From positions 1,178,001 to 1,242,000 of the forward strand of contig NZ_JANUGV010000001.1 of NCBI RefSeq assembly GCF_024753215.1: a stretch of DNA of 64,000 nucleotides. The letters run 5' to 3'. The DNA is from Massilia solisilvae (lineage in GTDB: Bacteria > Pseudomonadota > Gammaproteobacteria > Burkholderiales > Burkholderiaceae_D). Positions 1 to 64,000 of the stretch are shown one piece after another. The position numbers and the translations under genes were made by a program. Position 1 is the first letter of the stretch, and the number at the start of each line of letters is the position of its first letter. The notes under the pieces are model-generated. The model was not told the DNA's origin and did no database searches. It was given only the letters and a program-made list of their open reading frames with translations.

Positions 1-34
1 GTTACTGCAACCTACAAATAAACGCATACACCCT

Positions 35-610
35 ATGAAACCCGCAAAAGAAATTCGTGTTGGCAATATCATTATGGTTGACGGCAAGCCCTTCATCGTG
101 CTGCGTTCCGACGTCAACGGTTCGAGCCGCACGGGCTTCACTTACAAGTGGAAGATGAAGAATCTTCTGACGAACGCGCCGCTGGAAAACGTGTTCCGCG
201 GCGACGACAAGTTCGACGTCGTCATTCTCGACAAGAAGCCGGTGACCTACTCGTACTTCGCCGACCCGCTGTACGTCTTCATGGACGAAGAGTACAACCA
301 GTACGAAATCGAAGAAGAAAACCTGGGTGATGCGCTGCACTACCTGAAGGATGGCATGGAGTGCGAGGCCGTGTTCTACGACGGCAAGGCAATTTCGGTC
401 GAACTGCCGACCACCATCGCGCGTCAGGTCGTGTACACCGAGCCGGCCGTCAAGGGCAACACCTCGGGCAACGTGCTGAAAGACGCCCGTATCGAGAACG
501 CCATCGAGTCGAAGCAGCACACCGTCCAGGTGCCGCTGTTCGTCAGCAACGACGACGTCATCGAAATCGACACCCGCACCAACGAGTACAAGCGCATCGT
601 TCGCGCCTAA
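35..610 (+). CDS. efp: Elongation factor P
   Basis: EF-P relieves ribosomes stalled at polyproline stretches by binding near the P site. The 191-residue protein has the normal length and all three beta-barrel domains (KOW-like N-domain, central domain, C-terminal domain ending near NEYKRIVRA). The loop that reaches the peptidyl-transferase centre carries Arg32 in GSSRTGF, not lysine. That is the form known in betaproteobacteria and pseudomonads to be rhamnosylated by EarP; earP is usually the upstream neighbour and would lie just outside the window. An intrinsic terminator follows directly. Confidence 0.97.
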
Positions 611-646
611 GCTCGCTTGCGCCGGCTTGCCGGCGTAAAGACACAC

Positions 647-680
647 AAAAAGCACGCCCGGTTCGCCGCGCGTGCTTTTT
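647..680 (+). terminator. Intrinsic terminator of efp
   Basis: An 11-bp stem, AAAAAGCACGC paired with GCGTGCTTTTT, with its own T-run lies 36 bases after the efp stop and before the amidase gene. Confidence 0.8.
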
Positions 681-758
681 CTTTTGCGGCTGGCCGGGCC
701 TTGCTTGAGCGAACAATTTTGCTGCTATGCTGTTGCCTCTACAAAATTGGAGGCAGGA

Positions 759-2354
759 ATGGATCGCAGGGATTTCGTTCATCTTGGACTGGCTGCCGGC
801 GCCATGGCTGGCATGGCGGATGCGGGCGCGGCGGCATTGCCGGCAGCAGGCAATGGCGCGCTGCTGGACGCCGGCGTGGCCGAGCAGCAGGCGGCCATGA
901 AGGCCGGCAAGCTGAGCTCGCGCGCGCTGGTGTCGCACTACCTGGCGCGCATCGCCGCGATTGACAAGGCTGGCCCCAGGCTGCACGCAATCATCGAGCT
1001 GAATCCGGATGCGCTGGCGATTGCCGAGTCGCTGGACCGCGAGCGTGCCGCCGGCAAGCTGCGCGGCCCGCTGCACGGCATCCCGGTGCTCCTGAAGGAC
1101 AATATCGCCACCGCCGACAAGATGAGCACCAGCGCCGGCTCGCTGGCGCTGGACGGCGTGCGCGCCAGCCGCGACGCGCACGTGGCGGCGCGCCTGCGCG
1201 AGGCGGGCGCGGTCATCATCGGCAAGACCAACCTGTCGGAGTGGGCCAACATGCGCTCGACCCATTCGATCAGCGGCTGGAGCGGGCGCGGCGGCCAGAC
1301 GAAGAACCCGTACGCACTGGACCGCAACACCAGCGGTTCCAGCTCCGGTTCGGCCTCGGCCATCGCGGCCAGCCTGGCCACGCTGGCGGTGGGCACCGAG
1401 ACCGACGGCTCGATCGTGTCGCCGTCCTCGACCTGCGGCATCGTCGGCATCAAGCCCACGCTGGGACTGGTCAGCCGCAGCGGCATCATCCCGATCGCGC
1501 ACTCGCAGGACACGGCCGGCCCCATGACCCGCACCGTCGCCGACGCTGCGCTGCTGCTGGCCGCGCTGGCCGGCAGTGACGCCAGCGACGCCGCCACCAA
1601 AGAGGCGAACGCGCGCGCCACCGACTACGCGGCCGCCTTGCGCCGCGACGGCCTGCAGGGCAAGCGCATTGGCGTGGCGCGCAACTTTTTCGGCAGTAAC
1701 GACGCGGTGGACGCGATCATCGAAAAGGAGCTGGAAATCCTGAAGGCGCAGGGCGCGACCCTGGTGGACGTGCAGCTGCCCAACATCGACAAGTACAACG
1801 ACACCGAGACCACGGTGCTGCTGTACGAATTCAAGCCCGACCTGAACGCTTACCTGGCAAACTACGCGCCGCACGCGCCGGTCAAGAACATGGCCGACGT
1901 GATCGCCTTCAACCAGAAGAACGCTGCGCGCGAGATGTCGTACTTCCAGCAGGAACACCTGGTTGCGGCCGAAGCCAAGGCCGGGCTCGACGCCAAGGAA
2001 TACCAGGAGGCGCTGGCGAACAACCTGCGCTACTCGCGCGAGGAAGGCATCGACCAGGTGCTGCGCGAGCACAAGCTCGATGCGCTGGTGGCGCCGACCG
2101 GGGGGCCGGCCTGGGTGACGGATTACATCAACGGCGACCACTACGGCGGCAGCTTCTCGTCGCCGGCGGCGGTGGCGGGCTACCCGCACATCACAGTTCC
2201 GGCGGGCTACACGCACGGACTGCCGGTCGGCATGTCGTTCGTGGGCACGGCGTGGAGCGAAGCGGCGCTGATCGGCATGGCCTACGCCTACGAACAGGCC
2301 AGTGCCCGCCGCCGTGCACCGACCTTCCCGGCGTCCGTCACCGTCAAGCTTTGA
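759..2354 (+). CDS. Exported amidase-signature family hydrolase
   Basis: This 531-residue serine amidase hydrolyses carboxamide bonds; the substrate cannot be told from sequence. The Ser-cisSer-Lys catalytic set of the amidase-signature fold is visible: Lys in VLLKDNIAT, the Gly/Ser loop GSSSGSASA, and the nucleophile region DGSIVSPSS. I chose the ATG at 759 because GGAGGCAGG sits just upstream, and because it gives an N-terminus MDRRDF followed by an Ala/Gly-rich hydrophobic stretch, which looks like a twin-arginine signal peptide. The protein is therefore probably periplasmic. A repeat of family B begins one base after the stop codon. The gene converges with the lipoprotein gene downstream. 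Confidence 0.88.
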   Translation: MDRRDFVHLGLAAGAMAGMADAGAAALPAAGNGALLDAGVAEQQAAMKAGKLSSRALVSHYLARIAAIDKAGPRLHAIIELNPDALAIAESLDRERAAGKLRGPLHGIPVLLKDNIATADKMSTSAGSLALDGVRASRDAHVAARLREAGAVIIGKTNLSEWANMRSTHSISGWSGRGGQTKNPYALDRNTSGSSSGSASAIAASLATLAVGTETDGSIVSPSSTCGIVGIKPTLGLVSRSGIIPIAHSQDTAGPMTRTVADAALLLAALAGSDASDAATKEANARATDYAAALRRDGLQGKRIGVARNFFGSNDAVDAIIEKELEILKAQGATLVDVQLPNIDKYNDTETTVLLYEFKPDLNAYLANYAPHAPVKNMADVIAFNQKNAAREMSYFQQEHLVAAEAKAGLDAKEYQEALANNLRYSREEGIDQVLREHKLDALVAPTGGPAWVTDYINGDHYGGSFSSPAAVAGYPHITVPAGYTHGLPVGMSFVGTAWSEAALIGMAYAYEQASARRRAPTFPASVTVKL

Positions 2355-2355
2355 T

Positions 2356-2438
2356 CGTAGGGTGGGCAGGTCTCCTGCCCACATCCAACTCAAGCTTGCG
2401 CTGCTCGAACGCATGGGCAGGAATCTGTCCACCCTACG
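2356..2438. repeat. Family B palindromic repeat (full copy)
   Basis: The left arm reads CGTAGGGTGGGCAGG and the right arm is its inverse, ending CACCCTACG. Each arm also contains a small hairpin (GGGCAGG/CCTGCCC). The copy fills the gap between two convergent genes and could act as a bidirectional terminator. Confidence 0.85.
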
Positions 2439-2446
2439 AAGGAGGA

Positions 2447-2860
2447 TTAGCGGTTGTTTTTGGCCTTCGCGAATACCGGCCCCCACAGCGGGTGCCCGTG
2501 CTCGCCCGGCTCCAGGTCGAACCTGGGATCCAGCTTGATTGCCCGCTCGAACGCGCGCTGGCATTGGGAGGGCCGGCTGGTCACGCAATAGCTGAACGCG
2601 GTGTACTTGAGCGCGGTGACGCGCGCATTCACCGAGCCGTTGGCGATCTCGCGCGAGGACAGCCGCTTGATCGCGCCATTGAAATCGCCTTCGTTGTACA
2701 GATGGATTCCCTCGCGCAGGGCGGCCGGCTCGCGCGTGGCGGACAGGCTTTCGGCGCGCGGGTGCGGCTGGGCCGGTGTGCTGCCGAACAGGTCGGGCAT
2801 GTCGGCGCAGCCGGCCAGCAGGCTGGCCGCAAGCAGCGTGGACAGGAAGATGGTTCTCAT
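2447..2860 (-). CDS. TPR-like lipoprotein, TssQ-type T6SS accessory candidate
   Basis: A 137-residue lipoprotein. The start at 2860 is preceded by GAGGTG and gives MRTIFLSTLLAASLLAGC, a clear signal peptide with lipobox LAGC. The rest is helical with a TPR-like repeat (REGIHLYNEGDFNGAIKRL, then AFERAIKLDPRFDL) and ends in GHPLWGPVFAKAK. From memory this resembles Burkholderiales proteins annotated as TssQ-family T6SS-associated lipoproteins; that link is a recollection, not a search. It is the second gene of a pair with the pseudokinase/PEGA gene upstream. No T6SS structural gene is present in the window. Confidence 0.6.
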   Translation of the reverse strand: MRTIFLSTLLAASLLAGCADMPDLFGSTPAQPHPRAESLSATREPAALREGIHLYNEGDFNGAIKRLSSREIANGSVNARVTALKYTAFSYCVTSRPSQCQRAFERAIKLDPRFDLEPGEHGHPLWGPVFAKAKNNR

Positions 2861-2870
2861 GACATACACC

Positions 2871-3986
2871 TCAACGTGACCGTTGGCCAAAATCGACGTC
2901 GATGCGGCCGTTGCGGTTGTGTTCCGCATCGATGCGCAGGACGCGGTCGCGATAGTTCGGGTTCACCACGCGCACGGTGTGCTGCCCCGGCGCCAGCCGC
3001 AGGTGCTTGAGCGGCGGGCTGATGCCACGTTCGGCGCCGTCCACGTACACGGTTCCCCACGGCTTGACCATCAGCTTGTAGGTGACGGAGGGAGCTTGCT
3101 GCGCGTCGCGCGCAGGCGCTGCCGATGGCGCAACGGGGCGGGCAGGGGAGCTGGCGGCGGGTTCCGGTTCGATGGAGCGCGTTGCCGCGGCAGAGTGCGG
3201 GCCCATCGCGGCGGCATCGCGCGCGGCTGTTGCGATGGCCGGCGTGGCCGGCGCGACCGGCGCGGCGGGAGCGGGCAGCGCCGGCGCCGCGTTGGGGCTG
3301 GCGTTGTGCGACGCTGGCACCGTCTCGGGCAAGGTCAGCGCGACGTTGTCGCCGCCGTCCGCGTCGCGCAGCAGCATCCACAGCGCCGAGGCTGCGGCCA
3401 GCAGCACCACGGCCGCCAGGCAGATCAGCATCCAGCGCTGCCATTTGTCGGGGCCGAAAATGCTCGTCGTGCGGGTGGTTTCGACCGGCGCAAAGACTGG
3501 CTCGGGCGTGGCATGCGGTATGACGGCCCCCAGCGCGACGATGCCGAGCAGGTTGCGCAGTTCGGCGATCGACTGCGGCCGCTCGCCCGGGTCGGGCGCG
3601 ATGCACTTGTTGACCGCGCCGACCAGCGATTCGCTGAAGCCGTCCAGCGCCTGGGTACGCAGCGGCGTCAGTGGCTGCGGCTCCCAGGTGATGGCGTAGT
3701 GGACCACGGCGCCGAGCGCCTGCACGTCGGCCGCTTCGCCCGGCTCGGCCGTGGCGCCGTCGGCCGGCAGCAGGACCGGGTCGCCGTGCGCGTCAAAACC
3801 GATCGTGTCGGGCGAGATGGGCGCGTGCGGCTGCCTGAGCGCGTGGTGGCGTTCGAGCGCCTGCAGGATGTTGCGGAAGATCTTGCGGCACCAGACTTCG
3901 TTCACCTGCTCCGGCTGCTGCGACACCACCTGGCGCACCGTGCGTGCAAGCGTGGGAGATCGGATTGTGCTTGGACTGGTCATCAT
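2871..3986 (-). CDS. Membrane pseudokinase with PEGA domain
   Basis: A 371-residue protein with three parts. Residues about 35-150 resemble only the C-lobe of a Hanks-type Ser/Thr kinase (ADVQALGAVVHYAIT at 86-100, APDPGERP at 130-137); no P-loop, catalytic lysine, HRD or DFG motif is seen. A single transmembrane helix spans about 185-205. After a long Ala/Pro-rich linker, a C-terminal PEGA domain (about 300-371, GTVYVDGAERGISPPLKHL) would lie outside the cytoplasm. A catalytic role is unlikely; a scaffolding or sensing role is my inference. The gene is 10 bases upstream of the lipoprotein gene. The start may be either of two adjacent ATGs (3986 or 3983). Confidence 0.65.
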   Translation of the reverse strand: MMTSPSTIRSPTLARTVRQVVSQQPEQVNEVWCRKIFRNILQALERHHALRQPHAPISPDTIGFDAHGDPVLLPADGATAEPGEAADVQALGAVVHYAITWEPQPLTPLRTQALDGFSESLVGAVNKCIAPDPGERPQSIAELRNLLGIVALGAVIPHATPEPVFAPVETTRTTSIFGPDKWQRWMLICLAAVVLLAAASALWMLLRDADGGDNVALTLPETVPASHNASPNAAPALPAPAAPVAPATPAIATAARDAAAMGPHSAAATRSIEPEPAASSPARPVAPSAAPARDAQQAPSVTYKLMVKPWGTVYVDGAERGISPPLKHLRLAPGQHTVRVVNPNYRDRVLRIDAEHNRNGRIDVDFGQRSR

Positions 3987-4058
3987 GCAAACCTCATTTG
4001 TTGCAAATAATGCCAGATTCCAGGCGGGCGTGTCGGTGGCCCGCTCAACCGTGCGCGC

Positions 4059-5462
4059 CTAGGCCTCGATGAAACGCATCCGGAAGTAGCGCCCCTTGAA
4101 CGCCCCGTACTCGGGCCCGAGCGGGCTGCCGGCAGCAAGGCGCTCGAACGCGTGCGCCGCGGCCGGGCGCGCCAGCGCCACGTAGCTGGCGAACTGGGTG
4201 ATGTCGATCTTGCCGACCTGTTCGCGGGTCAGGCCCGCCTCGCCGGTCAGCGCGCCCAGCAGGTCGGCGGGGCGCAGCTTGTCCTTCTTGCCGCCGGCAA
4301 TGCATAGCGTGACCATCGGGGCTGGCCCGGGCGGGGCGGCGTCAGGCGGGGAGGGCAGCGGGTGCCACTGCGCGGGGCTGCCCTGCAGTTCCTCCACGCG
4401 CGCCACCCACTTCTTGTCGCCCGGCGTGCACACCGATACCGCCAGGCCTTCGCTGCCGGCGCGTCCGGTGCGGCCGACGCGGTGCACGTACACTTCCGCG
4501 TCCTTGGGCATGCCGGCGTTGATCACCAGGTCCAGGTCCGCGATGTCCAGGCCGCGCGCTGCCACGTCGGTGGCCACCAGCACCTGGCAGCTGCGGTGCG
4601 CGAACAGCAGCAGCGTCTCGTCGCGCTCGCGCTGTTCCAGCTCGCCGAACAGGGCGCGCGCCGAAAAACCTTGCGCGCGCAGCGCTGCCGCCAGCTCTTC
4701 GCAATGTGCCTTGGTATTGCAGAAGACGATGGCGGAAGTGGGGCGCAGGCTTGCCAGCAGCGTCGCCACGGCGGCGTCGCGCGCATCGACATCGACTTCG
4801 TAAAAGCGCTGTTCGATGCGCGCCGCCTGCTGGCCGCCTTCCACCGCCACTTCGAGCGGATCGCGCAGCAGCGCCGCGGTGGCGGCGCGAATGTCGTCGG
4901 GGTAGGTCGCCGAATACAGCAGGGTCTGGCGCCAGGCGGGGCAGTCGCCCGCGATCGCCGCGATGTCCTCGTAAAAGCCCATGTCCGTCATGCGGTCCGC
5001 TTCGTCGAGCACCAGCGTGTTCACGCGCTTGAGATCCAGCGTGCGCTTGCCCAGGTGGTCGCGGATGCGCCCCGGGGTGCCGACCACGATGTGCGCGCCA
5101 TGCTCGAGCGAGGCTACCTGCGGGCGGAACGCCACGCCGCCGGTCAGCGTCAGGATCTTGACGTTGCCCACGCCGCGCGCCAGCCGGCGCAACTCGCCCG
5201 CGACCTGGTCGGCCAGTTCGCGCGTCGGGCACAGCACCAGGCCCTGCACCGAGAACAGCGCCGGGTTCAGCCGGTGCAGCATGCCGATGCCAAACGAAGC
5301 CGTCTTGCCGCTGCCGGTGTGCGCCTGCACGATCAGGTCGCGCCCGGCCAGCGCGTGCGGCAGGCTGGCGGCCTGCACCGGCGTCATCGCGTGGTAGCCG
5401 AGATTGTTCAGGTTCGAGAGGAAGCGCGCCGCCAGCGGCAGCGTGGAGAAGGAAGTGGACAT
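4059..5462 (-). CDS. dbpA: ATP-dependent RNA helicase DbpA
   Basis: A DEAD-box helicase that remodels 23S rRNA during 50S subunit assembly. The motifs appear in order: Q-motif region (MTPVQAASLPHAL), Walker A AHTGSGKT, PTREL, TPGR, DEAD in LVLDEADRMTDMGF, SAT, VATDVAARGLDI and HRVGRTGRAG. The last ~75 residues (PMVTLCIAGGKKDKLRPADLLGALTGEAGL) are the DbpA-type RNA-binding domain that recognises hairpin 92. At 467 residues it has normal family length. It starts 4 bases after the stop of the small gene upstream, so the two are probably co-transcribed. Confidence 0.92.
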   Translation of the reverse strand: MSTSFSTLPLAARFLSNLNNLGYHAMTPVQAASLPHALAGRDLIVQAHTGSGKTASFGIGMLHRLNPALFSVQGLVLCPTRELADQVAGELRRLARGVGNVKILTLTGGVAFRPQVASLEHGAHIVVGTPGRIRDHLGKRTLDLKRVNTLVLDEADRMTDMGFYEDIAAIAGDCPAWRQTLLYSATYPDDIRAATAALLRDPLEVAVEGGQQAARIEQRFYEVDVDARDAAVATLLASLRPTSAIVFCNTKAHCEELAAALRAQGFSARALFGELEQRERDETLLLFAHRSCQVLVATDVAARGLDIADLDLVINAGMPKDAEVYVHRVGRTGRAGSEGLAVSVCTPGDKKWVARVEELQGSPAQWHPLPSPPDAAPPGPAPMVTLCIAGGKKDKLRPADLLGALTGEAGLTREQVGKIDITQFASYVALARPAAAHAFERLAAGSPLGPEYGAFKGRYFRMRFIEA

Positions 5463-5466
5463 GCGG

Positions 5467-5697
5467 TCAGGCTGGTGCCCAGACCGGCAGGCCGGTCAGG
5501 TCGAGGTTGTCGTCGCGCTTCCACACCGGCAGGCCGGTGGCGTCGGTCTCTTCGAGCAGCTGGAGCTGCTCTTGCTTGAGTATGACGCGGCGCGGGCGGG
5601 TGCCGGGCTTTTTGGGTTCAACGGGTTGCGGCGGCAGCGCGAAGGCGTCTTCGAAGCCAGGCAGGTCGAATGTTGCGTTGTCTTTCTTGTCTCTCAT
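5467..5697 (-). CDS. Small conserved-type hypothetical protein
   Basis: A 76-residue charged, proline-rich protein with no domain I recognise. It contains a near-duplicated short motif, TGLPVWKRDDN and TGLPVWAPA, at the C-terminus. The ATG at 5697 is preferred over one six codons upstream because it gives MRDKKDN, without a tail read from the terminator region of the tRNA. It lies immediately upstream of dbpA, which supports it being a real gene. No function is assigned. Confidence 0.55.
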   Translation of the reverse strand: MRDKKDNATFDLPGFEDAFALPPQPVEPKKPGTRPRRVILKQEQLQLLEETDATGLPVWKRDDNLDLTGLPVWAPA

Positions 5698-5716
5698 CGG
5701 GCCGCGCTGCCACACA

Positions 5717-5749
5717 AAACAAAAGCCCGGCTGCGAGGGACAGTCGGGC
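5717..5749 (-). terminator. Terminator downstream of tRNA-fMet
   Basis: Read on the minus strand, GCCCGA and CGGGC form a stem followed by TTTTG and TTTT. It separates the tRNA transcript from the small gene and dbpA. Confidence 0.65.
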
Positions 5750-5757
5750 CCAGTATT

Positions 5758-5834
5758 TGGTTGCGGGGACAGGATTTGAACCTGTGACCTTCGGGTTATG
5801 AGCCCGACGAGCTGCCAGACTGCTCCACCCCGCG
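5758..5834 (-). tRNA. Initiator tRNA-Met (CAT)
   Basis: A 77-base cloverleaf on the minus strand. It begins CGCGGGGTGGAGCAG, where the unpaired first C is typical of initiator tRNA. The anticodon is CAT (complement of 5798-5800), the anticodon stem has three G:C pairs (GGG/CCC), TTCAAATCC forms the T-loop, and the CCA end is encoded. Confidence 0.97.
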
Positions 5835-5893
5835 TCTGATGCCCAAATTGTATCGCGTATGCGGCCCCGGCGCAAATCGGGAGTGTGCGTTGG

Positions 5894-7060
5894 TCATACC
5901 GCCGTGTTGCGTTTCGCGCGCAGCCGCCACAGCGACGTCACTTCGCGCGAGCGCGCCGCGTGCAGCGGATCGTCGGGGTCGCTGGCCTTGCCGTGCACCG
6001 GGCGCGTGTCCAGCCGCGCGATCACTTCCAGTCCGGCGCCATCGATCCAGCCGAGCAGCTGCTCGCGCGAGCGCAGGCCCAGGTGCTCGGCCAGGTCCGA
6101 CAGGATCAGCCAGCCTTCGCCGTGCTCGAGCAAATGCGCTGCCAGGCCGCCGAGATACGTGCGCAGCATGCGGCTGTCCGGGTCGTAGATCGCGTATTCG
6201 ATGGACGAACTGGGTTTGCCCGGCAACCACGGCGGATTGCACACGACGAGCGGCGCGCGCCCTTCCGGGAACAGGTCGGCCTTGATCAGTTCAACCTGCG
6301 CTCCAACGCCCAGCCGTTCGATGTTCTCGCGCGCGCAGCCGAGCGCCCGCTCGTCCATGTCGGTGGCCAGCACCCGCTCGATGCCGCGCTTTGCCAGCAG
6401 GGCCGCCAGCACGCCGGTGCCGGTGCCGATGTCGAAAGCCAGCTGCGCGCCCGCCGGCAGCGGCGCCTGCGCCACCAGGTCCACATACTCGCCGCGCACC
6501 GGCGAAAACACGCCGTACCACGGGTGGATGCGCGCGCCCAGCGCGGGCATGAAGACGCCCTTGCGCCGCCACTCGTGCGCGCCGATCAGGCCAAGCAGCT
6601 CGCGCAGCGAGATCACGAGGCGTTCGCCGCTGGCCGGGCCATACGCCTCGGCACAGGCGTCGCGCACGTCGGGCGCGCGGCGCAGCAGGATTGCGTAGTC
6701 GCCTTCGAGCGGGATGAGCAGCATCGCCAGCAGGCGCGCGCGCTGCAGCTGGGTCAGGCGGTGGCGGTGGAACAGTTCGGCAGGGCTGGCGGCCGGCTTG
6801 GCGGCCTTGGCACGCTTGCCGCGCGCGCCCTTGTGCTCGATGCGGCGCACCAGTGCCTGCAGCAGCTGGCGCGCGTTCTGGAAGTCGCCGCGCCACAACA
6901 GGCCCGTGCCCTCCAGCGCAAGCCGGTAGGCCACGTCGGCCGGCATGGTGTCGTCGGCCGGCACCACCTTTTTCGGCGCGGGCCAGCCACTTTCGGAGTG
7001 CCACAGGGCCGAGCGGTCTTCGCCCCCCTCAGGCCAGTGGATGCGCGCGGGTTCGCTCAT
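5894..7060 (-). CDS. Class I SAM-dependent methyltransferase (HemK/RlmG-like)
   Basis: A 388-residue protein with an N-terminal helical region and a C-terminal Rossmann methyltransferase domain. Motif I is FDIGTGTGVLAALL, the acidic loop is ATDMDERAL, and motif IV is NPPW, the type used by enzymes that methylate planar nitrogens of glutamine or nucleobases. The target (protein glutamine or rRNA/DNA base) cannot be decided here. The start at 7060 (MSEPARIHW) overlaps the stop of the upstream small gene by one base (TGATG), so translation is probably coupled. Confidence 0.75.
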   Translation of the reverse strand: MSEPARIHWPEGGEDRSALWHSESGWPAPKKVVPADDTMPADVAYRLALEGTGLLWRGDFQNARQLLQALVRRIEHKGARGKRAKAAKPAASPAELFHRHRLTQLQRARLLAMLLIPLEGDYAILLRRAPDVRDACAEAYGPASGERLVISLRELLGLIGAHEWRRKGVFMPALGARIHPWYGVFSPVRGEYVDLVAQAPLPAGAQLAFDIGTGTGVLAALLAKRGIERVLATDMDERALGCARENIERLGVGAQVELIKADLFPEGRAPLVVCNPPWLPGKPSSSIEYAIYDPDSRMLRTYLGGLAAHLLEHGEGWLILSDLAEHLGLRSREQLLGWIDGAGLEVIARLDTRPVHGKASDPDDPLHAARSREVTSLWRLRAKRNTAV

Positions 7061-7272
7061 CAATGGTGATGGTGCCAGTCGATGCCGCCGGACTCGAGGA
7101 AGGACTTGACCGCGTCCGGGTTGCCGGTGGCGTGCAGCCTGACCTCGCCGCAGTCGCACACGCCCAGGTAGGGCTGGATGTGCGAGCAGGCCGACACTTT
7201 CTGCAGTTGGACCTTGACCGGCTTGGCGCACTTGGCGCACTTGAAGGTCAAAAAGCGTGCTGGTTTGGTCAT
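7060..7272 (-). CDS. Small zinc-ribbon-like protein with histidine tail
   Basis: A 70-residue protein. It has two cysteine pairs, FKCAKCAKP near residues 11-15 and GVCDCGEV near residues 38-42, spaced like a zinc ribbon, and it ends in WHHHH. The His4 tail is natural and could add metal binding. Its stop overlaps the start of the methyltransferase gene by one base, suggesting a functional partnership. I do not recognise the family and assign no function. Confidence 0.6.
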   Translation of the reverse strand: MTKPARFLTFKCAKCAKPVKVQLQKVSACSHIQPYLGVCDCGEVRLHATGNPDAVKSFLESGGIDWHHHH

Positions 7273-7310
7273 GATGGATGAATGCGGAAAAGGGCGCATT
7301 GTAGCATCGG

Positions 7311-10300
7311 CTACTGCACCGAGACGGCGCTTGCGCCGCCGCCGGCCGGGCGCACCACGATCCTGGCAGCGATCCGCTCGGTCATCTCCTGCACGTGCGA
7401 GATCACCCCCACCTTGCGGCCCTGCGCCTGCAGCGCGTCGAGCGCATCCATCGCCACCCCGAGCGTGTCGCTGTCCAGGCTCCCGAAGCCCTCGTCGATG
7501 AACAGCGATTCGACCCGCACGCGGTTGGACGAGAGCGAGGCCAGCCCCAGCGCCAGGGCCAGCGACACCAGGAAGGTCTCGCCGCCGGAGAGCGAATTGA
7601 CCGGGCGGACCTCGCCGCCCATGTCCTGGTCGCGCACCATCAGCGCGAGCGAGGGGCCGCCCGTGTTGACCACCCGCTCGAGCCGGTAGCGGCGCGCCAG
7701 TTGCGCCAGGTGATGGTTGGCGTAACCGAGCAGCACGTCCAGCGTGAACTGCTGCGCATAATTGCGGAACTTCTTCCCGTCGCTCGATCCGATGAGCTCC
7801 GACAGTTTGGCCCACTTCTGCTCCTCGGCCTGCTGGCGTTCGATCTCGGCCAGCAGGGCCTGGCCCTGCGCGCGCCGTTCGTCGTCCTGCGCGGCCTGCA
7901 TGCGCAGTGCCGTGGCGCGTTCGAGCAGGGCTCCGCGTTCGAGGTTGACCACCGCCAGCGCCGCTTCCACGTCGTCGGCGCTGGCCGGCGCATCGGGCAG
8001 CGCGCTGCCGGCGTGCAGTTCGCGCTGAGCGCGGCGCTCGGCAAGCACGGTGGCGGCGCTTGCGGCCTGCGCGTCCAGTTCGGCCAGCGCGGCGCGTTCC
8101 CGGGCCACATCATCCTGCGTGGTGTCCAGCAGGGCGGCAAGGGCGGCGCTGTCGGCGACCGGTTCCAGGTCCGCGTGCTGCAGGGCATAGTCGTCGAGCC
8201 ATGCGGACAGCTGCGCCGCGGCGGCGCCGGATGCGGCATGCAATGCCGTGTGGCGTTCGCCGCACTGGATCACGCCGGCACGGGCGGCGGCTTCGCGCTG
8301 GGCGGCCTGGGCGCTTGCCGCTTGCCGTTCCACGAGCGTGGCGCGGGCCTGGCCAACGGCCTGGGCAAGCGCTTGTTCGACTTGCCGCACCGGCTTGCCC
8401 TCGAAGAGTGAAGCGCGCTCGCCCAGCTTGGCCTTGACCTGCGCGTCGGCGCGCTGGAACTGGGCCGCGGCCTCGCTGGCCAGCCGCGCTGCCTGCCCCG
8501 CATTGGCGGCAGCGGCGGCAAGCTCGACCTCCAGCGTGGCGATCTCGCTGTTGCTGCGGGTGAGCTGGTGCGACTGTTCGCTCCACGCCCCTGCCTCGGC
8601 GGCACGGCGCGCGCGGTAGGCGTTCGGGTCCTGGCGCCATCGGGCTTGCCAGCCGTCGCTGTCGGCCTGCGACAGCGGCTGCTCCAGTTCGCGCAGGGTC
8701 GCGGCGAGGGCGCTTGCGGCTGCGTCACGCTTTGCGGCAAGCGTGTCCAGCTCGGACTTCAGGCGCGCCGCTTGCGCTTGCGCCGCATGGGCCGCTTCCA
8801 GTAGCCGGGCATGCGCGGCGCGCGCCTTGTCGCACCCTTGCTGGGCGTTGTCGCGCGCAGTGCGCGCACGCTGTGCCGCTTGTTCCTGCCCGTCCAGCTG
8901 CGCAGCCTGTTCCCGCAGTGCCTGCTGTTGTGCGGCCAGCCAGCCGCTGCGCTCGTCTTCGCCCGGCGCGGCGTGTGCATGCGGGTGTGCGTTCCACGCC
9001 CGCGACAGTTCGTCCAGGGTCGGGGCAAGGGCGCCGCGCTCGGCGTCCAGCGCGGTCAAGCGCTCGCGTGCGCCCGCTGCCGCGGTGCGCTGCGCCGCCT
9101 GTGCGGCCAGGTTGTCCTGTGCCGCAGCCCGGCAGCGCACCACCTCGGCGCGCAGGCCGTCGAGCACGGCCTGCAAGCGTTCGTCCTGATGATGGTAGGG
9201 GTGCTCCAGCGCGCCGCAAACGGGGCAGGCCGCGCCGTCCGCGAGCTGGGCGCGCAGGCTGGCAACGCTGTCGGCACAGGCCAGCTCGGCGCCGGCGAGG
9301 GCGCGTTCGGCCTGTTCGGCGGCGCCGCCCAGCGCCTTCGCTTGTGCCGCCGCCGTGGCCAGCGCAATTTCGGCCTGTTGGCGCGCACACTCGGCAGCGG
9401 TGCGTTGCTCGTCCAGCTGTGCCATGCGCTTGCGCGTGGATGACAGTGCCGACCAGGTCTTCTCGAGCGCGGCAAGCTGCTCGCGCCGCGCGTCCAGCGC
9501 CTGGCGCGCCTGGCGCAGGGCCTCGTCATCGAAGCCGGCCAGCGTGTCGCTTGCGTGCCGCAGGGCCGATTCGTGCTCGCGCAGCGCGCTTGCCGCCTGC
9601 TCGAGCGCCGCCGCCGCTTGCTGCCCGGTTTGGGAGTTCACCTCGGCGTTGCGCGCGGCCGTGGCAAGGGCCGCCGCGGCATCGGCGTCGGCTTGCGCCG
9701 CGTTGGCCGCCTGTGCCAGCAGGTTGTCCCAGCGTTCCCATTGCGTGGCCAGCACTTCGTGGTGCGCATGCGCGGCAAGCCATGCGGCACTCGCCTGCTG
9801 TGCGGCGAGCGTCGCTGCATGTGCGGCCTGCTTGGTTTGCATGGCCTGCGCCGCGTCGGCAGCGCCCAGTCGGGCCGCCTGCATCGCCTTGCGCGCATGG
9901 TCAAGGGCCGGGGTCAGGGCGGCGATGGCGGCGTCCAGCGCCTTGGCCGCGTCCAGCGCGGGGGCGGCATCGCGTTGTGCGGCTTCGGCCACCGCCAGCG
10001 CTTGCGCGGCTGCCGCCAGCTGGTGCGCGGCCTGCGCCTGTGCGGCAACGGCGCTGTCCAACTCGCGGCCGGCTTGTTCGGTAGCAGCGTGGACCTGTGT
10101 CTGCTCGCGTTCCAGCCGCTGGGTTTCGGCCAGCAGTGCGCGCGCCGGCTGCAGCGCTTCCAGTGTGGCCAGGTGGCGCCGGCGCCCGGCCGCGGCGTCC
10201 ACCTGTGTGCGCGCCTGGGCCAGCGCATCCTGCGCCGCCGCTTCGTTGCGGGTGAGCTTGGCCAGTTCGTCGTGCCAGCGCCTTTGCTGTTCGAGCAAGG

Positions 10301-11069
10301 CGCGGCGCGCATCGACAGTCTGCAGCTCAAGCTCGGCCTGTGCGCGTTCGGCGTCCAGCGTGGCGCGCGCCTCGGCCGACAGCGGCACCTGGCGCGACAG
10401 CTGCTGGGTGAGCACGCGCAGCGCCTCCTGCTCGCGCTTGCAGCGCTCGAAGGCACGCTTCGATATGTCGCTGTACACGGCGCTGCCGGTGAGAGTTTCG
10501 AGCAGTTCGCCGCGCTCGTTTTCGTCGGTGCGCAGGAAGGCGGAGAATTCGTTCTGCGCCAGCAGCACGGCGCGCGTGAACTGCTCGAACGACAGGCCGA
10601 TGCGCTGCACGATCTCGCCCGCCACCTCGGACTTGGTGCCGCCCACCGGCGCCAGTTCGGGCAGGCGGTGCAGCGTCATCGCGGCGGCCTGCAGCGGCCC
10701 GCCCGGCTTGTTGCGCGAGCGGCGCACGCTCCAGCGCGCGCGGTAGCGCAGGCCGTCGTTGCCCACGAAGTCCACTTCCGCAAAGCCCTCGCCCGCGCCA
10801 CGCCGCAGCAGGTTGCGCGGATCCACGGTGGACACCGGTTCGCCGTTCACGTCCGGCAGCGCGCTGGCCCCGCGCGCGCTTTTCGGCAGGCGCGGGGTGG
10901 TGCCGTACAGCGCCAGGCACAGCGCGTCGAGCAGGGTGCTCTTGCCCGCGCCGGTCGGGCCGCTGATGGCGAACAGGCCGCTGGACGCAAGCGGCTCGGC
11001 CTCGAAATCGACGCAGAAGTCGCCCGCGAGCGAGGCCAGGTTGCGGCCGCCGATGCGCAGGATCTTCAT
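7311..11069 (-). CDS. sbcC: SbcC, ATPase subunit of the SbcCD nuclease
   Basis: A Rad50-like SMC-family ATPase. With SbcD it cleaves hairpins and protein-blocked DNA ends during replication and recombination. The 1252-residue protein has Walker A at 37-44 (GPTGAGKS), a long Ala/Gln/Arg-rich coiled coil, a zinc hook CPVC near residue 615, a second coiled coil, then the ABC signature LSGGETFLVSLALALG and Walker B LFIDEGFGSLD near the C-terminus. It is longer than E. coli SbcC (about 1050) because the coiled coil is extended. Its start overlaps the sbcD stop by 4 bases. Very high GC creates long spurious frames on the other strand. Confidence 0.95.
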   Translation of the reverse strand: MKILRIGGRNLASLAGDFCVDFEAEPLASSGLFAISGPTGAGKSTLLDALCLALYGTTPRLPKSARGASALPDVNGEPVSTVDPRNLLRRGAGEGFAEVDFVGNDGLRYRARWSVRRSRNKPGGPLQAAAMTLHRLPELAPVGGTKSEVAGEIVQRIGLSFEQFTRAVLLAQNEFSAFLRTDENERGELLETLTGSAVYSDISKRAFERCKREQEALRVLTQQLSRQVPLSAEARATLDAERAQAELELQTVDARRALLEQQRRWHDELAKLTRNEAAAQDALAQARTQVDAAAGRRRHLATLEALQPARALLAETQRLEREQTQVHAATEQAGRELDSAVAAQAQAAHQLAAAAQALAVAEAAQRDAAPALDAAKALDAAIAALTPALDHARKAMQAARLGAADAAQAMQTKQAAHAATLAAQQASAAWLAAHAHHEVLATQWERWDNLLAQAANAAQADADAAAALATAARNAEVNSQTGQQAAAALEQAASALREHESALRHASDTLAGFDDEALRQARQALDARREQLAALEKTWSALSSTRKRMAQLDEQRTAAECARQQAEIALATAAAQAKALGGAAEQAERALAGAELACADSVASLRAQLADGAACPVCGALEHPYHHQDERLQAVLDGLRAEVVRCRAAAQDNLAAQAAQRTAAAGARERLTALDAERGALAPTLDELSRAWNAHPHAHAAPGEDERSGWLAAQQQALREQAAQLDGQEQAAQRARTARDNAQQGCDKARAAHARLLEAAHAAQAQAARLKSELDTLAAKRDAAASALAATLRELEQPLSQADSDGWQARWRQDPNAYRARRAAEAGAWSEQSHQLTRSNSEIATLEVELAAAAANAGQAARLASEAAAQFQRADAQVKAKLGERASLFEGKPVRQVEQALAQAVGQARATLVERQAASAQAAQREAAARAGVIQCGERHTALHAASGAAAAQLSAWLDDYALQHADLEPVADSAALAALLDTTQDDVARERAALAELDAQAASAATVLAERRAQRELHAGSALPDAPASADDVEAALAVVNLERGALLERATALRMQAAQDDERRAQGQALLAEIERQQAEEQKWAKLSELIGSSDGKKFRNYAQQFTLDVLLGYANHHLAQLARRYRLERVVNTGGPSLALMVRDQDMGGEVRPVNSLSGGETFLVSLALALGLASLSSNRVRVESLFIDEGFGSLDSDTLGVAMDALDALQAQGRKVGVISHVQEMTERIAARIVVRPAGGGASAVSVQ

Positions 11070-12310
11070 GCCGCCTCCGTGGCGCCGGCCAGCATCAGCT
11101 CGGTGAACGCGGCCAGCTGCCCGGCCGGCGCCTCTTCGCCGTAGCGCTGCCGGTACAGGCGGCGGAAGATGTCGTCCGGCTTGAGCTGGGCCAGCTGGTC
11201 GAGCGTCATCGCATCATCCAGCGGCGCGGCGGTGGCCACCTTGCGCGTCGGTTCGATCTTGGCAAGGCGCACCGGCTTGCCGGCGATGGCCGCCTCGATT
11301 TGCGCGCGCAGGCCGGGCTCCGGGCCGTCGAGCAGCACGCGCACCTCAAGATAGGGCTGGGCGTGGGCGGGCAGCTCGGGCAGCTCGAGCGCTTCGAGCG
11401 CGGCCAGCACCTCGGCCAGCGGCGCCGGCGCCGGCGGCACGCGCAGCAGCTCCACCGCGCGCGGCACGCGGATCGGCGTGACCTCGCGCACCGCGCTGCC
11501 GTCAAGATCGATGCGCAGCACCTGGTGCTGGTAGTTCACCTCGGAGAACGAAAGCGGCAGCGGGCTGCCGCAGTAGCGCAGGTGTTCCTGCAGGCCCACG
11601 CGCTGGGCCAGGTGCAGGTGCCCGAGCGCCGCATACGCCACGCTTGCACCGAACATCGTGGCCGGCAAGGCCTCGGTGCCGCCGATGACGATGCGCCGCT
11701 CCGAGTCCAGCGATGACTGCCCGTCCACCATGTGGCAGTGGCCCATGGCGACGATCGCCTGGCCCCCGGCGCAGCGCGCGCGCGCCAGCTCGATCGCCTG
11801 GCGGTACAGGAGCGCCACGCCCTGCAGGTAAGGATCGCCCTCGCTCTCGCCCTCGACCCGCGGGACGTCGCCGGGCCGCAGGAAGGGGATGGCCAGGCAC
11901 CATGCCTGCACCTGGCCGGCGCGGTTCGCGAGCGGCACCAGCAGCCGCGCCAGGTCGATTTCGCCGTCTTCGCCGCGCACCACGTGGCCGACCACGGTGG
12001 CGCCGTGCGCCTGCAGCAGCGGCGCGGGCGCCTCCAGCCGTCCCGGCGAATCGTGGTTGCCGGCGATGACCACCACCTGCAGCCACGGTGCGCGCTCGCG
12101 TGCCTGCTGCAGGAAACGGTACAGCTGCCGCTGCGACTGCGCCGACGGGTTGGCGTTGTCGAAGACGTCGCCCGCGACCAGCAGCACGTCGGCCTGTTCG
12201 GCCACGATGGTCTCGACCAGCCAGTCGAGGAAGCACTGGTGCTCGTAGCTCCGGTCGAAATTGTGCAGGGTCTGGCCGAGGTGCCAGTCGGACGTGTGCA
12301 GCAGGCGCAT
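11066..12310 (-). CDS. sbcD: SbcD, nuclease subunit of SbcCD
   Basis: The Mre11-like Mn-dependent phosphodiesterase partner of SbcC. The 414-residue protein shows the metallophosphoesterase motifs: HTSDWHLG at 5-12, LLVAGDVFDNAN, VVIAGNHDSP and MGHCHMVDG. The C-terminal part (capping and SbcC-binding) is Ala/Leu/Glu-rich. It is first in the sbcDC operon, which is divergent from the YcaQ-like gene. Confidence 0.95.
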   Translation of the reverse strand: MRLLHTSDWHLGQTLHNFDRSYEHQCFLDWLVETIVAEQADVLLVAGDVFDNANPSAQSQRQLYRFLQQARERAPWLQVVVIAGNHDSPGRLEAPAPLLQAHGATVVGHVVRGEDGEIDLARLLVPLANRAGQVQAWCLAIPFLRPGDVPRVEGESEGDPYLQGVALLYRQAIELARARCAGGQAIVAMGHCHMVDGQSSLDSERRIVIGGTEALPATMFGASVAYAALGHLHLAQRVGLQEHLRYCGSPLPLSFSEVNYQHQVLRIDLDGSAVREVTPIRVPRAVELLRVPPAPAPLAEVLAALEALELPELPAHAQPYLEVRVLLDGPEPGLRAQIEAAIAGKPVRLAKIEPTRKVATAAPLDDAMTLDQLAQLKPDDIFRRLYRQRYGEEAPAGQLAAFTELMLAGATEAA

Positions 12311-12423
12311 GGGAATCGAAGGGAAGGGAAGCCGGCGCTACTATAGCTCAGCCATCGGGCCGCTGCCGAGAAAATGTCGGGGGCCCTTGACCAGCGTTGA
12401 CGAATCGTTATTACAATGCTGGC

Positions 12424-13668
12424 ATGAGCGAACTGACCCTTTCCCCGGGCGCCGCGCGCGCCCTTCATCTTCATGCACAGGGCATGCTGCAGCCGCGCCG
12501 GCGCCGCGCCACCAAGGCCGATGTGCTGGACGCGATACGGCGCATGGGAATGCTTCAGATCGACACCATCCACGTGGTCGCGCGCAGCCCGTATTTCGTG
12601 CTGTGGAGCCGGCTGGGCGATTACCGGCCCGAGTGGCTGGACGAGCTGCTGGAAGAGGGCAGCCTGTTCGAATACTGGGCGCACGAGGCGTGCTTCCTGC
12701 CGATCGAGGATTACGGCCTGTACCGCCACCGCATGCTCGACCCCGGCGCCATGGGCTGGAAGTACTCCGAAACCTGGATGCGCGAGCGCGCCGCCGAGGT
12801 GGCCAGGGTGATGGACCACATCCGCGCGAACGGCCCGGCGCGATCGAGCGATTTCGAGCGCACCGACGGCAAGGCCGGCGGCTGGTGGGAATGGAAGCCC
12901 GAGAAACGCTCGCTCGAGGTGCTGTTCACATCCGGGAAGCTGATGATCGCGCGGCGCCACAACTTCCAGCGCATCTACGATCTGGCCGAGCGCGTGCACC
13001 CGTCGTGGGACGACAGCCGGGCGCCGGCGCTGCCCGAGGTGCGGCGCCAGTTCGTCCTGCGGGCTGTGCGTGCCCTGGGCCTGGCGCGCGCGGCCTGGAT
13101 TTCCGACTACCACCGCACGCGCCGCCCCCATCCTGACCCTGACCAACTGGTTGCGCGCGGCGAGCTGCTGCGCGCGCGCGTGGAGGGCTGGGACGACCCG
13201 GTGTATATCCACCCCGAGCACGAGCAGGCCGCGCGCCAGGCAGCGCAAGGCGCACTGGCGAGCACGCTGACCACCTTGCTGTCGCCGTTCGACCCGATCG
13301 TGTGGGACCGCCGCCGCGCGCTCGAGCTGTTCGGCTTCGATTACCGGCTCGAGTGCTACACGCCGGCCGAAAAGCGGCGCTACGGCTACTTCACGCTGCC
13401 TGTCCTGCGGCGCGGGGCGCTGGTCGGGCGGATCGACGCCAAGGCGCACCGCCGCCACGGCGCGTTCGAGCTCAAGTCGGTGATCCTGGAGCCGGGCACG
13501 CGCGTGAGCGAGCGCTTCGCGCGCGACATCGCGGCGGCGCTGCAGCGCTGCGCGCGCTGGCACGGTTGCGCCACGGTGGAAGTGACGCATGCCGAGCCGG
13601 CCGCGTTCGGGCGGCAGCTGGCGGCGGCGCTGGGCGCGTGCGCCACCGACGACAAGGTGGCCGCATGA
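12424..13668 (+). CDS. YcaQ/AlkX-like DNA glycosylase (winged-helix family)
   Basis: A 414-residue protein of the HTH_42/YcaQ family. Members unhook DNA interstrand crosslinks or remove bulky alkylated bases. The conserved MLQIDTIHVVARSPYFVLWSRLGDY block contains the Gln-X-Asp motif described for the YcaQ branch. Near the C-terminus, SPFDPIVWDRRRALELFGFDYRLECY is also typical. I prefer the ATG at 12424 (MSELTLS) over one 9 codons upstream. The stop overlaps the start of the DUF2804 gene (ATGATGA), so the two form an operon facing away from sbcDC. Confidence 0.8.
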   Translation: MSELTLSPGAARALHLHAQGMLQPRRRRATKADVLDAIRRMGMLQIDTIHVVARSPYFVLWSRLGDYRPEWLDELLEEGSLFEYWAHEACFLPIEDYGLYRHRMLDPGAMGWKYSETWMRERAAEVARVMDHIRANGPARSSDFERTDGKAGGWWEWKPEKRSLEVLFTSGKLMIARRHNFQRIYDLAERVHPSWDDSRAPALPEVRRQFVLRAVRALGLARAAWISDYHRTRRPHPDPDQLVARGELLRARVEGWDDPVYIHPEHEQAARQAAQGALASTLTTLLSPFDPIVWDRRRALELFGFDYRLECYTPAEKRRYGYFTLPVLRRGALVGRIDAKAHRRHGAFELKSVILEPGTRVSERFARDIAAALQRCARWHGCATVEVTHAEPAAFGRQLAAALGACATDDKVAA

Positions 13669-14639
13669 TGCTGCCGGCCGCGCCCCTGCACGCCGTCGGC
13701 GCCGACGGCCAGCCGCGCCTTGGGCGCTACGCGGGACTGGCCGAGTCGTTCGGCTGGGACGCGCTGGCCGAACCGTTCCGGCGCAGTGCGCCGTGGCGCC
13801 GGCTGCACCACAAGCGCTGGCATTTCGTCGGCATCGTGACCGACGAGGTGTACTGCGCCACTGCGGTGGTCCACGTGGGCTGGGGTTCGAGCGCGTTCGG
13901 TTACGTGTTCGAGCGCGCGACGGGGCGCGACCTCGCCTGCTTCTCGTCGGTCGGCTTGCCCGGCATGGGGGCGCGGGTCGGCGCCAACGCGCGCGCCCCC
14001 GGCAGCTACCGTTCGTTCTCGGAGCACATCGACATCCTGCCGGCGGGCAGCGGGGACTGGATGCTTGGCCTGTCTGCGCGTGGCCTGCGCATCGACGCGG
14101 CCTACGGCGGGGCAGCCGGACACCTGCTCGCCATCGGCCCGGCCGCGGGCGGATCGGTGCACGCGACGCAGAAGTCGGGCGCCATGACCGTGGCCGGCGT
14201 GGCCGTGGCGGGCGGCCGCCGTTTCGTGCTCGACGACGGGGTGGCGATCATGGACTATTCGAACGGCCTGCTGGGCCGCAGCACCGGGTGGCGCTGGCTG
14301 TCGGCGCACGGGCCGGACGTGGGCATCAATTTGCAGCAGGGCTATTTCGGCGGGGCCGAGAATGCATTGTGGCTGGACGGCCAGCTGTTACCGCTGGGCG
14401 AGGCCCGTTTCGACATGACGCCGCAAGGCCTGTGCGTGCGCACCGCCGACGGCCTGGTGGAGCTGCATTTCACGCCCGACGGGGAACGGCGCGACGACAA
14501 GCAACTGCTGGTGGCCAGCAGCCGGCTGCGGCAGCAGATCGGCGTGTTCGACGGCTGGGTGCGGGCGGCGCCGGACGCTGCGCCGCGTGCGGTGCGACGG
14601 CTGGCCGGCATGGTCGAGCAGCATCATGCCCGCTGGTAA
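13665..14639 (+). CDS. DUF2804 family protein
   Basis: A 324-residue protein matching the DUF2804 family as I remember it. Recognisable parts include HHKRWHFVGIVTDEVYCATAVVHVGWGSSAFGY, the middle SYRSFSEHIDI, and the C-terminal GINLQQGYFGGAENALW. The family is beta-rich and resembles lipocalin/hydroxyneurosporene-synthase-like folds; its biochemical role is unknown to me. It overlaps the preceding gene by 4 bases, so translational coupling with the DNA glycosylase is likely. Confidence 0.75.
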   Translation: MMLPAAPLHAVGADGQPRLGRYAGLAESFGWDALAEPFRRSAPWRRLHHKRWHFVGIVTDEVYCATAVVHVGWGSSAFGYVFERATGRDLACFSSVGLPGMGARVGANARAPGSYRSFSEHIDILPAGSGDWMLGLSARGLRIDAAYGGAAGHLLAIGPAAGGSVHATQKSGAMTVAGVAVAGGRRFVLDDGVAIMDYSNGLLGRSTGWRWLSAHGPDVGINLQQGYFGGAENALWLDGQLLPLGEARFDMTPQGLCVRTADGLVELHFTPDGERRDDKQLLVASSRLRQQIGVFDGWVRAAPDAAPRAVRRLAGMVEQHHARW

Positions 14640-14906
14640 CTTTTCTTCCGCTGAAACGATTATGGCGGCGTGGCACATTGCAACGCCGGGCGCGGCAACA
14701 GGTTGACGCAGCGTGTAGGACCAAAGGCCAGTGGTTTGCGAAATATCAAACCTTTGCTGTCGGGGCTCTTTACACTACTAGTTCCTGCGGGCCGATGACA
14801 ATAATAAAATTCCTCAAAGGCCTGTTCAAAACGACATTCCCGACCCGGTTGCTTGCCGTTCTCCCGGCAGGTGCCTGCGTTGGTGAGAATTCTGGGAGGA
14901 GACAAG

Positions 14907-15509
14907 ATGTTAACTGCGACCTATACGCTGGTAGCACTGTCTGTGGAGCAAACCAGCGTTCGTACCAGCCTTCAATCGCTTCAGAAGTTGCTCCAATCCA
15001 ATTTCCTCCAGCAAAGGGCGCTGACCCCGGGTCAGGTCGAGATGACTTGCGACGCCCTCAAGCGCCTGTACGAAAGTTGTCATTGGCGCAAGCTCGACAA
15101 GTTCCTGATCCCGGCGGTGCGGCGCGCCACCGGCGCGGCCGACAAGCTGATCGAGGAGCTCGACGCGCTCAGCCAGGCCGCGGCGGACGCCATGGCGGCG
15201 GCGCTGCGTGTGGTGGAGAGCGCCACGCTCGACAGCGAAGCCCAGGTGCGCCAGTTCTGCGCCGCGGTCGAGCAGTTCTGCGTCGCACTGCTGGCGCGCA
15301 TCGAGCGCGAGGAACGCGAACTGTTCGAGCTGGCCGCCAGCGTCATTTCGGGCGAGGCCTGGTTCGCGATCGCCAACCAGATGCTGGCGCACGATGCTTA
15401 CAGGCAAGAGAGCCGGGGTGGCGAGCGGTACCCGCGCCTGGCTCGCAACTACCGGCCGCGGCCCGAGCGTGTCCAGCGGCAAGGCCCGCCGATGTCCTTC
15501 GTGCACTGA
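14907..15509 (+). CDS. Helical protein, distant hemerythrin-like candidate
   Basis: A 200-residue, almost all-helical protein. The start at 14907 is fixed by a strong GGGAGGAG ribosome-binding site. The segment LLARIEREERELFELAA resembles the last helix of HHE hemerythrin domains, but the iron-binding histidines expected there are not seen, so metal binding is doubtful. The C-terminal 35 residues are Arg/Pro-rich and probably disordered. It stands alone between the DUF2804 and DUF349 genes. The family is uncertain. Confidence 0.55.
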   Translation: MLTATYTLVALSVEQTSVRTSLQSLQKLLQSNFLQQRALTPGQVEMTCDALKRLYESCHWRKLDKFLIPAVRRATGAADKLIEELDALSQAAADAMAAALRVVESATLDSEAQVRQFCAAVEQFCVALLARIEREERELFELAASVISGEAWFAIANQMLAHDAYRQESRGGERYPRLARNYRPRPERVQRQGPPMSFVH

Positions 15510-15604
15510 GCCAGTGCGGGCGCGTTCCGCGCGCGGCAGCCCGGCCGCGCCAGGCCACCCATCGTTCTTTGTTATGATGGGGGTTTTGGAAGTGCGACTT
15601 CATC

Positions 15605-18160
15605 ATGTTCGAGTTTCTCTTCAAGCGCCCGGGCGACAACAAGCCGGGCGATCCGCCGGCCGGGCAGGCGGCGCCGCCAGCACAACAGGCGGCCACGGCG
15701 GCAGGCTCGCAGCGCGAGCTGCAGGCCGACAAGCTGCGGCAGCTGGGCGGTAACGAAGCCGCCGCCGTCGAGTTCATCCTTCAGTGCGAATTCTCCGAAC
15801 TGCGGCTCGCCGCCGCCGAGTTCGTCCATTCCCCCGAACAGCTCGAGCGCGTCCACAGTGCGATGCGCAACACCGACCGGCGCGTGGCCAAGCTGGCGCA
15901 GTCGCGCCTGGATGCGATCCGCCACCACGCGTCCGAGCTGCGCCGCGCCCAGGCAGCCATCGAGCAGGCCCAGGCGCTGCTGCGCGACGAGCTGCTCACG
16001 CCGAACCACGTCGCTGAACTGGACCGCAAATGGTCGGTGATCGCCGCGCCCGAGCTGGCCGGCCAGTTCGATGCCGTGCGCGCCCAGCTGGGGCAGCGCC
16101 TGGAAGCGCAGGTGGCGTTGCAGCGCGCCATGATCGACCGCCTGGCGGAGCTGCGCGCGCTCGAGACGGCCGGCCTGACGGCCGACGAGATGCGCGCGCG
16201 GCTGGCGCAGATGGAGCAGGAGCAGCAGGGCGCGCTGGCCGCGCCGGAACACGCATCGCTGCCGCGCGCGCTGGCCGCGGAATTCGCCGCCGCGCATGCG
16301 CGCCTGGCATCCAACCTGGCCACGCTGGAAGAAGGACAGGCCGCGCTGGCCGCGCGCGACGCCCAGCTGGCCGAGTGGCTGGCGGCCTCGCGCGATTCGC
16401 TGCAGCCCGAGGCGCTGCGCAAGGCTTGGCAAAAGCTGGGGCAGCCGCCGCGCGGCCCGGTACAAGAAGCGCAGCAGCAGCGTTTCGACGAGCTGCTGGC
16501 AAGCCTGCCGCAACCGGAGCGCAAACCCAGGGAGCCGGCCAACCCGCCCGCCGCCAAAGCGCCGCCCAAGGGCGCCGACCAGCATTTCCTGGACACGCTG
16601 GACGCGATGGAAGCGGCGCTGCGTCAGGGCTCGCTCGGCACCGCGGCGGACCTGGACAAGGCACTCAAGGACAGCCGCGACAAGGGAATGCGCCTGACCG
16701 CCGCGCAGGCCGACCGGCTGGCCCACGCGCGCGCCGAGCTCAAACGCCTGTCGGACTGGGCGCGCTGGGGCGGCAACGTCTCGCGCGAGGAGCTGGTCAA
16801 GTCGGTCGAGACGCTCTCCACCCAGCAGCTGTCGATGAGCGACCTGGCCAAGAAGGTGGGCAGCATGCGCGAGCGCTGGAAGGCGCTCGACAGCATCTCC
16901 GGCCCCGCGCCCAAGAGCCTGTGGGAGCGCTTCGACGCCGCCTGCACCGCCGCCTACGCGCCGGCCGCCGCGCACTTCAAGCACCTGGCCGACGAGCGCC
17001 ACGCCAATGCCGCGCGCGGCCAGGCGTTGCTGGACGAAGCGCGGGCCGAGGTCACGCGCCTGGAGCAGGGCACGGCCGAGTGGAAGCACGTGGCCGGCAC
17101 CGTCCAGCGCCTGCGCACCGCGTGGAGCCACCTGGGCGCCATCGACCGCAAGGACAAGAAGCGCCTGGATCACGAATTCGCCGAGGTGCTGGGCGTGTTG
17201 CAAGGCCCGCTGGAAGACCAGCGCAAGGGCGAGGTGTCGCAGCGCGAAGAGCTGATCGACGAGGTGGCCGCGCTCGACCCGCACGACCGCCACGTGGTGG
17301 ACGCGATGCGCGCGATCCAGCAGCGCTGGCAGGAGCACGCCCGCGCGCTGCCGCTCGAACGCAAGGACGAGCAGGCCCTGTGGCAGCGCTTTCGCGCCGC
17401 CTGCGACGCCGTGTTCGCGGCCCGCAAGGAGAGCGTGCATGCGCTGGACGCCGAGCGCCGCGCGCACGAATCGGTGAAGGAAGCGATCTGCGTGCGCCTG
17501 GAAGAGGCGGCGCCGCAGGCCACGCCTGCCACCGCGAGCAAGCTGCTGCGCGATGCCGCGGCCGAATGGCATGCGGCCGGCCCGGTCCCGCGCGCGCATG
17601 AGGCGCGACTGGAAAAGCGCTACCACGACGCCATCGCGCTGGTGCAGCACCATGCCGACAGCGCGCGCCGCGCCGCCGGTCTGGCCCAGGCCGGCGCCTT
17701 GCGCGAGCGCCTGCGCCTGATCCACGAGCTCGAGGCCGCCGTCGCCGACCCGGCGCTGGACGCCGCCGCCACCGACTGGCAGGCGCGCTGGGACCAGCTC
17801 CCGGCCGTCCCGGCAGACTACGACGCCGTGCTGCGCCAGCGTTTTGGCGACGCCCTCGCGGCCACCGCCGCGCCACAGGCCCAGGCCTACGCCCGCCTGC
17901 TCGAGCAGAACCGCGCCAAACTGTTGCATGAATTGCTCCGCCTTGAGATCATTGCAGGCGTTGACAGCGGTCCGGAGTTCGCGCGCGACCGGCTCAGGCT
18001 CCAGGTGGAAGTGCTGCAGTCCTCGCTCAAGTCGGGGCACAAGCCGGCCACCACGGCGGCCGAGCTGCGCCAACTGTGCGCGCTGCCGGCGCTGACCGAC
18101 GCGCGGACCGCGTCGCGCATCGAGCACCTGCTCATGCGGCTGGCCAAGGAGGGTAAATGA
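15605..18160 (+). CDS. Large DUF349 repeat protein
   Basis: An 851-residue Ala/Arg/Glu-rich, mostly helical protein with repeated DUF349-type units, for example WARWGGNVSREELVKSVE, RERWKALDS, RLRTAWSHLGAID and AIQQRWQEHARALPLERKDE. The N-terminus (MFEFLFKRP) is followed by a HEAT-like region (LRQLGGNEAAAVEFILQCEFSELRLAAAEFV). Its role in this group is unknown to me. A TATGAT -10-like hexamer is at 15573-15578. The stop overlaps the moaE start by 4 bases. Confidence 0.8.
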   Translation: MFEFLFKRPGDNKPGDPPAGQAAPPAQQAATAAGSQRELQADKLRQLGGNEAAAVEFILQCEFSELRLAAAEFVHSPEQLERVHSAMRNTDRRVAKLAQSRLDAIRHHASELRRAQAAIEQAQALLRDELLTPNHVAELDRKWSVIAAPELAGQFDAVRAQLGQRLEAQVALQRAMIDRLAELRALETAGLTADEMRARLAQMEQEQQGALAAPEHASLPRALAAEFAAAHARLASNLATLEEGQAALAARDAQLAEWLAASRDSLQPEALRKAWQKLGQPPRGPVQEAQQQRFDELLASLPQPERKPREPANPPAAKAPPKGADQHFLDTLDAMEAALRQGSLGTAADLDKALKDSRDKGMRLTAAQADRLAHARAELKRLSDWARWGGNVSREELVKSVETLSTQQLSMSDLAKKVGSMRERWKALDSISGPAPKSLWERFDAACTAAYAPAAAHFKHLADERHANAARGQALLDEARAEVTRLEQGTAEWKHVAGTVQRLRTAWSHLGAIDRKDKKRLDHEFAEVLGVLQGPLEDQRKGEVSQREELIDEVAALDPHDRHVVDAMRAIQQRWQEHARALPLERKDEQALWQRFRAACDAVFAARKESVHALDAERRAHESVKEAICVRLEEAAPQATPATASKLLRDAAAEWHAAGPVPRAHEARLEKRYHDAIALVQHHADSARRAAGLAQAGALRERLRLIHELEAAVADPALDAAATDWQARWDQLPAVPADYDAVLRQRFGDALAATAAPQAQAYARLLEQNRAKLLHELLRLEIIAGVDSGPEFARDRLRLQVEVLQSSLKSGHKPATTAAELRQLCALPALTDARTASRIEHLLMRLAKEGK

Positions 18161-18615
18161 TCGAAGTACGGGTGCAGGCCGGGGATTTCGACCTCGGCGC
18201 CGAGGTGGCGCGCCTGCGCGCGGGTGACGCGCGCGCCGGCGCGGTGGTGACGTTCGTCGGCACGGTGCGCGACATGAACGACGGCGCGTCGGTCGCCAGC
18301 ATGGAGCTCGAACACTACCCCGGCATGACCGAACGCGCGCTGGAAGACATCGTGGAACAGGCGCGCGCGCGCTGGCCGCTGCTGGGCGCGCTGGTCATCC
18401 ACCGTGTCGGCCCCTTGCTCCCGCGCGACCAGATCGTGCTGGTCGCGGTCGCGTCCAGCCATCGCGGCGAGGCCTTCGCCGCCTGCGAATTCATCATCGA
18501 TTACCTCAAGACCGACGCCCCGTTCTGGAAGAAGGAAGCCACGCCCGACGGCGCGCGCTGGGTGGACGCCCGCGTTTCGGACGACACCGCCAAGGCCAAA
18601 TGGGCGGCCCGTTGA
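18157..18615 (+). CDS. moaE: Molybdopterin synthase catalytic subunit MoaE
   Basis: MoaE converts precursor Z (cPMP) to molybdopterin using sulfur from the thiocarboxylated C-terminus of MoaD. The 152-residue length is normal. Family signatures are GAVVTFVGTVRDMNDG, LELEHYPGM-type (here MELEHYPGM), IHRVGPLLPRDQIVLVAVAS, HRGEAFAACEFIIDYLKTDAPFWKKE with the active-site lysines, and the final WVDAR. No moaD or other Mo-cofactor gene is in the window. It overlaps the DUF349 gene by 4 bases and crcB by 16. Confidence 0.95.
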   Translation: MIEVRVQAGDFDLGAEVARLRAGDARAGAVVTFVGTVRDMNDGASVASMELEHYPGMTERALEDIVEQARARWPLLGALVIHRVGPLLPRDQIVLVAVASSHRGEAFAACEFIIDYLKTDAPFWKKEATPDGARWVDARVSDDTAKAKWAAR

Positions 18616-18986
18616 GCTGGCTCGCGGTGGGCGTGGGGGCGGCCATCGGCGCATGGCTGCGCTGGGGGCTGGCGCTGTGGCTGTCGGACCTGCACGCGCA
18701 CGTGCAGGTGGGTACGCTCACGGCCAACCTGGCCGGCGGCTACCTGATCGGCATCGCTCTGGCGTTCTTTTCCTCGCACCCGGGCCTGTCGCCGGAGTGG
18801 CGGCTGTTCGCGATCACCGGTTTCCTGGGCGGGCTGACCACGTTTTCCAGCTTCTCGGGCGAAGCCATGATGCTGCTGCAGCGCGGCCAGTACGGCTGGG
18901 CGCTGGGCCACTCAGCCTTGCACCTGCTCGGCTCGATCGGGTTTTGCATCGCCGGCTACGCCACCTACCGCGCGGTTTCCCAGTAA
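18600..18986 (+). CDS. crcB: Fluoride channel CrcB (Fluc)
   Basis: A small dual-topology fluoride exporter. The 128 residues form four hydrophobic helices. GTLTANLAGGYLIG (the conserved Asn of the pore) and GFLGGLTTFSSFSGE (the phenylalanine box and Na+ site) are both present. The start lies 16 bases inside moaE. No fluoride riboswitch is apparent, but the upstream sequence is coding. A family A repeat follows the stop codon directly. Confidence 0.93.
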   Translation: MGGPLSWLAVGVGAAIGAWLRWGLALWLSDLHAHVQVGTLTANLAGGYLIGIALAFFSSHPGLSPEWRLFAITGFLGGLTTFSSFSGEAMMLLQRGQYGWALGHSALHLLGSIGFCIAGYATYRAVSQ

Positions 18987-19073
18987 ACCGTCGTCCCGGC
19001 GCACGCCGGGACCCATGCTGAGCCGAGCGGGTCGCAAACTCAGCATGGACCCCGGCTTTCGCGGGACGACGGT
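18987..19073. repeat. Family A palindromic repeat (full copy)
   Basis: The left arm begins ACCGTCGTCCCGGCG and runs to CATGCTGAG. The right arm is the inverse, beginning CTCAGCATGG and ending CGGGACGACGGT. It lies directly after crcB. Confidence 0.85.
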
Positions 19074-19129
19074 GGTTCGCGCGCGCCTGAGGTCGCAGGC
19101 ACCGGAGCGCCTGGCTCATCAAATGCCAT

Positions 19130-19158
19130 CTTGAAAACCCGGCATCCCATCCCAACTT
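19130..19158 (+). promoter_or_regulatory. Candidate sigma-32 heat-shock promoter of clpB
   Basis: CTTGAAA is a perfect heat-shock -35 element. Fourteen bases later, CCCAACTT resembles the CCCCATNT -10. The distance to the clpB start (about 40 bases) suits a promoter. This is motif reading, not a measured start. Confidence 0.6.
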
Positions 19159-19197
19159 TGCTTCCTGGTTAAAGAACACTCACTAGGGAGTATTACC

Positions 19198-21798
<2,601 letters not shown>

Positions 21799-21814
21799 GC
21801 TGGCCGTGGAGGTG

Positions 21815-21852
21815 AAAACGCCCGACCCGCGCAAGCGGGCCGGGCGTTTTTT
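21815..21852 (+). terminator. Intrinsic terminator of clpB
   Basis: AAAACGCCCG pairs with CGGGCGTTTT and contains a nested GCCCGC-type hairpin. The run TTTTTT follows. Confidence 0.85.
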
Positions 21853-21857
21853 CGTCG

Positions 21858-21886
21858 CGTGGGCAGGTTTCCTGCCCACGCGTTCA
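21858..21886. repeat. Family B half-repeat
   Basis: A single arm containing GTGGGCAGG/CCTGCCCAC and then GCGTTCAG, lying between the clpB terminator and the convergent PEP-CTERM gene. Confidence 0.7.
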
Positions 21887-21901
21887 GCCCAAGCCTGCCA
21901 T

Positions 21902-22492
21902 TCACCCGCGCTTGCGCCGTGCAATCCCCATCAGCCCCAGCCCCCCGAGCAGGATGGCCGCGCTGACCGGCTCCGGCACGTCGGTCGGCGGCGTCTCCGC
22001 GGTCGGCACCCCCTGCGAAAACAGGCTGCCGACCTTCTTGGTCCCGTTGCCAACGAAGAAATTGACCTTCACGTTCGGCTCGTCCAGGTCCACCTTGGTG
22101 CCGGCGAACGAAAACTTGAAGACCATGTCGTCGGCCAGCGCCACGTGCGTGCCCGACCAGCAGGCTACCTTGGTGGGCTGGCTGGCGCCGCTGCATTGGT
22201 TCGCATTCAGTTCGTTCCCGTGCAGGCTCCAGCCGGCAGCCGCGCCCGGCGCGGACAGCATGGTGGCCGAGCTGAACGTCCCGATCGACGCGATGCCCAG
22301 CGCCCCGATCGTGGTGGCGCTGGCCCAGTCGCCGGTCGGGTGCGCCGCGTCGATCTCCAGCGTCAGCACGTTGCCGCTGGTGGTCGCGGTGAACGTCACG
22401 CCCTGAAAGGTCACGACGCCGGCATGGGCGGAGGTGAATCCTGCGGCCAGCAGGATGGGAAGAATGGCCCGGGTGATCGTCTTCGTCAGCAT
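21902..22492 (-). CDS. PEP-CTERM sorting-domain protein
   Basis: A 196-residue secreted protein. The N-terminus (MLTKTITRAILPILLAAGFTSAHA) is a signal peptide cleaved after AHA. The C-terminus has the PEP-CTERM tripartite signal: VPEP, a hydrophobic helix (AAILLGGLGLMGIA) and RRKRG. In this family exosortase recognises the signal and directs surface or matrix display. The middle is beta-rich with two cysteines (QCSGASQPTKVACW) and no enzyme motif. No exosortase gene is in the window. It converges with clpB. Confidence 0.88.
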   Translation of the reverse strand: MLTKTITRAILPILLAAGFTSAHAGVVTFQGVTFTATTSGNVLTLEIDAAHPTGDWASATTIGALGIASIGTFSSATMLSAPGAAAGWSLHGNELNANQCSGASQPTKVACWSGTHVALADDMVFKFSFAGTKVDLDEPNVKVNFFVGNGTKKVGSLFSQGVPTAETPPTDVPEPVSAAILLGGLGLMGIARRKRG

Positions 22493-22726
22493 TTTTCGGT
22501 TCCTTTAGTGTTATTGTTGCAACCAAGATTGTCATTTTGAGTTGACATCGAAACACTACTCCAATTCACCTTTTTAAGTATTCCTGCTGGAAATCAATCG
22601 TGCGCACAACGCCAATAGTCTTTCCGTACGTCAAGCGCCGTGTGGGCTGAGTGCGTGGTCCCGCCGGCAGCAAGACGCAGTTTTGGCTACACTTGCCGTT
22701 CAAATAAAAACCCAGGGGAAACAAAC

Positions 22727-23932
22727 ATGGCAGAAGCAAGCTTGCGCGACGACGCTCGTGTCATCGGATTGGTCGGCATCGCGCACGGCGTGTCGCACTT
22801 TTTTCACCTTATCCTGGCCGGGCTGTTTCCGTGGATCAAGGCCGCGTTCGGGTTGAGCTATGCCGAGCTGGGCCTCTTGATGACGGTGTTCTTCGTCGTC
22901 TCGGGCATCGGCCAGGCGTTGTCCGGTTTCATTGTCGATCGGGTTGGGGCGCGCGCGGTGCTGTTTGCCGGGCTGGCGCTGCTGGGCGCTGCCGCGCTGG
23001 TGCTGGCGGGCGCGCCCAACTACGCCTTGCTGCTGGCCGGCTCGATGCTGGCCGGCTGCGGCAATGCGGTCTTCCATCCGGCCGACTACACCTTGCTCAA
23101 CCAGCGCGTCTCCAAGCCGCGCCTGGCGCATGCGTTCTCGGTGCACGGCGTATCGGGCAACCTGGGCTGGGCAGCCGCGCCGGTGTTCCTTGCCGCGGTT
23201 GCCGCCTTGTCGAACTGGCGCGTCGCGCTGGTGGCCGCCGCGCTGATCCCGTTCGGGGTGCTGGCGCTGTTGCTGCTGAACCGAAGCGTGCTGCGCACCG
23301 TCGCCGCCCCGGCTCGGCCTGCGGCCCGGGAAGAGGACGGTTCCTTCGCTTTCCTGCGCCTGCCGCAAGTCTGGATGTGCTTTGGCTTCTTCTTCCTGAC
23401 GGCGGTGGCGCTGGCCGGGATCCAGAGCTTTGCCTCGACCGCCCTGGTGGCCACTTACGGCATCTCGCTGGCCGCGGCCACGAGCGCCTACACTATCTAT
23501 ATGCTCGCGTCGGCGGGCGGCATGGTGCTGGGCGGCTTCTTTGCTGCCCGCGCCAGCAACCATGACCGCACCATCGCGTTCGCCTTTACGCTGGCAGCCG
23601 TGCTGGCGCTGCTGCTCGCGGCCGGCGTGGTGCCGGGGCCGCTGGTGGTGGTGCTGATGGGCCTGATCGGACTGGCGTCGGGCGTGGCCGGCCCCTCGCG
23701 CGACCTGTTGATCCGCAGCGCCGCGCCCAGGAACGCCACCGGCCGTGTGTTCGGCGTGGTCTATTCGGGGCTGGACAGCGGGCTCGCGCTTGGCCCCTTG
23801 CTGTTCGGTGCATTGATGGATGCCAGCCACCCGGCCTGGGTGTTCGTCGGCATTGCGCTGTTCCAGGCGCTGGCCATCGCCACTGCCGTCACGGTCGGCA
23901 CCCGCCGCACTGCGTCCCTGCAAAACGCCTGA
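22727..23932 (+). CDS. MFS transporter
   Basis: A 401-residue permease with about 12 transmembrane helices. The start at 22727 follows AGGGGAA. The loop after helix 2 carries the MFS motif-A-like FIVDRVGARAVL. HGVSHFFHLILAGLFPWIKAAFGLSYAELGLL resembles the fosmidomycin-resistance/YNFM type of the superfamily. The substrate is unknown. It stands alone between the PEP-CTERM gene and aceA. Confidence 0.85.
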   Translation: MAEASLRDDARVIGLVGIAHGVSHFFHLILAGLFPWIKAAFGLSYAELGLLMTVFFVVSGIGQALSGFIVDRVGARAVLFAGLALLGAAALVLAGAPNYALLLAGSMLAGCGNAVFHPADYTLLNQRVSKPRLAHAFSVHGVSGNLGWAAAPVFLAAVAALSNWRVALVAAALIPFGVLALLLLNRSVLRTVAAPARPAAREEDGSFAFLRLPQVWMCFGFFFLTAVALAGIQSFASTALVATYGISLAAATSAYTIYMLASAGGMVLGGFFAARASNHDRTIAFAFTLAAVLALLLAAGVVPGPLVVVLMGLIGLASGVAGPSRDLLIRSAAPRNATGRVFGVVYSGLDSGLALGPLLFGALMDASHPAWVFVGIALFQALAIATAVTVGTRRTASLQNA

Positions 23933-24317
23933 ACCGCGGCCGCGGTTCGGCTTCCCCCGCGCGCCGCTCCGGCGCGCGTCCACTGCGCTGACGCGCTGCT
24001 TTCGTTGCCTGCAGTCAACTCGCTCGCTGCAGCAAAACTTACCATGGGTTGAACGGGCGATCGGGCTCGGCATTTCAGATCGCGGTTACCCGATTGCGCA
24101 ATGCGAAAAATGGCGCCGAGAAATCGAAGCCGCATATTCCATTTTGAGAAATTTCGTTTCGCATCATGGAAGAGTTAAGCTAAGTGTAGGAATTTAAAGC
24201 GAAAAATTTTAGTTGTGTGTCTTATAGAAGACCTGTGCTGCTGCGCACAAGCCGGCCTATCATTGGTATCAACGGATTCGGTTTTCCAACTTCGCTTACC
24301 TCATTAGGAGAAACACC
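23933..24317. other. Intergenic region upstream of aceA
   Basis: No gene is seen in these 385 bases. The left edge contains GAACCGCGGCCGCGGTTC (23931-23948), a perfect 18-base palindrome overlapping the MFS stop codon. The right half is markedly AT-richer than its surroundings, as expected for a promoter region, and holds the GTCTTATAGAAGAC motif. The aceA ribosome site TAGGAG is at the right edge. Confidence 0.6.
24219..24232. promoter_or_regulatory. Candidate operator upstream of aceA
   Basis: GTCTTATAGAAGAC has 5-base inverted arms (GTCTT/AAGAC) in an AT-rich stretch about 90 bases before the isocitrate lyase start. Position and symmetry suggest a regulator site; which regulator is unknown. 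Confidence 0.35.
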
Positions 24318-25616
<1,299 letters not shown>

Positions 25617-25635
25617 ACGTCTTTTGCAGGGTCTT

Positions 25636-25673
25636 CGCCGCAGCGGGTTGTCGTGCCCGCTGCGGCGTTTTTT
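25636..25673 (+). terminator. Intrinsic terminator of aceA
   Basis: CGCCGCAGCGGG pairs with CCCGCTGCGGCG around a short loop, followed by TTTTTTC. Confidence 0.9.
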
Positions 25674-25738
25674 CGTCCATGCTTGGGACGGCGTGGCGTT
25701 CTAAGCGATAATGCCGGATTACGGACGGGATCCTACCT

Positions 25739-26929
25739 ATGCTCAGCTATCGCCACGCCTTCCACGCCGGTAACCACGCCGACGTCCTCAAGCACTTCGT
25801 GCAGGTGCAACTGCACAAGTACATGAACCAGAAGGACACGGCCTACACCTACATCGACACCCACTCGGGCGCCGGGGTGTACGCGCTCGACAGCGACTAC
25901 GCTTCCAAGAACGCGGAGTACGCGACCGGCATCGGCCCGCTGTGGGACTGCCGCGACATTCCCGAGCCGCTGGCCGAGTACGTGGACCTGGTGCGCGCGA
26001 TGAACCCGAGCGGCCGCCTCCGTTACTACCCGGGTTCACCCTATATTGCCGAGCAGATGGCGCGCGAGCAGGACCGTCTGCGCCTGTTCGAGCTGCATCC
26101 CACCGACAGCAAGGTGCTGGCCGAGAACTTTCGCAAGCTGGAAGCGCACAAGGCCGAGCAGGGCCAGCGCGCGCGCGGGCGCCGTGTGATGATCGAGCGC
26201 GGCGACGGTTTCCTGAGCCTGAAGGCGCTGCTGCCGCCGCCCTCGCGCCGCGCGCTGGTGCTGATCGACCCGCCGTACGAGGTGAAGGACGATTACCGCC
26301 GCGTCAAGGACGCGCTGGACGAAGCGCTCGGCCGCTTCCCGTCGGGCATCTACGCGGTCTGGTACCCGGTGCTGCAGCGCATGGAGTCGCGCCAGTTCGC
26401 CGACAAGCTCAAGCGCCTGCCGGCCAAGGAATGGCTGCACGTCACGCTCACGATTTCCACCCCCACGCCGGACGGTGTGGGCCTGCACACCAGCGGCATG
26501 TTCATCCTGAACCCGCCGTACACGCTCGAGCCGCTGCTGCGCCAGGTGATGCCTTACCTGGTGCGCGTGCTGGGCAAGGACGCCGCCGCCACCTTCCACA
26601 TCGAAAAGGGCACGCAAGTGACCGGCGCGGCCGCCGCGCGCACCGGCGCCGGCCCGCGCCAGCCGGTCGGCAACGCGCGCCGCGCCAGCCCGCTGGCGGG
26701 CACCGGCAGCCTGCGCCTGCCCGGACAGTCGATGCGTGCGGACGAGGACCGGCAAAAGCCGGCCGGCGCGCAGCGCGACGGGGCGCCGGGCAATCGCCAG
26801 GCACGTCCGGCGGCACACGGCGCGCGCCAGGAGCGTCCGGCAGCGCAGGGCAGGGAAGGCCGGCCCGCCGGCCCGGCGCGTCCCAAAGGCTTGGCCGGCC
26901 CGGGCCGCGGCGGTGGGCGTCGCGGCTAA
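25739..26929 (+). CDS. rlmJ: 23S rRNA m6A2030 methyltransferase RlmJ, with extra tail
   Basis: Methylates N6 of A2030 in 23S rRNA. MLSYRHAFHAGNHADVLKH at the start, the SAM-binding YIDTHSGAGVYAL and the catalytic VLIDPPYEVKDDY are diagnostic. The family usually ends near residue 280. This protein has 396 residues; the last ~100 form a low-complexity Ala/Gly/Arg/Pro tail (for example PAGPARPKGLAGPGRGGGRRG) that is probably disordered and basic. The tail is in frame with typical codon use, so it appears genuine; RNA binding would be a guess. Confidence 0.93.
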   Translation: MLSYRHAFHAGNHADVLKHFVQVQLHKYMNQKDTAYTYIDTHSGAGVYALDSDYASKNAEYATGIGPLWDCRDIPEPLAEYVDLVRAMNPSGRLRYYPGSPYIAEQMAREQDRLRLFELHPTDSKVLAENFRKLEAHKAEQGQRARGRRVMIERGDGFLSLKALLPPPSRRALVLIDPPYEVKDDYRRVKDALDEALGRFPSGIYAVWYPVLQRMESRQFADKLKRLPAKEWLHVTLTISTPTPDGVGLHTSGMFILNPPYTLEPLLRQVMPYLVRVLGKDAAATFHIEKGTQVTGAAAARTGAGPRQPVGNARRASPLAGTGSLRLPGQSMRADEDRQKPAGAQRDGAPGNRQARPAAHGARQERPAAQGREGRPAGPARPKGLAGPGRGGGRRG

Positions 26930-27054
26930 GGCACGCGATTCGATGTCGAAATGCTAAGTTTGGCGTTTTTGTAGTATATTCGGTATGGGCGCGCAGAAGA
27001 CACAGGCGCCCTTGCCGCACCTTCCGGTGTCGCAACGTTTCCGGGAGTTTTTAC

Positions 27055-28326
27055 ATGCATGCCGAAGCAGTGGCAGTCTCGTCCACGCCCTCCGAAGAAT
27101 TTTTCCTGGCGCGCCAGCCCATCCTTGGCCGCGACCAGCACCTTGTGGCCTTCGAGCTGCTGTTTCGCGCCGCCGGCGAGCACGACGATGCACAGATGAC
27201 CAATGGCGCGGCCGCCACGGCCGCCGTGATCTCGCACGCCTCGCAGCTGGGCATGGAGCAGGTGGTGGGCGACCAGCTGGCATTCGTCAACGCCGACGAA
27301 GACGTGCTGATGAGCGACTTCGTGCGTTTCCTCCCGCCGCATAAAGTTATCCTCGAAATCCTCGAAACCGTCAAGCCAACCGAGCAGTTGCTCGCGCGCG
27401 TGGCCGAGCTCAAGCAGCTCGGCTTCAAGTTCGCGCTCGACGACGTGGTGGACCGCTCAGCCGATGTCGAGCAGCTGGTCGAGCTGGTGGACGTGGTGAA
27501 GGTGGATCTGCAGGGCATCGATCACGCGCTCCTGCCCAGGCTGGCCGCGTCGCTGCGCAGGCCGAGCAAAAAGCTGCTGGCCGAAAAGGTCGAGACGGTG
27601 GACGAGTTCAACATGTGCATGGACCTCGGCTTCGATTATTTCCAGGGCTATTATTTCGCGCGTCCGGCCATCCTGTCGGGCAAGAAGATTTCGCCGTCGG
27701 AAATGGCGATCCTGCATTTGCTGGAGCTGATCAATTCCAAGGCGGACGAGCAGGCGGTCGAGTCGGCCGTCAAGCGCGACGCCCTGATCAGCCTGAACCT
27801 GCTCAGGCTGGTGAACAGCCGTGCGGCCGGCACCGGGCGGCGAATCGAATCGGTGACCGAGGCGCTGGCGCTGCTGGGCCGCAGCCAGTTGCAGCGCTGG
27901 CTGCAGATCCTGCTCTACACCGTGCCGGGCGGCCGCGTCGAGCTCAATTCGCCGCTGCTGCAGATGGCGACCACGCGCGGCAAGCTGCTCGAGCTGATCA
28001 CACAAAAAGTGCGGCCGGGGGACGCCACCAGCGCCGAGCGCGCGTTCACGGTGGGGGTGCTGTCGCTGGCCGATGCGCTGTTCGCGATTCCCATGGATGA
28101 AATCGTGACACGGGTCGAGGTGTCGGCCGACGTGCGCGCCGCGCTGCTGGAGCGCACCGGCGACTTTGGGCTGATGCTGAAGGTGGCCGAGATGCTGGAA
28201 AACGCCGAGTGCGGCAAGCTGTTGTCCGGCTTGCTGCGCAAGCTCGGCCTGACCGCCAAGGCGATGCGCGAGATCGAGCTGGCGGCGTTCGAGTGGGTGC
28301 AGGAACTGGCGTACGAGGTTCACTAG
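27055..28326 (+). CDS. EAL-HDOD signalling protein
   Basis: A 423-residue protein of the YuxH type. The N-terminal EAL-like domain (about 15-210: FFLARQPILGRDQHLVAFELLFR, GFKFALDDVV, VDVVKVDLQGID) has ELL where the catalytic EAL would be, so c-di-GMP hydrolysis is unlikely. The HDOD domain (about 215-400) contains LLRLVNSRAAGTGRRIESVTEALALLGRSQLQRWLQIL. Such proteins act as signalling adaptors. The frame is open far upstream, but the ATG at 27055 behind CGGGAG matches the family N-terminus. Confidence 0.85.
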   Translation: MHAEAVAVSSTPSEEFFLARQPILGRDQHLVAFELLFRAAGEHDDAQMTNGAAATAAVISHASQLGMEQVVGDQLAFVNADEDVLMSDFVRFLPPHKVILEILETVKPTEQLLARVAELKQLGFKFALDDVVDRSADVEQLVELVDVVKVDLQGIDHALLPRLAASLRRPSKKLLAEKVETVDEFNMCMDLGFDYFQGYYFARPAILSGKKISPSEMAILHLLELINSKADEQAVESAVKRDALISLNLLRLVNSRAAGTGRRIESVTEALALLGRSQLQRWLQILLYTVPGGRVELNSPLLQMATTRGKLLELITQKVRPGDATSAERAFTVGVLSLADALFAIPMDEIVTRVEVSADVRAALLERTGDFGLMLKVAEMLENAECGKLLSGLLRKLGLTAKAMREIELAAFEWVQELAYEVH

Positions 28327-28342
28327 CCGGCCACAAATGCAA

Positions 28343-28372
28343 CCGTCGTCCCGGTGCAAGCCGGGACGACGG
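28343..28372. repeat. Family A half-repeat / terminator-like hairpin
   Basis: CCGTCGTCCCGG pairs perfectly with CCGGGACGACGG around a 6-base loop, between two convergent genes. There is no T-run. Confidence 0.75.
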
Positions 28373-28395
28373 CGCTTGGGCTGACAAGTAAAGTC

Positions 28396-29139
28396 TTACT
28401 GTCCCAGCAGCAAGAACACTGTCGGCTTCTTATGGAACTCCGGTCCCTTGCCGGCCGCCAGCGCCCCCTTCCATTTGGCCGCCGTCATCGTGCGCACCGA
28501 TTCGCTCGGCAGCGACAGGTCGGTCGCCACGCACACCAGCGTCCCCGGCTGGCAAGCCGCCACCAGCGCCTCCAGCATCGCCGCGTTGCGATACGGCGTC
28601 TCGATGAAGAGCTGCGTTTGCCTTTCCTTGCGCGAACGCTGTTCCAGCTCGCGGATCCGCTTGGCGCGCTGCTCGGCATCCGTTGGCAGGTAGCCGTTGA
28701 AGGCAAAGCTTTGCCCGTTCAGGCCGCTGGCCATCACCGCCAGCAACAGCGATGACGGCCCCACCAGCGGGCGCACCGGCACCGCGTGCTGATGTGCCAG
28801 GCGCACCAGGTCCGCGCCCGGGTCGGCGACTGCGGGCACGCCGGCTTCCGAAACCAGGCCCGCATCGCGTCCGGCCAGCAGCGGCTCCAGCAGGGCGGCT
28901 AGCGCCTGGGCCGGCGTGTTCACGTTCAGCTCGGCGATCTGGATTTCCTGCAACGGTTTGGCGAGCGGGTGGCGCGTGCCGACCAGCTTCAGGAACGCGC
29001 GCGTGGTCTTCGCGTTTTCGCCGACGAAATAGTCCAGGCGCGCAGCAATTGCCTGCACCTGTTCGGGCAGGATGGTCGCCAAGGCGTCAGGCTCGGCCGG
29101 GCCGAGGGTGTTGGGGATCAGGTAAAGAGTTCCAGGCAT
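28396..29139 (-). CDS. RsmI-like SAM-dependent methyltransferase
   Basis: A 247-residue protein of the tetrapyrrole-methylase superfamily, close to RsmI (16S rRNA C1402 2'-O-methyltransferase) but of the shorter YraL-paralogue type. The N-terminal MPGTLYLIPNTLG, the AGLVSEAGVPAVADPGADLVRLAH block and VRPLVGPSSLLLAVMASGLNGQSFAFNGYLP are characteristic. The start at 29139 is preferred; an upstream ATG would add residues read out of the adjacent repeat. It lies downstream of maf on the same strand. Confidence 0.8.
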   Translation of the reverse strand: MPGTLYLIPNTLGPAEPDALATILPEQVQAIAARLDYFVGENAKTTRAFLKLVGTRHPLAKPLQEIQIAELNVNTPAQALAALLEPLLAGRDAGLVSEAGVPAVADPGADLVRLAHQHAVPVRPLVGPSSLLLAVMASGLNGQSFAFNGYLPTDAEQRAKRIRELEQRSRKERQTQLFIETPYRNAAMLEALVAACQPGTLVCVATDLSLPSESVRTMTAAKWKGALAAGKGPEFHKKPTVFLLLGQ

Positions 29140-29155
29140 ATCGGCAAAGTGTGAG

Positions 29156-29237
29156 CCGTCGTTCCCGCGAAGGCGGGAACCCATAGGCCGCGTGAATGCG
29201 GGCTCAGCATGGGTTCCCGCCTTCGCGTGAACGACGG
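29156..29237. repeat. Family A palindromic repeat (variant full copy)
   Basis: CCGTCGTTCCCGCGAAGGCG opens the left arm; the right arm contains GCTCAGCATGGG and closes with ACGACGG. It sits between maf and the methyltransferase gene. Confidence 0.8.
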
Positions 29238-29250
29238 GGTGAGGCTAACG

Positions 29251-29865
29251 TTAAAGATTAAAGAAGGGCACGCCGGCGCGGCGCAGCATGCTGGTCAGCG
29301 CAATCAGCGGCAAGCCGGTGAGGGCGGTCGGGTCGCTGCTGTCGATCCGTTCCAGTAGCGCAATCCCCAGCCCTTCGTTCTTGGCGCTGCCGGCGCAGTC
29401 GTAGGGCTGCTCGATGCGCAGGTAGGCGTCCAGCTCGGCGTCGGGCAGGTCGCGAAACGCCACCACCACCTGCACGTCCTGCAGCTGCGCGGCCCGCTCC
29501 GGGTCCGCTACCCGCCCGTCCCACAGGCACAGCGCGGTGTGGAACACCACCTCGCGCCCGCGCATCTTTTGCAGCTGGGCCAGTGCCACGGCATGGCTGC
29601 CCGGCTTGCCGATCTGCTCGCCATCGAGCGTGGCGACCTGGTCCGAGCCGATGACGAGGGCGCCCGGCGCCTTGGCGGCCACCGCGCGTGCCTTCTCGCG
29701 CGCCAGCCGCAGCGCGGTGTCGGTCGGCGCCTCGCCCGCCAGCGGCGTCTCGTCGATGTCGGGCGCCACCACCTCGAACGGCAGCAACAAGCGCGACAGC
29801 AGCTCGCGCCGGTAGGCCGAGCTGGAAGCGAGGATCAGGCGCGGGACAGGGGAACTTGGTATCAT
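29251..29865 (-). CDS. Maf-family nucleotide pyrophosphatase (YceF type)
   Basis: A 204-residue Maf/HAM1-fold house-cleaning enzyme that removes modified nucleoside triphosphates. The N-terminal LASSSAYRRELLSRLLLPFEVV and DIDETPLAGEAP, then GSDQVATLDGEQIGKPG, match the YceF (m7GTP pyrophosphatase) branch. The location divergent from yceD-rpmF also matches yceF. The YceF substrate assignment is by analogy. Confidence 0.88.
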   Translation of the reverse strand: MIPSSPVPRLILASSSAYRRELLSRLLLPFEVVAPDIDETPLAGEAPTDTALRLAREKARAVAAKAPGALVIGSDQVATLDGEQIGKPGSHAVALAQLQKMRGREVVFHTALCLWDGRVADPERAAQLQDVQVVVAFRDLPDAELDAYLRIEQPYDCAGSAKNEGLGIALLERIDSSDPTALTGLPLIALTSMLRRAGVPFFNL

Positions 29866-29990
29866 CTCGGGCGCTCAAAAGAATCCATAAGAAAAACAGA
29901 TAGTTAGGTTATCCCCGGAAGCAAAGCCGATGAATACTTGAGCCTGTTGCAACAGCGTTTGCGCCAGGCCTAAAAAAACCGTGTAAGTCT

Positions 29991-30020
29991 TTGACTCTTC
30001 GGGGATAAGCCTGTTATTAT
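29991..30020 (+). promoter_or_regulatory. Candidate sigma-70 promoter of yceD-rpmF-plsX-fab operon
   Basis: TTGACT (29991-29996) and TATTAT (30015-30020) are separated by 18 bases. The -10 ends about 28 bases before the yceD start. Confidence 0.65.
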
Positions 30021-30048
30021 CGCAGGTTTTCCGGGTCCAATTTCTCCA

Positions 30049-30546
30049 ATGAGCGCTTTTGTCATCGACGCCTTCGAATTTTGTCGAAACAACGGCTACC
30101 GCGAAGGCGTCACGCCAGTCGCTGAAATGACCCGGTTGGCGGCCGATTGCGCCGATCAGACTGGCGAGATTCGCTGGTCGATCCAGGGCGGCACGACGCC
30201 GCAAGGCTATCCGTCGCTCACGCTCTCGGTGGCGGGCACGGTGCAGCTGGTGTGCCAGCGCTGCCTGCAGCCGTTTGGCTACGAGATCGATTCGTCCACC
30301 GTGCTGGTGCTCGGGCGCGACGACGAAGAAGCAGACGAGATCGAAGAGTTGCTCGCTGACGAGCGCATCGACGTGATTGTCGGCAGCAACTGCTGCGACA
30401 TCCGCGACCTGCTGGAAGACGAGGCCCTGCTGGCCCTGCCGCAGTCGCCCAAGCACGAGGTGTGCCCGGATACCAGCCTGCTGGACTCCGTCAAGTCCGA
30501 GAAGGTTTCGCCGTTCGCCGGCCTGAAGAACCTGAAATCCGAATAA
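30049..30546 (+). CDS. yceD: YceD family protein (DUF177)
   Basis: A 165-residue protein linked in E. coli and plants to 23S rRNA accumulation. The LVCQRCLQPFGYEI core and the C-terminal PFAGLKNLK are typical of DUF177. The nearly universal pairing with rpmF is kept here. It is first in the lipid-synthesis cluster, behind a good sigma-70 promoter. Confidence 0.9.
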   Translation: MSAFVIDAFEFCRNNGYREGVTPVAEMTRLAADCADQTGEIRWSIQGGTTPQGYPSLTLSVAGTVQLVCQRCLQPFGYEIDSSTVLVLGRDDEEADEIEELLADERIDVIVGSNCCDIRDLLEDEALLALPQSPKHEVCPDTSLLDSVKSEKVSPFAGLKNLKSE

Positions 30547-30749
30547 GCGGTACTGAGCAAGCAGTACAAGAACAAGCAGTAAGTCAAGAACGTGTCAAAC
30601 GCGTGCAGTAGTCGAGTACGTCTAGCAGTAAGTGAGTAGGGCAGCGTTTTAAACGTGATTCGGCAGAAATTGCCGATGGGATACTCGATGCGCATGTATT
30701 TGCAAGTCGAATGTGTTAGAATTTTAGAACTTATGTATTAGGAGTCATC
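30547..30749. other. Spacer between yceD and rpmF with short direct repeats
   Basis: No gene is seen. The left half contains four copies of GCAGTA (30561, 30577, 30605 and 30625 approximately), three of them inside AGCAGTA, mixed with GAGTA and CAAGAAC words. An AT-rich stretch and the ribosome site TAGGAG precede rpmF. Confidence 0.5.
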
Positions 30750-30932
30750 ATGGCAGTTCAGCAGAATAAGAAATCCCCGTCCAAGCGCGGCATGCACCGT
30801 TCGCACGATTTCCTCGTGGCGCCGAACCTGGCTGTCGAGCCGACCACTGGTGAAACGCACCTGCGTCACCACATCAGCCCGAACGGTTTCTACCGTGGCC
30901 GTAAAGTCCTCAAGACCAAGAACGACGAGTAA
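30750..30932 (+). CDS. rpmF: 50S ribosomal protein L32
   Basis: A 60-residue ribosomal protein: [20 protein letters not shown] is diagnostic. The second half lacks the zinc-binding cysteines of some L32 proteins, as is normal in this group ([17 protein letters not shown]). TAGGAG lies 8 bases before the ATG. A terminator-like hairpin follows, before plsX. Confidence 0.98.
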
Positions 30933-30952
30933 TCGACGTTTGTCGTAACATG

Positions 30953-30994
30953 AAAGCGGTGCAACGTACCTGGTTGGCGTGGCGCCGCTTTTTC
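30953..30994 (+). terminator. Terminator-like hairpin after rpmF
   Basis: AAAGCGG pairs with CCGCTTT over a long loop, followed by TTTC. It may terminate part of the transcription and lower plsX relative to rpmF. Confidence 0.6.
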
Positions 30995-31123
30995 TTTGTC
31001 TTCGGCTGCAATCCAAGCTTGCACACCGTCATTTTGAATACCGCCGACCCTGGCTGGCCACGAGCCATGCGCAGGTCGCTTTGCGCCGTCCGCTCTGTTT
31101 GAACTGCGGCACGACCCCGACAA

Positions 31124-32173
31124 ATGACAATTAAAATTTCCATCGACTGCATGGGAGGCGATCACGGCCCCGCAGTCACGATCCCGGCAGCCATTTCCTT
31201 CCTCAAGCAGGAAGCGGAAGCGGAACTCATTCTCGTCGGCCGCGAAGACGAGCTTCGCGCCGAACTCAAGAAACAACATGCCGACAGCCACCCGCGCCTG
31301 TCGGTGAAAAACGCCACCGAAGTGGTGGCGATGGACGACCCGATCGAAGTGGCGCTGCGCCGCAAGAAGGATTCGTCGATGCGCGTGGCCATCGAGCTGG
31401 TCAAGGATGGCAGCGCCAACGCCTGCGTCTCGGCCGGCAACACCGGCGCCCTGATGGCCGTCTCGCGCTACGTGCTCAAGACCATGGCCGACGTCGATCG
31501 TCCCGCCATCTGCTCGATCCTGCCCAACGAAAAGGGCAAGCCCACCTACATGCTCGACCTTGGCGCCAACGTCGATTGCGAGCCGCACCACCTGCACCAG
31601 TTCGCGATCATGGGCTCGGTGCTGTGCTCGGCCATGGAGGGCATCGGCAAGCCGACCATCGGCCTGCTCAACGTGGGCACCGAGGACATCAAGGGTAACG
31701 AAGTGGTCAAGGCCACCGCCACCCTGCTGCGTGCCGATCACGAGCGCGGCGCGCTCAATTTCTATGGCAACATCGAAGGCAACGACATCTTCAAGGGCAC
31801 GACCGACGTCGTGGTCTGCGACGGTTTCGTGGGCAACGTCACGCTCAAGGCGATCGAGGGTCTGGCGCATTTCTTCAAGTCCGCCTTCCGCGACAACCTG
31901 CTGTCGATGATCGGCGCGCTGATCGCCTACAAGTCGCTCAAGAAGCTCAATCCGAAGAGCTACAACGGCGCGGGCCTGCTGGGCCTGAAGGGCCTGGTGT
32001 TCAAGAGCCACGGCGGCGCCGATGCCTACGGCTTCGAATGGGCGATCCGGCGCGCCTTCGATGCCGCCAAATACAACGTGCAAGAGCAGCTCTCGACGAT
32101 GATCGCCGAGCTGATGCCCAAGTCCACCCCTGCCGAAGCGCCCGGCGCAACCATCAAGCAGAGTTCAGTATGA
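31124..32173 (+). CDS. plsX: Phosphate acyltransferase PlsX
   Basis: Makes acyl-phosphate from acyl-ACP for PlsY, linking fatty acid and phospholipid synthesis at the membrane. The 349-residue protein has the typical [15 protein letters not shown] start, [11 protein letters not shown] and [15 protein letters not shown]. The stop overlaps the fabH start by 4 bases (ATGA). Confidence 0.97.
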
Positions 32174-33153
32174 CCGTGTACAGCAAAATCATCGGCACCG
32201 GCAGCTACCTGCCGGCAAGGCGTGTGACCAACCACGACCTGGCCGCGCAACTGGCCGCCAAGGGCATCGAGACCTCGGACGAGTGGATCGTCACGCGCAG
32301 CGGCATCTCCGCGCGCCACTACGCCGAGCCGGGGCAGAACGCCTCCGATCTGGCGGTCGAAGCGGCCAGGAAGGCGCTCGACATGGCCGGCAAGAGCCCG
32401 GCCGACATTGACCTGGTGATTGTCGCCAGCTCCACCCCCGACTTCCTCGGCAGCTTCCCTAGCACCGCCTGCATCGTGCAGAAAAAGCTCGGCATGACCG
32501 GCGGCGCGGCATTCGACGTGCAGGCCGTGTGCAGCGGCTTCGTGTACGCGGTGTCGGTGGCCGACGCTTTCATCAAGTCGGGCGCGCACAAGAACGTGCT
32601 GGTGATCGGCGCCGAGGTGTTTTCGCGCATCCTCGATTTCGCCGACCGCACCACCTGCGTGCTGTTCGGCGACGGCGCCGGCGCCGTGGTGATGACCGCA
32701 TCAAGCGAGCCGGGCATCCTGGCCACCAAGCTGCACGCGGACGGCAGCCACGCGGACATCCTGTCGGTGCCGGGCAACCTGGCCGACGGCGCGCTGGCGG
32801 GCAGCGGCTACCTGTACATGGATGGCCAGGCCGTGTTCAAGCTGGCCGTCAAGGTGCTGGAAGAAGTGGCGACCGAAGCGCTGGCGGCGGCGCAGATGCA
32901 GCCGTCGGACATCGACTGGCTGATCCCGCACCAGGCCAATATCCGCATCATGAAGGGCACCGCGAAAAAGCTGAAGCTGCCGGAAGAAAAGATGGTGGTG
33001 ACCGTCGATCAGCACGGCAACACCTCGGCCGCCTCGATCCCGCTGGCGCTGGACCAGGCGGTGCGCGACGGCCGCGTCAAGCCGGGCCAGAACGTGCTGA
33101 TGGAAGGCGTGGGCGGCGGCTTCACCTGGGGCGCGATCCTCGCGCGCATGTGA
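32170..33153 (+). CDS. fabH: Beta-ketoacyl-ACP synthase III
   Basis: Initiates fatty acid synthesis by condensing acetyl-CoA with malonyl-ACP. The 327-residue protein shows the Cys-His-Asn triad: [20 protein letters not shown] and [13 protein letters not shown]. The start at 32170 overlaps the plsX stop; the open frame further upstream is only a shadow inside plsX. A full family B repeat separates it from fabD. Confidence 0.97.
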
Positions 33154-33176
33154 GGCGCGGCAACCGCATCTGATCG

Positions 33177-33280
33177 CGTAGGGTGGGCGGGTCTCCCGCC
33201 CACGCGTTCAACCCGGGGCGTGCGTCGCCGCCCTGCCAGCCAATGTTGAACGCGTGGGCAGAAAACCTGCCCACCCTACG
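33177..33280. repeat. Family B palindromic repeat inside the fab operon
   Basis: The left arm CGTAGGGTGGGC and right arm GCCCACCCTACG enclose a 104-base element with inner GCGTTCAAC/GTTGAACGC arms. It lies between fabH and fabD. Confidence 0.85.
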
Positions 33281-33304
33281 ATAAAAACACTGAAAGAGAT
33301 AACG

Positions 33305-34252
33305 ATGACCAAATTCGCATTCCTCTTCACCGGGCAGGGCGCCCAAGCCGTCGGCATGCTGAACGGCTTTGCCGGCAACAAGGTCGTGGCCGACACCGTG
33401 GCCGAGGCCTCCGACGCGCTGGGCATGGACATCGGCAAGCTGATCGCCGAAGGCCCGAAGGAAGAGCTGGACCTGACCACCAACACCCAGCCGGTGATGC
33501 TGACCGCAGCCGTGGCCGTCTACCGCGCGTGGATCGCCGCGGGCGGCAAGGCGCCGTCCGTCGTGGCCGGCCACAGCCTGGGCGAATATTCGGCGCTGGT
33601 GGCCGCCGGCGTGATCCCGTTCAAGGATGCGGTGCCGCTGGTGCGCTTCCGCGCCCAGTCGATGCAGGAAGCGGTGCCGGTCGGGCAGGGCGGCATGGCC
33701 GTGGTCCTGGGCCTGCAAGCGGACGACGTGCGCGCCGTGTGCCTGGAAGCCCAGGCCGCCGTGCCGGGTGAAGTGGTGGAGGCGGTGAACTTCAACGAGC
33801 CGACCCAGATCGTGATCGCCGGCCACACCGCCGCCGTCGAGAAGGCCTGCGAGATCGCCAAGGCCAAGGGCGCCAAGCGCGCGATGAAGCTGGCCGTGTC
33901 CGCACCGTTCCACTCGTCGCTGCTCAAACCCGCATCGGACCGCCTGCGCGACTACATGTCCAGGCTCAGCTTCGGCGCGCCGCAGATCGACGTGATCAAC
34001 AACGTGGACGTGGCCGTGTATAGCGACCCCGAGCAGATCAAGGACGCGCTGGTGCGCCAGGCCGCGGGCGCCGTGCGCTGGGTCGAGACCATGCAGAAGA
34101 TGGCCGCCAGCGGCGTGACCCAGGTGGTCGAGTGCGCTCCGTCCAAGACGCTGATCGGCATGGCCAAGCGCATCGACCCGGTGCTGGCCGGCGAAGCGCT
34201 GATGGATCAGGAATCGCTGGAACGCGTGTTGAGTGCTCTCAACCAGGCCTGA
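33305..34252 (+). CDS. fabD: Malonyl-CoA:ACP transacylase
   Basis: Loads malonyl groups onto ACP. The 315-residue protein has FLFTGQGAQAVGM at the start, the nucleophile elbow GHSLGEYSALVAAG, and the C-terminal active-site region APFHSSLL. The start at 33305 is chosen because the family begins MTKFAFLFTGQG; the upstream extension would translate the family B repeat. Confidence 0.97.
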   Translation: MTKFAFLFTGQGAQAVGMLNGFAGNKVVADTVAEASDALGMDIGKLIAEGPKEELDLTTNTQPVMLTAAVAVYRAWIAAGGKAPSVVAGHSLGEYSALVAAGVIPFKDAVPLVRFRAQSMQEAVPVGQGGMAVVLGLQADDVRAVCLEAQAAVPGEVVEAVNFNEPTQIVIAGHTAAVEKACEIAKAKGAKRAMKLAVSAPFHSSLLKPASDRLRDYMSRLSFGAPQIDVINNVDVAVYSDPEQIKDALVRQAAGAVRWVETMQKMAASGVTQVVECAPSKTLIGMAKRIDPVLAGEALMDQESLERVLSALNQA

Positions 34253-34298
34253 GGGGCCGCTGTAGTATCGTGACCGTCGTTTAAGAAAGAGGACATCA

Positions 34299-35036
34299 AT
34301 GAACCTGGAAAACCAAATCGCCCTCGTCACCGGCGCTTCGCGCGGCATCGGCAAGGCCATCGCCCTCGAGCTGGCCCGCCAGGGCGCCAAAGTGGTCGGC
34401 ACCGCCACCACCGAGTCGGGCGCGGAGGCGATTACCGGCTACCTGGCCGAATTCGGCGGCAAGGGCGTGGTGCTGAACGTCACCAACGCCGAGCAGTGCG
34501 GGGCGGTGATCGACGACGTGGCCAAGACCTTTGGCGCCGTCACCATCCTGGTCAACAACGCCGGCATCACCAAGGACCAGCTGGCCATGCGCATGAAGGA
34601 CGAGGAGTGGGACGACGTGATCGCCACCAACCTGACCGCGGTGGGCCGCCTGTCGCGCGCGGTGCTGCGCGGGATGATGAAGGCCAAGCATGGGCGTATC
34701 ATTAACATTACCTCGGTGGTCGGCGCGGCCGGCAATCCGGGCCAGATGAACTACGCTGCCGCCAAGGCGGGCGTGGCCGGCATGAGCCGTGCCCTGGCCC
34801 GCGAAATCGGCAGCCGCAACATCACGGTCAACTGCGTCGCGCCGGGTTTCATCGACACCGACATGACCAAGGCATTGGGCGAAGGCCAGCACGAGGCGCT
34901 GCTCACGCAGATCCCGCTGGGCCGCCTGGGCGCGCCGGAAGACATCGCGCATGCGGTCGCCTTCCTGGCCGGCCCGCAGGCTGCCTATATCACGGGTACG
35001 ACCCTGCACGTGAACGGCGGCATGTACATGAACTGA
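34299..35036 (+). CDS. fabG: 3-oxoacyl-ACP reductase
   Basis: NADPH-dependent reductase of the elongation cycle, an SDR enzyme. The 245-residue protein has the TGASRGIGKAIA nucleotide-binding motif, NNAGITKD, the catalytic Ser in ITSVVGAAGNPGQMNY with Tyr and Lys in YAAAKAG, and a typical C-terminus ITGTTLHVNGGMYM. AAAGAGGA precedes the ATG. Confidence 0.97.
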   Translation: MNLENQIALVTGASRGIGKAIALELARQGAKVVGTATTESGAEAITGYLAEFGGKGVVLNVTNAEQCGAVIDDVAKTFGAVTILVNNAGITKDQLAMRMKDEEWDDVIATNLTAVGRLSRAVLRGMMKAKHGRIINITSVVGAAGNPGQMNYAAAKAGVAGMSRALAREIGSRNITVNCVAPGFIDTDMTKALGEGQHEALLTQIPLGRLGAPEDIAHAVAFLAGPQAAYITGTTLHVNGGMYMN

Positions 35037-35047
35037 TGCAAACGCGT

Positions 35048-35081
35048 GCCGGTTCGGGCATGGTGCCTGGTACGAACCGGC
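35048..35081 (+). other. Perfect 9-bp hairpin between fabG and acpP
   Basis: GCCGGTTCG pairs exactly with CGAACCGGC, with an inner GGCA/TGCC pairing in the loop. There is no T-run, so it may be an mRNA processing or stability element instead of a terminator. Confidence 0.5.
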
Positions 35082-35218
35082 GGGCGTATGGCAGAGTTCC
35101 CGTCTTTTAGCAGTAATTGCGGCCGAATTCGCCGCAGACGTTGAAAATAGTTTTTCGGCGCGCAAACCTGATAAAATGCGCGCACTTTCCGCAACACATA
35201 CCTAAATGGAGCCATAAC

Positions 35219-35458
35219 ATGTCGGATATCGAACAACGCGTTAAAAAAATCGTCGCTGAGCAACTGGGCGTTGCCGAAGCAGACATCAAAATCGACTCTT
35301 CGTTCGTTGACGATCTCGGCGCAGATTCCCTCGATACCGTTGAACTGGTGATGGCACTGGAAGACGAGTTCGAAATGGAAATCCCGGACGAGCAGGCCGA
35401 GAAGATCACCACCGTGCGTCAAGCCATCGAGTACGCACAAGCGCACGTCAAGGCCTAA
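35219..35458 (+). CDS. acpP: Acyl carrier protein
   Basis: A 79-residue acidic carrier of the growing acyl chain. Ser37 in [18 protein letters not shown] receives the phosphopantetheine from AcpS, which is encoded further along at 47.5 kb. A TAAAAT -10-like hexamer at 35172-35177 suggests an additional promoter for this highly expressed gene. A GGAG site is before the ATG. Confidence 0.98.
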
Positions 35459-35483
35459 GCTGTCCAGTTTCCAGGAGAATCGC

Positions 35484-36728
35484 TTGAGTTCACGCAACCG
35501 TCGTGTCGTCGTGACCGGCCTGGGCTGCGTTTCCCCGATCGGCAACACCATTGCCGATGCGTGGAGTGCAGCACTCGCAGGCAAGTCGGGCATCGCGAAT
35601 ATCACCAAGTTCGATGCGACCCCGTTCTCGACCCGCTTCGCCGGCGAGGTGAAGAACTTCAACGTCGAGGACTACCTGCCTGGCAAGGAAGGCCGCCACA
35701 TGGATACGTTTATCCATTTTGGCATGGCCGCCGGCATCCAGGCACTGGCCGACAGCGGCATTGAAGTCACCGACGCCAACGCTGACCGCATCGGTGTCAT
35801 CGTCGGTTCCGGCATCGGCGGCCTGCCGATGATCGAAGCCACCAAGGAAGAGTACGACAGCCGCGGCCCGCGCCGCATCTCGCCGTTCTTCGTGCCGGCC
35901 TCGATCATCAACATGATCTCGGGCGACCTCTCGATCAAGTTCGGCCTGCGCGGCCCGAACCTGGCGATCGTCACCGCCTGCACCACCGGCCTGCACTGCA
36001 TCGGCGCGGCGGCCCGCCTGATCGAGTACGGCGATGCCGACGTGATGATCGCCGGCGGCGCCGAATCGACCGTCTCGCCGCTGGGCCTGGGCGGCTTCGC
36101 CTCGGCGCGCGCACTGTCCTCCCGTAACGACGAGCCGGCAACGGCATCGCGTCCGTGGGACAGCGACCGCGACGGCTTCGTGCTGGGCGAAGGCGCCGGT
36201 GTGATGGTGCTCGAAGAGTACGAACACGCCAAGGCGCGCGGCGCCAAGATCTACGCCGAGGTGATCGGCTTCGGCATGAGCGCTGACGCCAACCACATCA
36301 CCGCGCCGGTGGAAGATGGCAGCGGCGCGTCGCGCTGCATGGTGTCGGCCCTGAACTATGCCGGCATCAACCGCGACCAGGTCAACTACATCAACGCGCA
36401 CGGCACCTCGACGCCGGCAGGCGACCTGGCCGAAGTGCAGGGCATCAAGCGCACCTTCGGCGACCACGCCAAGCGCCTGGTGGTCAACTCGACCAAGTCG
36501 ATGACCGGCCACCTGCTGGGCGGCGCCGGCGGCCTCGAGTCGGTGTTCACCGTGCTGGCGATCCACAACCAGGTGTCGCCGCCGACGATCAACATCTTCA
36601 ACCAGGACCCCGCTTGCGACCTGGACTTCTGCGCCAACCAGGCGCGCGAGATGAAGATCGACTACGCAGTCAAGAACTCGTTCGGCTTCGGCGGTACCAA
36701 CGGTACCCTGGTGTTCGCAAAGGTCTGA
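35484..36728 (+). CDS. fabF: Beta-ketoacyl-ACP synthase II
   Basis: Elongating condensing enzyme, 414 residues. The catalytic Cys lies in [12 protein letters not shown], the two His in [11 protein letters not shown] and [10 protein letters not shown]. The start codon is TTG at 35484: AGGAG is 6 bases upstream, and the next protein residues ([19 protein letters not shown]) fit the family N-terminus, with no in-frame ATG nearby. A strong hairpin follows. Confidence 0.96.
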
Positions 36729-36744
36729 GTTTTCTGAACCTTCC

Positions 36745-36773
36745 CAGCCCGCCCTTGTCAAAAAGGGTGGGCT
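36745..36773 (+). terminator. Hairpin after fabF
   Basis: CAGCCCGCCCTT pairs with AAGGGTGGGCTG around a short loop. No T-run follows, so termination strength is uncertain. Confidence 0.45.
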
Positions 36774-36827
36774 GATCCGCCTGGCTGTGGCCGGCGCTTC
36801 TTAATTTTTCCCTCAGTACGTTTCCTC

Positions 36828-37358
36828 ATGTCGATTGCGGCATCCGCCATCGTCGTGCCCTCGCGCCGCCTGCGTGCGCTCGTCGCGCTCTATGGCTTGT
36901 GCAACGCGGCGGCCGCGCTTGCCGTGGGCGGCGTGCTGCCCGAACGCTTTGCGCTGGCGCCCCTGTCCGCGCTGTTTTTCCTGGTCGCAGCGGCATGCTT
37001 GCTGCATACCGCGGCGCGGCACGGAAAGACGCACCGGATTGATGTATCTGGACTCGGACAGCTACGCCTGACGGTACAACAGGACGTGGACGCGCAGGAT
37101 GCGGGCAGCGCGCCGGCGGCAAGCAACGTCGCGCTGGTGGCCGGTTCGACGGTATGGCCGCAGCTGATGCTGTTGCTGCTGCGCGCGGACGACGGTGCGC
37201 TCACGGTGCTGCCGGTCCTGCGCGACAGTGTTGCGCCGCAGCAGTTTCGCGCGCTCGCGGTGGCGCTGCGCGCTGCTGCCGGCCGCCACGGCCAAACGCC
37301 GGCGCCGGAGGCCGGCGCGCCGTACCGCCCACATGCAGGGGAACACAAAATACTTTGA
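36828..37358 (+). CDS. YgfX-like small membrane protein
   Basis: A 176-residue protein with two N-terminal hydrophobic helices (about 18-36 and 41-61), then a soluble region. VWPQLMLLLLRADDGALTVLPVLRDSVAPQQFRALAVALR matches the pattern of YgfX/CptA-type proteins (Trp, then a short strand, then a D-S...FR-LR motif). Members are known as partners of SdhE, but sdhE is not adjacent here. Its stop codon TGA forms part of the -35 element of the rpoE promoter. Confidence 0.55.
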   Translation: MSIAASAIVVPSRRLRALVALYGLCNAAAALAVGGVLPERFALAPLSALFFLVAAACLLHTAARHGKTHRIDVSGLGQLRLTVQQDVDAQDAGSAPAASNVALVAGSTVWPQLMLLLLRADDGALTVLPVLRDSVAPQQFRALAVALRAAAGRHGQTPAPEAGAPYRPHAGEHKIL

Positions 37359-37383
37359 ACTTATTGCAGCGGGCCAACTCTTA
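37356..37383 (+). promoter_or_regulatory. Candidate sigma-E autoregulatory promoter of rpoE
   Basis: TGAACTT (37356-37362) resembles the sigma-E -35 GGAACTT; 16 bases later TCTTA (37379-37383) resembles the -10 TCTGA. The expected transcript start is about 34 bases before rpoE. Confidence 0.7.
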
Positions 37384-37423
37384 AGCAACAGGGGGCGCCG
37401 CTGCAGCCAATGGGGCATGGTCA

Positions 37424-38026
37424 GTGACGACAGAACGCGAGTGTGATCAATTGCTGGTCGAACGCGTCCAGGCCGGCGACCGGCAGGCGTTCGACCTGCT
37501 GGTGGCCAAGTATCAGCGCAGGCTGATGCGGCTCGTGTCGCGCCTCGTGCACGACCCGGCCGAAGCGGAAGACGTGGTGCAGGAAACCTTCATCAAGGCG
37601 TTCCGGGCACTGCGGCACTTCCGTGGCGATTCGGCGTTTTATACATGGCTGTACAGGATTGGAATCAACACGGCAAAAAATTTTCTCGTCACACAGGGCA
37701 GGCGCGCACCCACCTCGACCGAGGCCGATGCCGAGCGCGCCGAAGCGTTTGACGATGCGGACAGCTTGCGGGACATAAATACGCCGGAGTCGGTGTTGGC
37801 CAGCAAGCAAATCGCTTATACGGTCAATGCCGCGATGGAAGCCTTGCCGCTCGAACTGAGAACGGCAATCGTCCTTCGCGAAATTGAAGGATTAAGCTAC
37901 GAGGAAATCTCCGAAGTGATGGCCTGTCCCATAGGCACCGTGCGCAGCAGGATCTTCCGGGCACGCGAAGTCATCGCCGAGAAATTGAAGCCCTTGCTCG
38001 ATTTCCCGGTTGACAAACGTCGGTAG
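37424..38026 (+). CDS. rpoE: Extracytoplasmic stress sigma factor RpoE (sigma-E)
   Basis: An ECF sigma factor for envelope stress. The 200-residue protein has region 2 (LVSRLVHDPAEAEDVVQETFIKAFRALRHFRGDSAFYTWLYRI) and region 4 (LPLELRTAIVLREIEGLSYEEISEVMACPIGTVRSRIFRAREVI), both very close to the E. coli type. The start codon is GTG at 37424 (MTTERECDQ); the ATG 7 bases upstream is in another frame. It is followed by a short rseA and then degP. Confidence 0.95.
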   Translation: MTTERECDQLLVERVQAGDRQAFDLLVAKYQRRLMRLVSRLVHDPAEAEDVVQETFIKAFRALRHFRGDSAFYTWLYRIGINTAKNFLVTQGRRAPTSTEADAERAEAFDDADSLRDINTPESVLASKQIAYTVNAAMEALPLELRTAIVLREIEGLSYEEISEVMACPIGTVRSRIFRAREVIAEKLKPLLDFPVDKRR

Positions 38027-38079
38027 GTAGCGATGATCTTAAGTAAGACCAGGTGATGTTTTGATCACTTACCTACGTG

Positions 38080-38388
38080 ATGGATAAGATGGAAACCAAC
38101 AAAAAAATCCGTGAGCACATCTCCGCCCTTTGTGACGGCGAACTACCGACAGGCGACCTCGAGCTGGCATTTGCCGGCCTGCATACGGCTGACGGCCATC
38201 ACGCATGGGAAGTTTACCACCGAATCGGCGACGTGTTGAGGTCGCAGGGCGCGCAAGACCTGTCGCCGGGCTTCACCGAACGCCTGAATGCGCGCCTCGC
38301 GGCCGAGCCGCTGCCGTCGCGCCGCCGGGCCGAGGCCGTGGCCGAAGTCGAGCCCAAGCCGGCGGTGGCCGTCGCCTCGCGGCCCTGA
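38080..38388 (+). CDS. rseA: Short RseA-like anti-sigma-E protein without membrane segment
   Basis: A 102-residue protein with the sigma-E-binding N-terminal domain of RseA: IREHISALCDGELPTGDLELAFAGL and HHAWEVYHRIGDVLRS. It stops after a Pro/Ala/Glu-rich stretch (EPKPAVAVASRP) with no transmembrane helix and no periplasmic domain, both usual in RseA. A GTG codon directly precedes the chosen ATG. No rseB gene follows; a family B repeat and degP do. It may be a natural short form or a truncation. Confidence 0.8.
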   Translation: MDKMETNKKIREHISALCDGELPTGDLELAFAGLHTADGHHAWEVYHRIGDVLRSQGAQDLSPGFTERLNARLAAEPLPSRRRAEAVAEVEPKPAVAVASRP

Positions 38389-38419
38389 GTGCGGCGCCTG
38401 CCGTCCAGCCCACGCCTCC

Positions 38420-38502
38420 CGTAGGGTGGGCAGGTTTCCTGCCCACGCGTTCAGGCAACATTTGCGCTACCCGAACGCGTGGGCAGAATCTGCCCACCCT
38501 AC
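38420..38502. repeat. Family B palindromic repeat (full copy)
   Basis: CGTAGGGTGGGCAGG opens the left arm and the right arm ends CTGCCCACCCTA, with inner GCGTTC/GAACGC arms. It lies between rseA and degP. Confidence 0.85.
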
Positions 38503-38591
38503 AAGCCCCGCCAACTGGTCCCACGGCCGCGACACGGCACAGCGATTTCGCTTACCATAACGTCAATCCCCCCACCCGATCGATTGATCCT

Positions 38592-40019
38592 ATGACAAGC
38601 AAAACTCGTAGCATGGTCCTGTCGGCGTGCCTGCTTGCGGCCGCCGGCGCCTGGTTCGCGCCGCACGCCGGCGCCGCCGCCCCGGTCACCGCGCCCGCCG
38701 TGACGGGGCTGCCCGATTTCGCCGACCTGGTCGAGCACGTCGGCCCGGCCGTGGTCAACATCCGCACCACCGAGCGCATCCGCCTGGGTCAGGGGCAGGG
38801 CGACGAGGAAATGCAGGAATTCCTGCGCCGCTTCTTCGGCCAGAACGCACCGCGCGGGCGCCGTGGCGGCCAGCAGGAAGAGATCCAGCGCGGCGTCGGC
38901 TCCGGCTTCATCATCTCCCAGGACGGCTACGTGCTGACCAATGCGCACGTGGTCGAGGGCGCGGACGAGGTGACCGTCACGCTGACCGACCGCCGCGAGT
39001 TCAAGGCCAAGGTGCTCGGCACCGACATGCGCTCGGACGTCGGCCTGCTCAAGGTGGAAGCGAGCAACCTGCCGACGCTGCGCATCGGCGACTCGAACAA
39101 GATCCGGGTCGGCGAATGGGTGATCGCGATCGGCTCGCCGTTCAACCTCGAGAACACGGTCACGGCCGGCATCATCTCGGCCAAGGCGCGCGACACCGGC
39201 GAATACCTGCCGCTGATCCAGAGCGACGTGGCGGTCAACCCGGGCAACTCGGGCGGCCCGCTCATCAACATGCGCGGCGAAGTCATCGGCATCAACTCGC
39301 AGATCGCGACCCTGTCCGGTGGCTACAACGGCATCTCGTTCGCGGTGCCAATCCAGGAAGTGATGCGCGTGGCCGACCAGCTCAAGAAGACCGGCCACGT
39401 CACGCGCGGGCGCTTGGGCGTGCAGATCAGCGAAGTGACGCGCGACGTGGCGCAGGCGCTGGGCCTGGAGAAGGCGCGCGGCGCCGAGGTGGCCATGGTC
39501 GAGCCGGGCGGCCCGGCAGAGAAGGCCGGCATCAAGGTCGGCGACATCATCCTGCGCTTTAACGGCCAGCCGATCGAGACCACGCGCGACCTGCCGCGCC
39601 TGGTGGGCGCATCCAAGGTCGGCAGCCGCGCCACCGTCACGCTGTGGCGGCGCGGCCAGCAGATGGAGGTGCCGGTCACGATCGTCGAGCTGCAGGACGA
39701 AAAGCCGGGCGGCAAGCCGCAGCAGAAAAAAGCGCCGGCCGAGACCAACGCGCTGGGCTTGCACGTGACCGACCTGTCGCCGGCGCAGCGGCGCGAGCTC
39801 AAGTCCGACACCGGCGTGCTGGTCGAGGCCGCCGAGGGCAGGGCGGCAACGGCGGGCATCCTGCCGGGCGACGTGATCCTGCAGCTGGACAATGTCGAGA
39901 TCAAGAGCGCGAGCCAGTTCAACGGCATCGTGGCCAAGCTCGACCCGAAGAAGGCGGTGGCAGTGCTGGTGCGGCGCGAAGACGTGACCCAGTACCTGGT
40001 CATCAAGTCGCGCCAATGA
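38592..40019 (+). CDS. degP: Periplasmic serine protease DegP/MucD
   Basis: An HtrA protease/chaperone that degrades misfolded envelope proteins. The 475-residue protein has a signal peptide (MTSKTRSMVLSACLLAAAGAW), a trypsin-like domain with His119, Asp149 and Ser220 (TNAHVV, RSDVGLL, GNSGGPL), and two PDZ domains (about 270-360 and 385-470). The frame is open upstream into rseA, but the signal peptide fixes the start. The stop overlaps the next gene by 4 bases. It is in the usual rpoE-rseA-mucD setting, minus rseB. Confidence 0.93.
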   Translation: MTSKTRSMVLSACLLAAAGAWFAPHAGAAAPVTAPAVTGLPDFADLVEHVGPAVVNIRTTERIRLGQGQGDEEMQEFLRRFFGQNAPRGRRGGQQEEIQRGVGSGFIISQDGYVLTNAHVVEGADEVTVTLTDRREFKAKVLGTDMRSDVGLLKVEASNLPTLRIGDSNKIRVGEWVIAIGSPFNLENTVTAGIISAKARDTGEYLPLIQSDVAVNPGNSGGPLINMRGEVIGINSQIATLSGGYNGISFAVPIQEVMRVADQLKKTGHVTRGRLGVQISEVTRDVAQALGLEKARGAEVAMVEPGGPAEKAGIKVGDIILRFNGQPIETTRDLPRLVGASKVGSRATVTLWRRGQQMEVPVTIVELQDEKPGGKPQQKKAPAETNALGLHVTDLSPAQRRELKSDTGVLVEAAEGRAATAGILPGDVILQLDNVEIKSASQFNGIVAKLDPKKAVAVLVRREDVTQYLVIKSRQ

Positions 40020-40285
40020 CGGCCCGCTTCACGCTTTACTCGCGCAGCTGGTGCCACCTGTGCGAGGACATGCTGGCGGCCCTGCAGCGGCTGGCCCCGC
40101 CGGGCCAGCCGTTCGCCGTGGAGGTGGTGGACGTGGACGCCGACCCGGCGCTGGTGGCGCGCTTCGACGAGCTGGTGCCGGTGCTGTACGGGCGCCTGGA
40201 CGAGCCGGAGCTGTGCCACTACTTCCTCGACGAGGCGGCGGTGCGGGCCTACCTGGAGCGCGCGCAAGCGTCCAGCGCCGCCTGA
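40016..40285 (+). CDS. Glutaredoxin-like thiol protein
   Basis: An 89-residue single-domain protein of the DUF836/glutaredoxin family. The redox motif CHLC lies at the end of strand 1 (FTLYSRSWCHLCEDML), followed by VVDVDADPALVARFDELVPVLYG, which fits the thioredoxin fold and cis-Pro loop. It overlaps degP by 4 bases. Its last codons (AGCGCCGCCTGA) are part of a 119-base unit duplicated just downstream. Confidence 0.82.
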   Translation: MTARFTLYSRSWCHLCEDMLAALQRLAPPGQPFAVEVVDVDADPALVARFDELVPVLYGRLDEPELCHYFLDEAAVRAYLERAQASSAA

Positions 40286-40510
40286 GCCCATCCGCGACCC
40301 TGGCACGTCGTCCCCGCAAAGGCGGGGACCCGTAGACCGACAGCCCGACCGCAAAGACAGCAGTACCCGACCGCGTCGTCGCGAAAGCAGCCAGCTCCGC
40401 CTGAACACACCCGCGACCTTGCGACGGCGTCCCGCAAAGGCGGGGACCCATAGACCGCCTGCCCGGTCGCACACCCTGCAGCAACCAGTACCACGTCGTC
40501 CCGGCGAAAG
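40272..40510. repeat. Degenerate tandem duplication (about 119-base unit)
   Basis: CCAGCGCCGCCTGAGCCCA at 40272 recurs as CCAGCTCCGCCTGAACACA at 40391. Both are followed by CCGCGACC and later by GCAAAGGCGGGGACC(C)(G/A)TAGACCG. The unit begins inside the glutaredoxin-like gene and includes a family A hairpin. Confidence 0.75.
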
Positions 40511-40677
40511 CCGGGACCCATGCTGAGCGTCCTCAGCCCGGCCCTCTTTCAAGCCCCGGGCGAACCGAAGTCAGCTTGGGTCCCCGCCTCCGCGGGGACG
40601 ACGTTTTAGCGTTATCGATAGAATCGCAGCCGACTGCGCTCAGGCTCAGCATGGGTCCCGACTTTCGTCGGGACGAC
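40306..40677. repeat. Cluster of family A palindromes upstream of lepA
   Basis: At least four arms are seen: CGTCGTCCCCGC near 40306, GGCGTCCCGC near 40427, CGTCGTCCCGGCG near 40494 with CATGCTGAG, and inverse arms ending CGGGGACGACG near 40602 and GGGACGACGG near 40678. This is the densest repeat patch in the window. Confidence 0.8.
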
Positions 40678-40785
40678 GGCGGAACGGAGCGAGCATAGTA
40701 CCGTCCACGCTTGAATTTCCCCTAAAAACAGCCATTTTCCCAGCCTGGGGCACCGGGAAACCCGGCTTTCTGCCCTGAAATCCGG

Positions 40786-40890
40786 TAAAATGTCTGGTCC
40801 GGAAAAGCTTCTGACCACAGCACATCAGCTTCCCGCGTTTGATAAGGCGCTCGCCAGGGGATTGCCAATCCCTCAACGGAGCGCTTTTTT
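40786..40890 (+). ncRNA. Candidate small RNA or leader with intrinsic terminator upstream of lepA
   Basis: TAAAAT (40786-40791) could be a -10 element; no good -35 is seen. A hairpin follows at 40796-40816 (GGTC..GAA/TTC..GACC). Then GCGCTC (40847) pairs with GAGCGC (40879-40884), enclosing GGGATTG/CAATCCC, and ends in TTTTTT. There is no open reading frame of note. It ends 61 bases before lepA. It resembles no RNA family I know; an SRP RNA was considered and rejected. Confidence 0.45.
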
Positions 40891-40951
40891 CGTATTGCGG
40901 GCAACAATGCGCGGCCAGGAATGCCGCCCCCAATTGGTTTTGAGTTAGTTA

Positions 40952-42745
40952 ATGAACAACATACGTAACTTTTCCATCATCGCCCACATCGATCACGGTA
41001 AATCGACGCTGGCCGACCGCATCATCCAGATCTGCGGCGGCCTGTCGGACCGTGAAATGGACGAGCAGGTGCTCGACTCGATGGACCTGGAGCGCGAGCG
41101 CGGCATCACCATCAAGGCCCAGACCGCCGCGCTGCAGTACAAGGCGCGCGATGGCCAGACCTACAACCTGAACCTGATCGACACCCCGGGCCACGTGGAC
41201 TTCAGCTACGAAGTGTCGCGCTCGCTGTCGGCGTGCGAAGGCGCGCTGCTGGTGGTGGACGCGAGCCAGGGCGTGGAAGCGCAGACCGTGGCCAACTGCT
41301 ACACGGCGCTGGACCTGGGCGTGGAAGTGATCCCGGTCCTGAACAAGATCGACCTGCCGCACGCCGACCCCGACAACGCCAAGAAGGAAATCGAGGACGT
41401 GATCGGCATCGACGCCTCCGACGCCACCGTGTGCTCGGCCAAGACCGGCCTGGGCGTGGAGGACGTGCTCGAAGCGCTGATCGCCAAGGTGCCGCCGCCC
41501 AAGGGCAACGCGGCCGACCCGCTGCAGGCGCTGATCATCGACTCGTGGTACGACAGCTATGTCGGCGTCGTCATGCTGGTGCGCGTGGTCAACGGCACCC
41601 TGCGGCCGAAGGACAAGATCCTGTTGATGTCGACCGGCTCCCAGCAACTGGTCGAGCAGGTCGGCGTGTTCAGCCCGCGCTCGGTGCAGTTGCCCGAGCT
41701 GTCGGCGGGGCAGGTGGGCTTCGTCATCGCCGGCATCAAGGAGCTGCACGCCGCGCGCGTGGGCGACACCATTACGCTGGCGCAAAAGCCGGCTGCCGCC
41801 CCGCTGCCAGGCTTCAAGGAAGTGCAGCCGCAGGTGTTCGCCGGCCTGTTCCCGGTCGAGGCCAACCAGTACGACGCGCTGCGCGACTCGCTCGAAAAGC
41901 TCAAGCTCAACGACGCGGCGCTGATGTACGAGCCGGAAGTGTCGCAGGCGCTCGGCTTCGGCTTCCGCTGCGGCTTCCTGGGCTTGCTCCACATGGAAAT
42001 CGTGCAGGAACGCCTGGAGCGCGAATTCGACATGGACCTGATCACCACGGCCCCGACCGTGGTGTACGAGGTGCAAATGCGTGACGGTACCGAGATCAAG
42101 GTGGACAACCCGTCCAAGATGCCGGAACCGTCGAAAATCGCCGAAGTGCGCGAGCCGATCGTGAACGTGAACCTGTACATGCCGCAGGAATATGTCGGTT
42201 CGGTCATGACGCTGTGTAACTCCAAGCGCGGCGTGCAGATGGACATGAGCTACCACGGCCGCCAGGTCAAGCTGCGCTACGAAATCCCGATGGCCGAGAT
42301 CGTGCTCGACTTCTTCGACCGGCTGAAGTCCACCTCGCGCGGCTACGCCTCGATGGACTACGAGTTCAAGGAATACCGTGCCGCCGACGTGGTCAAGGTC
42401 GACATGCTGATCAACGGCGACAAGGTGGACGCGCTGGCGATCATCGTGCACCGCGCCAACGCCGCATTCCGCGGGCGCCAGGTGGCGGCCAAGATGCGCG
42501 AGCTGATCCCGCGCCAGATGTTCGACGTGGCCATCCAGGCCGCGATCGGCGCGACCATCATCTCGCGCGAGAACGTCAAGGCGATGCGCAAGAACGTGCT
42601 GGCCAAGTGCTACGGCGGCGACATCACCCGTAAGAAGAAACTGCTCGAGAAACAGAAAGCCGGTAAGAAGCGCATGAAGCAAGTGGGCTCGGTGGAGATC
42701 CCGCAAGAAGCCTTCCTGGCCATCCTCCAAGTGGAAGAAAAATGA
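40952..42745 (+). CDS. lepA: Translation factor LepA (EF4)
   Basis: A ribosome-associated GTPase that can back-translocate or aid initiation and ribosome biogenesis. The 597-residue protein has G1 AHIDHGKS, G2 RGITIK, G3 DTPGHVDF, G4 NKIDLP, and the LepA-specific C-terminal domain ([22 protein letters not shown]). The stop overlaps the lepB start by 4 bases, opening the lepA-lepB-DUF4845-rnc-era-recO-pdxJ-acpS run. Confidence 0.98.
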
Positions 42746-43656
42746 ACCTGCAACCCATCCTTGGGAACTTTGCCCTGATCCTGTTCGTCGCAATGGTGGT
42801 CACCGGCGTGATCTGGTGCCTGGACGTGTTCTACCTGGCCAGGAAGCGCCGCGCCGCCGCCAACGCCGCACTGGCGGCCTATGACGCCCGCAACGCCAAG
42901 GCGACCGCCGACGGCATCAAGCTCGACAACGGCAACCGCGCCGCGATCGAGGCCGCCCTGCTGCGCCAGCCCACCTGGATCGAGTACTCGGGCAGCTTCT
43001 TCCCGGTGATCGCGCTGGTGTTCGTGCTGCGCTCGTTCCTGTGGGAGCCGTTCAAGATCCCGTCGTCGTCGATGGTGCCGACCCTGCTGGTGGGCGACCT
43101 GATCCTGGTGAACAAGTACGCCTACGGTATCCGCCTGCCGATCATCAACAAGAAGATCATCCAAGTGGGCAACCCGCAGCGCGGCGACGTGATGGTGTTC
43201 AAGTACCCGAAGGATCCGAGCCAGGACTACATCAAGCGCGTGATCGGCGTTCCGGGTGATAAAATCACCTACGAAAACAAGCGCCTGACGGTCAACGGCA
43301 AGCCGGTGGACTACCGCCCGATGGACGATTACCTCGACGACGAGCGTCCGGTGTACCACAAGCAATACATGGAAATGTTGCCGGGCGCGCAACACCGTAT
43401 CCTGACCATGGAAGGACGGCGTACCCTCGACCTTGGCTCGGTGGACAATTTCCCGCATCGTGAAAATTGCGACTATTCGTACGACAAATTTACCTGTATC
43501 GTACCGGAGGGCAATTATTTTATGATGGGGGATAACCGGGACAACTCTGCCGACAGCCGTTACTGGGGCTTCGTGCCTGACCAGAACATCGTCGGCAAAG
43601 CGATCGCGATCTGGATGAACTTCAGCAATCCGAAGCGCATCGGCGGTATCCACTAA
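42742..43656 (+). CDS. lepB: Signal peptidase I
   Basis: Cleaves signal peptides from Sec and Tat substrates at the periplasmic face. The 304-residue protein has two N-terminal membrane helices (about 7-27 and 84-99), the catalytic Ser110 in [10 protein letters not shown], and Lys165 in [12 protein letters not shown]. The box [18 protein letters not shown] is near the C-terminus. Probable substrates in this window include the amidase, DegP and the PEP-CTERM protein. Confidence 0.97.
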
Positions 43657-43675
43657 GTCGACGGGGGAAGGGCAC

Positions 43676-44083
43676 ATGCAAGGACATAAGCAGTATTTCA
43701 TCAACGCGGAACGCGGGGTTTCTCTGTCGGGCCTGATTTTCTTGCTCGCGGTGCTGGGCGTGGCCGCCGTGTTCGCCCTGAAGCTTGTGCCAACCTACAT
43801 GGAATACCGCACCATCCAGGACGCGATCGTCAAGGCCAAGGCCACCGGCGGCAGCGTGGCCGAGATGCAGCGCACCTTCGACAAGAATGCGGAGATCAAC
43901 AACGTCAGCGCCATCAGCGGCCATGACCTGGTGATCACCAAGGACGGCGGCGAGCCGGAAATCAGCTTCGCCTACGAAAAGCGGGTGCCGCTGGCGGGCA
44001 ACGTGAGCCTGGTCATCAACTATGCCGGCACCACCGACAAGAGCGGCGTCGTGGCCGCCCAGGCCGCCGCCAGTGCCAACTGA
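43676..44083 (+). CDS. DUF4845 membrane protein
   Basis: A 135-residue protein with one N-terminal helix (about 17-36, LSGLIFLLAVLGVAAVFALKL), resembling a pilin-like N-terminus but without the processing motif, then a soluble domain (VPTYMEYRTIQDAIVKA). The DUF4845 family typically sits between lepB and rnc in betaproteobacteria and gammaproteobacteria, as it does here. Function unknown. Confidence 0.85.
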   Translation: MQGHKQYFINAERGVSLSGLIFLLAVLGVAAVFALKLVPTYMEYRTIQDAIVKAKATGGSVAEMQRTFDKNAEINNVSAISGHDLVITKDGGEPEISFAYEKRVPLAGNVSLVINYAGTTDKSGVVAAQAAASAN

Positions 44084-44113
44084 TCGTGGGCGCGGCAAGG
44101 AAGTAAACCAACG

Positions 44114-45013
44114 ATGAATCTTCAGTTATTGCAAACACGCCTAGGCTACACGTTCCAGGATGCTGGCCTGTTACAGCAAGCCCTGACGCACCGTAGCCAC
44201 AGCAGTTTGCATAACGAACGGCTGGAATTCCTTGGCGACTCGATCCTGAACTGCGTGGTCGCCTCGGTGCTGTACGAACGCTTCAACACCCTGGACGAAG
44301 GCGACCTGTCGCGCCTGCGCGCCAACCTGGTCAAGCAACAGTCGCTGTACGAGATCGCGCAAAAGCTCGAACTGTCGCAGTTTCTGCGTCTGGGCGAGGG
44401 CGAGCTCAAGTCGGGCGGATTCCGCCGCCCGTCGATCCTGGCAGACACCCTGGAAGCGCTGCTGGGCGCGATCTTCCTCGACGCGGGCTTCAACGCCGCG
44501 CGCGATGTGATACGCGCCTTCTACATCCCGATCCTGGAAACGGTCGATCCGCGCACGCTGGGCAAGGACGCCAAGACCCTGCTGCAGGAGTTTTTGCAGA
44601 GCAAGAAGATTTCGCTGCCGACCTACAACGTGGTGGCCACCCACGGCGCCGCGCACAGCCAGGAATTCGAGATCGAGTGCCTGGTGCCCAAGCTTGGCAT
44701 CCAGGTGTTCGGCCGTGGCGGCAGCCGCCGCGCCGGCGAGCAGGCCGCGGCCCGGCTGGCGCTGGAGGCGGCCGAACAGGCGCTGGTGAAGACGCCGTCC
44801 GCCACCCGCAAATCGCGCCCGCGCGCGGCACAGCTTAAACTGGCGGGTATTGCGACCATCCAGCCCGATGCGCCGCCCGTCGCCGAGCCTGCCAGCGCGC
44901 CCACGCCGCAGGGCGGCGACACCGAGAATACTGGCGCCAGGCCGGCCACCGACACCAAGCCCGCGTCCGGCGACGCCAAGGCGCAAAAACAAGCAGGAAG
45001 CAAGTCAGCATGA
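44114..45013 (+). CDS. rnc: Ribonuclease III
   Basis: Cuts double-stranded RNA in rRNA precursors and some mRNAs. The 299-residue protein has the RNase III signature [12 protein letters not shown], catalytic acidic residues in that block and in [14 protein letters not shown], and a dsRBD (about 155-225, [23 protein letters not shown]). A ~70-residue Ala/Pro/Lys-rich C-terminal tail extends beyond the usual length of about 225-230. The stop overlaps the era start by 4 bases. Confidence 0.96.
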
Positions 45014-45912
45014 ACGACGGCAGCACCCATTCGGATTTTCGTTGCGGTTACATCGCGATCGTCGGCCGTCCCAACGTCGGCAAGTCGACGCTGATGAACG
45101 TGCTGATCGGCGCCAAGGTGTCGATCACCTCGCGCAAGGCGCAGACCACGCGCCACCGCATCACCGGCATCCAGACGACGGACGACGCGCAGTACATCTA
45201 CGTCGATACGCCGGGCTTTCAGACGCGCCACGCCAATGCGCTGAACAAGACGCTCAACAAGACCGTGTCGAACACGCTGACCGCGGCCGACGTGGTGCTG
45301 TTCCTGGTCGAAGCCGGCACCTTTGGCGCCGCCGACCAGCAGGTGATCGACCTGCTGCCCAAGAACGTGCCGGTGGTGCTGGTCATCAACAAGGCCGACC
45401 GCATGAAGGACAAGGCCCAGTTGATGCCGTTCACGCAAAAGATCGCGGCGCTGCACCACTTTGCCGCCGTGGTCCCGGTGTCGGCCAAGTTGCGGTTCCA
45501 GGTCGATGCGCTGGAGAAGGAAATTCGCACCTGGCTGCCGCGTAACGAGCCGATCTTTGGCCCGGACGACATCACCGACCGCAGCGAGAAGTTCCTCGCC
45601 GCCGAGATCGTGCGCGAGAAGGTGTTTCGCCTGTGCGGCGACGAGCTGCCCTACACCAGCACGGTGCTGATCGAAAAATTCGAGCAGGAAGGCAACCTGC
45701 GGCGCATCTTCGCCGCCATCCTGGTCGAGCGCGACAGCCACAAGGCGATGATCATCGGCGCCAAGGGCGCGCGCCTGAAGGAAATCTCGACGGCCTCGCG
45801 GCTGGATATGGAAAAACTGTTCGGCGGACCGGTGTACCTGGAAATCTGGGTCAAGGTCAAATCCGGCTGGGCCGACAACGAAGCGGGCCTGCGCGCCTAC
45901 GGCTACGAGTAA
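45010..45912 (+). CDS. era: GTPase Era
   Basis: A GTPase that binds the 3' end of 16S rRNA during 30S maturation. The 300-residue protein has G1 [10 protein letters not shown]3 DTPGF, G4 NKADRM, and a C-terminal KH domain ([25 protein letters not shown]). It overlaps rnc by 4 bases; rnc-era-recO is a classical operon. Confidence 0.98.
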
Positions 45913-45935
45913 GCGCAGGGGGCCGACCCACGCGC

Positions 45936-46733
45936 ATGTCCATCCTCGACGCCGACCTTCACCCCACCGAGCCTGCCGCAACGCCAGCGCCGGCGAAAAA
46001 GCGCAGCCGTGCGCCCGCGCGCGACAACCGCGTGGCCGGCCAGCCGTCCTTCGTACTGCACAGTTATCCGTACAAGGAAACCAGCCTCATCATCGACCTG
46101 TTCACCCGTGACCACGGCCGCATCGCGGTGGTGGCCAAGGGCGCCAAGCGGCCCATGTCGCGGCTGCGCGGCGTGCTGCAGACCTTCCAGCCCCTGTCGA
46201 GCTCGTGGAGCGGCAAGTCCGAACTGCGCACGCTGATCGACGCCGAATGGGTCGGCGGCATGCTGCCGCTGGAAAAGACCGCGTTGCTGTGCGGCTTTTA
46301 CCTGAACGAACTGCTGGTCAAGCTGCTCGCACGCGACGACCCGCATCCGGCCTTGTTCGATCATTACGTGGCGACGCTGAACGAGCTGGCGCACGGCGAG
46401 CCGGCGCAAATCGTCTTGCGAAAGTTCGAACGGGCCTTACTTAAGGAAACGGGCGTGGCCGCGGACCTGTCGCGCTCCACCACCACGCGCACGCTGGTCG
46501 ACCCAGGTGCAGAATATGTGGTGGACCCGGAAAAGGGCGCGCGCGAAGCGACCCCTGGCGACAGCTGGCCGGTGGTTTCCGGCAAGACCCTGCGCGACAT
46601 GGAAAGCGACGACTACGCGGACCCGGCCACGCAGGCGCAGAGCAAACAACTGATGCGCTTTTTGCTGGCGTATCACCTGGGCGGCGCGCCGCTGAATACG
46701 CGCCAGATATTGATTGACCTAATGCAGCTATAA
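45936..46733 (+). CDS. recO: DNA repair protein RecO
   Basis: Works with RecF and RecR to load RecA on SSB-coated gaps. The 265-residue protein has the OB-fold N-domain ([43 protein letters not shown]) after a ~35-residue extension rich in Ala/Pro/Lys, then the helical C-domain ([27 protein letters not shown]). The ATG at 45936 is the first in frame after era. Confidence 0.94.
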
Positions 46734-46743
46734 GAAAACCACC

Positions 46744-47508
46744 ATGAGCTTCCTGCACCCTGCCGGTTCCGTCATCGACCTGGGCGTGAACATCGACCAC
46801 ATTGCCACCGTGCGCAACGCGCGCGGCACCGTCTATCCCGACCCGCTGCGCGCGGCCCTCCTGGCCGAGCAGGCCGGCGCCGACCTGATCACGCTGCACC
46901 TGCGCGAAGACCGGCGCCACATCAAGGATGCCGACGTGCTCGCGATCCGCCCGGAGCTCACCACGCGCATGAACCTGGAAGCGGCGGTCACGCCCGAGAT
47001 GATCGACTTTGCCTGCCGCGTCAAGCCGGCCGACGTGTGCCTGGTGCCGGAACGGCGCGAGGAAGTGACCACCGAAGGCGGGCTGGATGTGCTGCGCTAC
47101 TACAAACAGGTCGAGGCCGCGGTCAGGCAGCTGGCGGGCGAGGGCATTCGCGTTTCGCTCTTCATCGACGCCGACGACCGGCAGATCGAGGCGGCGGCCG
47201 CGGTGGGCGCACCGGTGATCGAGCTGCACACCGGCCGCTACGCCGACGCCGAAGGCGACGCGGTCGCCACGGAACTGGAGCGCATCCGTCTGGGCGTGCA
47301 GGCGGGCGTCAAGCGCGGCCTGCGCGTGAATGCGGGCCACGGCCTGCACTACACCAACGTGCAGCCGATCGCCGCGATCCAGGAAATCCACGAGCTGAAC
47401 ATCGGCCACGCAATCGTCGCGCAGGCGCTGTTCACCGGCTGGGAACATGCGGTGCGCGAAATGAAGGCCATCATGGTGGACGCGCGCCTGGGCGTGTCGC
47501 TGGACTAA
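46744..47508 (+). CDS. pdxJ: Pyridoxine 5'-phosphate synthase
   Basis: Makes pyridoxine 5'-phosphate from 1-deoxyxylulose 5-phosphate and 3-amino-2-oxopropyl phosphate. The 254-residue TIM barrel has [48 protein letters not shown] and [13 protein letters not shown]. It is placed between recO and acpS as in many proteobacteria. PLP is the cofactor motif of the two MocR regulators later in the window. Confidence 0.98.
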
Positions 47509-47512
47509 AGCG

Positions 47513-47908
47513 ATGATCTACGGGATTGGCACCGACATCGTCCAGATCTCGCGCGTGCAGGCGGCGCTTGCCCGCAGCGGCGAGCGCTTCGCCGAAAAGA
47601 TCCTGGGCCCGGACGAGCTGGTGAAGTACCATGCGCGCCGCGCCAAGAACGAAACGCGCGGCCTGCGCTTTCTGGCCACGCGCTTCTCGGCCAAGGAAGC
47701 GTTCTCCAAGGCGATCGGCCTTGGCATGCGCATGCCCATGACCTGGCGCAGTGCGCAGATGCTCAACGCACCGAGCGGCAAGCCGGTCATCGTCTGCAGC
47801 GGCGCGCTCGAAGAATTCATGCGCCAGAACCGATTGACGGCCCAGGTCTCGATCAGCGACGAAGCCGACTATGGTGTCGCCTTCGTGATCGTCACCCAAG
47901 AACCGTAG
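47513..47908 (+). CDS. acpS: Holo-ACP synthase
   Basis: Transfers 4'-phosphopantetheine from CoA to Ser37 of AcpP. The 131-residue protein has [16 protein letters not shown] and the metal-binding [14 protein letters not shown]. It starts 4 bases after pdxJ. The stop codon TAG is the TAG of a family B repeat (CCGTAGGG), so the final residues may have been set by repeat insertion. Confidence 0.96.
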
Positions 47909-47999
47909 GGTGGGCAGATTTCTGCCCACGCGTTCAACCGGCTTGAGAACAGCCGTAAAATCGTAGGGTGGACTCTCGAGCCCACGCGTCCAACCGGCA
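47904..47999. repeat. Two tandem family B arms
   Basis: CCGTAGGGTGGGC..GCCCACGCGTTCAACCGG occurs at 47904 and again, diverged, at about 47961 (TCGTAGGGTGG..GCCCACGCGTCCAACCGG). The arms point the same way, unlike the inverted pairs elsewhere. The first copy overlaps the acpS stop. Confidence 0.8.
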
Positions 48000-48027
48000 G
48001 GTGCAAGCCCCCAGCAATCAAAGCAAG

Positions 48028-49893
48028 ATGAACGACGTATTGGAAAGCCCAGACGCGCAACCCGACGCGCGTGCCCAGGTACTGGCCACGGTCGCCAAAC
48101 TGCCCGACCTGCCGGGCGTGTACCGCTATTTCGACGCCAACGACGCGGTCCTGTACGTCGGCAAGGCGCGCAACCTGAAAAAGCGCGTCTCGAGCTACTT
48201 CCAGAAGAACCTGTCCAGCCCGCGCATTGCGATGATGGTCGAGAAGATCGCGCGGCTCGAGACCACGGTGACCAACAGCGAGGCCGAAGCGCTGATCCTG
48301 GAAAACAACCTGATCAAGACGTTAAAGCCCCGCTACAACATCCTGTTCAGGGACGACAAGTCCTACCCCTACCTGAAGATCACGGGCGGCGACGTGCCGC
48401 GCATGGCCTACTACCGCGGCGCACTGGACAAGAAAAACCAGTACTTCGGCCCGTTCCCGAGCGCGTGGGCAGTGAAGGAGTCGATGCAGATCCTGCAGAA
48501 GGTCTTCATGATCCGCACCTGCGAGGACAGCGTTTACTCGAACCGCACGCGCCCCTGCCTGCTGCACCAGATCGGGCGTTGCAGCGCACCCTGCGTGGGC
48601 GCCATCACCTCAGACGAATACAAGATCGACGTGGACAACGCCGCCAAGTTCCTGCGCGGGCGCCAGTCCGAGGTGCTGGAAGACCTGGAAAAGAAGATGC
48701 ACGGCTACGCCGCTGAACTGAAGTTCGAGCAGGCGGCATCGGTGCGCAACCAGATCCAGTCGCTCTCGCGCGTGCTGCACCAGCAGGCGATGGAGACCAC
48801 CGGCGACGCCGACGTGGACGTGATCGCGGTGGTGGTGCAGGGCGGACGCGCCTGCGTGAACCTGGCGATGGTACGCGGCGGCCGACACCTGGGCGACCGC
48901 GCCTACTTCCCGACCCAAGTGGGCGAGGCGCTGGGCGAGGTGCCGATCGAGGTCGAGGTGCTGGCCGCCTTCATGGCGCAGCACTATGCCGACAAGTTCA
49001 TCCCCAACACGCTGATCCTGAATATCGAGTTCGACCAGCCCGAGCTGATGATGGCGCTGACCGAGCAATGCGGCCACCGCATCAACCTGATCTTCCAGCC
49101 GCAGGGGCAGCGCCGCCAGTGGCTGGAACTGGCGCAGAAGGGCGCCGAGATCGCGCTGGCGCGGCTCTTGTCCGAGCAAGGCTCGCAGCAGGCGCGCACG
49201 CGCGCGCTGGCCGAGGTGCTGGGGCTCGACATGGAGGATCTCGACAGCATCCGCATTGAATGCTTCGACATCAGTCACACCGCGGGTGAAGCGACGCAGG
49301 CATCGTGCGTGGTGTTCCATCATCACCAGATGCAGAACGGCGAATACCGGCGCTTCAACATCAACGGCATCACGCCGGGCGACGACTTCGCGGCGATGCG
49401 CCAGGTGCTCACGCGTCGCTATGAAAAGGTGGCGGCGGGCGAGGGCGTGATGCCGGACGTGGTGCTCGTGGACGGCGGCAAGGGCCAGGTCGAGATGGCG
49501 CGCCAGGTATTCGAAGAGCTGGGGCTGGACATCGGCCTGATCGTGGGCGTGGCCAAGGGCGAGGGCCGGCGCGTGGGCCTGGAGACGCTGATCTTCGCCG
49601 ACGGCCGCGCTCCGCAGGAACTGGGCAAGGAATCGGCGGCGCTGATGCTGGTGGCGCTGATCCGCGACGAAGCGCACCGCTTCGCCATCACCGGCATGCG
49701 CGCCAAGCGCGCCAAGGCGCGCCAGGCGTCGCGCTTGGAGGAGATCGAAGGCATCGGCGCCAAACGCCGCCAGAAGCTGCTGGCGCGCTTTGGCGGCCTG
49801 CGTGGCGTGATCGACGCCAGCATCGAGGACCTGATGTCGGTGGAAGGCATCAGCAGCACGCTGGCCGAAGAAATCTACCGCCAGCTGCACTGA
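48028..49893 (+). CDS. uvrC: Excinuclease ABC subunit C
   Basis: Makes both incisions in nucleotide excision repair. The 621-residue protein has an N-terminal GIY-YIG nuclease ([20 protein letters not shown]), a UVR domain ([26 protein letters not shown]), the RNase H-like nuclease ([28 protein letters not shown]) and a C-terminal HhH2 pair ([19 protein letters not shown]). The start at 48028 is chosen; an upstream ATG would translate the repeat. Confidence 0.97.
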
Positions 49894-49925
49894 CCAGGCT
49901 CGCGTCCCTGGTCTTCCCGCGCAGG

Positions 49926-50027
49926 CCGTCGTCCCGGCGCAAGCCGGACCCATGCCGATTGTGCGGCACCGGCACACCGTGTCTCTTCGCACACGGTCTA
50001 TGGATCGCGGCCTGCGCCGGGATGACA
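49926..50027. repeat. Family A repeat (diverged)
   Basis: CCGTCGTCCCGGCGCAAGCC opens the left arm; CTGCGCCGGGATGAC closes the right arm. It lies between uvrC and pgsA. Confidence 0.7.
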
Positions 50028-50118
50028 GCGCATCCAGCGCGAACCCAACTGGTTTAAATGGCAATAGCAAGGTAGACTATCGCCGCATCGAACATACAGA
50101 TAACCCTGCCGCGCCCCT

Positions 50119-50700
50119 ATGCCTTTCAACATCCCGATCCTCCTGACCTGGTTACGCGTTGCACTCATTCCGCTCGTGGTCGGGGTGTACTACCTGCCGG
50201 CGAGCTGGCTGCCGCAAGCGGACCGCGACCTGGCGGCCACCCTGGTCTTCATCGTGGCCGCCATCACCGACTGGTTCGACGGCTTCCTGGCGCGGCGCTG
50301 GAACGAGACCTCGGCCTTCGGCGCCTTCCTCGATCCGGTGGCGGACAAGCTGATGGTGGCCGGCGCCTTGCTGGTGCTGGTGCAGCTCGATCGCGTCAAC
50401 GCGGTGCTGGCCTTCATCATCATCGGCCGCGAGATCACCATCTCGGCGCTGCGCGAGTGGATGGCCGAAATCGGCGCGCGCAAATCGGTCGCGGTCAGCT
50501 CGCTGGGCAAGATCAAGACCGCCGCGCAGATGGTCGCGATCCCGATGCTGCTGTTCCATGGCGAGGTGCTCGGCTTCGTCGATACCAGGCTGTGGGGCGA
50601 CGTGCTGCTGTGGATTGCGGGCGTGCTGACGGTGTGGTCGATGTTCTACTATCTGCGCCGCGCGTGGCCGCTGATGAAAGAGAAATCGGGCGCCGTTTGA
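50119..50700 (+). CDS. pgsA: CDP-diacylglycerol-glycerol-3-phosphate 3-phosphatidyltransferase
   Basis: Makes phosphatidylglycerol phosphate at the membrane. The 193-residue protein is multi-spanning and has the CDP-alcohol phosphotransferase motif DWFDGFLARRWNETSAFGAFLDPVADK with the expected Asp spacing. uvrC-pgsA adjacency is common in proteobacteria. The tRNA cluster follows. Confidence 0.95.
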   Translation: MPFNIPILLTWLRVALIPLVVGVYYLPASWLPQADRDLAATLVFIVAAITDWFDGFLARRWNETSAFGAFLDPVADKLMVAGALLVLVQLDRVNAVLAFIIIGREITISALREWMAEIGARKSVAVSSLGKIKTAAQMVAIPMLLFHGEVLGFVDTRLWGDVLLWIAGVLTVWSMFYYLRRAWPLMKEKSGAV

Positions 50701-50789
50701 GATTTGTTTCGAGGCATCCTTGACACACAGGATAGAACCTCTATAATGCCTGCCTGTTGCGAACGAAGCAGCACAGCAAGAAAGACGAA

Positions 50790-50865
50790 GCGGGAGTAGC
50801 TCAGTTGGTAGAGCGCAACCTTGCCAAGGTTGAGGTCGACGGTTCGAGACCGTTCTCCCGCTCCA
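50790..50865 (+). tRNA. tRNA-Gly (GCC), copy 1
   Basis: A 76-base cloverleaf starting GCGGGAG and ending CTCCCGC TCCA; anticodon GCC in CTTGCCAAG; T-loop TTCGAGA. CCA is encoded. Confidence 0.97.
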
Positions 50866-50942
50866 ACAAACTTGCAGTGCAGTTCGTTTGAAACGGTTGT
50901 CGCAGAAGGTTGGATTTTCTGAGATAATCGCTGCTCCGAGAT

Positions 50943-51018
50943 GCGGGAATAGCTCAGTTGGTAGAGCGCAACCTTGCCAAGGTTGAGGTCGACGGTTCGA
51001 GACCGTTTTCCCGCTCCA
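50943..51018 (+). tRNA. tRNA-Gly (GCC), copy 2
   Basis: As copy 1 except that the last acceptor pair is A:T (GCGGGAA/TTCCCGC), a compensated change. Anticodon GCC. Confidence 0.97.
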
Positions 51019-51056
51019 AACCCTCGGTCGCAGTAGCAGTAACTTGTTGCACCAAT

Positions 51057-51132
51057 GCGGGAATAGCTCAGTTGGTAGAGCGCAACCTTGCCAAGGTTGA
51101 GGTCGACGGTTCGAGACCGTTTTCCCGCTCCA
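51057..51132 (+). tRNA. tRNA-Gly (GCC), copy 3
   Basis: Identical to copy 2 over all 76 bases, 38 bases downstream of it. A terminator follows. Confidence 0.97.
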
Positions 51133-51140
51133 GGATCCCA

Positions 51141-51164
51141 AGGGAAGCCCCGGCTTCCCTTTTT
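51141..51164 (+). terminator. Terminator after the tRNA-Gly group
   Basis: AGGGAAGCC pairs with GGCTTCCCT, followed by TTTTG. Confidence 0.8.
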
Positions 51165-51214
51165 GTTGATATAGCCCATAGCCGGGCCTGTCAGCAGGAC
51201 TTACGATCAAGTCT

Positions 51215-51288
51215 GGCGAGGTAGCAAAGAGGTTATGCAGCGGCCTGCAAAGCCGTCTAGACGGGTTCGATTCCCGTCCTCGCCTCCA
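51215..51288 (+). tRNA. tRNA-Cys (GCA)
   Basis: A 74-base cloverleaf starting GGCGAGG and ending CCTCGCC TCCA; anticodon GCA in CTGCAAA; T-loop TTCGATT. It follows the tRNA-Gly terminator, so it may have its own promoter or depend on read-through. Confidence 0.96.
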
Positions 51289-51596
51289 GATTCTCCTATA
51301 CGGGCCCCTTTGGGGCCCGTTATCGTTTTGGGTTCGCGACCTCACGGAAAATGGGGCGACCTGACACCCACCGTTGACATCGGACGGCACCGGCCGGTCG
51401 TGCCCCGCGCGAAGGGCGGTTGGGCTTACAATGGCTGGCGAAGAGACGATTCAACTTCTCGTTATCATGGAACGAACGCTGCACCTCTGCTCATGTCCCC
51501 TGTCGGTCGGGTTCCAGACCCGCCGGGTCGCGGCCATCCTTGCCGTGTTTGGCGTTGGATCGGCGCCTGCCATCGATGACCATTCCAAGCGGTGAA
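51289..51596. other. Intergenic region after tRNA-Cys
   Basis: The left edge has a terminator-like hairpin, CGGGCCCC/GGGGCCCG at 51301-51319, followed by a T-rich stretch. A TTGACA word is at about 51373 and TACAAT at about 51426, but their spacing does not fit one promoter. No gene is supported in these 308 bases. Confidence 0.5.
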
Positions 51597-52226
51597 ATGT
51601 TAAAGACGCTGCTGCTCGTGCTCGACCTTGCGGGCACCTTCGTGTTCGCGCTGAGCGGAGCGCTGGCGGGAGTCAAGCGCAGGCTGGATTTCTTCGGTAT
51701 TCTGGTCCTGTCTTTTGCGGCGGCCAATTCCGGCGGCATCGCGCGCGACGTGCTCATCGGCGCCACGCCGCCGGCGGCCATCAGCGACTGGCGCTACCTG
51801 GTTGTCGCGCTGTGCGCGGGCGTGTTGACCTTTTTTGCACACCGCGCAATCGAACGCGTGCATGGTTCCGTCCTTGTGTTCGATGCGGCGGGACTGGCGC
51901 TGTTCGCGGTCGCCGGTACGCAAAAAGCACTGGCGTTCAATCTCAATCCCCTGATGGCTGCCGTCTTGGGCATGGTCACGGGCATCGGCGGCGGTATCGT
52001 GCGCGATGTCTTGTTGACCGAAGTGCCCGCAGTGCTGCGTGCGGAGATCTACGCGTTGGCGGCCCTGGCCGGCGCTTTGGTCGTGGTGGCAGGGCACTTG
52101 CTGTCCTTGCCGAGCGCCCCCGTCGCCGTCGTTGCAGCGAGTCTGTGTTTTGCGATCCGCGTCCTTGCCCTCCAGCGCAACTGGCAATTGCCGTCGGCCG
52201 CTTCGCGGAAAGGGCGAGGGCGCTAG
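51597..52226 (+). CDS. TRIC-type cation channel family protein (YicG/UPF0126)
   Basis: A 209-residue membrane protein with two tandem UPF0126 repeats of three helices each. The repeated glycine-rich motif AAANSGGIARDVLIG in the first half and VTGIGGGIVRDVLLTEVPAVLR in the second is diagnostic of the bacterial TRIC homologues. In vertebrates these are K+ counter-ion channels; the bacterial substrate is unsettled. An ATG 7 codons upstream (51576) is an alternative start. Confidence 0.85.
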   Translation: MLKTLLLVLDLAGTFVFALSGALAGVKRRLDFFGILVLSFAAANSGGIARDVLIGATPPAAISDWRYLVVALCAGVLTFFAHRAIERVHGSVLVFDAAGLALFAVAGTQKALAFNLNPLMAAVLGMVTGIGGGIVRDVLLTEVPAVLRAEIYALAALAGALVVVAGHLLSLPSAPVAVVAASLCFAIRVLALQRNWQLPSAASRKGRGR

Positions 52227-52314
52227 CACGGCCCTGGCCGGGCAAGCTGCGGTAATTTGGCATTCCAGCGCCAGCCGCTATACTGGATCGCATAGCCGCA
52301 ACGGGGGAGGTGTG

Positions 52315-53601
52315 ATGAACATCCAATCCAGCCAGACCATTGACCGCGTCCTTTCCAGTCTCAAGGGCATGCTCCCTTCGCTCGAGGCGCTGTACACCGA
52401 TGTCCACGCCCATCCCGAGTTGTCAATGCAGGAAGAGCGCACGGCCGGGTTGGCGGCGGAACGGCTGCGGTCAGCGGGATTCGACGTGACGACCGGCGTT
52501 GGAAAGACAGGCGTGGTCGGTCTGCTGCGTAACGGTCCCGGCCCCACCGTGATGTTGCGCGCCGACATGGATGCGCTTCCGATCAAGGAAATGACAGGCT
52601 TGCCCTACGCGAGCACCGTCAGCGCCACAGACCGTGCCGGCGTGACGGTCCCCGTCATGCACGCATGCGGGCACGATATGCATGTGGCCTGGCTGGCGGG
52701 CGCAACAGCCGTCCTGGCACAAGCGCGCGACGCCTGGAGCGGCACATTGATGGCGGTGTTCCAGCCGGGCGAGGAAACAGCGGAAGGCGCGCGGTCCATG
52801 ATCGACGATGGCTTGTTTTCCCGGTTTCCAAAACCCGATGTCGTGCTTGGCCAGCACGTCATGGTCGGCGCCGCAGGTGATATTGGTGGCCGGACCGGCA
52901 CCATCACGTCGGCCGCCGACAGTCTGCAGATCCGCTTGTTCGGGCGTGGCGCCCATGGTTCCATGCCGCAGTCGAGCATTGATCCCGTGGTGATGGCTGC
53001 GGCAACCGTGATGCGTCTGCAAACGATCGTCTCACGTGAAATCTCGCCAAACGAAGCGGCGGTCGTAACAGTCGGTGCGTTGTTGGCGGGAACAAAGGAA
53101 AATGTGATTCCGGACGAAGCCATCATCAAGCTGAACGTACGAACCTACGATGAGAATGTACGCAAGCGTGTGCTTGATGCGATCAAACGCATCGTCAATG
53201 CCGAGGCTGCCGCGTCTGGCGCGCCCAAACCGCCCGAGATCACCACTCTCGACAGCTATCCGATGGGTTCCAACGATGCCGCGTCGAGCACCCGTATCGG
53301 CGATGCGTTCCGGGCCTATTTCGGGCCAGACCGGGTGCGGGTGACCGGGCCTACCTCGGCAAGTGAGGATTTCGGGTCGTTCGGACAGGAATGGCATGTT
53401 CCTTCGGTGTTCTGGTTCGTCGGCGGCGTCGAACGCGAGGTCTACGCCAAGGCCAAGGCCGCCGGTGAAGTCAGCAAGATTCCAAGCAACCACAGCCCCT
53501 ATTTCGCGCCGGCAATTCATCCGACACTAGAGACTGGCGTTGAGACGCTGGTGGTCGCGACCCTGGCATGGTGCGGACGGGACGACGTTCAATCGAGCTG
53601 A
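52315..53601 (+). CDS. M20-family amidohydrolase
   Basis: A 428-residue metallopeptidase-like hydrolase of the hippurate/IAA-amino-acid hydrolase type. HAHPELSMQEERTAGLAAERL, MLRADMDALPI, MHACGHDMHVAWLAGA and VFQPGEETAEGARSMIDDG carry the metal ligands. LFGRGAHGSMPQSSIDPV is the start of the lid domain. The N-acyl substrate is unknown; it could be a siderophore-like, peptide or xenobiotic amide. The start follows GGGGGAGG. Confidence 0.88.
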   Translation: MNIQSSQTIDRVLSSLKGMLPSLEALYTDVHAHPELSMQEERTAGLAAERLRSAGFDVTTGVGKTGVVGLLRNGPGPTVMLRADMDALPIKEMTGLPYASTVSATDRAGVTVPVMHACGHDMHVAWLAGATAVLAQARDAWSGTLMAVFQPGEETAEGARSMIDDGLFSRFPKPDVVLGQHVMVGAAGDIGGRTGTITSAADSLQIRLFGRGAHGSMPQSSIDPVVMAAATVMRLQTIVSREISPNEAAVVTVGALLAGTKENVIPDEAIIKLNVRTYDENVRKRVLDAIKRIVNAEAAASGAPKPPEITTLDSYPMGSNDAASSTRIGDAFRAYFGPDRVRVTGPTSASEDFGSFGQEWHVPSVFWFVGGVEREVYAKAKAAGEVSKIPSNHSPYFAPAIHPTLETGVETLVVATLAWCGRDDVQSS

Positions 53602-53750
53602 GTTGTTGCGCAGCGTCCCCGAACGGCACGCGCGCCAGTTGCGCTAACCCCCCGCGATGTTTTCCGGGACAAATATCTTTGCTATGCTGCCCAGGTTTCC
53701 GCCGCCTTGGCAATGCCACAGCGGCCCCCTCATTTCCCTCGGAGCAGAAT

Positions 53751-54287
53751 ATGGTTTCCCTGCAAGAACAACTCTTGAAGGCCGGCTTGGTCAATAAGCA
53801 GAAGGTCAAGGTGGCCAACCACGAAAAGAGTAAACAGCAGAAGCTGGAGCGCCGCACCGGCGTGCAGACTGTTGACCCAGTGCGAGAGGCCGCGCTCGAA
53901 CTACGGCGCAAACAGGCCGAGCGGGCACGCGAGTTGAACGCCCAGCGCGACGCTGCGGCTGCCGAAAAGGCGGTGGCCGCCCAGATTGCCCAAATGGTCC
54001 AGCAGAACCGGCAGGGCAAGGGCGGCGGTGAGCTCGCCTACAACTTTGCCATTGGCACCCGGATCGAGCGCATTCACGTTTCCGAGAAGATACGTGACCA
54101 TCTGGTTGCCGGTCGCCTGGCTATCGTCGCACTTGGCGACACTTTCGAACTGGTGCCGCGCGCGATCGCCGACAAGATCGCCGAACGCGCTCCCGAAAGT
54201 GTGGTGCGCACTAACAAAACCAGCCCCGAGGTCGATGCCGACGATCCCTACGCCGAGTTCAAAATCCCGGACGATTTCAACTGGTAA
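53751..54287 (+). CDS. DUF2058 (YaiL-type) protein
   Basis: A 178-residue protein: MVSLQEQLLKAGLVNKQKVKVANHEKSKQ, a highly charged coiled-coil middle, then YNFAIGTRIERIHVSEKIRDHLVAGRLAIVALGDTFELVP and a terminal acidic DDPYAEFKIPDDFNW. The family is described as nucleoprotein or polynucleotide-associated; its function is unclear. GGAGCAGA precedes the ATG. Confidence 0.82.
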   Translation: MVSLQEQLLKAGLVNKQKVKVANHEKSKQQKLERRTGVQTVDPVREAALELRRKQAERARELNAQRDAAAAEKAVAAQIAQMVQQNRQGKGGGELAYNFAIGTRIERIHVSEKIRDHLVAGRLAIVALGDTFELVPRAIADKIAERAPESVVRTNKTSPEVDADDPYAEFKIPDDFNW

Positions 54288-54346
54288 GCGCGCGTGCGCC
54301 CTTGAACTCCAGGATTAGCGAAAAAACTGACAGCCAGGCATTCCCG

Positions 54347-55753
54347 TCAGCCCTGTCTCGCCAGTTCCGCCAATCGCCTGCAGTCCGCAACCAGCCGGCG
54401 TTCGTCCACATTGGTCACGCCCAGCAGTAAACCGCTTGGTTGCGGGGCGTGCGCATACCAAGGAGACAGCGGCGCCGGCGCGAGCCCGAACGACAGCGCG
54501 CGCAGCGCAAGGTCCACGTCCGACACGGGCGTGCGCAGCCGTGTCAGGACCGCCATGCCGGCCGTCGCCTGCACATCGAGTACATCCGCGGCCACTTCGT
54601 GCAAACAGCGCACCAGCGCTTGCCGCCGCCCGGCATACAGCCGCTTCATGCGGCGCAAATGGCGAAGGTAATGCCCATCGTGCAGGAAACTCGCCACGGC
54701 GCACTGGGTGGTCGCGGCCGGCGCCGGTGCCAGGCAGGCCGCGAGGTCGCCGAACCCGGCCACCAGTTCTGGCGGGACAACCAGGAAGCCCAAGCGCAAG
54801 GTCGGGCTGATGGTCTTGCTGAAGGTGCCACAGTGAAGCACCCGCCCGCCGTCAAGCGACGCGAGGGCCGGGGCGGCCCGTCCTTCCAACTGCAACTCAC
54901 TCAAATAATCGTCTTCGAGAATCCAACTGTCGTTGCGATGCGCCCATTCAATCAATTCCAGCCGACGGGGCAGTGACATCGTTACGCCAAGCGGCGCCTG
55001 CTGGCCCGGGGTGACGACGGCCAGCGCCGCATCGGCCGCGATCGCGATGCCGGCTTCGACATCCAGTCCTTGATCGTCCACCGGGACCGCGCTTGTCGTC
55101 ATGCCTGCCAGTTTGAGCGCGGTGCGCGTCAGCGGGAAACCGGGATCCTCGACCCAGGCCTTGTTGCCTTCCAGTCCGAGGCCGCGGATCGCCAGCCCGA
55201 GCGCTCCCGAGAAGCCGGCTGTGATCAGCACCTGCGACGGGCTGCATCGAATGCCGCGGGCGATGGCCAGATAGGCTGCGATTTCGCGTCGCAACGCCGG
55301 CTCGCCACGCGGATCAGGGTAGCCGACCGGCGCCACTGCGGTGCGGCGCGCCTCGCGTGTAAGGATGCGCGACCACAATTTGTACGGGAATTCATCCTGG
55401 GCCGGCACGCCCATCTGGAACGACAGCGGCCGGGTACCGAAGTCGTGGAAGAGATCGAGCATCGTCGATGGCCGCTGCGTCCATCCCGACGTACAGGACT
55501 GTGGCGGGCGCTCGGTGACGCGCGTTCCCGCTGCGCCCAGGCCTACGGCAAGTTGCTCGTCGATAAGACGTTCGTACGCAATGCGCACCGTACCACGCGA
55601 GACGCCCAGTTGCGCGGCCAGGTCGCGCCAGGAAGGCAGCTTTGCATTGGCCGACAACTTTCCCGACTGAATGGCATCGCGTATGCCCGCGTAGATCTGT
55701 GTCGCCAGTGGTGTCTTCTTGGAGCGATCGAGCCCGATGGAAAGCGTGGTCAT
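54347..55753 (-). CDS. MocR-family transcription regulator 1 (GntR HTH + aminotransferase fold)
   Basis: A 468-residue regulator. The GntR-type winged helix is at about 10-80 (LPSWRDLAAQLGVSRGTVRIAYERL), and an aminotransferase-I-like PLP domain covers about 110-468. Lys313 in CGTFSKTISPTLRLGF is the expected PLP lysine; PVGYPDPRG and EDDYLSEL also match the fold. MocR proteins use PLP or an aldimine as effector. It diverges from CMD gene 1, and ATGGTAC lies 6 bases before its start, so self-control is likely. It is a close paralogue of the MocR at 62.4 kb. Confidence 0.9.
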   Translation of the reverse strand: MTTLSIGLDRSKKTPLATQIYAGIRDAIQSGKLSANAKLPSWRDLAAQLGVSRGTVRIAYERLIDEQLAVGLGAAGTRVTERPPQSCTSGWTQRPSTMLDLFHDFGTRPLSFQMGVPAQDEFPYKLWSRILTREARRTAVAPVGYPDPRGEPALRREIAAYLAIARGIRCSPSQVLITAGFSGALGLAIRGLGLEGNKAWVEDPGFPLTRTALKLAGMTTSAVPVDDQGLDVEAGIAIAADAALAVVTPGQQAPLGVTMSLPRRLELIEWAHRNDSWILEDDYLSELQLEGRAAPALASLDGGRVLHCGTFSKTISPTLRLGFLVVPPELVAGFGDLAACLAPAPAATTQCAVASFLHDGHYLRHLRRMKRLYAGRRQALVRCLHEVAADVLDVQATAGMAVLTRLRTPVSDVDLALRALSFGLAPAPLSPWYAHAPQPSGLLLGVTNVDERRLVADCRRLAELARQG

Positions 55754-55758
55754 CGTCC

Positions 55759-55765
55759 ATGGTAC
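55759..55765. promoter_or_regulatory. ATGGTAC site at mocR-1 / CMD-1 divergent promoter
   Basis: The heptamer ATGGTAC is 6 bases upstream of mocR-1. A related TTGGCAC lies 24 bases further (55783-55789). The same heptamer is next to mocR-2, which is why I list it. Confidence 0.45.
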
Positions 55766-55906
55766 AACGAAACACGCAAATCTTGGCACTGTTCTTTGGC
55801 CACCCGGAGGCGCAAGCTTTCGTCTGCGGCATGAGCCGCGTGAATCAAAACCTGAGCCGGCACGATCGTCCTGCAGCGAACGCCGCTCATCGACTGGAGA
55901 TATCAA

Positions 55907-56374
55907 ATGACGCAGCGTATGGATTACAACGCGGCCACACCGGCCGGCATGAAGGCATTGGGCGGAGTGTATGGCCATATCTTGCAGTGTGGACTGCCGA
56001 AGGTGCTGATCGACCTCGTCTATCTCCGCGTTTCGCAGATAAATGGCTGCGCCTACTGCATCGACATGCATTCGCGTGATCTGCTCAAGGAAGGCGTGTC
56101 ACTCGAAAAGCTGATCCTCGTCCCGGCATGGCGCGAGGGCGGGACCTTGTTTGACGCAACCGAACGCGCGGCACTTGCCTGGGCAGAGACGGTGACGCTG
56201 GTCGCCGAGACGGGCATTCCGGACGCAGACTATCAGGCCGTCGCCGCCGTGTTCAGCCCACAACAGTTAGCTGATCTCACGATTGCAATCGGCCTGATGA
56301 ACGCGTACAACCGGATGGCGATCAGCTTCCGGGCGGTTCCGGCAGCGGTGGCCAGGGCACTTGAGCCGGCTTGA
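55907..56374 (+). CDS. Carboxymuconolactone-decarboxylase (AhpD-like) protein 1
   Basis: A 155-residue AhpD-fold protein. The redox motif is CAYC (Cys48, Cys51) with His55 in NGCAYCIDMHS, which fits alkylhydroperoxidase-type chemistry rather than true carboxymuconolactone decarboxylase. GGAGATATCAA precedes the ATG. It diverges from mocR-1, and its end almost touches the HD gene. Confidence 0.88.
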   Translation: MTQRMDYNAATPAGMKALGGVYGHILQCGLPKVLIDLVYLRVSQINGCAYCIDMHSRDLLKEGVSLEKLILVPAWREGGTLFDATERAALAWAETVTLVAETGIPDADYQAVAAVFSPQQLADLTIAIGLMNAYNRMAISFRAVPAAVARALEPA

Positions 56375-56378
56375 TGCG

Positions 56379-57020
56379 ATGAGCAATCCTGACATTTTTG
56401 GTGTGAAAATACCGGACAGTGCCATCGCCCGCGACATCACCCAGCTCGTTCGCGACACGGAAAGCGACATGCTCTTCCAGCATTCACGGCGCGTCTTTTA
56501 TTGGGCCGCCATGACCGGGCAGCGCATGGGGCTCAAGTTCGACCCTGAGCTGCTGTACGCCGCTGCCATGTTCCACGATATCGGCATCACGCCGCATTAC
56601 CACGAGAGCCAGCTTCGCTTCGAGGTGGACGGGGCGAATGCGGCGCGTGAATTCCTGCGCGGGCGTGGGATCGCGGAAAGCGATGTGGAGAAGGTATGGC
56701 TGGCGATTGCCCTTCATACGACGCCCGGCATTCCTGAACACATGCACCCCGAAATCCGCCTGGTGCAGGCGGGGGCGGGAATGGACATGGCGGGACGCGG
56801 TTACGAGGATTTTACGGAAGAGGAGCGGGCGGCGGTCACTGCCGCCTGTCCTCGCAGCCACAATTTCGCCAACGAAGTGATCGACACTTTTTATGAAGGG
56901 CTGAAGCACCGGCCAGCGAGTACGTTCGGCACCTTCAATGACGATTTTCTCGCGGCGAAAGATCCTGGCTTCGAACGGGGCAATCTCTGCACGATTATTT
57001 TGAGATCGCCCTGGCGCTGA
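56379..57020 (+). CDS. HD-domain hydrolase
   Basis: A 213-residue protein. HD-domain metal ligands are HSRRVFYWAAM, FHDIG, ALHTT and a late Asp in GAGMDMAGRGYEDF. The pattern resembles the HD proteins related to cyanamide hydratases; the substrate is unknown. The ATG at 56379 follows the CMD-1 stop by 4 bases; an in-frame TTG at 56361 inside CMD-1 is an alternative. The two form an operon. Its end overlaps the ECF41 gene end by 26 bases (convergent). Confidence 0.78.
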   Translation: MSNPDIFGVKIPDSAIARDITQLVRDTESDMLFQHSRRVFYWAAMTGQRMGLKFDPELLYAAAMFHDIGITPHYHESQLRFEVDGANAAREFLRGRGIAESDVEKVWLAIALHTTPGIPEHMHPEIRLVQAGAGMDMAGRGYEDFTEEERAAVTAACPRSHNFANEVIDTFYEGLKHRPASTFGTFNDDFLAAKDPGFERGNLCTIILRSPWR

Positions 57021-57888
57021 TCTTGGCATTCAGGACTCCCAGCTTGTCTGGATTGCGCACGACATAAATCGCCGCGATGCGCCCATCGCGCAGGTCGAAC
57101 GAAGTGACGGAATCCGGCATACCGTCGCGCCAGGTCAGCAGCCCGGGTTCGCCGTTGACCATGATGATTTCGTGACGGCCCCGATCGGTCCACTTGCGCT
57201 CGATGCCGGCCACCAGGCGTGCCACGCGCCCGGCGCCCGCCACGATGCGTACCGTGGTTCTGGCTTTGCCGCCGCCGTCCCCGGTGTAGGTGGCATCGTC
57301 CGTGAGCAACGCCATTACCTGCTGCGGATCGTACGAGCGCGCCGCCTCGATGAATCGTCCCAGCAGTGCCAGGTGCGCTTCGCGCTGGACCGTAAAGCGT
57401 GGCCGCTCCGCGCGCACCCGCTCGCGCGCACGCTGCACGATCTTGCGGCACGCTGCCTCGGTCTTGCCGACCATCGCCGCCACCTCGGGGTAGTCCACAT
57501 CGAAAACCTGATGCAGCAGGAACACCGCGCGCTCTTCCGGGCCGAGGCGCTCGAGCATGAGCAGGAAGGCGGTCGAGATGTCGCTCGCCAGTTCCAGCGC
57601 CTCGGCCGGCGAACCGGCCTGCGCGTCGAGCAGCGGCTCGGGCAGCCAGGGCCCTACATAACGCTCGCGTTCGCCCATCATGCCGCGCAGGCGGTCGATC
57701 GACAGCCGCGTTACCACCGTGACCAGCCAGGCTTCCGGGGTGTGCGCTTCTACCGATCCGCGCATGTGCCAGCGCAGCCATGCTTCCTGGACGATGTCCT
57801 CGGCGTCGGCGCGCAGGCCGAGCATGCGGTAGGCGATCCCGAACAGGCGCGGGCGCAGGCGGTGAAAGGTGTCGGTTGCGGTATCCAT
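56995..57888 (-). CDS. ECF41-family sigma factor (SigJ-like) with SnoaL-like regulatory domain
   Basis: A 297-residue ECF sigma factor. Region 2 is within 1-75 (RMLGLRADAEDIVQEAWLRW), region 4 about 105-160. A C-terminal SnoaL-like domain (about 170-297) replaces a separate anti-sigma factor. The ECF41 hallmarks are all present: WLPEP at 81-85, DGGGK at 204-208 and NPDKL at 279-283. In ECF41 the extension both holds the factor inactive and is needed for activity. An ECF41-type promoter is directly upstream, and the divergent gene is a CMD protein, the known partner type. Confidence 0.94.
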   Translation of the reverse strand: MDTATDTFHRLRPRLFGIAYRMLGLRADAEDIVQEAWLRWHMRGSVEAHTPEAWLVTVVTRLSIDRLRGMMGERERYVGPWLPEPLLDAQAGSPAEALELASDISTAFLLMLERLGPEERAVFLLHQVFDVDYPEVAAMVGKTEAACRKIVQRARERVRAERPRFTVQREAHLALLGRFIEAARSYDPQQVMALLTDDATYTGDGGGKARTTVRIVAGAGRVARLVAGIERKWTDRGRHEIIMVNGEPGLLTWRDGMPDSVTSFDLRDGRIAAIYVVRNPDKLGVLNAKISARAISK

Positions 57889-57897
57889 GTTCCTCTA

Positions 57898-57924
57898 GAC
57901 GGATAAAACGCTGCGGGTGTGACA
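57898..57924 (-). promoter_or_regulatory. ECF41-type promoter of the sigma gene
   Basis: On the minus strand TGTCACA and CGTC are separated by exactly 16 bases, the ECF41 consensus as I know it. The -10 is only 9 bases before the start codon, so the leader is very short. Confidence 0.8.
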
Positions 57925-57956
57925 GGTCCGGGGAAAAAAATAGATCGGGACAATCC

Positions 57957-57983
57957 TGTCACAGAACCCACGGCCATGTCGAC
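57957..57983 (+). promoter_or_regulatory. ECF41-type promoter of CMD gene 2
   Basis: TGTCACA and CGAC are separated by 16 bases, one mismatch from the CGTC -10. The CMD-2 start is 45 bases downstream. Confidence 0.75.
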
Positions 57984-58027
57984 TAAGCACTGTAAGCCCA
58001 CCCAACTCATCGATTAAGGAGTACATC

Positions 58028-58465
58028 ATGCAACGTCTCGATTTTTCCAAAGCCTCGCCGTCCGCCTACAAAGCCCTGCTCGCCGTGGAGAACACCGTGC
58101 GCGAGAGCGGCCTGGAAGCCAGTCTGCTCGAGCTGGTCAAGCTGCGCGCATCGCAGATCAACGGCTGCGGCTACTGCGTGGACATGCACGCCGCCGACGC
58201 GCGCAAGGCCGGGGAGAGCGAGCGGCGCTTGTATGCGGTCGCAGTCTGGCGCGAGACGCCGTTCTTCACGGCGCGCGAACGCGCCGCACTGGCCTGGGCC
58301 GAGGCGCTGACCCGGCTGTCCCAACAGCCCGAGCTGGAGCGCGAATATGGCGCGCTCAAAGGGCAGTTCAGCGACAAGGAAATGGTCGACCTGACCCTGG
58401 CTGTGATCGCGATTAACAGCTGGAACCGCATGGCGATCGGTTTCGGGGTGCAGCCCGCGGCCTGA
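58028..58465 (+). CDS. Carboxymuconolactone-decarboxylase (AhpD-like) protein 2
   Basis: A 145-residue AhpD-fold protein with CGYC (Cys47, Cys50) and His54 in NGCGYCVDMHA. It is the divergent neighbour of the ECF41 sigma gene and has an ECF41-like promoter, so it is the likely target. It resembles CMD-1 in motif and length. AAGGAG lies 6 bases before the ATG. It converges with the EamA gene. Confidence 0.9.
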   Translation: MQRLDFSKASPSAYKALLAVENTVRESGLEASLLELVKLRASQINGCGYCVDMHAADARKAGESERRLYAVAVWRETPFFTARERAALAWAEALTRLSQQPELEREYGALKGQFSDKEMVDLTLAVIAINSWNRMAIGFGVQPAA

Positions 58466-58479
58466 TCCTGTCCGCGGGT

Positions 58480-59418
58480 TCACCGCTCTGCTACCGGCCC
58501 GGGCCGCTGCGGCGCCGCGCGATGTTGTGAATCCCTGGCACTACCAAGGACACCTGTCGTCAATGCCGTCCCCAGGACGATCAAACAGCTGCCCGCCGCC
58601 AACCGCCAACTCACGCCTTCGCCGAGAAACAGCACCGGCCACAACACACCAAACGCAGGGACAAGGAATGGCACGGCCATGGTGCGCGAGGCGCCGACGT
58701 TGGCAATCAGCCGGAAAAACAGGACGTAGGCGAACGCCGTGCAGCCCACGGTCAATGCTGCCAAGGCGGCCCACGCATGCGGCGAAGGCGCTACTGCAGG
58801 GCGCAGCAGCAGGGCCGGTATGGCAAGCACCAACGCGGCGACCAGTTGGCTGCCGGTGGCAACGGCGAGTGGCGGCACATCCGCCACGCGCTGCTTGCTG
58901 TAGTGCGCCGCGAATGCATACAGGAGCGTGGCTGCCACGCACGCGACGACGGCCCATCCGGTCGCAACGCTGCCTGGGCCAGTCTTGAAGCCGGCGTTAT
59001 CCCACACCAGCCACGTGACGCCCGCAAAGCCAAGCGCCAGGCCAAGTGCCCGTTCCTTGCCAATGGGCTGGCCCAGCCACAGCAATCCGATGACGGCTGC
59101 GTACAAGGGCGTGGCCGCGTTGAAGATCGCCGACAGGCTCGCGTTGATGCTCAGCGCCGCGAACGAGAACAAGACAAATGGCAGCGCCGAATTGGTCAGG
59201 CCCACGATCACGATCGGCCTCCAGTGACCTGCCATGGCGCGAACGCTCCCGTCTCGCCGCGCAGCCAGCAAGGGAAGCAGCAGGATTGCCGCGCCGGCGG
59301 CCCGGGCGCCGGCCATGGTGACGGCGCCAAATTCACCTGCGCCAACGCGCATGAAGAGGTAAGAGGCGCCCCATAGCGCAGCGAGCACCAGTAAGCGGGC
59401 GATGTCCGGTGTTTTCAA
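58480..59418 (-). CDS. EamA/DMT-family transporter
   Basis: A 312-residue permease with ten predicted membrane helices in two EamA repeats (ALWGASYLFMRVGAGEFGAV opening the first; VACVAATLLYAFAAHYSKQR near the second). The substrate is unknown; thiol metabolites are exported by some DMT members, which would fit its place behind dsbD, but that is a guess. It is the last gene of the tlpA-like/dsbD/eamA run. Confidence 0.85.
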   Translation of the reverse strand: MKTPDIARLLVLAALWGASYLFMRVGAGEFGAVTMAGARAAGAAILLLPLLAARRDGSVRAMAGHWRPIVIVGLTNSALPFVLFSFAALSINASLSAIFNAATPLYAAVIGLLWLGQPIGKERALGLALGFAGVTWLVWDNAGFKTGPGSVATGWAVVACVAATLLYAFAAHYSKQRVADVPPLAVATGSQLVAALVLAIPALLLRPAVAPSPHAWAALAALTVGCTAFAYVLFFRLIANVGASRTMAVPFLVPAFGVLWPVLFLGEGVSWRLAAGSCLIVLGTALTTGVLGSARDSQHRAAPQRPGPVAER

Positions 59419-59439
59419 TTGTTCTTCTCCTTGATGTCG

Positions 59440-61239
59440 TCACTGCAGCGCGCTGCGTTGGGTAGTCGCGCTGTCGCCGATTGCAACGACCTTGGGTTCG
59501 TGCGATGGCATGACGCTGTCGAGCGTGCGCAGGAAGGTGGGGGCATCCTGAAAGCCAATGACGCGTTTCTCGACCATTTCCTGGCCGGCCGCGTCGAACA
59601 CGATGATCCCCGGTGGCCCGAACAGGCCGAAGCGTTTGAGCAATGCGCGGTCGTCTGCATCGCTGCCCGTCACGTCCGCCTGCAGCAGGACCCCGCCACC
59701 CAGCTTCTCTGCCACTTGTTTGTTGGCGAAGGTGCTTCGTTCCATCTCTTTGCATGCAACGCACCAGTCGGCGTAAAAGTCCAGCAGGACCGGCTTGCCA
59801 TGGCTGCTTGCCAGGGCTGCGTCAAGTTCGGCCGCAGTTTTGATACGCGTGAACCGTAGCGCGCTGTCGTTGGCGCGCGCCGAAGCCAGCGGCGATACCG
59901 GATCGGATGCACCGGTCACCACCCCGAATACCTGCAAGCCGCCAGCCGTCGCAAGCACAAGTGCCGCGCTCCACGCAGGCAAACTGCGGCGGGTCGAGAG
60001 CAGGTAGGCCGCGTAGCCGAAGGCGAGGGTGGCCCAGCCCAGCATCTGTGCCCGAACGGGGAGGATTGGACTGACCAGCCACCACGCCGTTGCCAGGAGA
60101 ACGACACCGAAGAACCGCTTCACCTCTTCCATCCATTTGCCGGCGCGCGGCAGCAGTGTACCCGCCGAAGCGCCAACGAGCAGCAGCGGCACGCTCATCC
60201 CCATGGCCAGCGAGAACAGGGCGGCGCCGCCCACCACGACATCGTGGGTCTTGCTGATGTACACGAGGGCGCCAGCCAGTGGGGCGGCGACGCATGGCCC
60301 GACGATCAACGCGGACAGCGCGCCCATCGTGAATACCCCGGCCAATGTGCCGGACGTCTGCCGGTTGGCCGCGCTGGCCAGCCTTGCCTGAAGCGCCGCC
60401 GGCACCTGCAATTCATATAGCCCGAACATAGAGAGGGCCAGGCTCGCCATCACGAGCCCGAAAGCGCCCAGCACCCACTGATTCTGCAGCAGGCCCGCCA
60501 GGCCTTCGCCGGCCAGGCCGGCCGCCACACCCATGGCCGTGTACACCATCGCCATGCCAAGCGCGTAGGTGGCGGAGAGCATCAGCCCGCGCTCACGGCT
60601 GGCTTGCCTGGCGTCGCCAACGATAATCGATGAGAGGATCGGCACCATCGGGAGCACGCAAGGGGTGAATGCCAACCCTAGCCCGAGCGCAATGAAAAGA
60701 GGCACGATGACAAGAAGTCGTCCGCCCTTGAGCGCTTGCTCGACGCTGCCGGTCGTGGCCGGGGCCGCGTTTGTGGCACCGCTGCCGCGCAGCGTTGCCG
60801 TCGCCTGCTGCGGCAGGTAGCACAAGCCCGCGTCGGAGCAGCCTTGCGAGCTGACGGTGAGGCCGAACGGCCCGCTTGCCCGCACCGGGATCATGATGGT
60901 GACCTGCTTGCGGTAGGTTTCCACGTCCTTGTTAAAGGTGTGGTCAAACTTGATGGCGCCGCGCGGGAATGCGGGCTCGCCGAGCGCGGCCCCTTTGGCG
61001 GAAAACCGGAACCTTTCGCGGTACATGTAATAGCCGTCCGCAATGTCGAACGTCACTGCGGCGGTGCTCGCGTCGGCCATGCGCGCGCTGAATTTGAACG
61101 CCGCATCCGGCTCAAGGAATGCCTCGTCGGCACGCGCATGGCCGCCGAGACCCGTAGCGAGCAACAACGCCAAAAACACGGCCGCGGCGCTTGCTATCGC
61201 GCGCAGGGCGCGCCATAACGCGGAAAAATGTGCGTACAT
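59440..61239 (-). CDS. dsbD: Thiol:disulfide interchange protein DsbD
   Basis: Carries electrons from cytoplasmic thioredoxin across the membrane to periplasmic thiol proteins. The 599-residue protein has all three redox parts: N-terminal immunoglobulin-like domain with CSDAGLC, the eight-helix core with FTPCVLPMVPIL and VGPCVAAPLAG, and a C-terminal thioredoxin domain with WCVACKEME. A signal peptide opens the protein (about 1-37). It starts 15 bases after the tlpA-like gene. Confidence 0.95.
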   Translation of the reverse strand: MYAHFSALWRALRAIASAAAVFLALLLATGLGGHARADEAFLEPDAAFKFSARMADASTAAVTFDIADGYYMYRERFRFSAKGAALGEPAFPRGAIKFDHTFNKDVETYRKQVTIMIPVRASGPFGLTVSSQGCSDAGLCYLPQQATATLRGSGATNAAPATTGSVEQALKGGRLLVIVPLFIALGLGLAFTPCVLPMVPILSSIIVGDARQASRERGLMLSATYALGMAMVYTAMGVAAGLAGEGLAGLLQNQWVLGAFGLVMASLALSMFGLYELQVPAALQARLASAANRQTSGTLAGVFTMGALSALIVGPCVAAPLAGALVYISKTHDVVVGGAALFSLAMGMSVPLLLVGASAGTLLPRAGKWMEEVKRFFGVVLLATAWWLVSPILPVRAQMLGWATLAFGYAAYLLSTRRSLPAWSAALVLATAGGLQVFGVVTGASDPVSPLASARANDSALRFTRIKTAAELDAALASSHGKPVLLDFYADWCVACKEMERSTFANKQVAEKLGGGVLLQADVTGSDADDRALLKRFGLFGPPGIIVFDAAGQEMVEKRVIGFQDAPTFLRTLDSVMPSHEPKVVAIGDSATTQRSALQ

Positions 61240-61254
61240 GAGGTCTCTCCTGGA

Positions 61255-62319
61255 TCAACGCTGCTTCAGTTGCTGGACCGCCTGCCCCAGGCCGGTGTCA
61301 TTTGGCCCGAGCACTTGCGCTACGCGGTTATGCGCATCAATCAGCACCACGGACGGAAATTGCCGGATGCCGAAAGCGCCGAAAATGTCACCGCTTCGGT
61401 CGAGCACCAGAGGAATCGTGGTCTTGTTGGCTTTCCCGTATTCGGCCAGTTCCTTGTTGCTCGTCCAGAGCGGGGCCGAAATGGCGAACCATTCGACATT
61501 CGGCTGCCTCGCGAGCCGTTCAGACTCGATGCGTACCCGGCGGCAGGCCCGTGCGACAGCAGGGCGGCTGCCTGCCAGATAGGTTTCGCACCAGGGCGAG
61601 AAGAACACCAGCGCGTGCGCTTTGCCGGGCGTGAGCGACACTGATCTGCCATCCGTCGTTCCGAGCGTGATGCCGTTCACCTGGTCGCCTACCTTCAGCG
61701 CCGCCGGCTCGCTCGCGGGCAGCGCGAAAGCAGTGTTGGTTCGGCCAGGCTTCTCCGACATCAGCTTCTGCAGCGCGGCGTCCAGCTGTCGGTCGGCGGC
61801 GTGTCCCACGTACTCGATGCGGCCATCGGCTCCGATCAGGACGTGCTGCGGAGTCACCCGAAGATTGAGCTTGCGGCCCAGGCTGCCGTCATCGATCACG
61901 ATCGGCATGCGCAGGCCGTGCTTTGCGCGATAGGCGCGTACGTCGGCTTCGGTCTCGCTGAAGCCCGTATTCACCGCAATAATGGCGATGCGGTCGCCGT
62001 ACTTCTCGTAGATCCGCTCGAAGCCGGGCATCTGCTCGCGGCAGGGAACGCACCACGTTGCCCAGAACTTGAGGTAGACCGGCTTCTTTCCATAGAACGA
62101 TGCGAGATCGATGTGCGCCCCGTCGATCGTGGTCATCGCCGCCGTGGGGCCCGGCTGTCCGATCAGGTTGCGGCCTGCACTTGCCGCACGGCTGTTGCCG
62201 TCTCCGGCGGTGTCGGCGGCGTTTTGGGCAGGCTTCATTTCTTGCGCCGAAACGAGCGCGTGGGAGGCGAAAAACAAGAGGATTGCCGCAAGCGGCTTGC
62301 TGTATGGTTGGCTACGCAT
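61255..62319 (-). CDS. TlpA-like protein with two thioredoxin-fold domains
   Basis: A 354-residue exported protein. After a signal peptide (MRSQPYSKPLAAILLFFASHALVSAQ), the first domain (about 60-200) has a TlpA/ResA-type WCVPC motif (FWATWCVPCREQMPGFERIYEKYGD). The second domain (about 215-354) has the fold pattern (VFFSPWCETYL) but only one cysteine at the active site, so it is probably not a normal redox domain. The start at 62319 is fixed by the signal peptide. First in the operon with dsbD, its likely electron donor; it diverges from mocR-2. Confidence 0.82.
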   Translation of the reverse strand: MRSQPYSKPLAAILLFFASHALVSAQEMKPAQNAADTAGDGNSRAASAGRNLIGQPGPTAAMTTIDGAHIDLASFYGKKPVYLKFWATWCVPCREQMPGFERIYEKYGDRIAIIAVNTGFSETEADVRAYRAKHGLRMPIVIDDGSLGRKLNLRVTPQHVLIGADGRIEYVGHAADRQLDAALQKLMSEKPGRTNTAFALPASEPAALKVGDQVNGITLGTTDGRSVSLTPGKAHALVFFSPWCETYLAGSRPAVARACRRVRIESERLARQPNVEWFAISAPLWTSNKELAEYGKANKTTIPLVLDRSGDIFGAFGIRQFPSVVLIDAHNRVAQVLGPNDTGLGQAVQQLKQR

Positions 62320-62347
62320 GACTTGCCTTATGGGTTGGGACAAGCCA

Positions 62348-62407
62348 ATGGTACTGAGCGCATGAACCAATAAAAAGACGCAAGAATGGTGCAGAGTTGT
62401 GTACCAT
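62348..62407. promoter_or_regulatory. ATGGTAC-type sites at tlpA-like / mocR-2 divergent promoter
   Basis: ATGGTAC is at 62348-62354; ATGGTGC at 62386-62392 and GTACCAT at 62401-62407 form an inverted pair. The first site and the second are 38 bases apart. This is the mocR-1 heptamer in three copies, and it fits the multi-site operators of MocR regulators. Confidence 0.55.
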
Positions 62408-62413
62408 TCACCC

Positions 62414-63964
62414 ATGAAGCGGCCTGAAAAAACAAAAGACGTATTCGGTATTGCAGGCTTTTCTGTCGATATCGATCGCGGCGCGCGGGAATCGCTCGCC
62501 GATCAGATCAGCGCGGCGGTCGGGCGCGCTATCCGCGAAGGACAGCTCGGTCCGGGCGCCCGGCTGCCCTCGTGGCACGACCTGGCGGCCCAGCTGGGAG
62601 TTGCGCGCGGCACGGTCCGGATGGCCTATGAAAACCTGCGCGACCAGCAGCTGATCGTGACTGCCGGCGCGGCAGGCACCCGGGTCGCCGAGGATGCGCG
62701 CCCGGCGGCGAGTGGCCTGACCCTGGCGCGCGCGACGCCTGCGCCGGCGCGGCCGGGGCGGCCCGGCATTTTCCAGATCGGTGTACCGTCGCATGACGCA
62801 TTCCCTTTCAAGACCTGGTCGCGCATCATGGGCCGGGCCGCGCGTGCGGCGGCCGCCGCGCCAGTGGGATACCCCGACCCCAGCGGTGAGATCGAACTGC
62901 GCTCGGAAATTGCCGCGTATCTCAGCATTGCCCGCGGCATCGTGTGCGCGCCATCCCAGATCTTTATCTGCAATGGGTTCGGTGGCGCGCTTGCGGCCGT
63001 CCTGCGCGCACTTGGGATGGAGGGCAAGAGCGCATGGATGGAAGAGCCGGGCTTCTCGGTGAGCCGCGAAATTCTCCGCATGTCCGGCGTGACACCGGTG
63101 CCGGTCCCCGTCGACGCGGAGGGGCTGGATGTGGCAGCGGGCATGGCGGCGGCGCCGCAGGCGTCGCTGGCGATCGTTACCCCCGGCCAGCAAGCACCGC
63201 TGGGCATGACGCTGTCGCTGCGGCGGCGCCACGCGTTGCTGGAGTGGGCCGCGGCGTCGGGCGCGTGGGTGATCGAAGACGACTACCTGGGGGAACTGCA
63301 ACTGCAAGGCCGCGCCACGCCCGCGCTGGCCTCACTGGACCGTGAGGGGCGGGTGGTCCACATCGGCACCTTCAGCAAGACGATCAATCCAGGTTTGCGC
63401 GTTGGTTTTCTGATGGTCCCGCCCGCGCTCGTGGACGCGGTGACCCAGGTGGTGACCGTGTACTCAGCCGCACCCACGCCGACGGTACAACTTGCCGTCG
63501 CCGAGTTCATGCGCGATGGCCACTACTTGCGCCATCTGCGCCGCATGAAGCGCTTGTATGCCGAGCGCCGGCGGCTGCTGATGCAGTGCTTGCGCGAGCT
63601 GTCGGTACCCGCTGTCGAAGCGGGGCTGGCGGTGTTGGTGCCGCTTGCCGATGGCGTCGACGATGTGGCCGCGGTTGCAAAGGCACGTGAAGTCGGCATG
63701 TCGCCCGCAGCCCTGTCGTGGTGGCACGCGCAGCCGGGCCGGCGCGACAGGGGACTCTTGCTGGGCGTGACGAACGTGCAGGAGCAGCAGGTCGCGGAAC
63801 ATTGTGTGCGCCTCGCCGGCATCTGCGCGGCGCGCCAGGGCGCCGCTTACGCCAGCAGGAAGGGTAAAGTGCGTGCCGGCGACCGATGGGAATGCCGCGC
63901 GAATGCGCGGTATTTTCTCTTGCTCATCCATTTGAACCGGACGCGACGGCGCCACCGGTTTTGA
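62414..63964 (+). CDS. MocR-family transcription regulator 2
   Basis: A 516-residue paralogue of the MocR at 54.3 kb, sharing long blocks such as LPSWHDLAAQLGVARGTVRMAYENL, APVGYPDPSGE and TPGQQAPLGMTLSL. The HTH lies at about 20-90 and the aminotransferase domain at 115-480. Lys322 in IGTFSKTINPGLRVGF is the PLP lysine. About 35 extra C-terminal residues (SRKGKVRAGDRWECRANARY on) lie beyond the usual end, and the stop codon TGA falls inside a family B repeat. A GTG 5 codons upstream is an alternative start. Confidence 0.9.
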   Translation: MKRPEKTKDVFGIAGFSVDIDRGARESLADQISAAVGRAIREGQLGPGARLPSWHDLAAQLGVARGTVRMAYENLRDQQLIVTAGAAGTRVAEDARPAASGLTLARATPAPARPGRPGIFQIGVPSHDAFPFKTWSRIMGRAARAAAAAPVGYPDPSGEIELRSEIAAYLSIARGIVCAPSQIFICNGFGGALAAVLRALGMEGKSAWMEEPGFSVSREILRMSGVTPVPVPVDAEGLDVAAGMAAAPQASLAIVTPGQQAPLGMTLSLRRRHALLEWAAASGAWVIEDDYLGELQLQGRATPALASLDREGRVVHIGTFSKTINPGLRVGFLMVPPALVDAVTQVVTVYSAAPTPTVQLAVAEFMRDGHYLRHLRRMKRLYAERRRLLMQCLRELSVPAVEAGLAVLVPLADGVDDVAAVAKAREVGMSPAALSWWHAQPGRRDRGLLLGVTNVQEQQVAEHCVRLAGICAARQGAAYASRKGKVRAGDRWECRANARYFLLLIHLNRTRRRHRF

Positions 63965-63995
63965 ACGCGAGGGCAGGAAACCTGCCCACCCTAAC
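63961..63995. repeat. Family B half-repeat at the window end
   Basis: TTGAACGCGAGGGCAGG and CCTGCCCACCCTAAC: the right-hand arm of a family B element, overlapping the mocR-2 stop codon. The other arm is not seen. Confidence 0.75.
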
Positions 63996-64000
63996 CGGGT

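Follow-up and report, generated by a model that had tools for sequence, protein, structure and literature searches.

A divergent gene pair in Massilia solisilvae probably forms an ECF41 sigma factor circuit in which the sigma gene is transcribed as a leaderless mRNA and the neighboring gene, CMD-2, as a leadered mRNA, with probable control in trans of an unlinked gene, CMD-3. The window, i.e., the whole stretch of DNA analyzed here, comprises 64,000 nucleotides, and the following features are relevant to this reading:

55907–56374: CMD-1 gene, carboxymuconolactone decarboxylase (CMD) family
56995–57888, minus strand: ECF41 (SigJ-type) sigma gene, an open reading frame of 297 aa with an ATG start
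57886–57888, minus strand: start codon of the sigma gene and transcription start predicted from the sequence
57898–57924, minus strand: predicted ECF41 promoter of the sigma gene, TGTCACA-N16-CGTC, an exact and conserved box
57918–57963: inverted repeat TGTGACAGG / CCTGTCACA, corresponding to two back-to-back -35 elements with 32 bp between them
57957–57983, plus strand: predicted ECF41 promoter of CMD-2, TGTCACA-N16-CGAC, an exact and conserved box
57992–58027, plus strand: predicted 36-nt CMD-2 leader with G as its first base, the start being placed by analogy with S. meliloti
58028–58465, plus strand: CMD-2 gene, an open reading frame of 145 aa encoding an AhpD-domain protein of the CMD family

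The sigma factor and its neighbors

The preliminary description of the locus was confirmed as an observation and is supported in part as an interpretation. The sigma and CMD-2 open reading frames are divergent across a 139-bp gap, where it had put them, and the gap holds the two ECF41 boxes that it reported, facing apart, both exact and each with an N16 spacer. The sigma protein matches PF04542 (sigma2) and PF08281 (sigma4), scores 338.3 bits against the SigJ model NF007214 (cut-off 271; residues 2–287) and has M. tuberculosis SigJ (PDB 5xe7; residues 6–283 of 297) as its best solved-structure match. Both the SigJ model and the SigJ structure cover the SnoaL-like C-terminal extension, on which the SnoaL_2 model alone scores 20.4, below its gathering score of 27. 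These matches support the proposed assignment to ECF41 (SigJ-type), and genome-wide no other gene scores above the SigJ cut-off. The three motifs that had been presented as ECF41 hallmarks all occur in the protein, beginning at residues 81 (WLPEP, in the linker), 204 (DGGGK) and 279 (NPDKL), but only WLPEP is named as such in the main text of Wecke 2012 (PMC3426412). Across the 175 ECF41 loci surveyed below, WLPEP was found in 144, DGGGK in 122 and NPDKL in 118.

A family search of the four genes adjoining the sigma gene returned CMD, CMD, HD and EamA, i.e., a COE gene is adjacent and none of the four encodes an anti-sigma factor. The HD-domain gene (56361–57020) is convergent with the sigma gene, the 3' ends overlapping by 26 bp; it is 88% identical to the M. 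agilis copy and bears a weak likeness to cyanamide hydratase, scoring under the cut-off of that model.

CMD-2 matches the CMD family and carries E-X11-C-X2-C-X3-H from residue 35, which we take to be the AhpD peroxidase site; CMD-1 and CMD-3 lack the Glu of this motif. Because CMD-2 passes the core-domain model TIGR00778 and fails the full AhpD model TIGR00777 (26.3 bits vs. a cut-off of 191.95), it is best regarded as an AhpD-domain protein and not as AhpD. Solved proteins resembling CMD-2 include PA0269 and Atu0492. At one related locus (L009, genome G031) CMD-2 aligned in two frames and may be frame-broken or affected by a sequencing error.

Promoter boxes and their conservation

On the minus strand, the sigma-facing box consists of TGTCACA (57924–57918), N16 and CGTC (57901–57898), followed by TAGAGGAAC (9 nt) and the ATG. 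The CMD-facing box on the plus strand consists of TGTCACA (57957–57963), N16 and CGAC (57980–57983), followed by 44 nt and the ATG; these 44 nt include the Shine-Dalgarno-like TAAGGAG at 58015–58021, and the predicted transcription start is the ninth nucleotide after CGAC, a G at 57992. The exact ECF41 consensus TGTCACA-N16-CGTC is therefore present before the sigma gene and a CGAC variant of it before CMD-2, a departure that counts against our reading.

The number of boxes by itself carries little information. In the 5.2-Mb genome, TGTCACA-N15..17-CGWC occurs at three sites, all N16, compared with seven for the reversed control pattern, so that only the placement of the sites is beyond chance: one precedes the sigma gene, one CMD-2 and one CMD-3 on contig C28. 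At roughly seven sites per 5.2 Mb we estimate about 2e-4 sites per 139-bp gap, where two were found, in the correct orientations. When one mismatch was allowed, the window contained four matches against 1.9 expected, a number reached by 13 of 100 shuffles; the exact ones among the four are the sigma-facing and CMD-2-facing boxes. The relaxed motif TGTCACR-N16-CGWC gave eight matches in the whole genome vs. ten for its reversed control, hence no regulon members beyond the three sites can be claimed. As a means of defining the regulon, the genome search thus yielded three sites that each precede a sigma or CMD gene, but at a count no higher than chance.

Conservation of the boxes is more informative. 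Both are kept beside the close sigma orthologue at six loci (L007, L008, L009, L011, L013 and L023). In all five close orthologues with a divergent CMD-2, the window included, both boxes are present and the CMD-2 side reads CGAC; the four loci other than the window support the autoregulation and the CMD target proposed earlier, as far as sequence can. The M. agilis locus L008 is without CMD-2, yet a CGTC box directed toward other DNA is retained. The next gene in the direction of this M. agilis box (L043:4671-5324) appears by eye to be PhnB/VOC-like and is possibly a replaced target.

Position of the sigma start codon

In the window, the A of the sigma ATG is the tenth nucleotide after CGTC, the ninth (57889) being a C, and an in-frame TAG lies directly 3' of CGTC, which leaves no earlier start codon. 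Among 18 close orthologues (72–100% identity, window included), the ATG follows CGTC at 9 nt in two and at 8 nt in 15, so the -10 element lies 8–9 nt upstream of the ATG in 17 of 18. In the exception, L019 (G004), the leaderless start position reads ACG, and the sole ATG is 2 nt after CGTC. The same geometry is found in 11 of the 12 close orthologues that have no CMD nearby (~1.5 kb on each side), the twelfth being L019. The preliminary description had called the sigma mRNA almost leaderless from the 9-nt spacing; the spacing was borne out, and because the geometry is conserved and recurrent the case is stronger than was claimed.

To place this geometry in a wider context, we gathered ECF41 genes by searching 62 genomes of the genus, 369 of the class, 398 of the phylum, 200 of a second order and 250 of the order to which Massilia belongs, plus six named records. 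After exclusion of one partial match, one with a short upstream region and 18 duplicates, 175 distinct loci were counted; the matches G043:C70, G1094, G947:C44 and G857 stand outside this survey. A sense box, counted when located at most 220 nt from the conserved phenylalanine near the N-terminus, is present at 100 loci, and 75 have no box of their own within that distance. We termed a gene leaderless-type if it has an in-frame start at a distance of precisely 8 or 9 nt after CGTC and no in-frame start at 20 nt or beyond. By this rule 49 of the 100 boxed sigma genes are leaderless-type (8 nt in 24, 9 nt in 25), with ATG as start codon in 47 and GTG in two. The other 51 comprise 46 leadered genes, four ambiguous ones (L004, L006, L019 and L113) and one without a start after the box. 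Distances in the 38 leadered loci with one start beyond 10 nt are 19, 24, 25, 26 and so on up to 120 nt, and no boxed sigma locus has a sole start at 3–7 or 10–14 nt after CGTC. As a rough chance level, ATG or GTG in any frame occurs at 8–9 nt in five of 47 other loci. Two observations count against a leaderless start in individual members: an extra in-frame ATG is present at 2–3 nt in 16 of the 49, 12 of which are close orthologues, and at 14 nt in two (L154 and L159). In five of the 49, among them the window, a stop at or within the promoter leaves no earlier start. In the Undibacterium loci L004 and L006, the in-frame ATG at 8 nt is accompanied by others at 29 and 32 nt; both genes are likely leadered, given that the sister loci L003 and L005 offer starts at 32 and 30 nt only.

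The CMD genes beside these sigma genes provide a control. None of 54 boxed CMD genes (26 neighboring leaderless-type and 28 neighboring leadered sigma genes) satisfies the leaderless-type rule, compared with 49 of 95 sigma genes (Fisher p = 7e-13). Two of them, at L028 and L179, have a start at 8 nt plus another at 53, and the distance at L009, where the alignment is broken, was read by eye as about 42 nt. A box is lacking in another 12 CMD genes that neighbor leaderless-type sigma genes, which counts against our reading, and no CMD gene was found in the fetched stretch of 13 leaderless-type and 18 leadered loci.

When the leaderless label was traced over a tree of 124 proteins, eight changes were required, compared with a mean of 38.9 in 500 shuffles; at least four are forced by well-supported branches, and leaderless and leadered rows alone need five. 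The tree, which was restricted to proteins of at least 200 residues and, among loci that lack a sense promoter, to those of 45% identity or more, was built by a quick method without a mixture model and gave a long-branch warning. Its Massilia clade holds 18 rows, 17 of them leaderless. Other leaderless groups are a 20-row f15 clade and L182 of f267, and a mixed 18-row clade (support 94, not starred) has 11 leaderless members from f2, f15 and f182. On these sequences, the trait is inherited within clades and not limited to one of them. Kinship among the 49 genes lowers their effective number, which weighs against our reading.

From promoter spacing to a predicted leaderless message

The step from spacing to transcript is taken from S. 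meliloti, where the ECF41 promoter motif was reported to lie "9 nt upstream of the TSS" (PMC3616915). The promoter printed in Table 1 of PMC6180224, whose legend states that the TSS is set in bold, ends on the ninth base after CGTC; we read this last letter as the TSS, in agreement with PMC3616915. By the 9-nt rule, the transcripts of 24 leaderless-type genes would begin with the start codon itself, and those of the other 25 one base upstream of it. A pyrimidine directly precedes the start codon in 48 of the 49 and in 24 of the 25 genes of the 9-nt class. RNA polymerase prefers to start on a purine, and a pyrimidine at this position would be consistent with initiation moving to the purine with which the start codon begins. 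This feature hardly discriminates, however, since 38 of 46 leadered genes have one too. The ninth base after CGTC is a purine in 37 of the 46 leadered genes, fitting a start at that position.

Shine-Dalgarno pairing separates the two classes more clearly. Mean pairing energy is -2.45 kcal/mol for the 49 leaderless-type genes, near the shuffled level of -2.06, and -5.48 kcal/mol for the 38 leadered genes whose distances are given above (p = 4e-9). The contrast is the same whether leadered starts are chosen by energy or limited to one-start loci. Energies of -4.4 or lower occur in four of the 49, compared with 63% of the 38. Leaderless-type starts thus have a weak Shine-Dalgarno on average, although the window itself has AGAGGA before the ATG, which could serve a longer mRNA as a weak Shine-Dalgarno and counts against a leaderless message at this particular gene.

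Possible targets away from the sigma gene

The locus had been described as self-contained, which is only partly right. The pair in the gap fits that description, but the third exact box lies on another contig than the sigma gene (C28), 67 nt before the ATG of the unlinked CMD-3. CMD-3 orthologues (at least 72% identity) have a box 53–68 nt before the start in all 21 loci; an ECF41 sigma gene is present in the fetched stretch of eight of these and absent from 13. In the Massilia solisilvae genome, CMD-3 (L042:1463-2047) is without the neighboring ECF41 sigma gene of its G043 orthologue. Homology between the two genomes stops at the old sigma promoter, of which the -35 is changed, and the CMD-3 box is intact; a tblastn search next to CMD-3 found no trace of the clade-2 sigma gene (best E 4.2). 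The absence of this neighbor makes the sigma factor of the window the likely controller of CMD-3, as judged from a single case.

For each of the 12 genomes without a CMD gene near the close sigma orthologue, we examined the one CMD gene listed among the matches on the same contig, 110–191 kb away. All 12 carry a box 58–65 nt before the alignment anchor, one of them reading CGTCACA, and four of these boxes are also among the relaxed-motif matches. With only 40–46% identity to CMD-2, these genes are other paralogues. Sigma matches (E up to 1e-60) and CMD matches (E up to 1e-15) fall in the same 37 of 62 genus genomes, an agreement that was compared by eye and is inflated by shared ancestry. ECF41 sigma genes without a neighboring target can hence coexist with box-bearing CMD genes elsewhere in the genome.

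CMD-1 was considered as a further target and rejected: no box precedes the copy in the window, nor any of eight distinct CMD-1 loci (L043 and L066–L073, where L043 and L072 are one locus). A gene resembling MocR-type regulators, as judged by eye, is divergent to CMD-1 in the window (54347–56374), and a candidate regulator site, an element around TTGGC.CTGTTTT.TGG, is common to the upstream regions of the CMD-1 orthologues L066–L071.

Proposed mechanism and alternative explanations

In the mechanism we propose, relief of the sigma C-terminal extension would allow the holoenzyme to fire both back-to-back promoters. The CMD-2 promoter would give rise to an mRNA with a 36-nt leader and Shine-Dalgarno-driven synthesis of the AhpD-domain enzyme. 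Transcripts from the sigma promoter would start at the A of the ATG or one base before it and would thus have to be translated without a leader, adding to the supply of sigma factor. CMD-3 is probably driven by this sigma factor as well.

It is unlikely that the sigma gene is instead expressed from some other promoter with a normal leader, the box being accessory or unused and its spacing accidental. The AGAGGA upstream of the ATG would suit such a transcript, any positive loop needs a basal source of sigma to start, and the 75 ECF41 genes without their own box must be borne in mind. However, a strict sigma-70 consensus scan of 57850–58500 gave no match, which is weak evidence, and the same spacing is seen again in distantly related families whose gene layouts differ, and is the sole spacing in none of the 54 CMD genes; the scarcity of strong Shine-Dalgarno pairing among the leaderless-type genes points the same way. 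A closer variant, in which the promoter is used but a short leader results from a slightly earlier transcription start or from initiation at an ATG 2–4 nt after CGTC, strikes us as quite improbable. In-frame ATG or GTG codons do occur at 2–4 nt (22 occurrences over 100 loci), and L019 offers only its ATG at 2 nt. Against this stand the in-frame TAG of the window, which has no earlier start, the ECF41 start that was mapped in S. meliloti at 9 nt from the motif (PMC3616915), and the empty 3–7 and 10–14 nt classes among sole starts.

The arms TGTGACAGG and CCTGTCACA form a perfect 9-bp inverted repeat and could thereby be taken for the operator of a separate dimeric regulator, with the sigma factor acting elsewhere. 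We regard this as highly improbable, because the gap between the -35 elements at the six two-box loci is 30–32 bp in three and 11–12 bp in three while the N16 spacers are fixed, and because single boxes precede CMD-3 and sigma genes without a divergent partner. A rigid palindromic or dimer operator was rejected on the same variation in arm spacing, from 11 to 32 bp. At 11–12 bp, two polymerases probably exclude each other.

Under the leaderless, autoregulated reading, leaderless translation might sustain production of the sigma factor under conditions that hamper ordinary initiation. More speculatively, and in our view doubtfully, leaderless translation may be built into several ECF41 branches, combining sigma feedback through a message best read by intact 70S ribosomes with a target read from an ordinary site, so that loop strength would depend on the ribosome. 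If the sigma message were leaderless in several branches, the loop would gain a translational input, and ribosome state (starvation, cold, translation stress) would act on it as a second input, in addition to the sensor domain fused to the sigma factor. The parts of the literature searched yielded no test of such an input to the ECF41 loop. With a leaderless sigma message and a leadered target in one locus, it would become testable in soil bacteria that are harmless, and a simple annotation rule can be offered for such genes: an ATG 8–9 nt after CGTC.

Comparison with known systems

The divergent two-promoter ECF41 circuit is of a kind already known, ordinary in its genes and layout. According to the main text of Wecke 2012 (PMC3426412), the layout <ECF< >COE> occurs in 55 of 373 ECF41 loci, 36 of which have the motif in front of the sigma gene and 41 in front of the COE gene. 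The window resembles those loci in sigma family, WLPEP linker, CMD neighbor, divergent order and TGTCACA-n16-CGTC boxes. It differs in that the COE gene or operon is given there as the only detectable target, whereas here the unlinked CMD-3 is boxed too. The inducing condition of ECF41 sigma factors is stated there as not known, and the word "leaderless" is absent from that main text.

S. meliloti RpoE9 / SMb20029, as presented in PMC3616915 and PMC6180224, is likewise an ECF41 system with the same promoter and a CMD target, and overexpression of the sigma factor raises its own expression. In contrast to the window, CMD lies upstream of sigma in one operon with a single promoter. The link between ECF41 and leaderless messages was not found in the portions of literature searched, the S. 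meliloti map included, a scope that does not allow its absence from print to be claimed.

The closest parallel for an ECF sigma gene with a leaderless mRNA, which in the window is predicted from sequence, is sigE of M. tuberculosis, although this belongs to another ECF group and has several promoters. Its leaderless transcript alone is reported to drive a more than 10-fold rise upon starvation (PMC3898074). One review passage has the leaderless P2 transcribed by SigE-RNA polymerase (PMC10027907), and PMC4921905 places a SigE/SigH-type sequence at the upstream, non-leaderless promoter; as these sources differ on which promoter is SigE-type, the parallel is not settled. Relative to these systems, what appears to be new here is a conserved geometry, arising in several clades, from which a sigma message that is both leaderless and autoregulated is predicted opposite a leadered target, together with evidence suggestive of unlinked targets.
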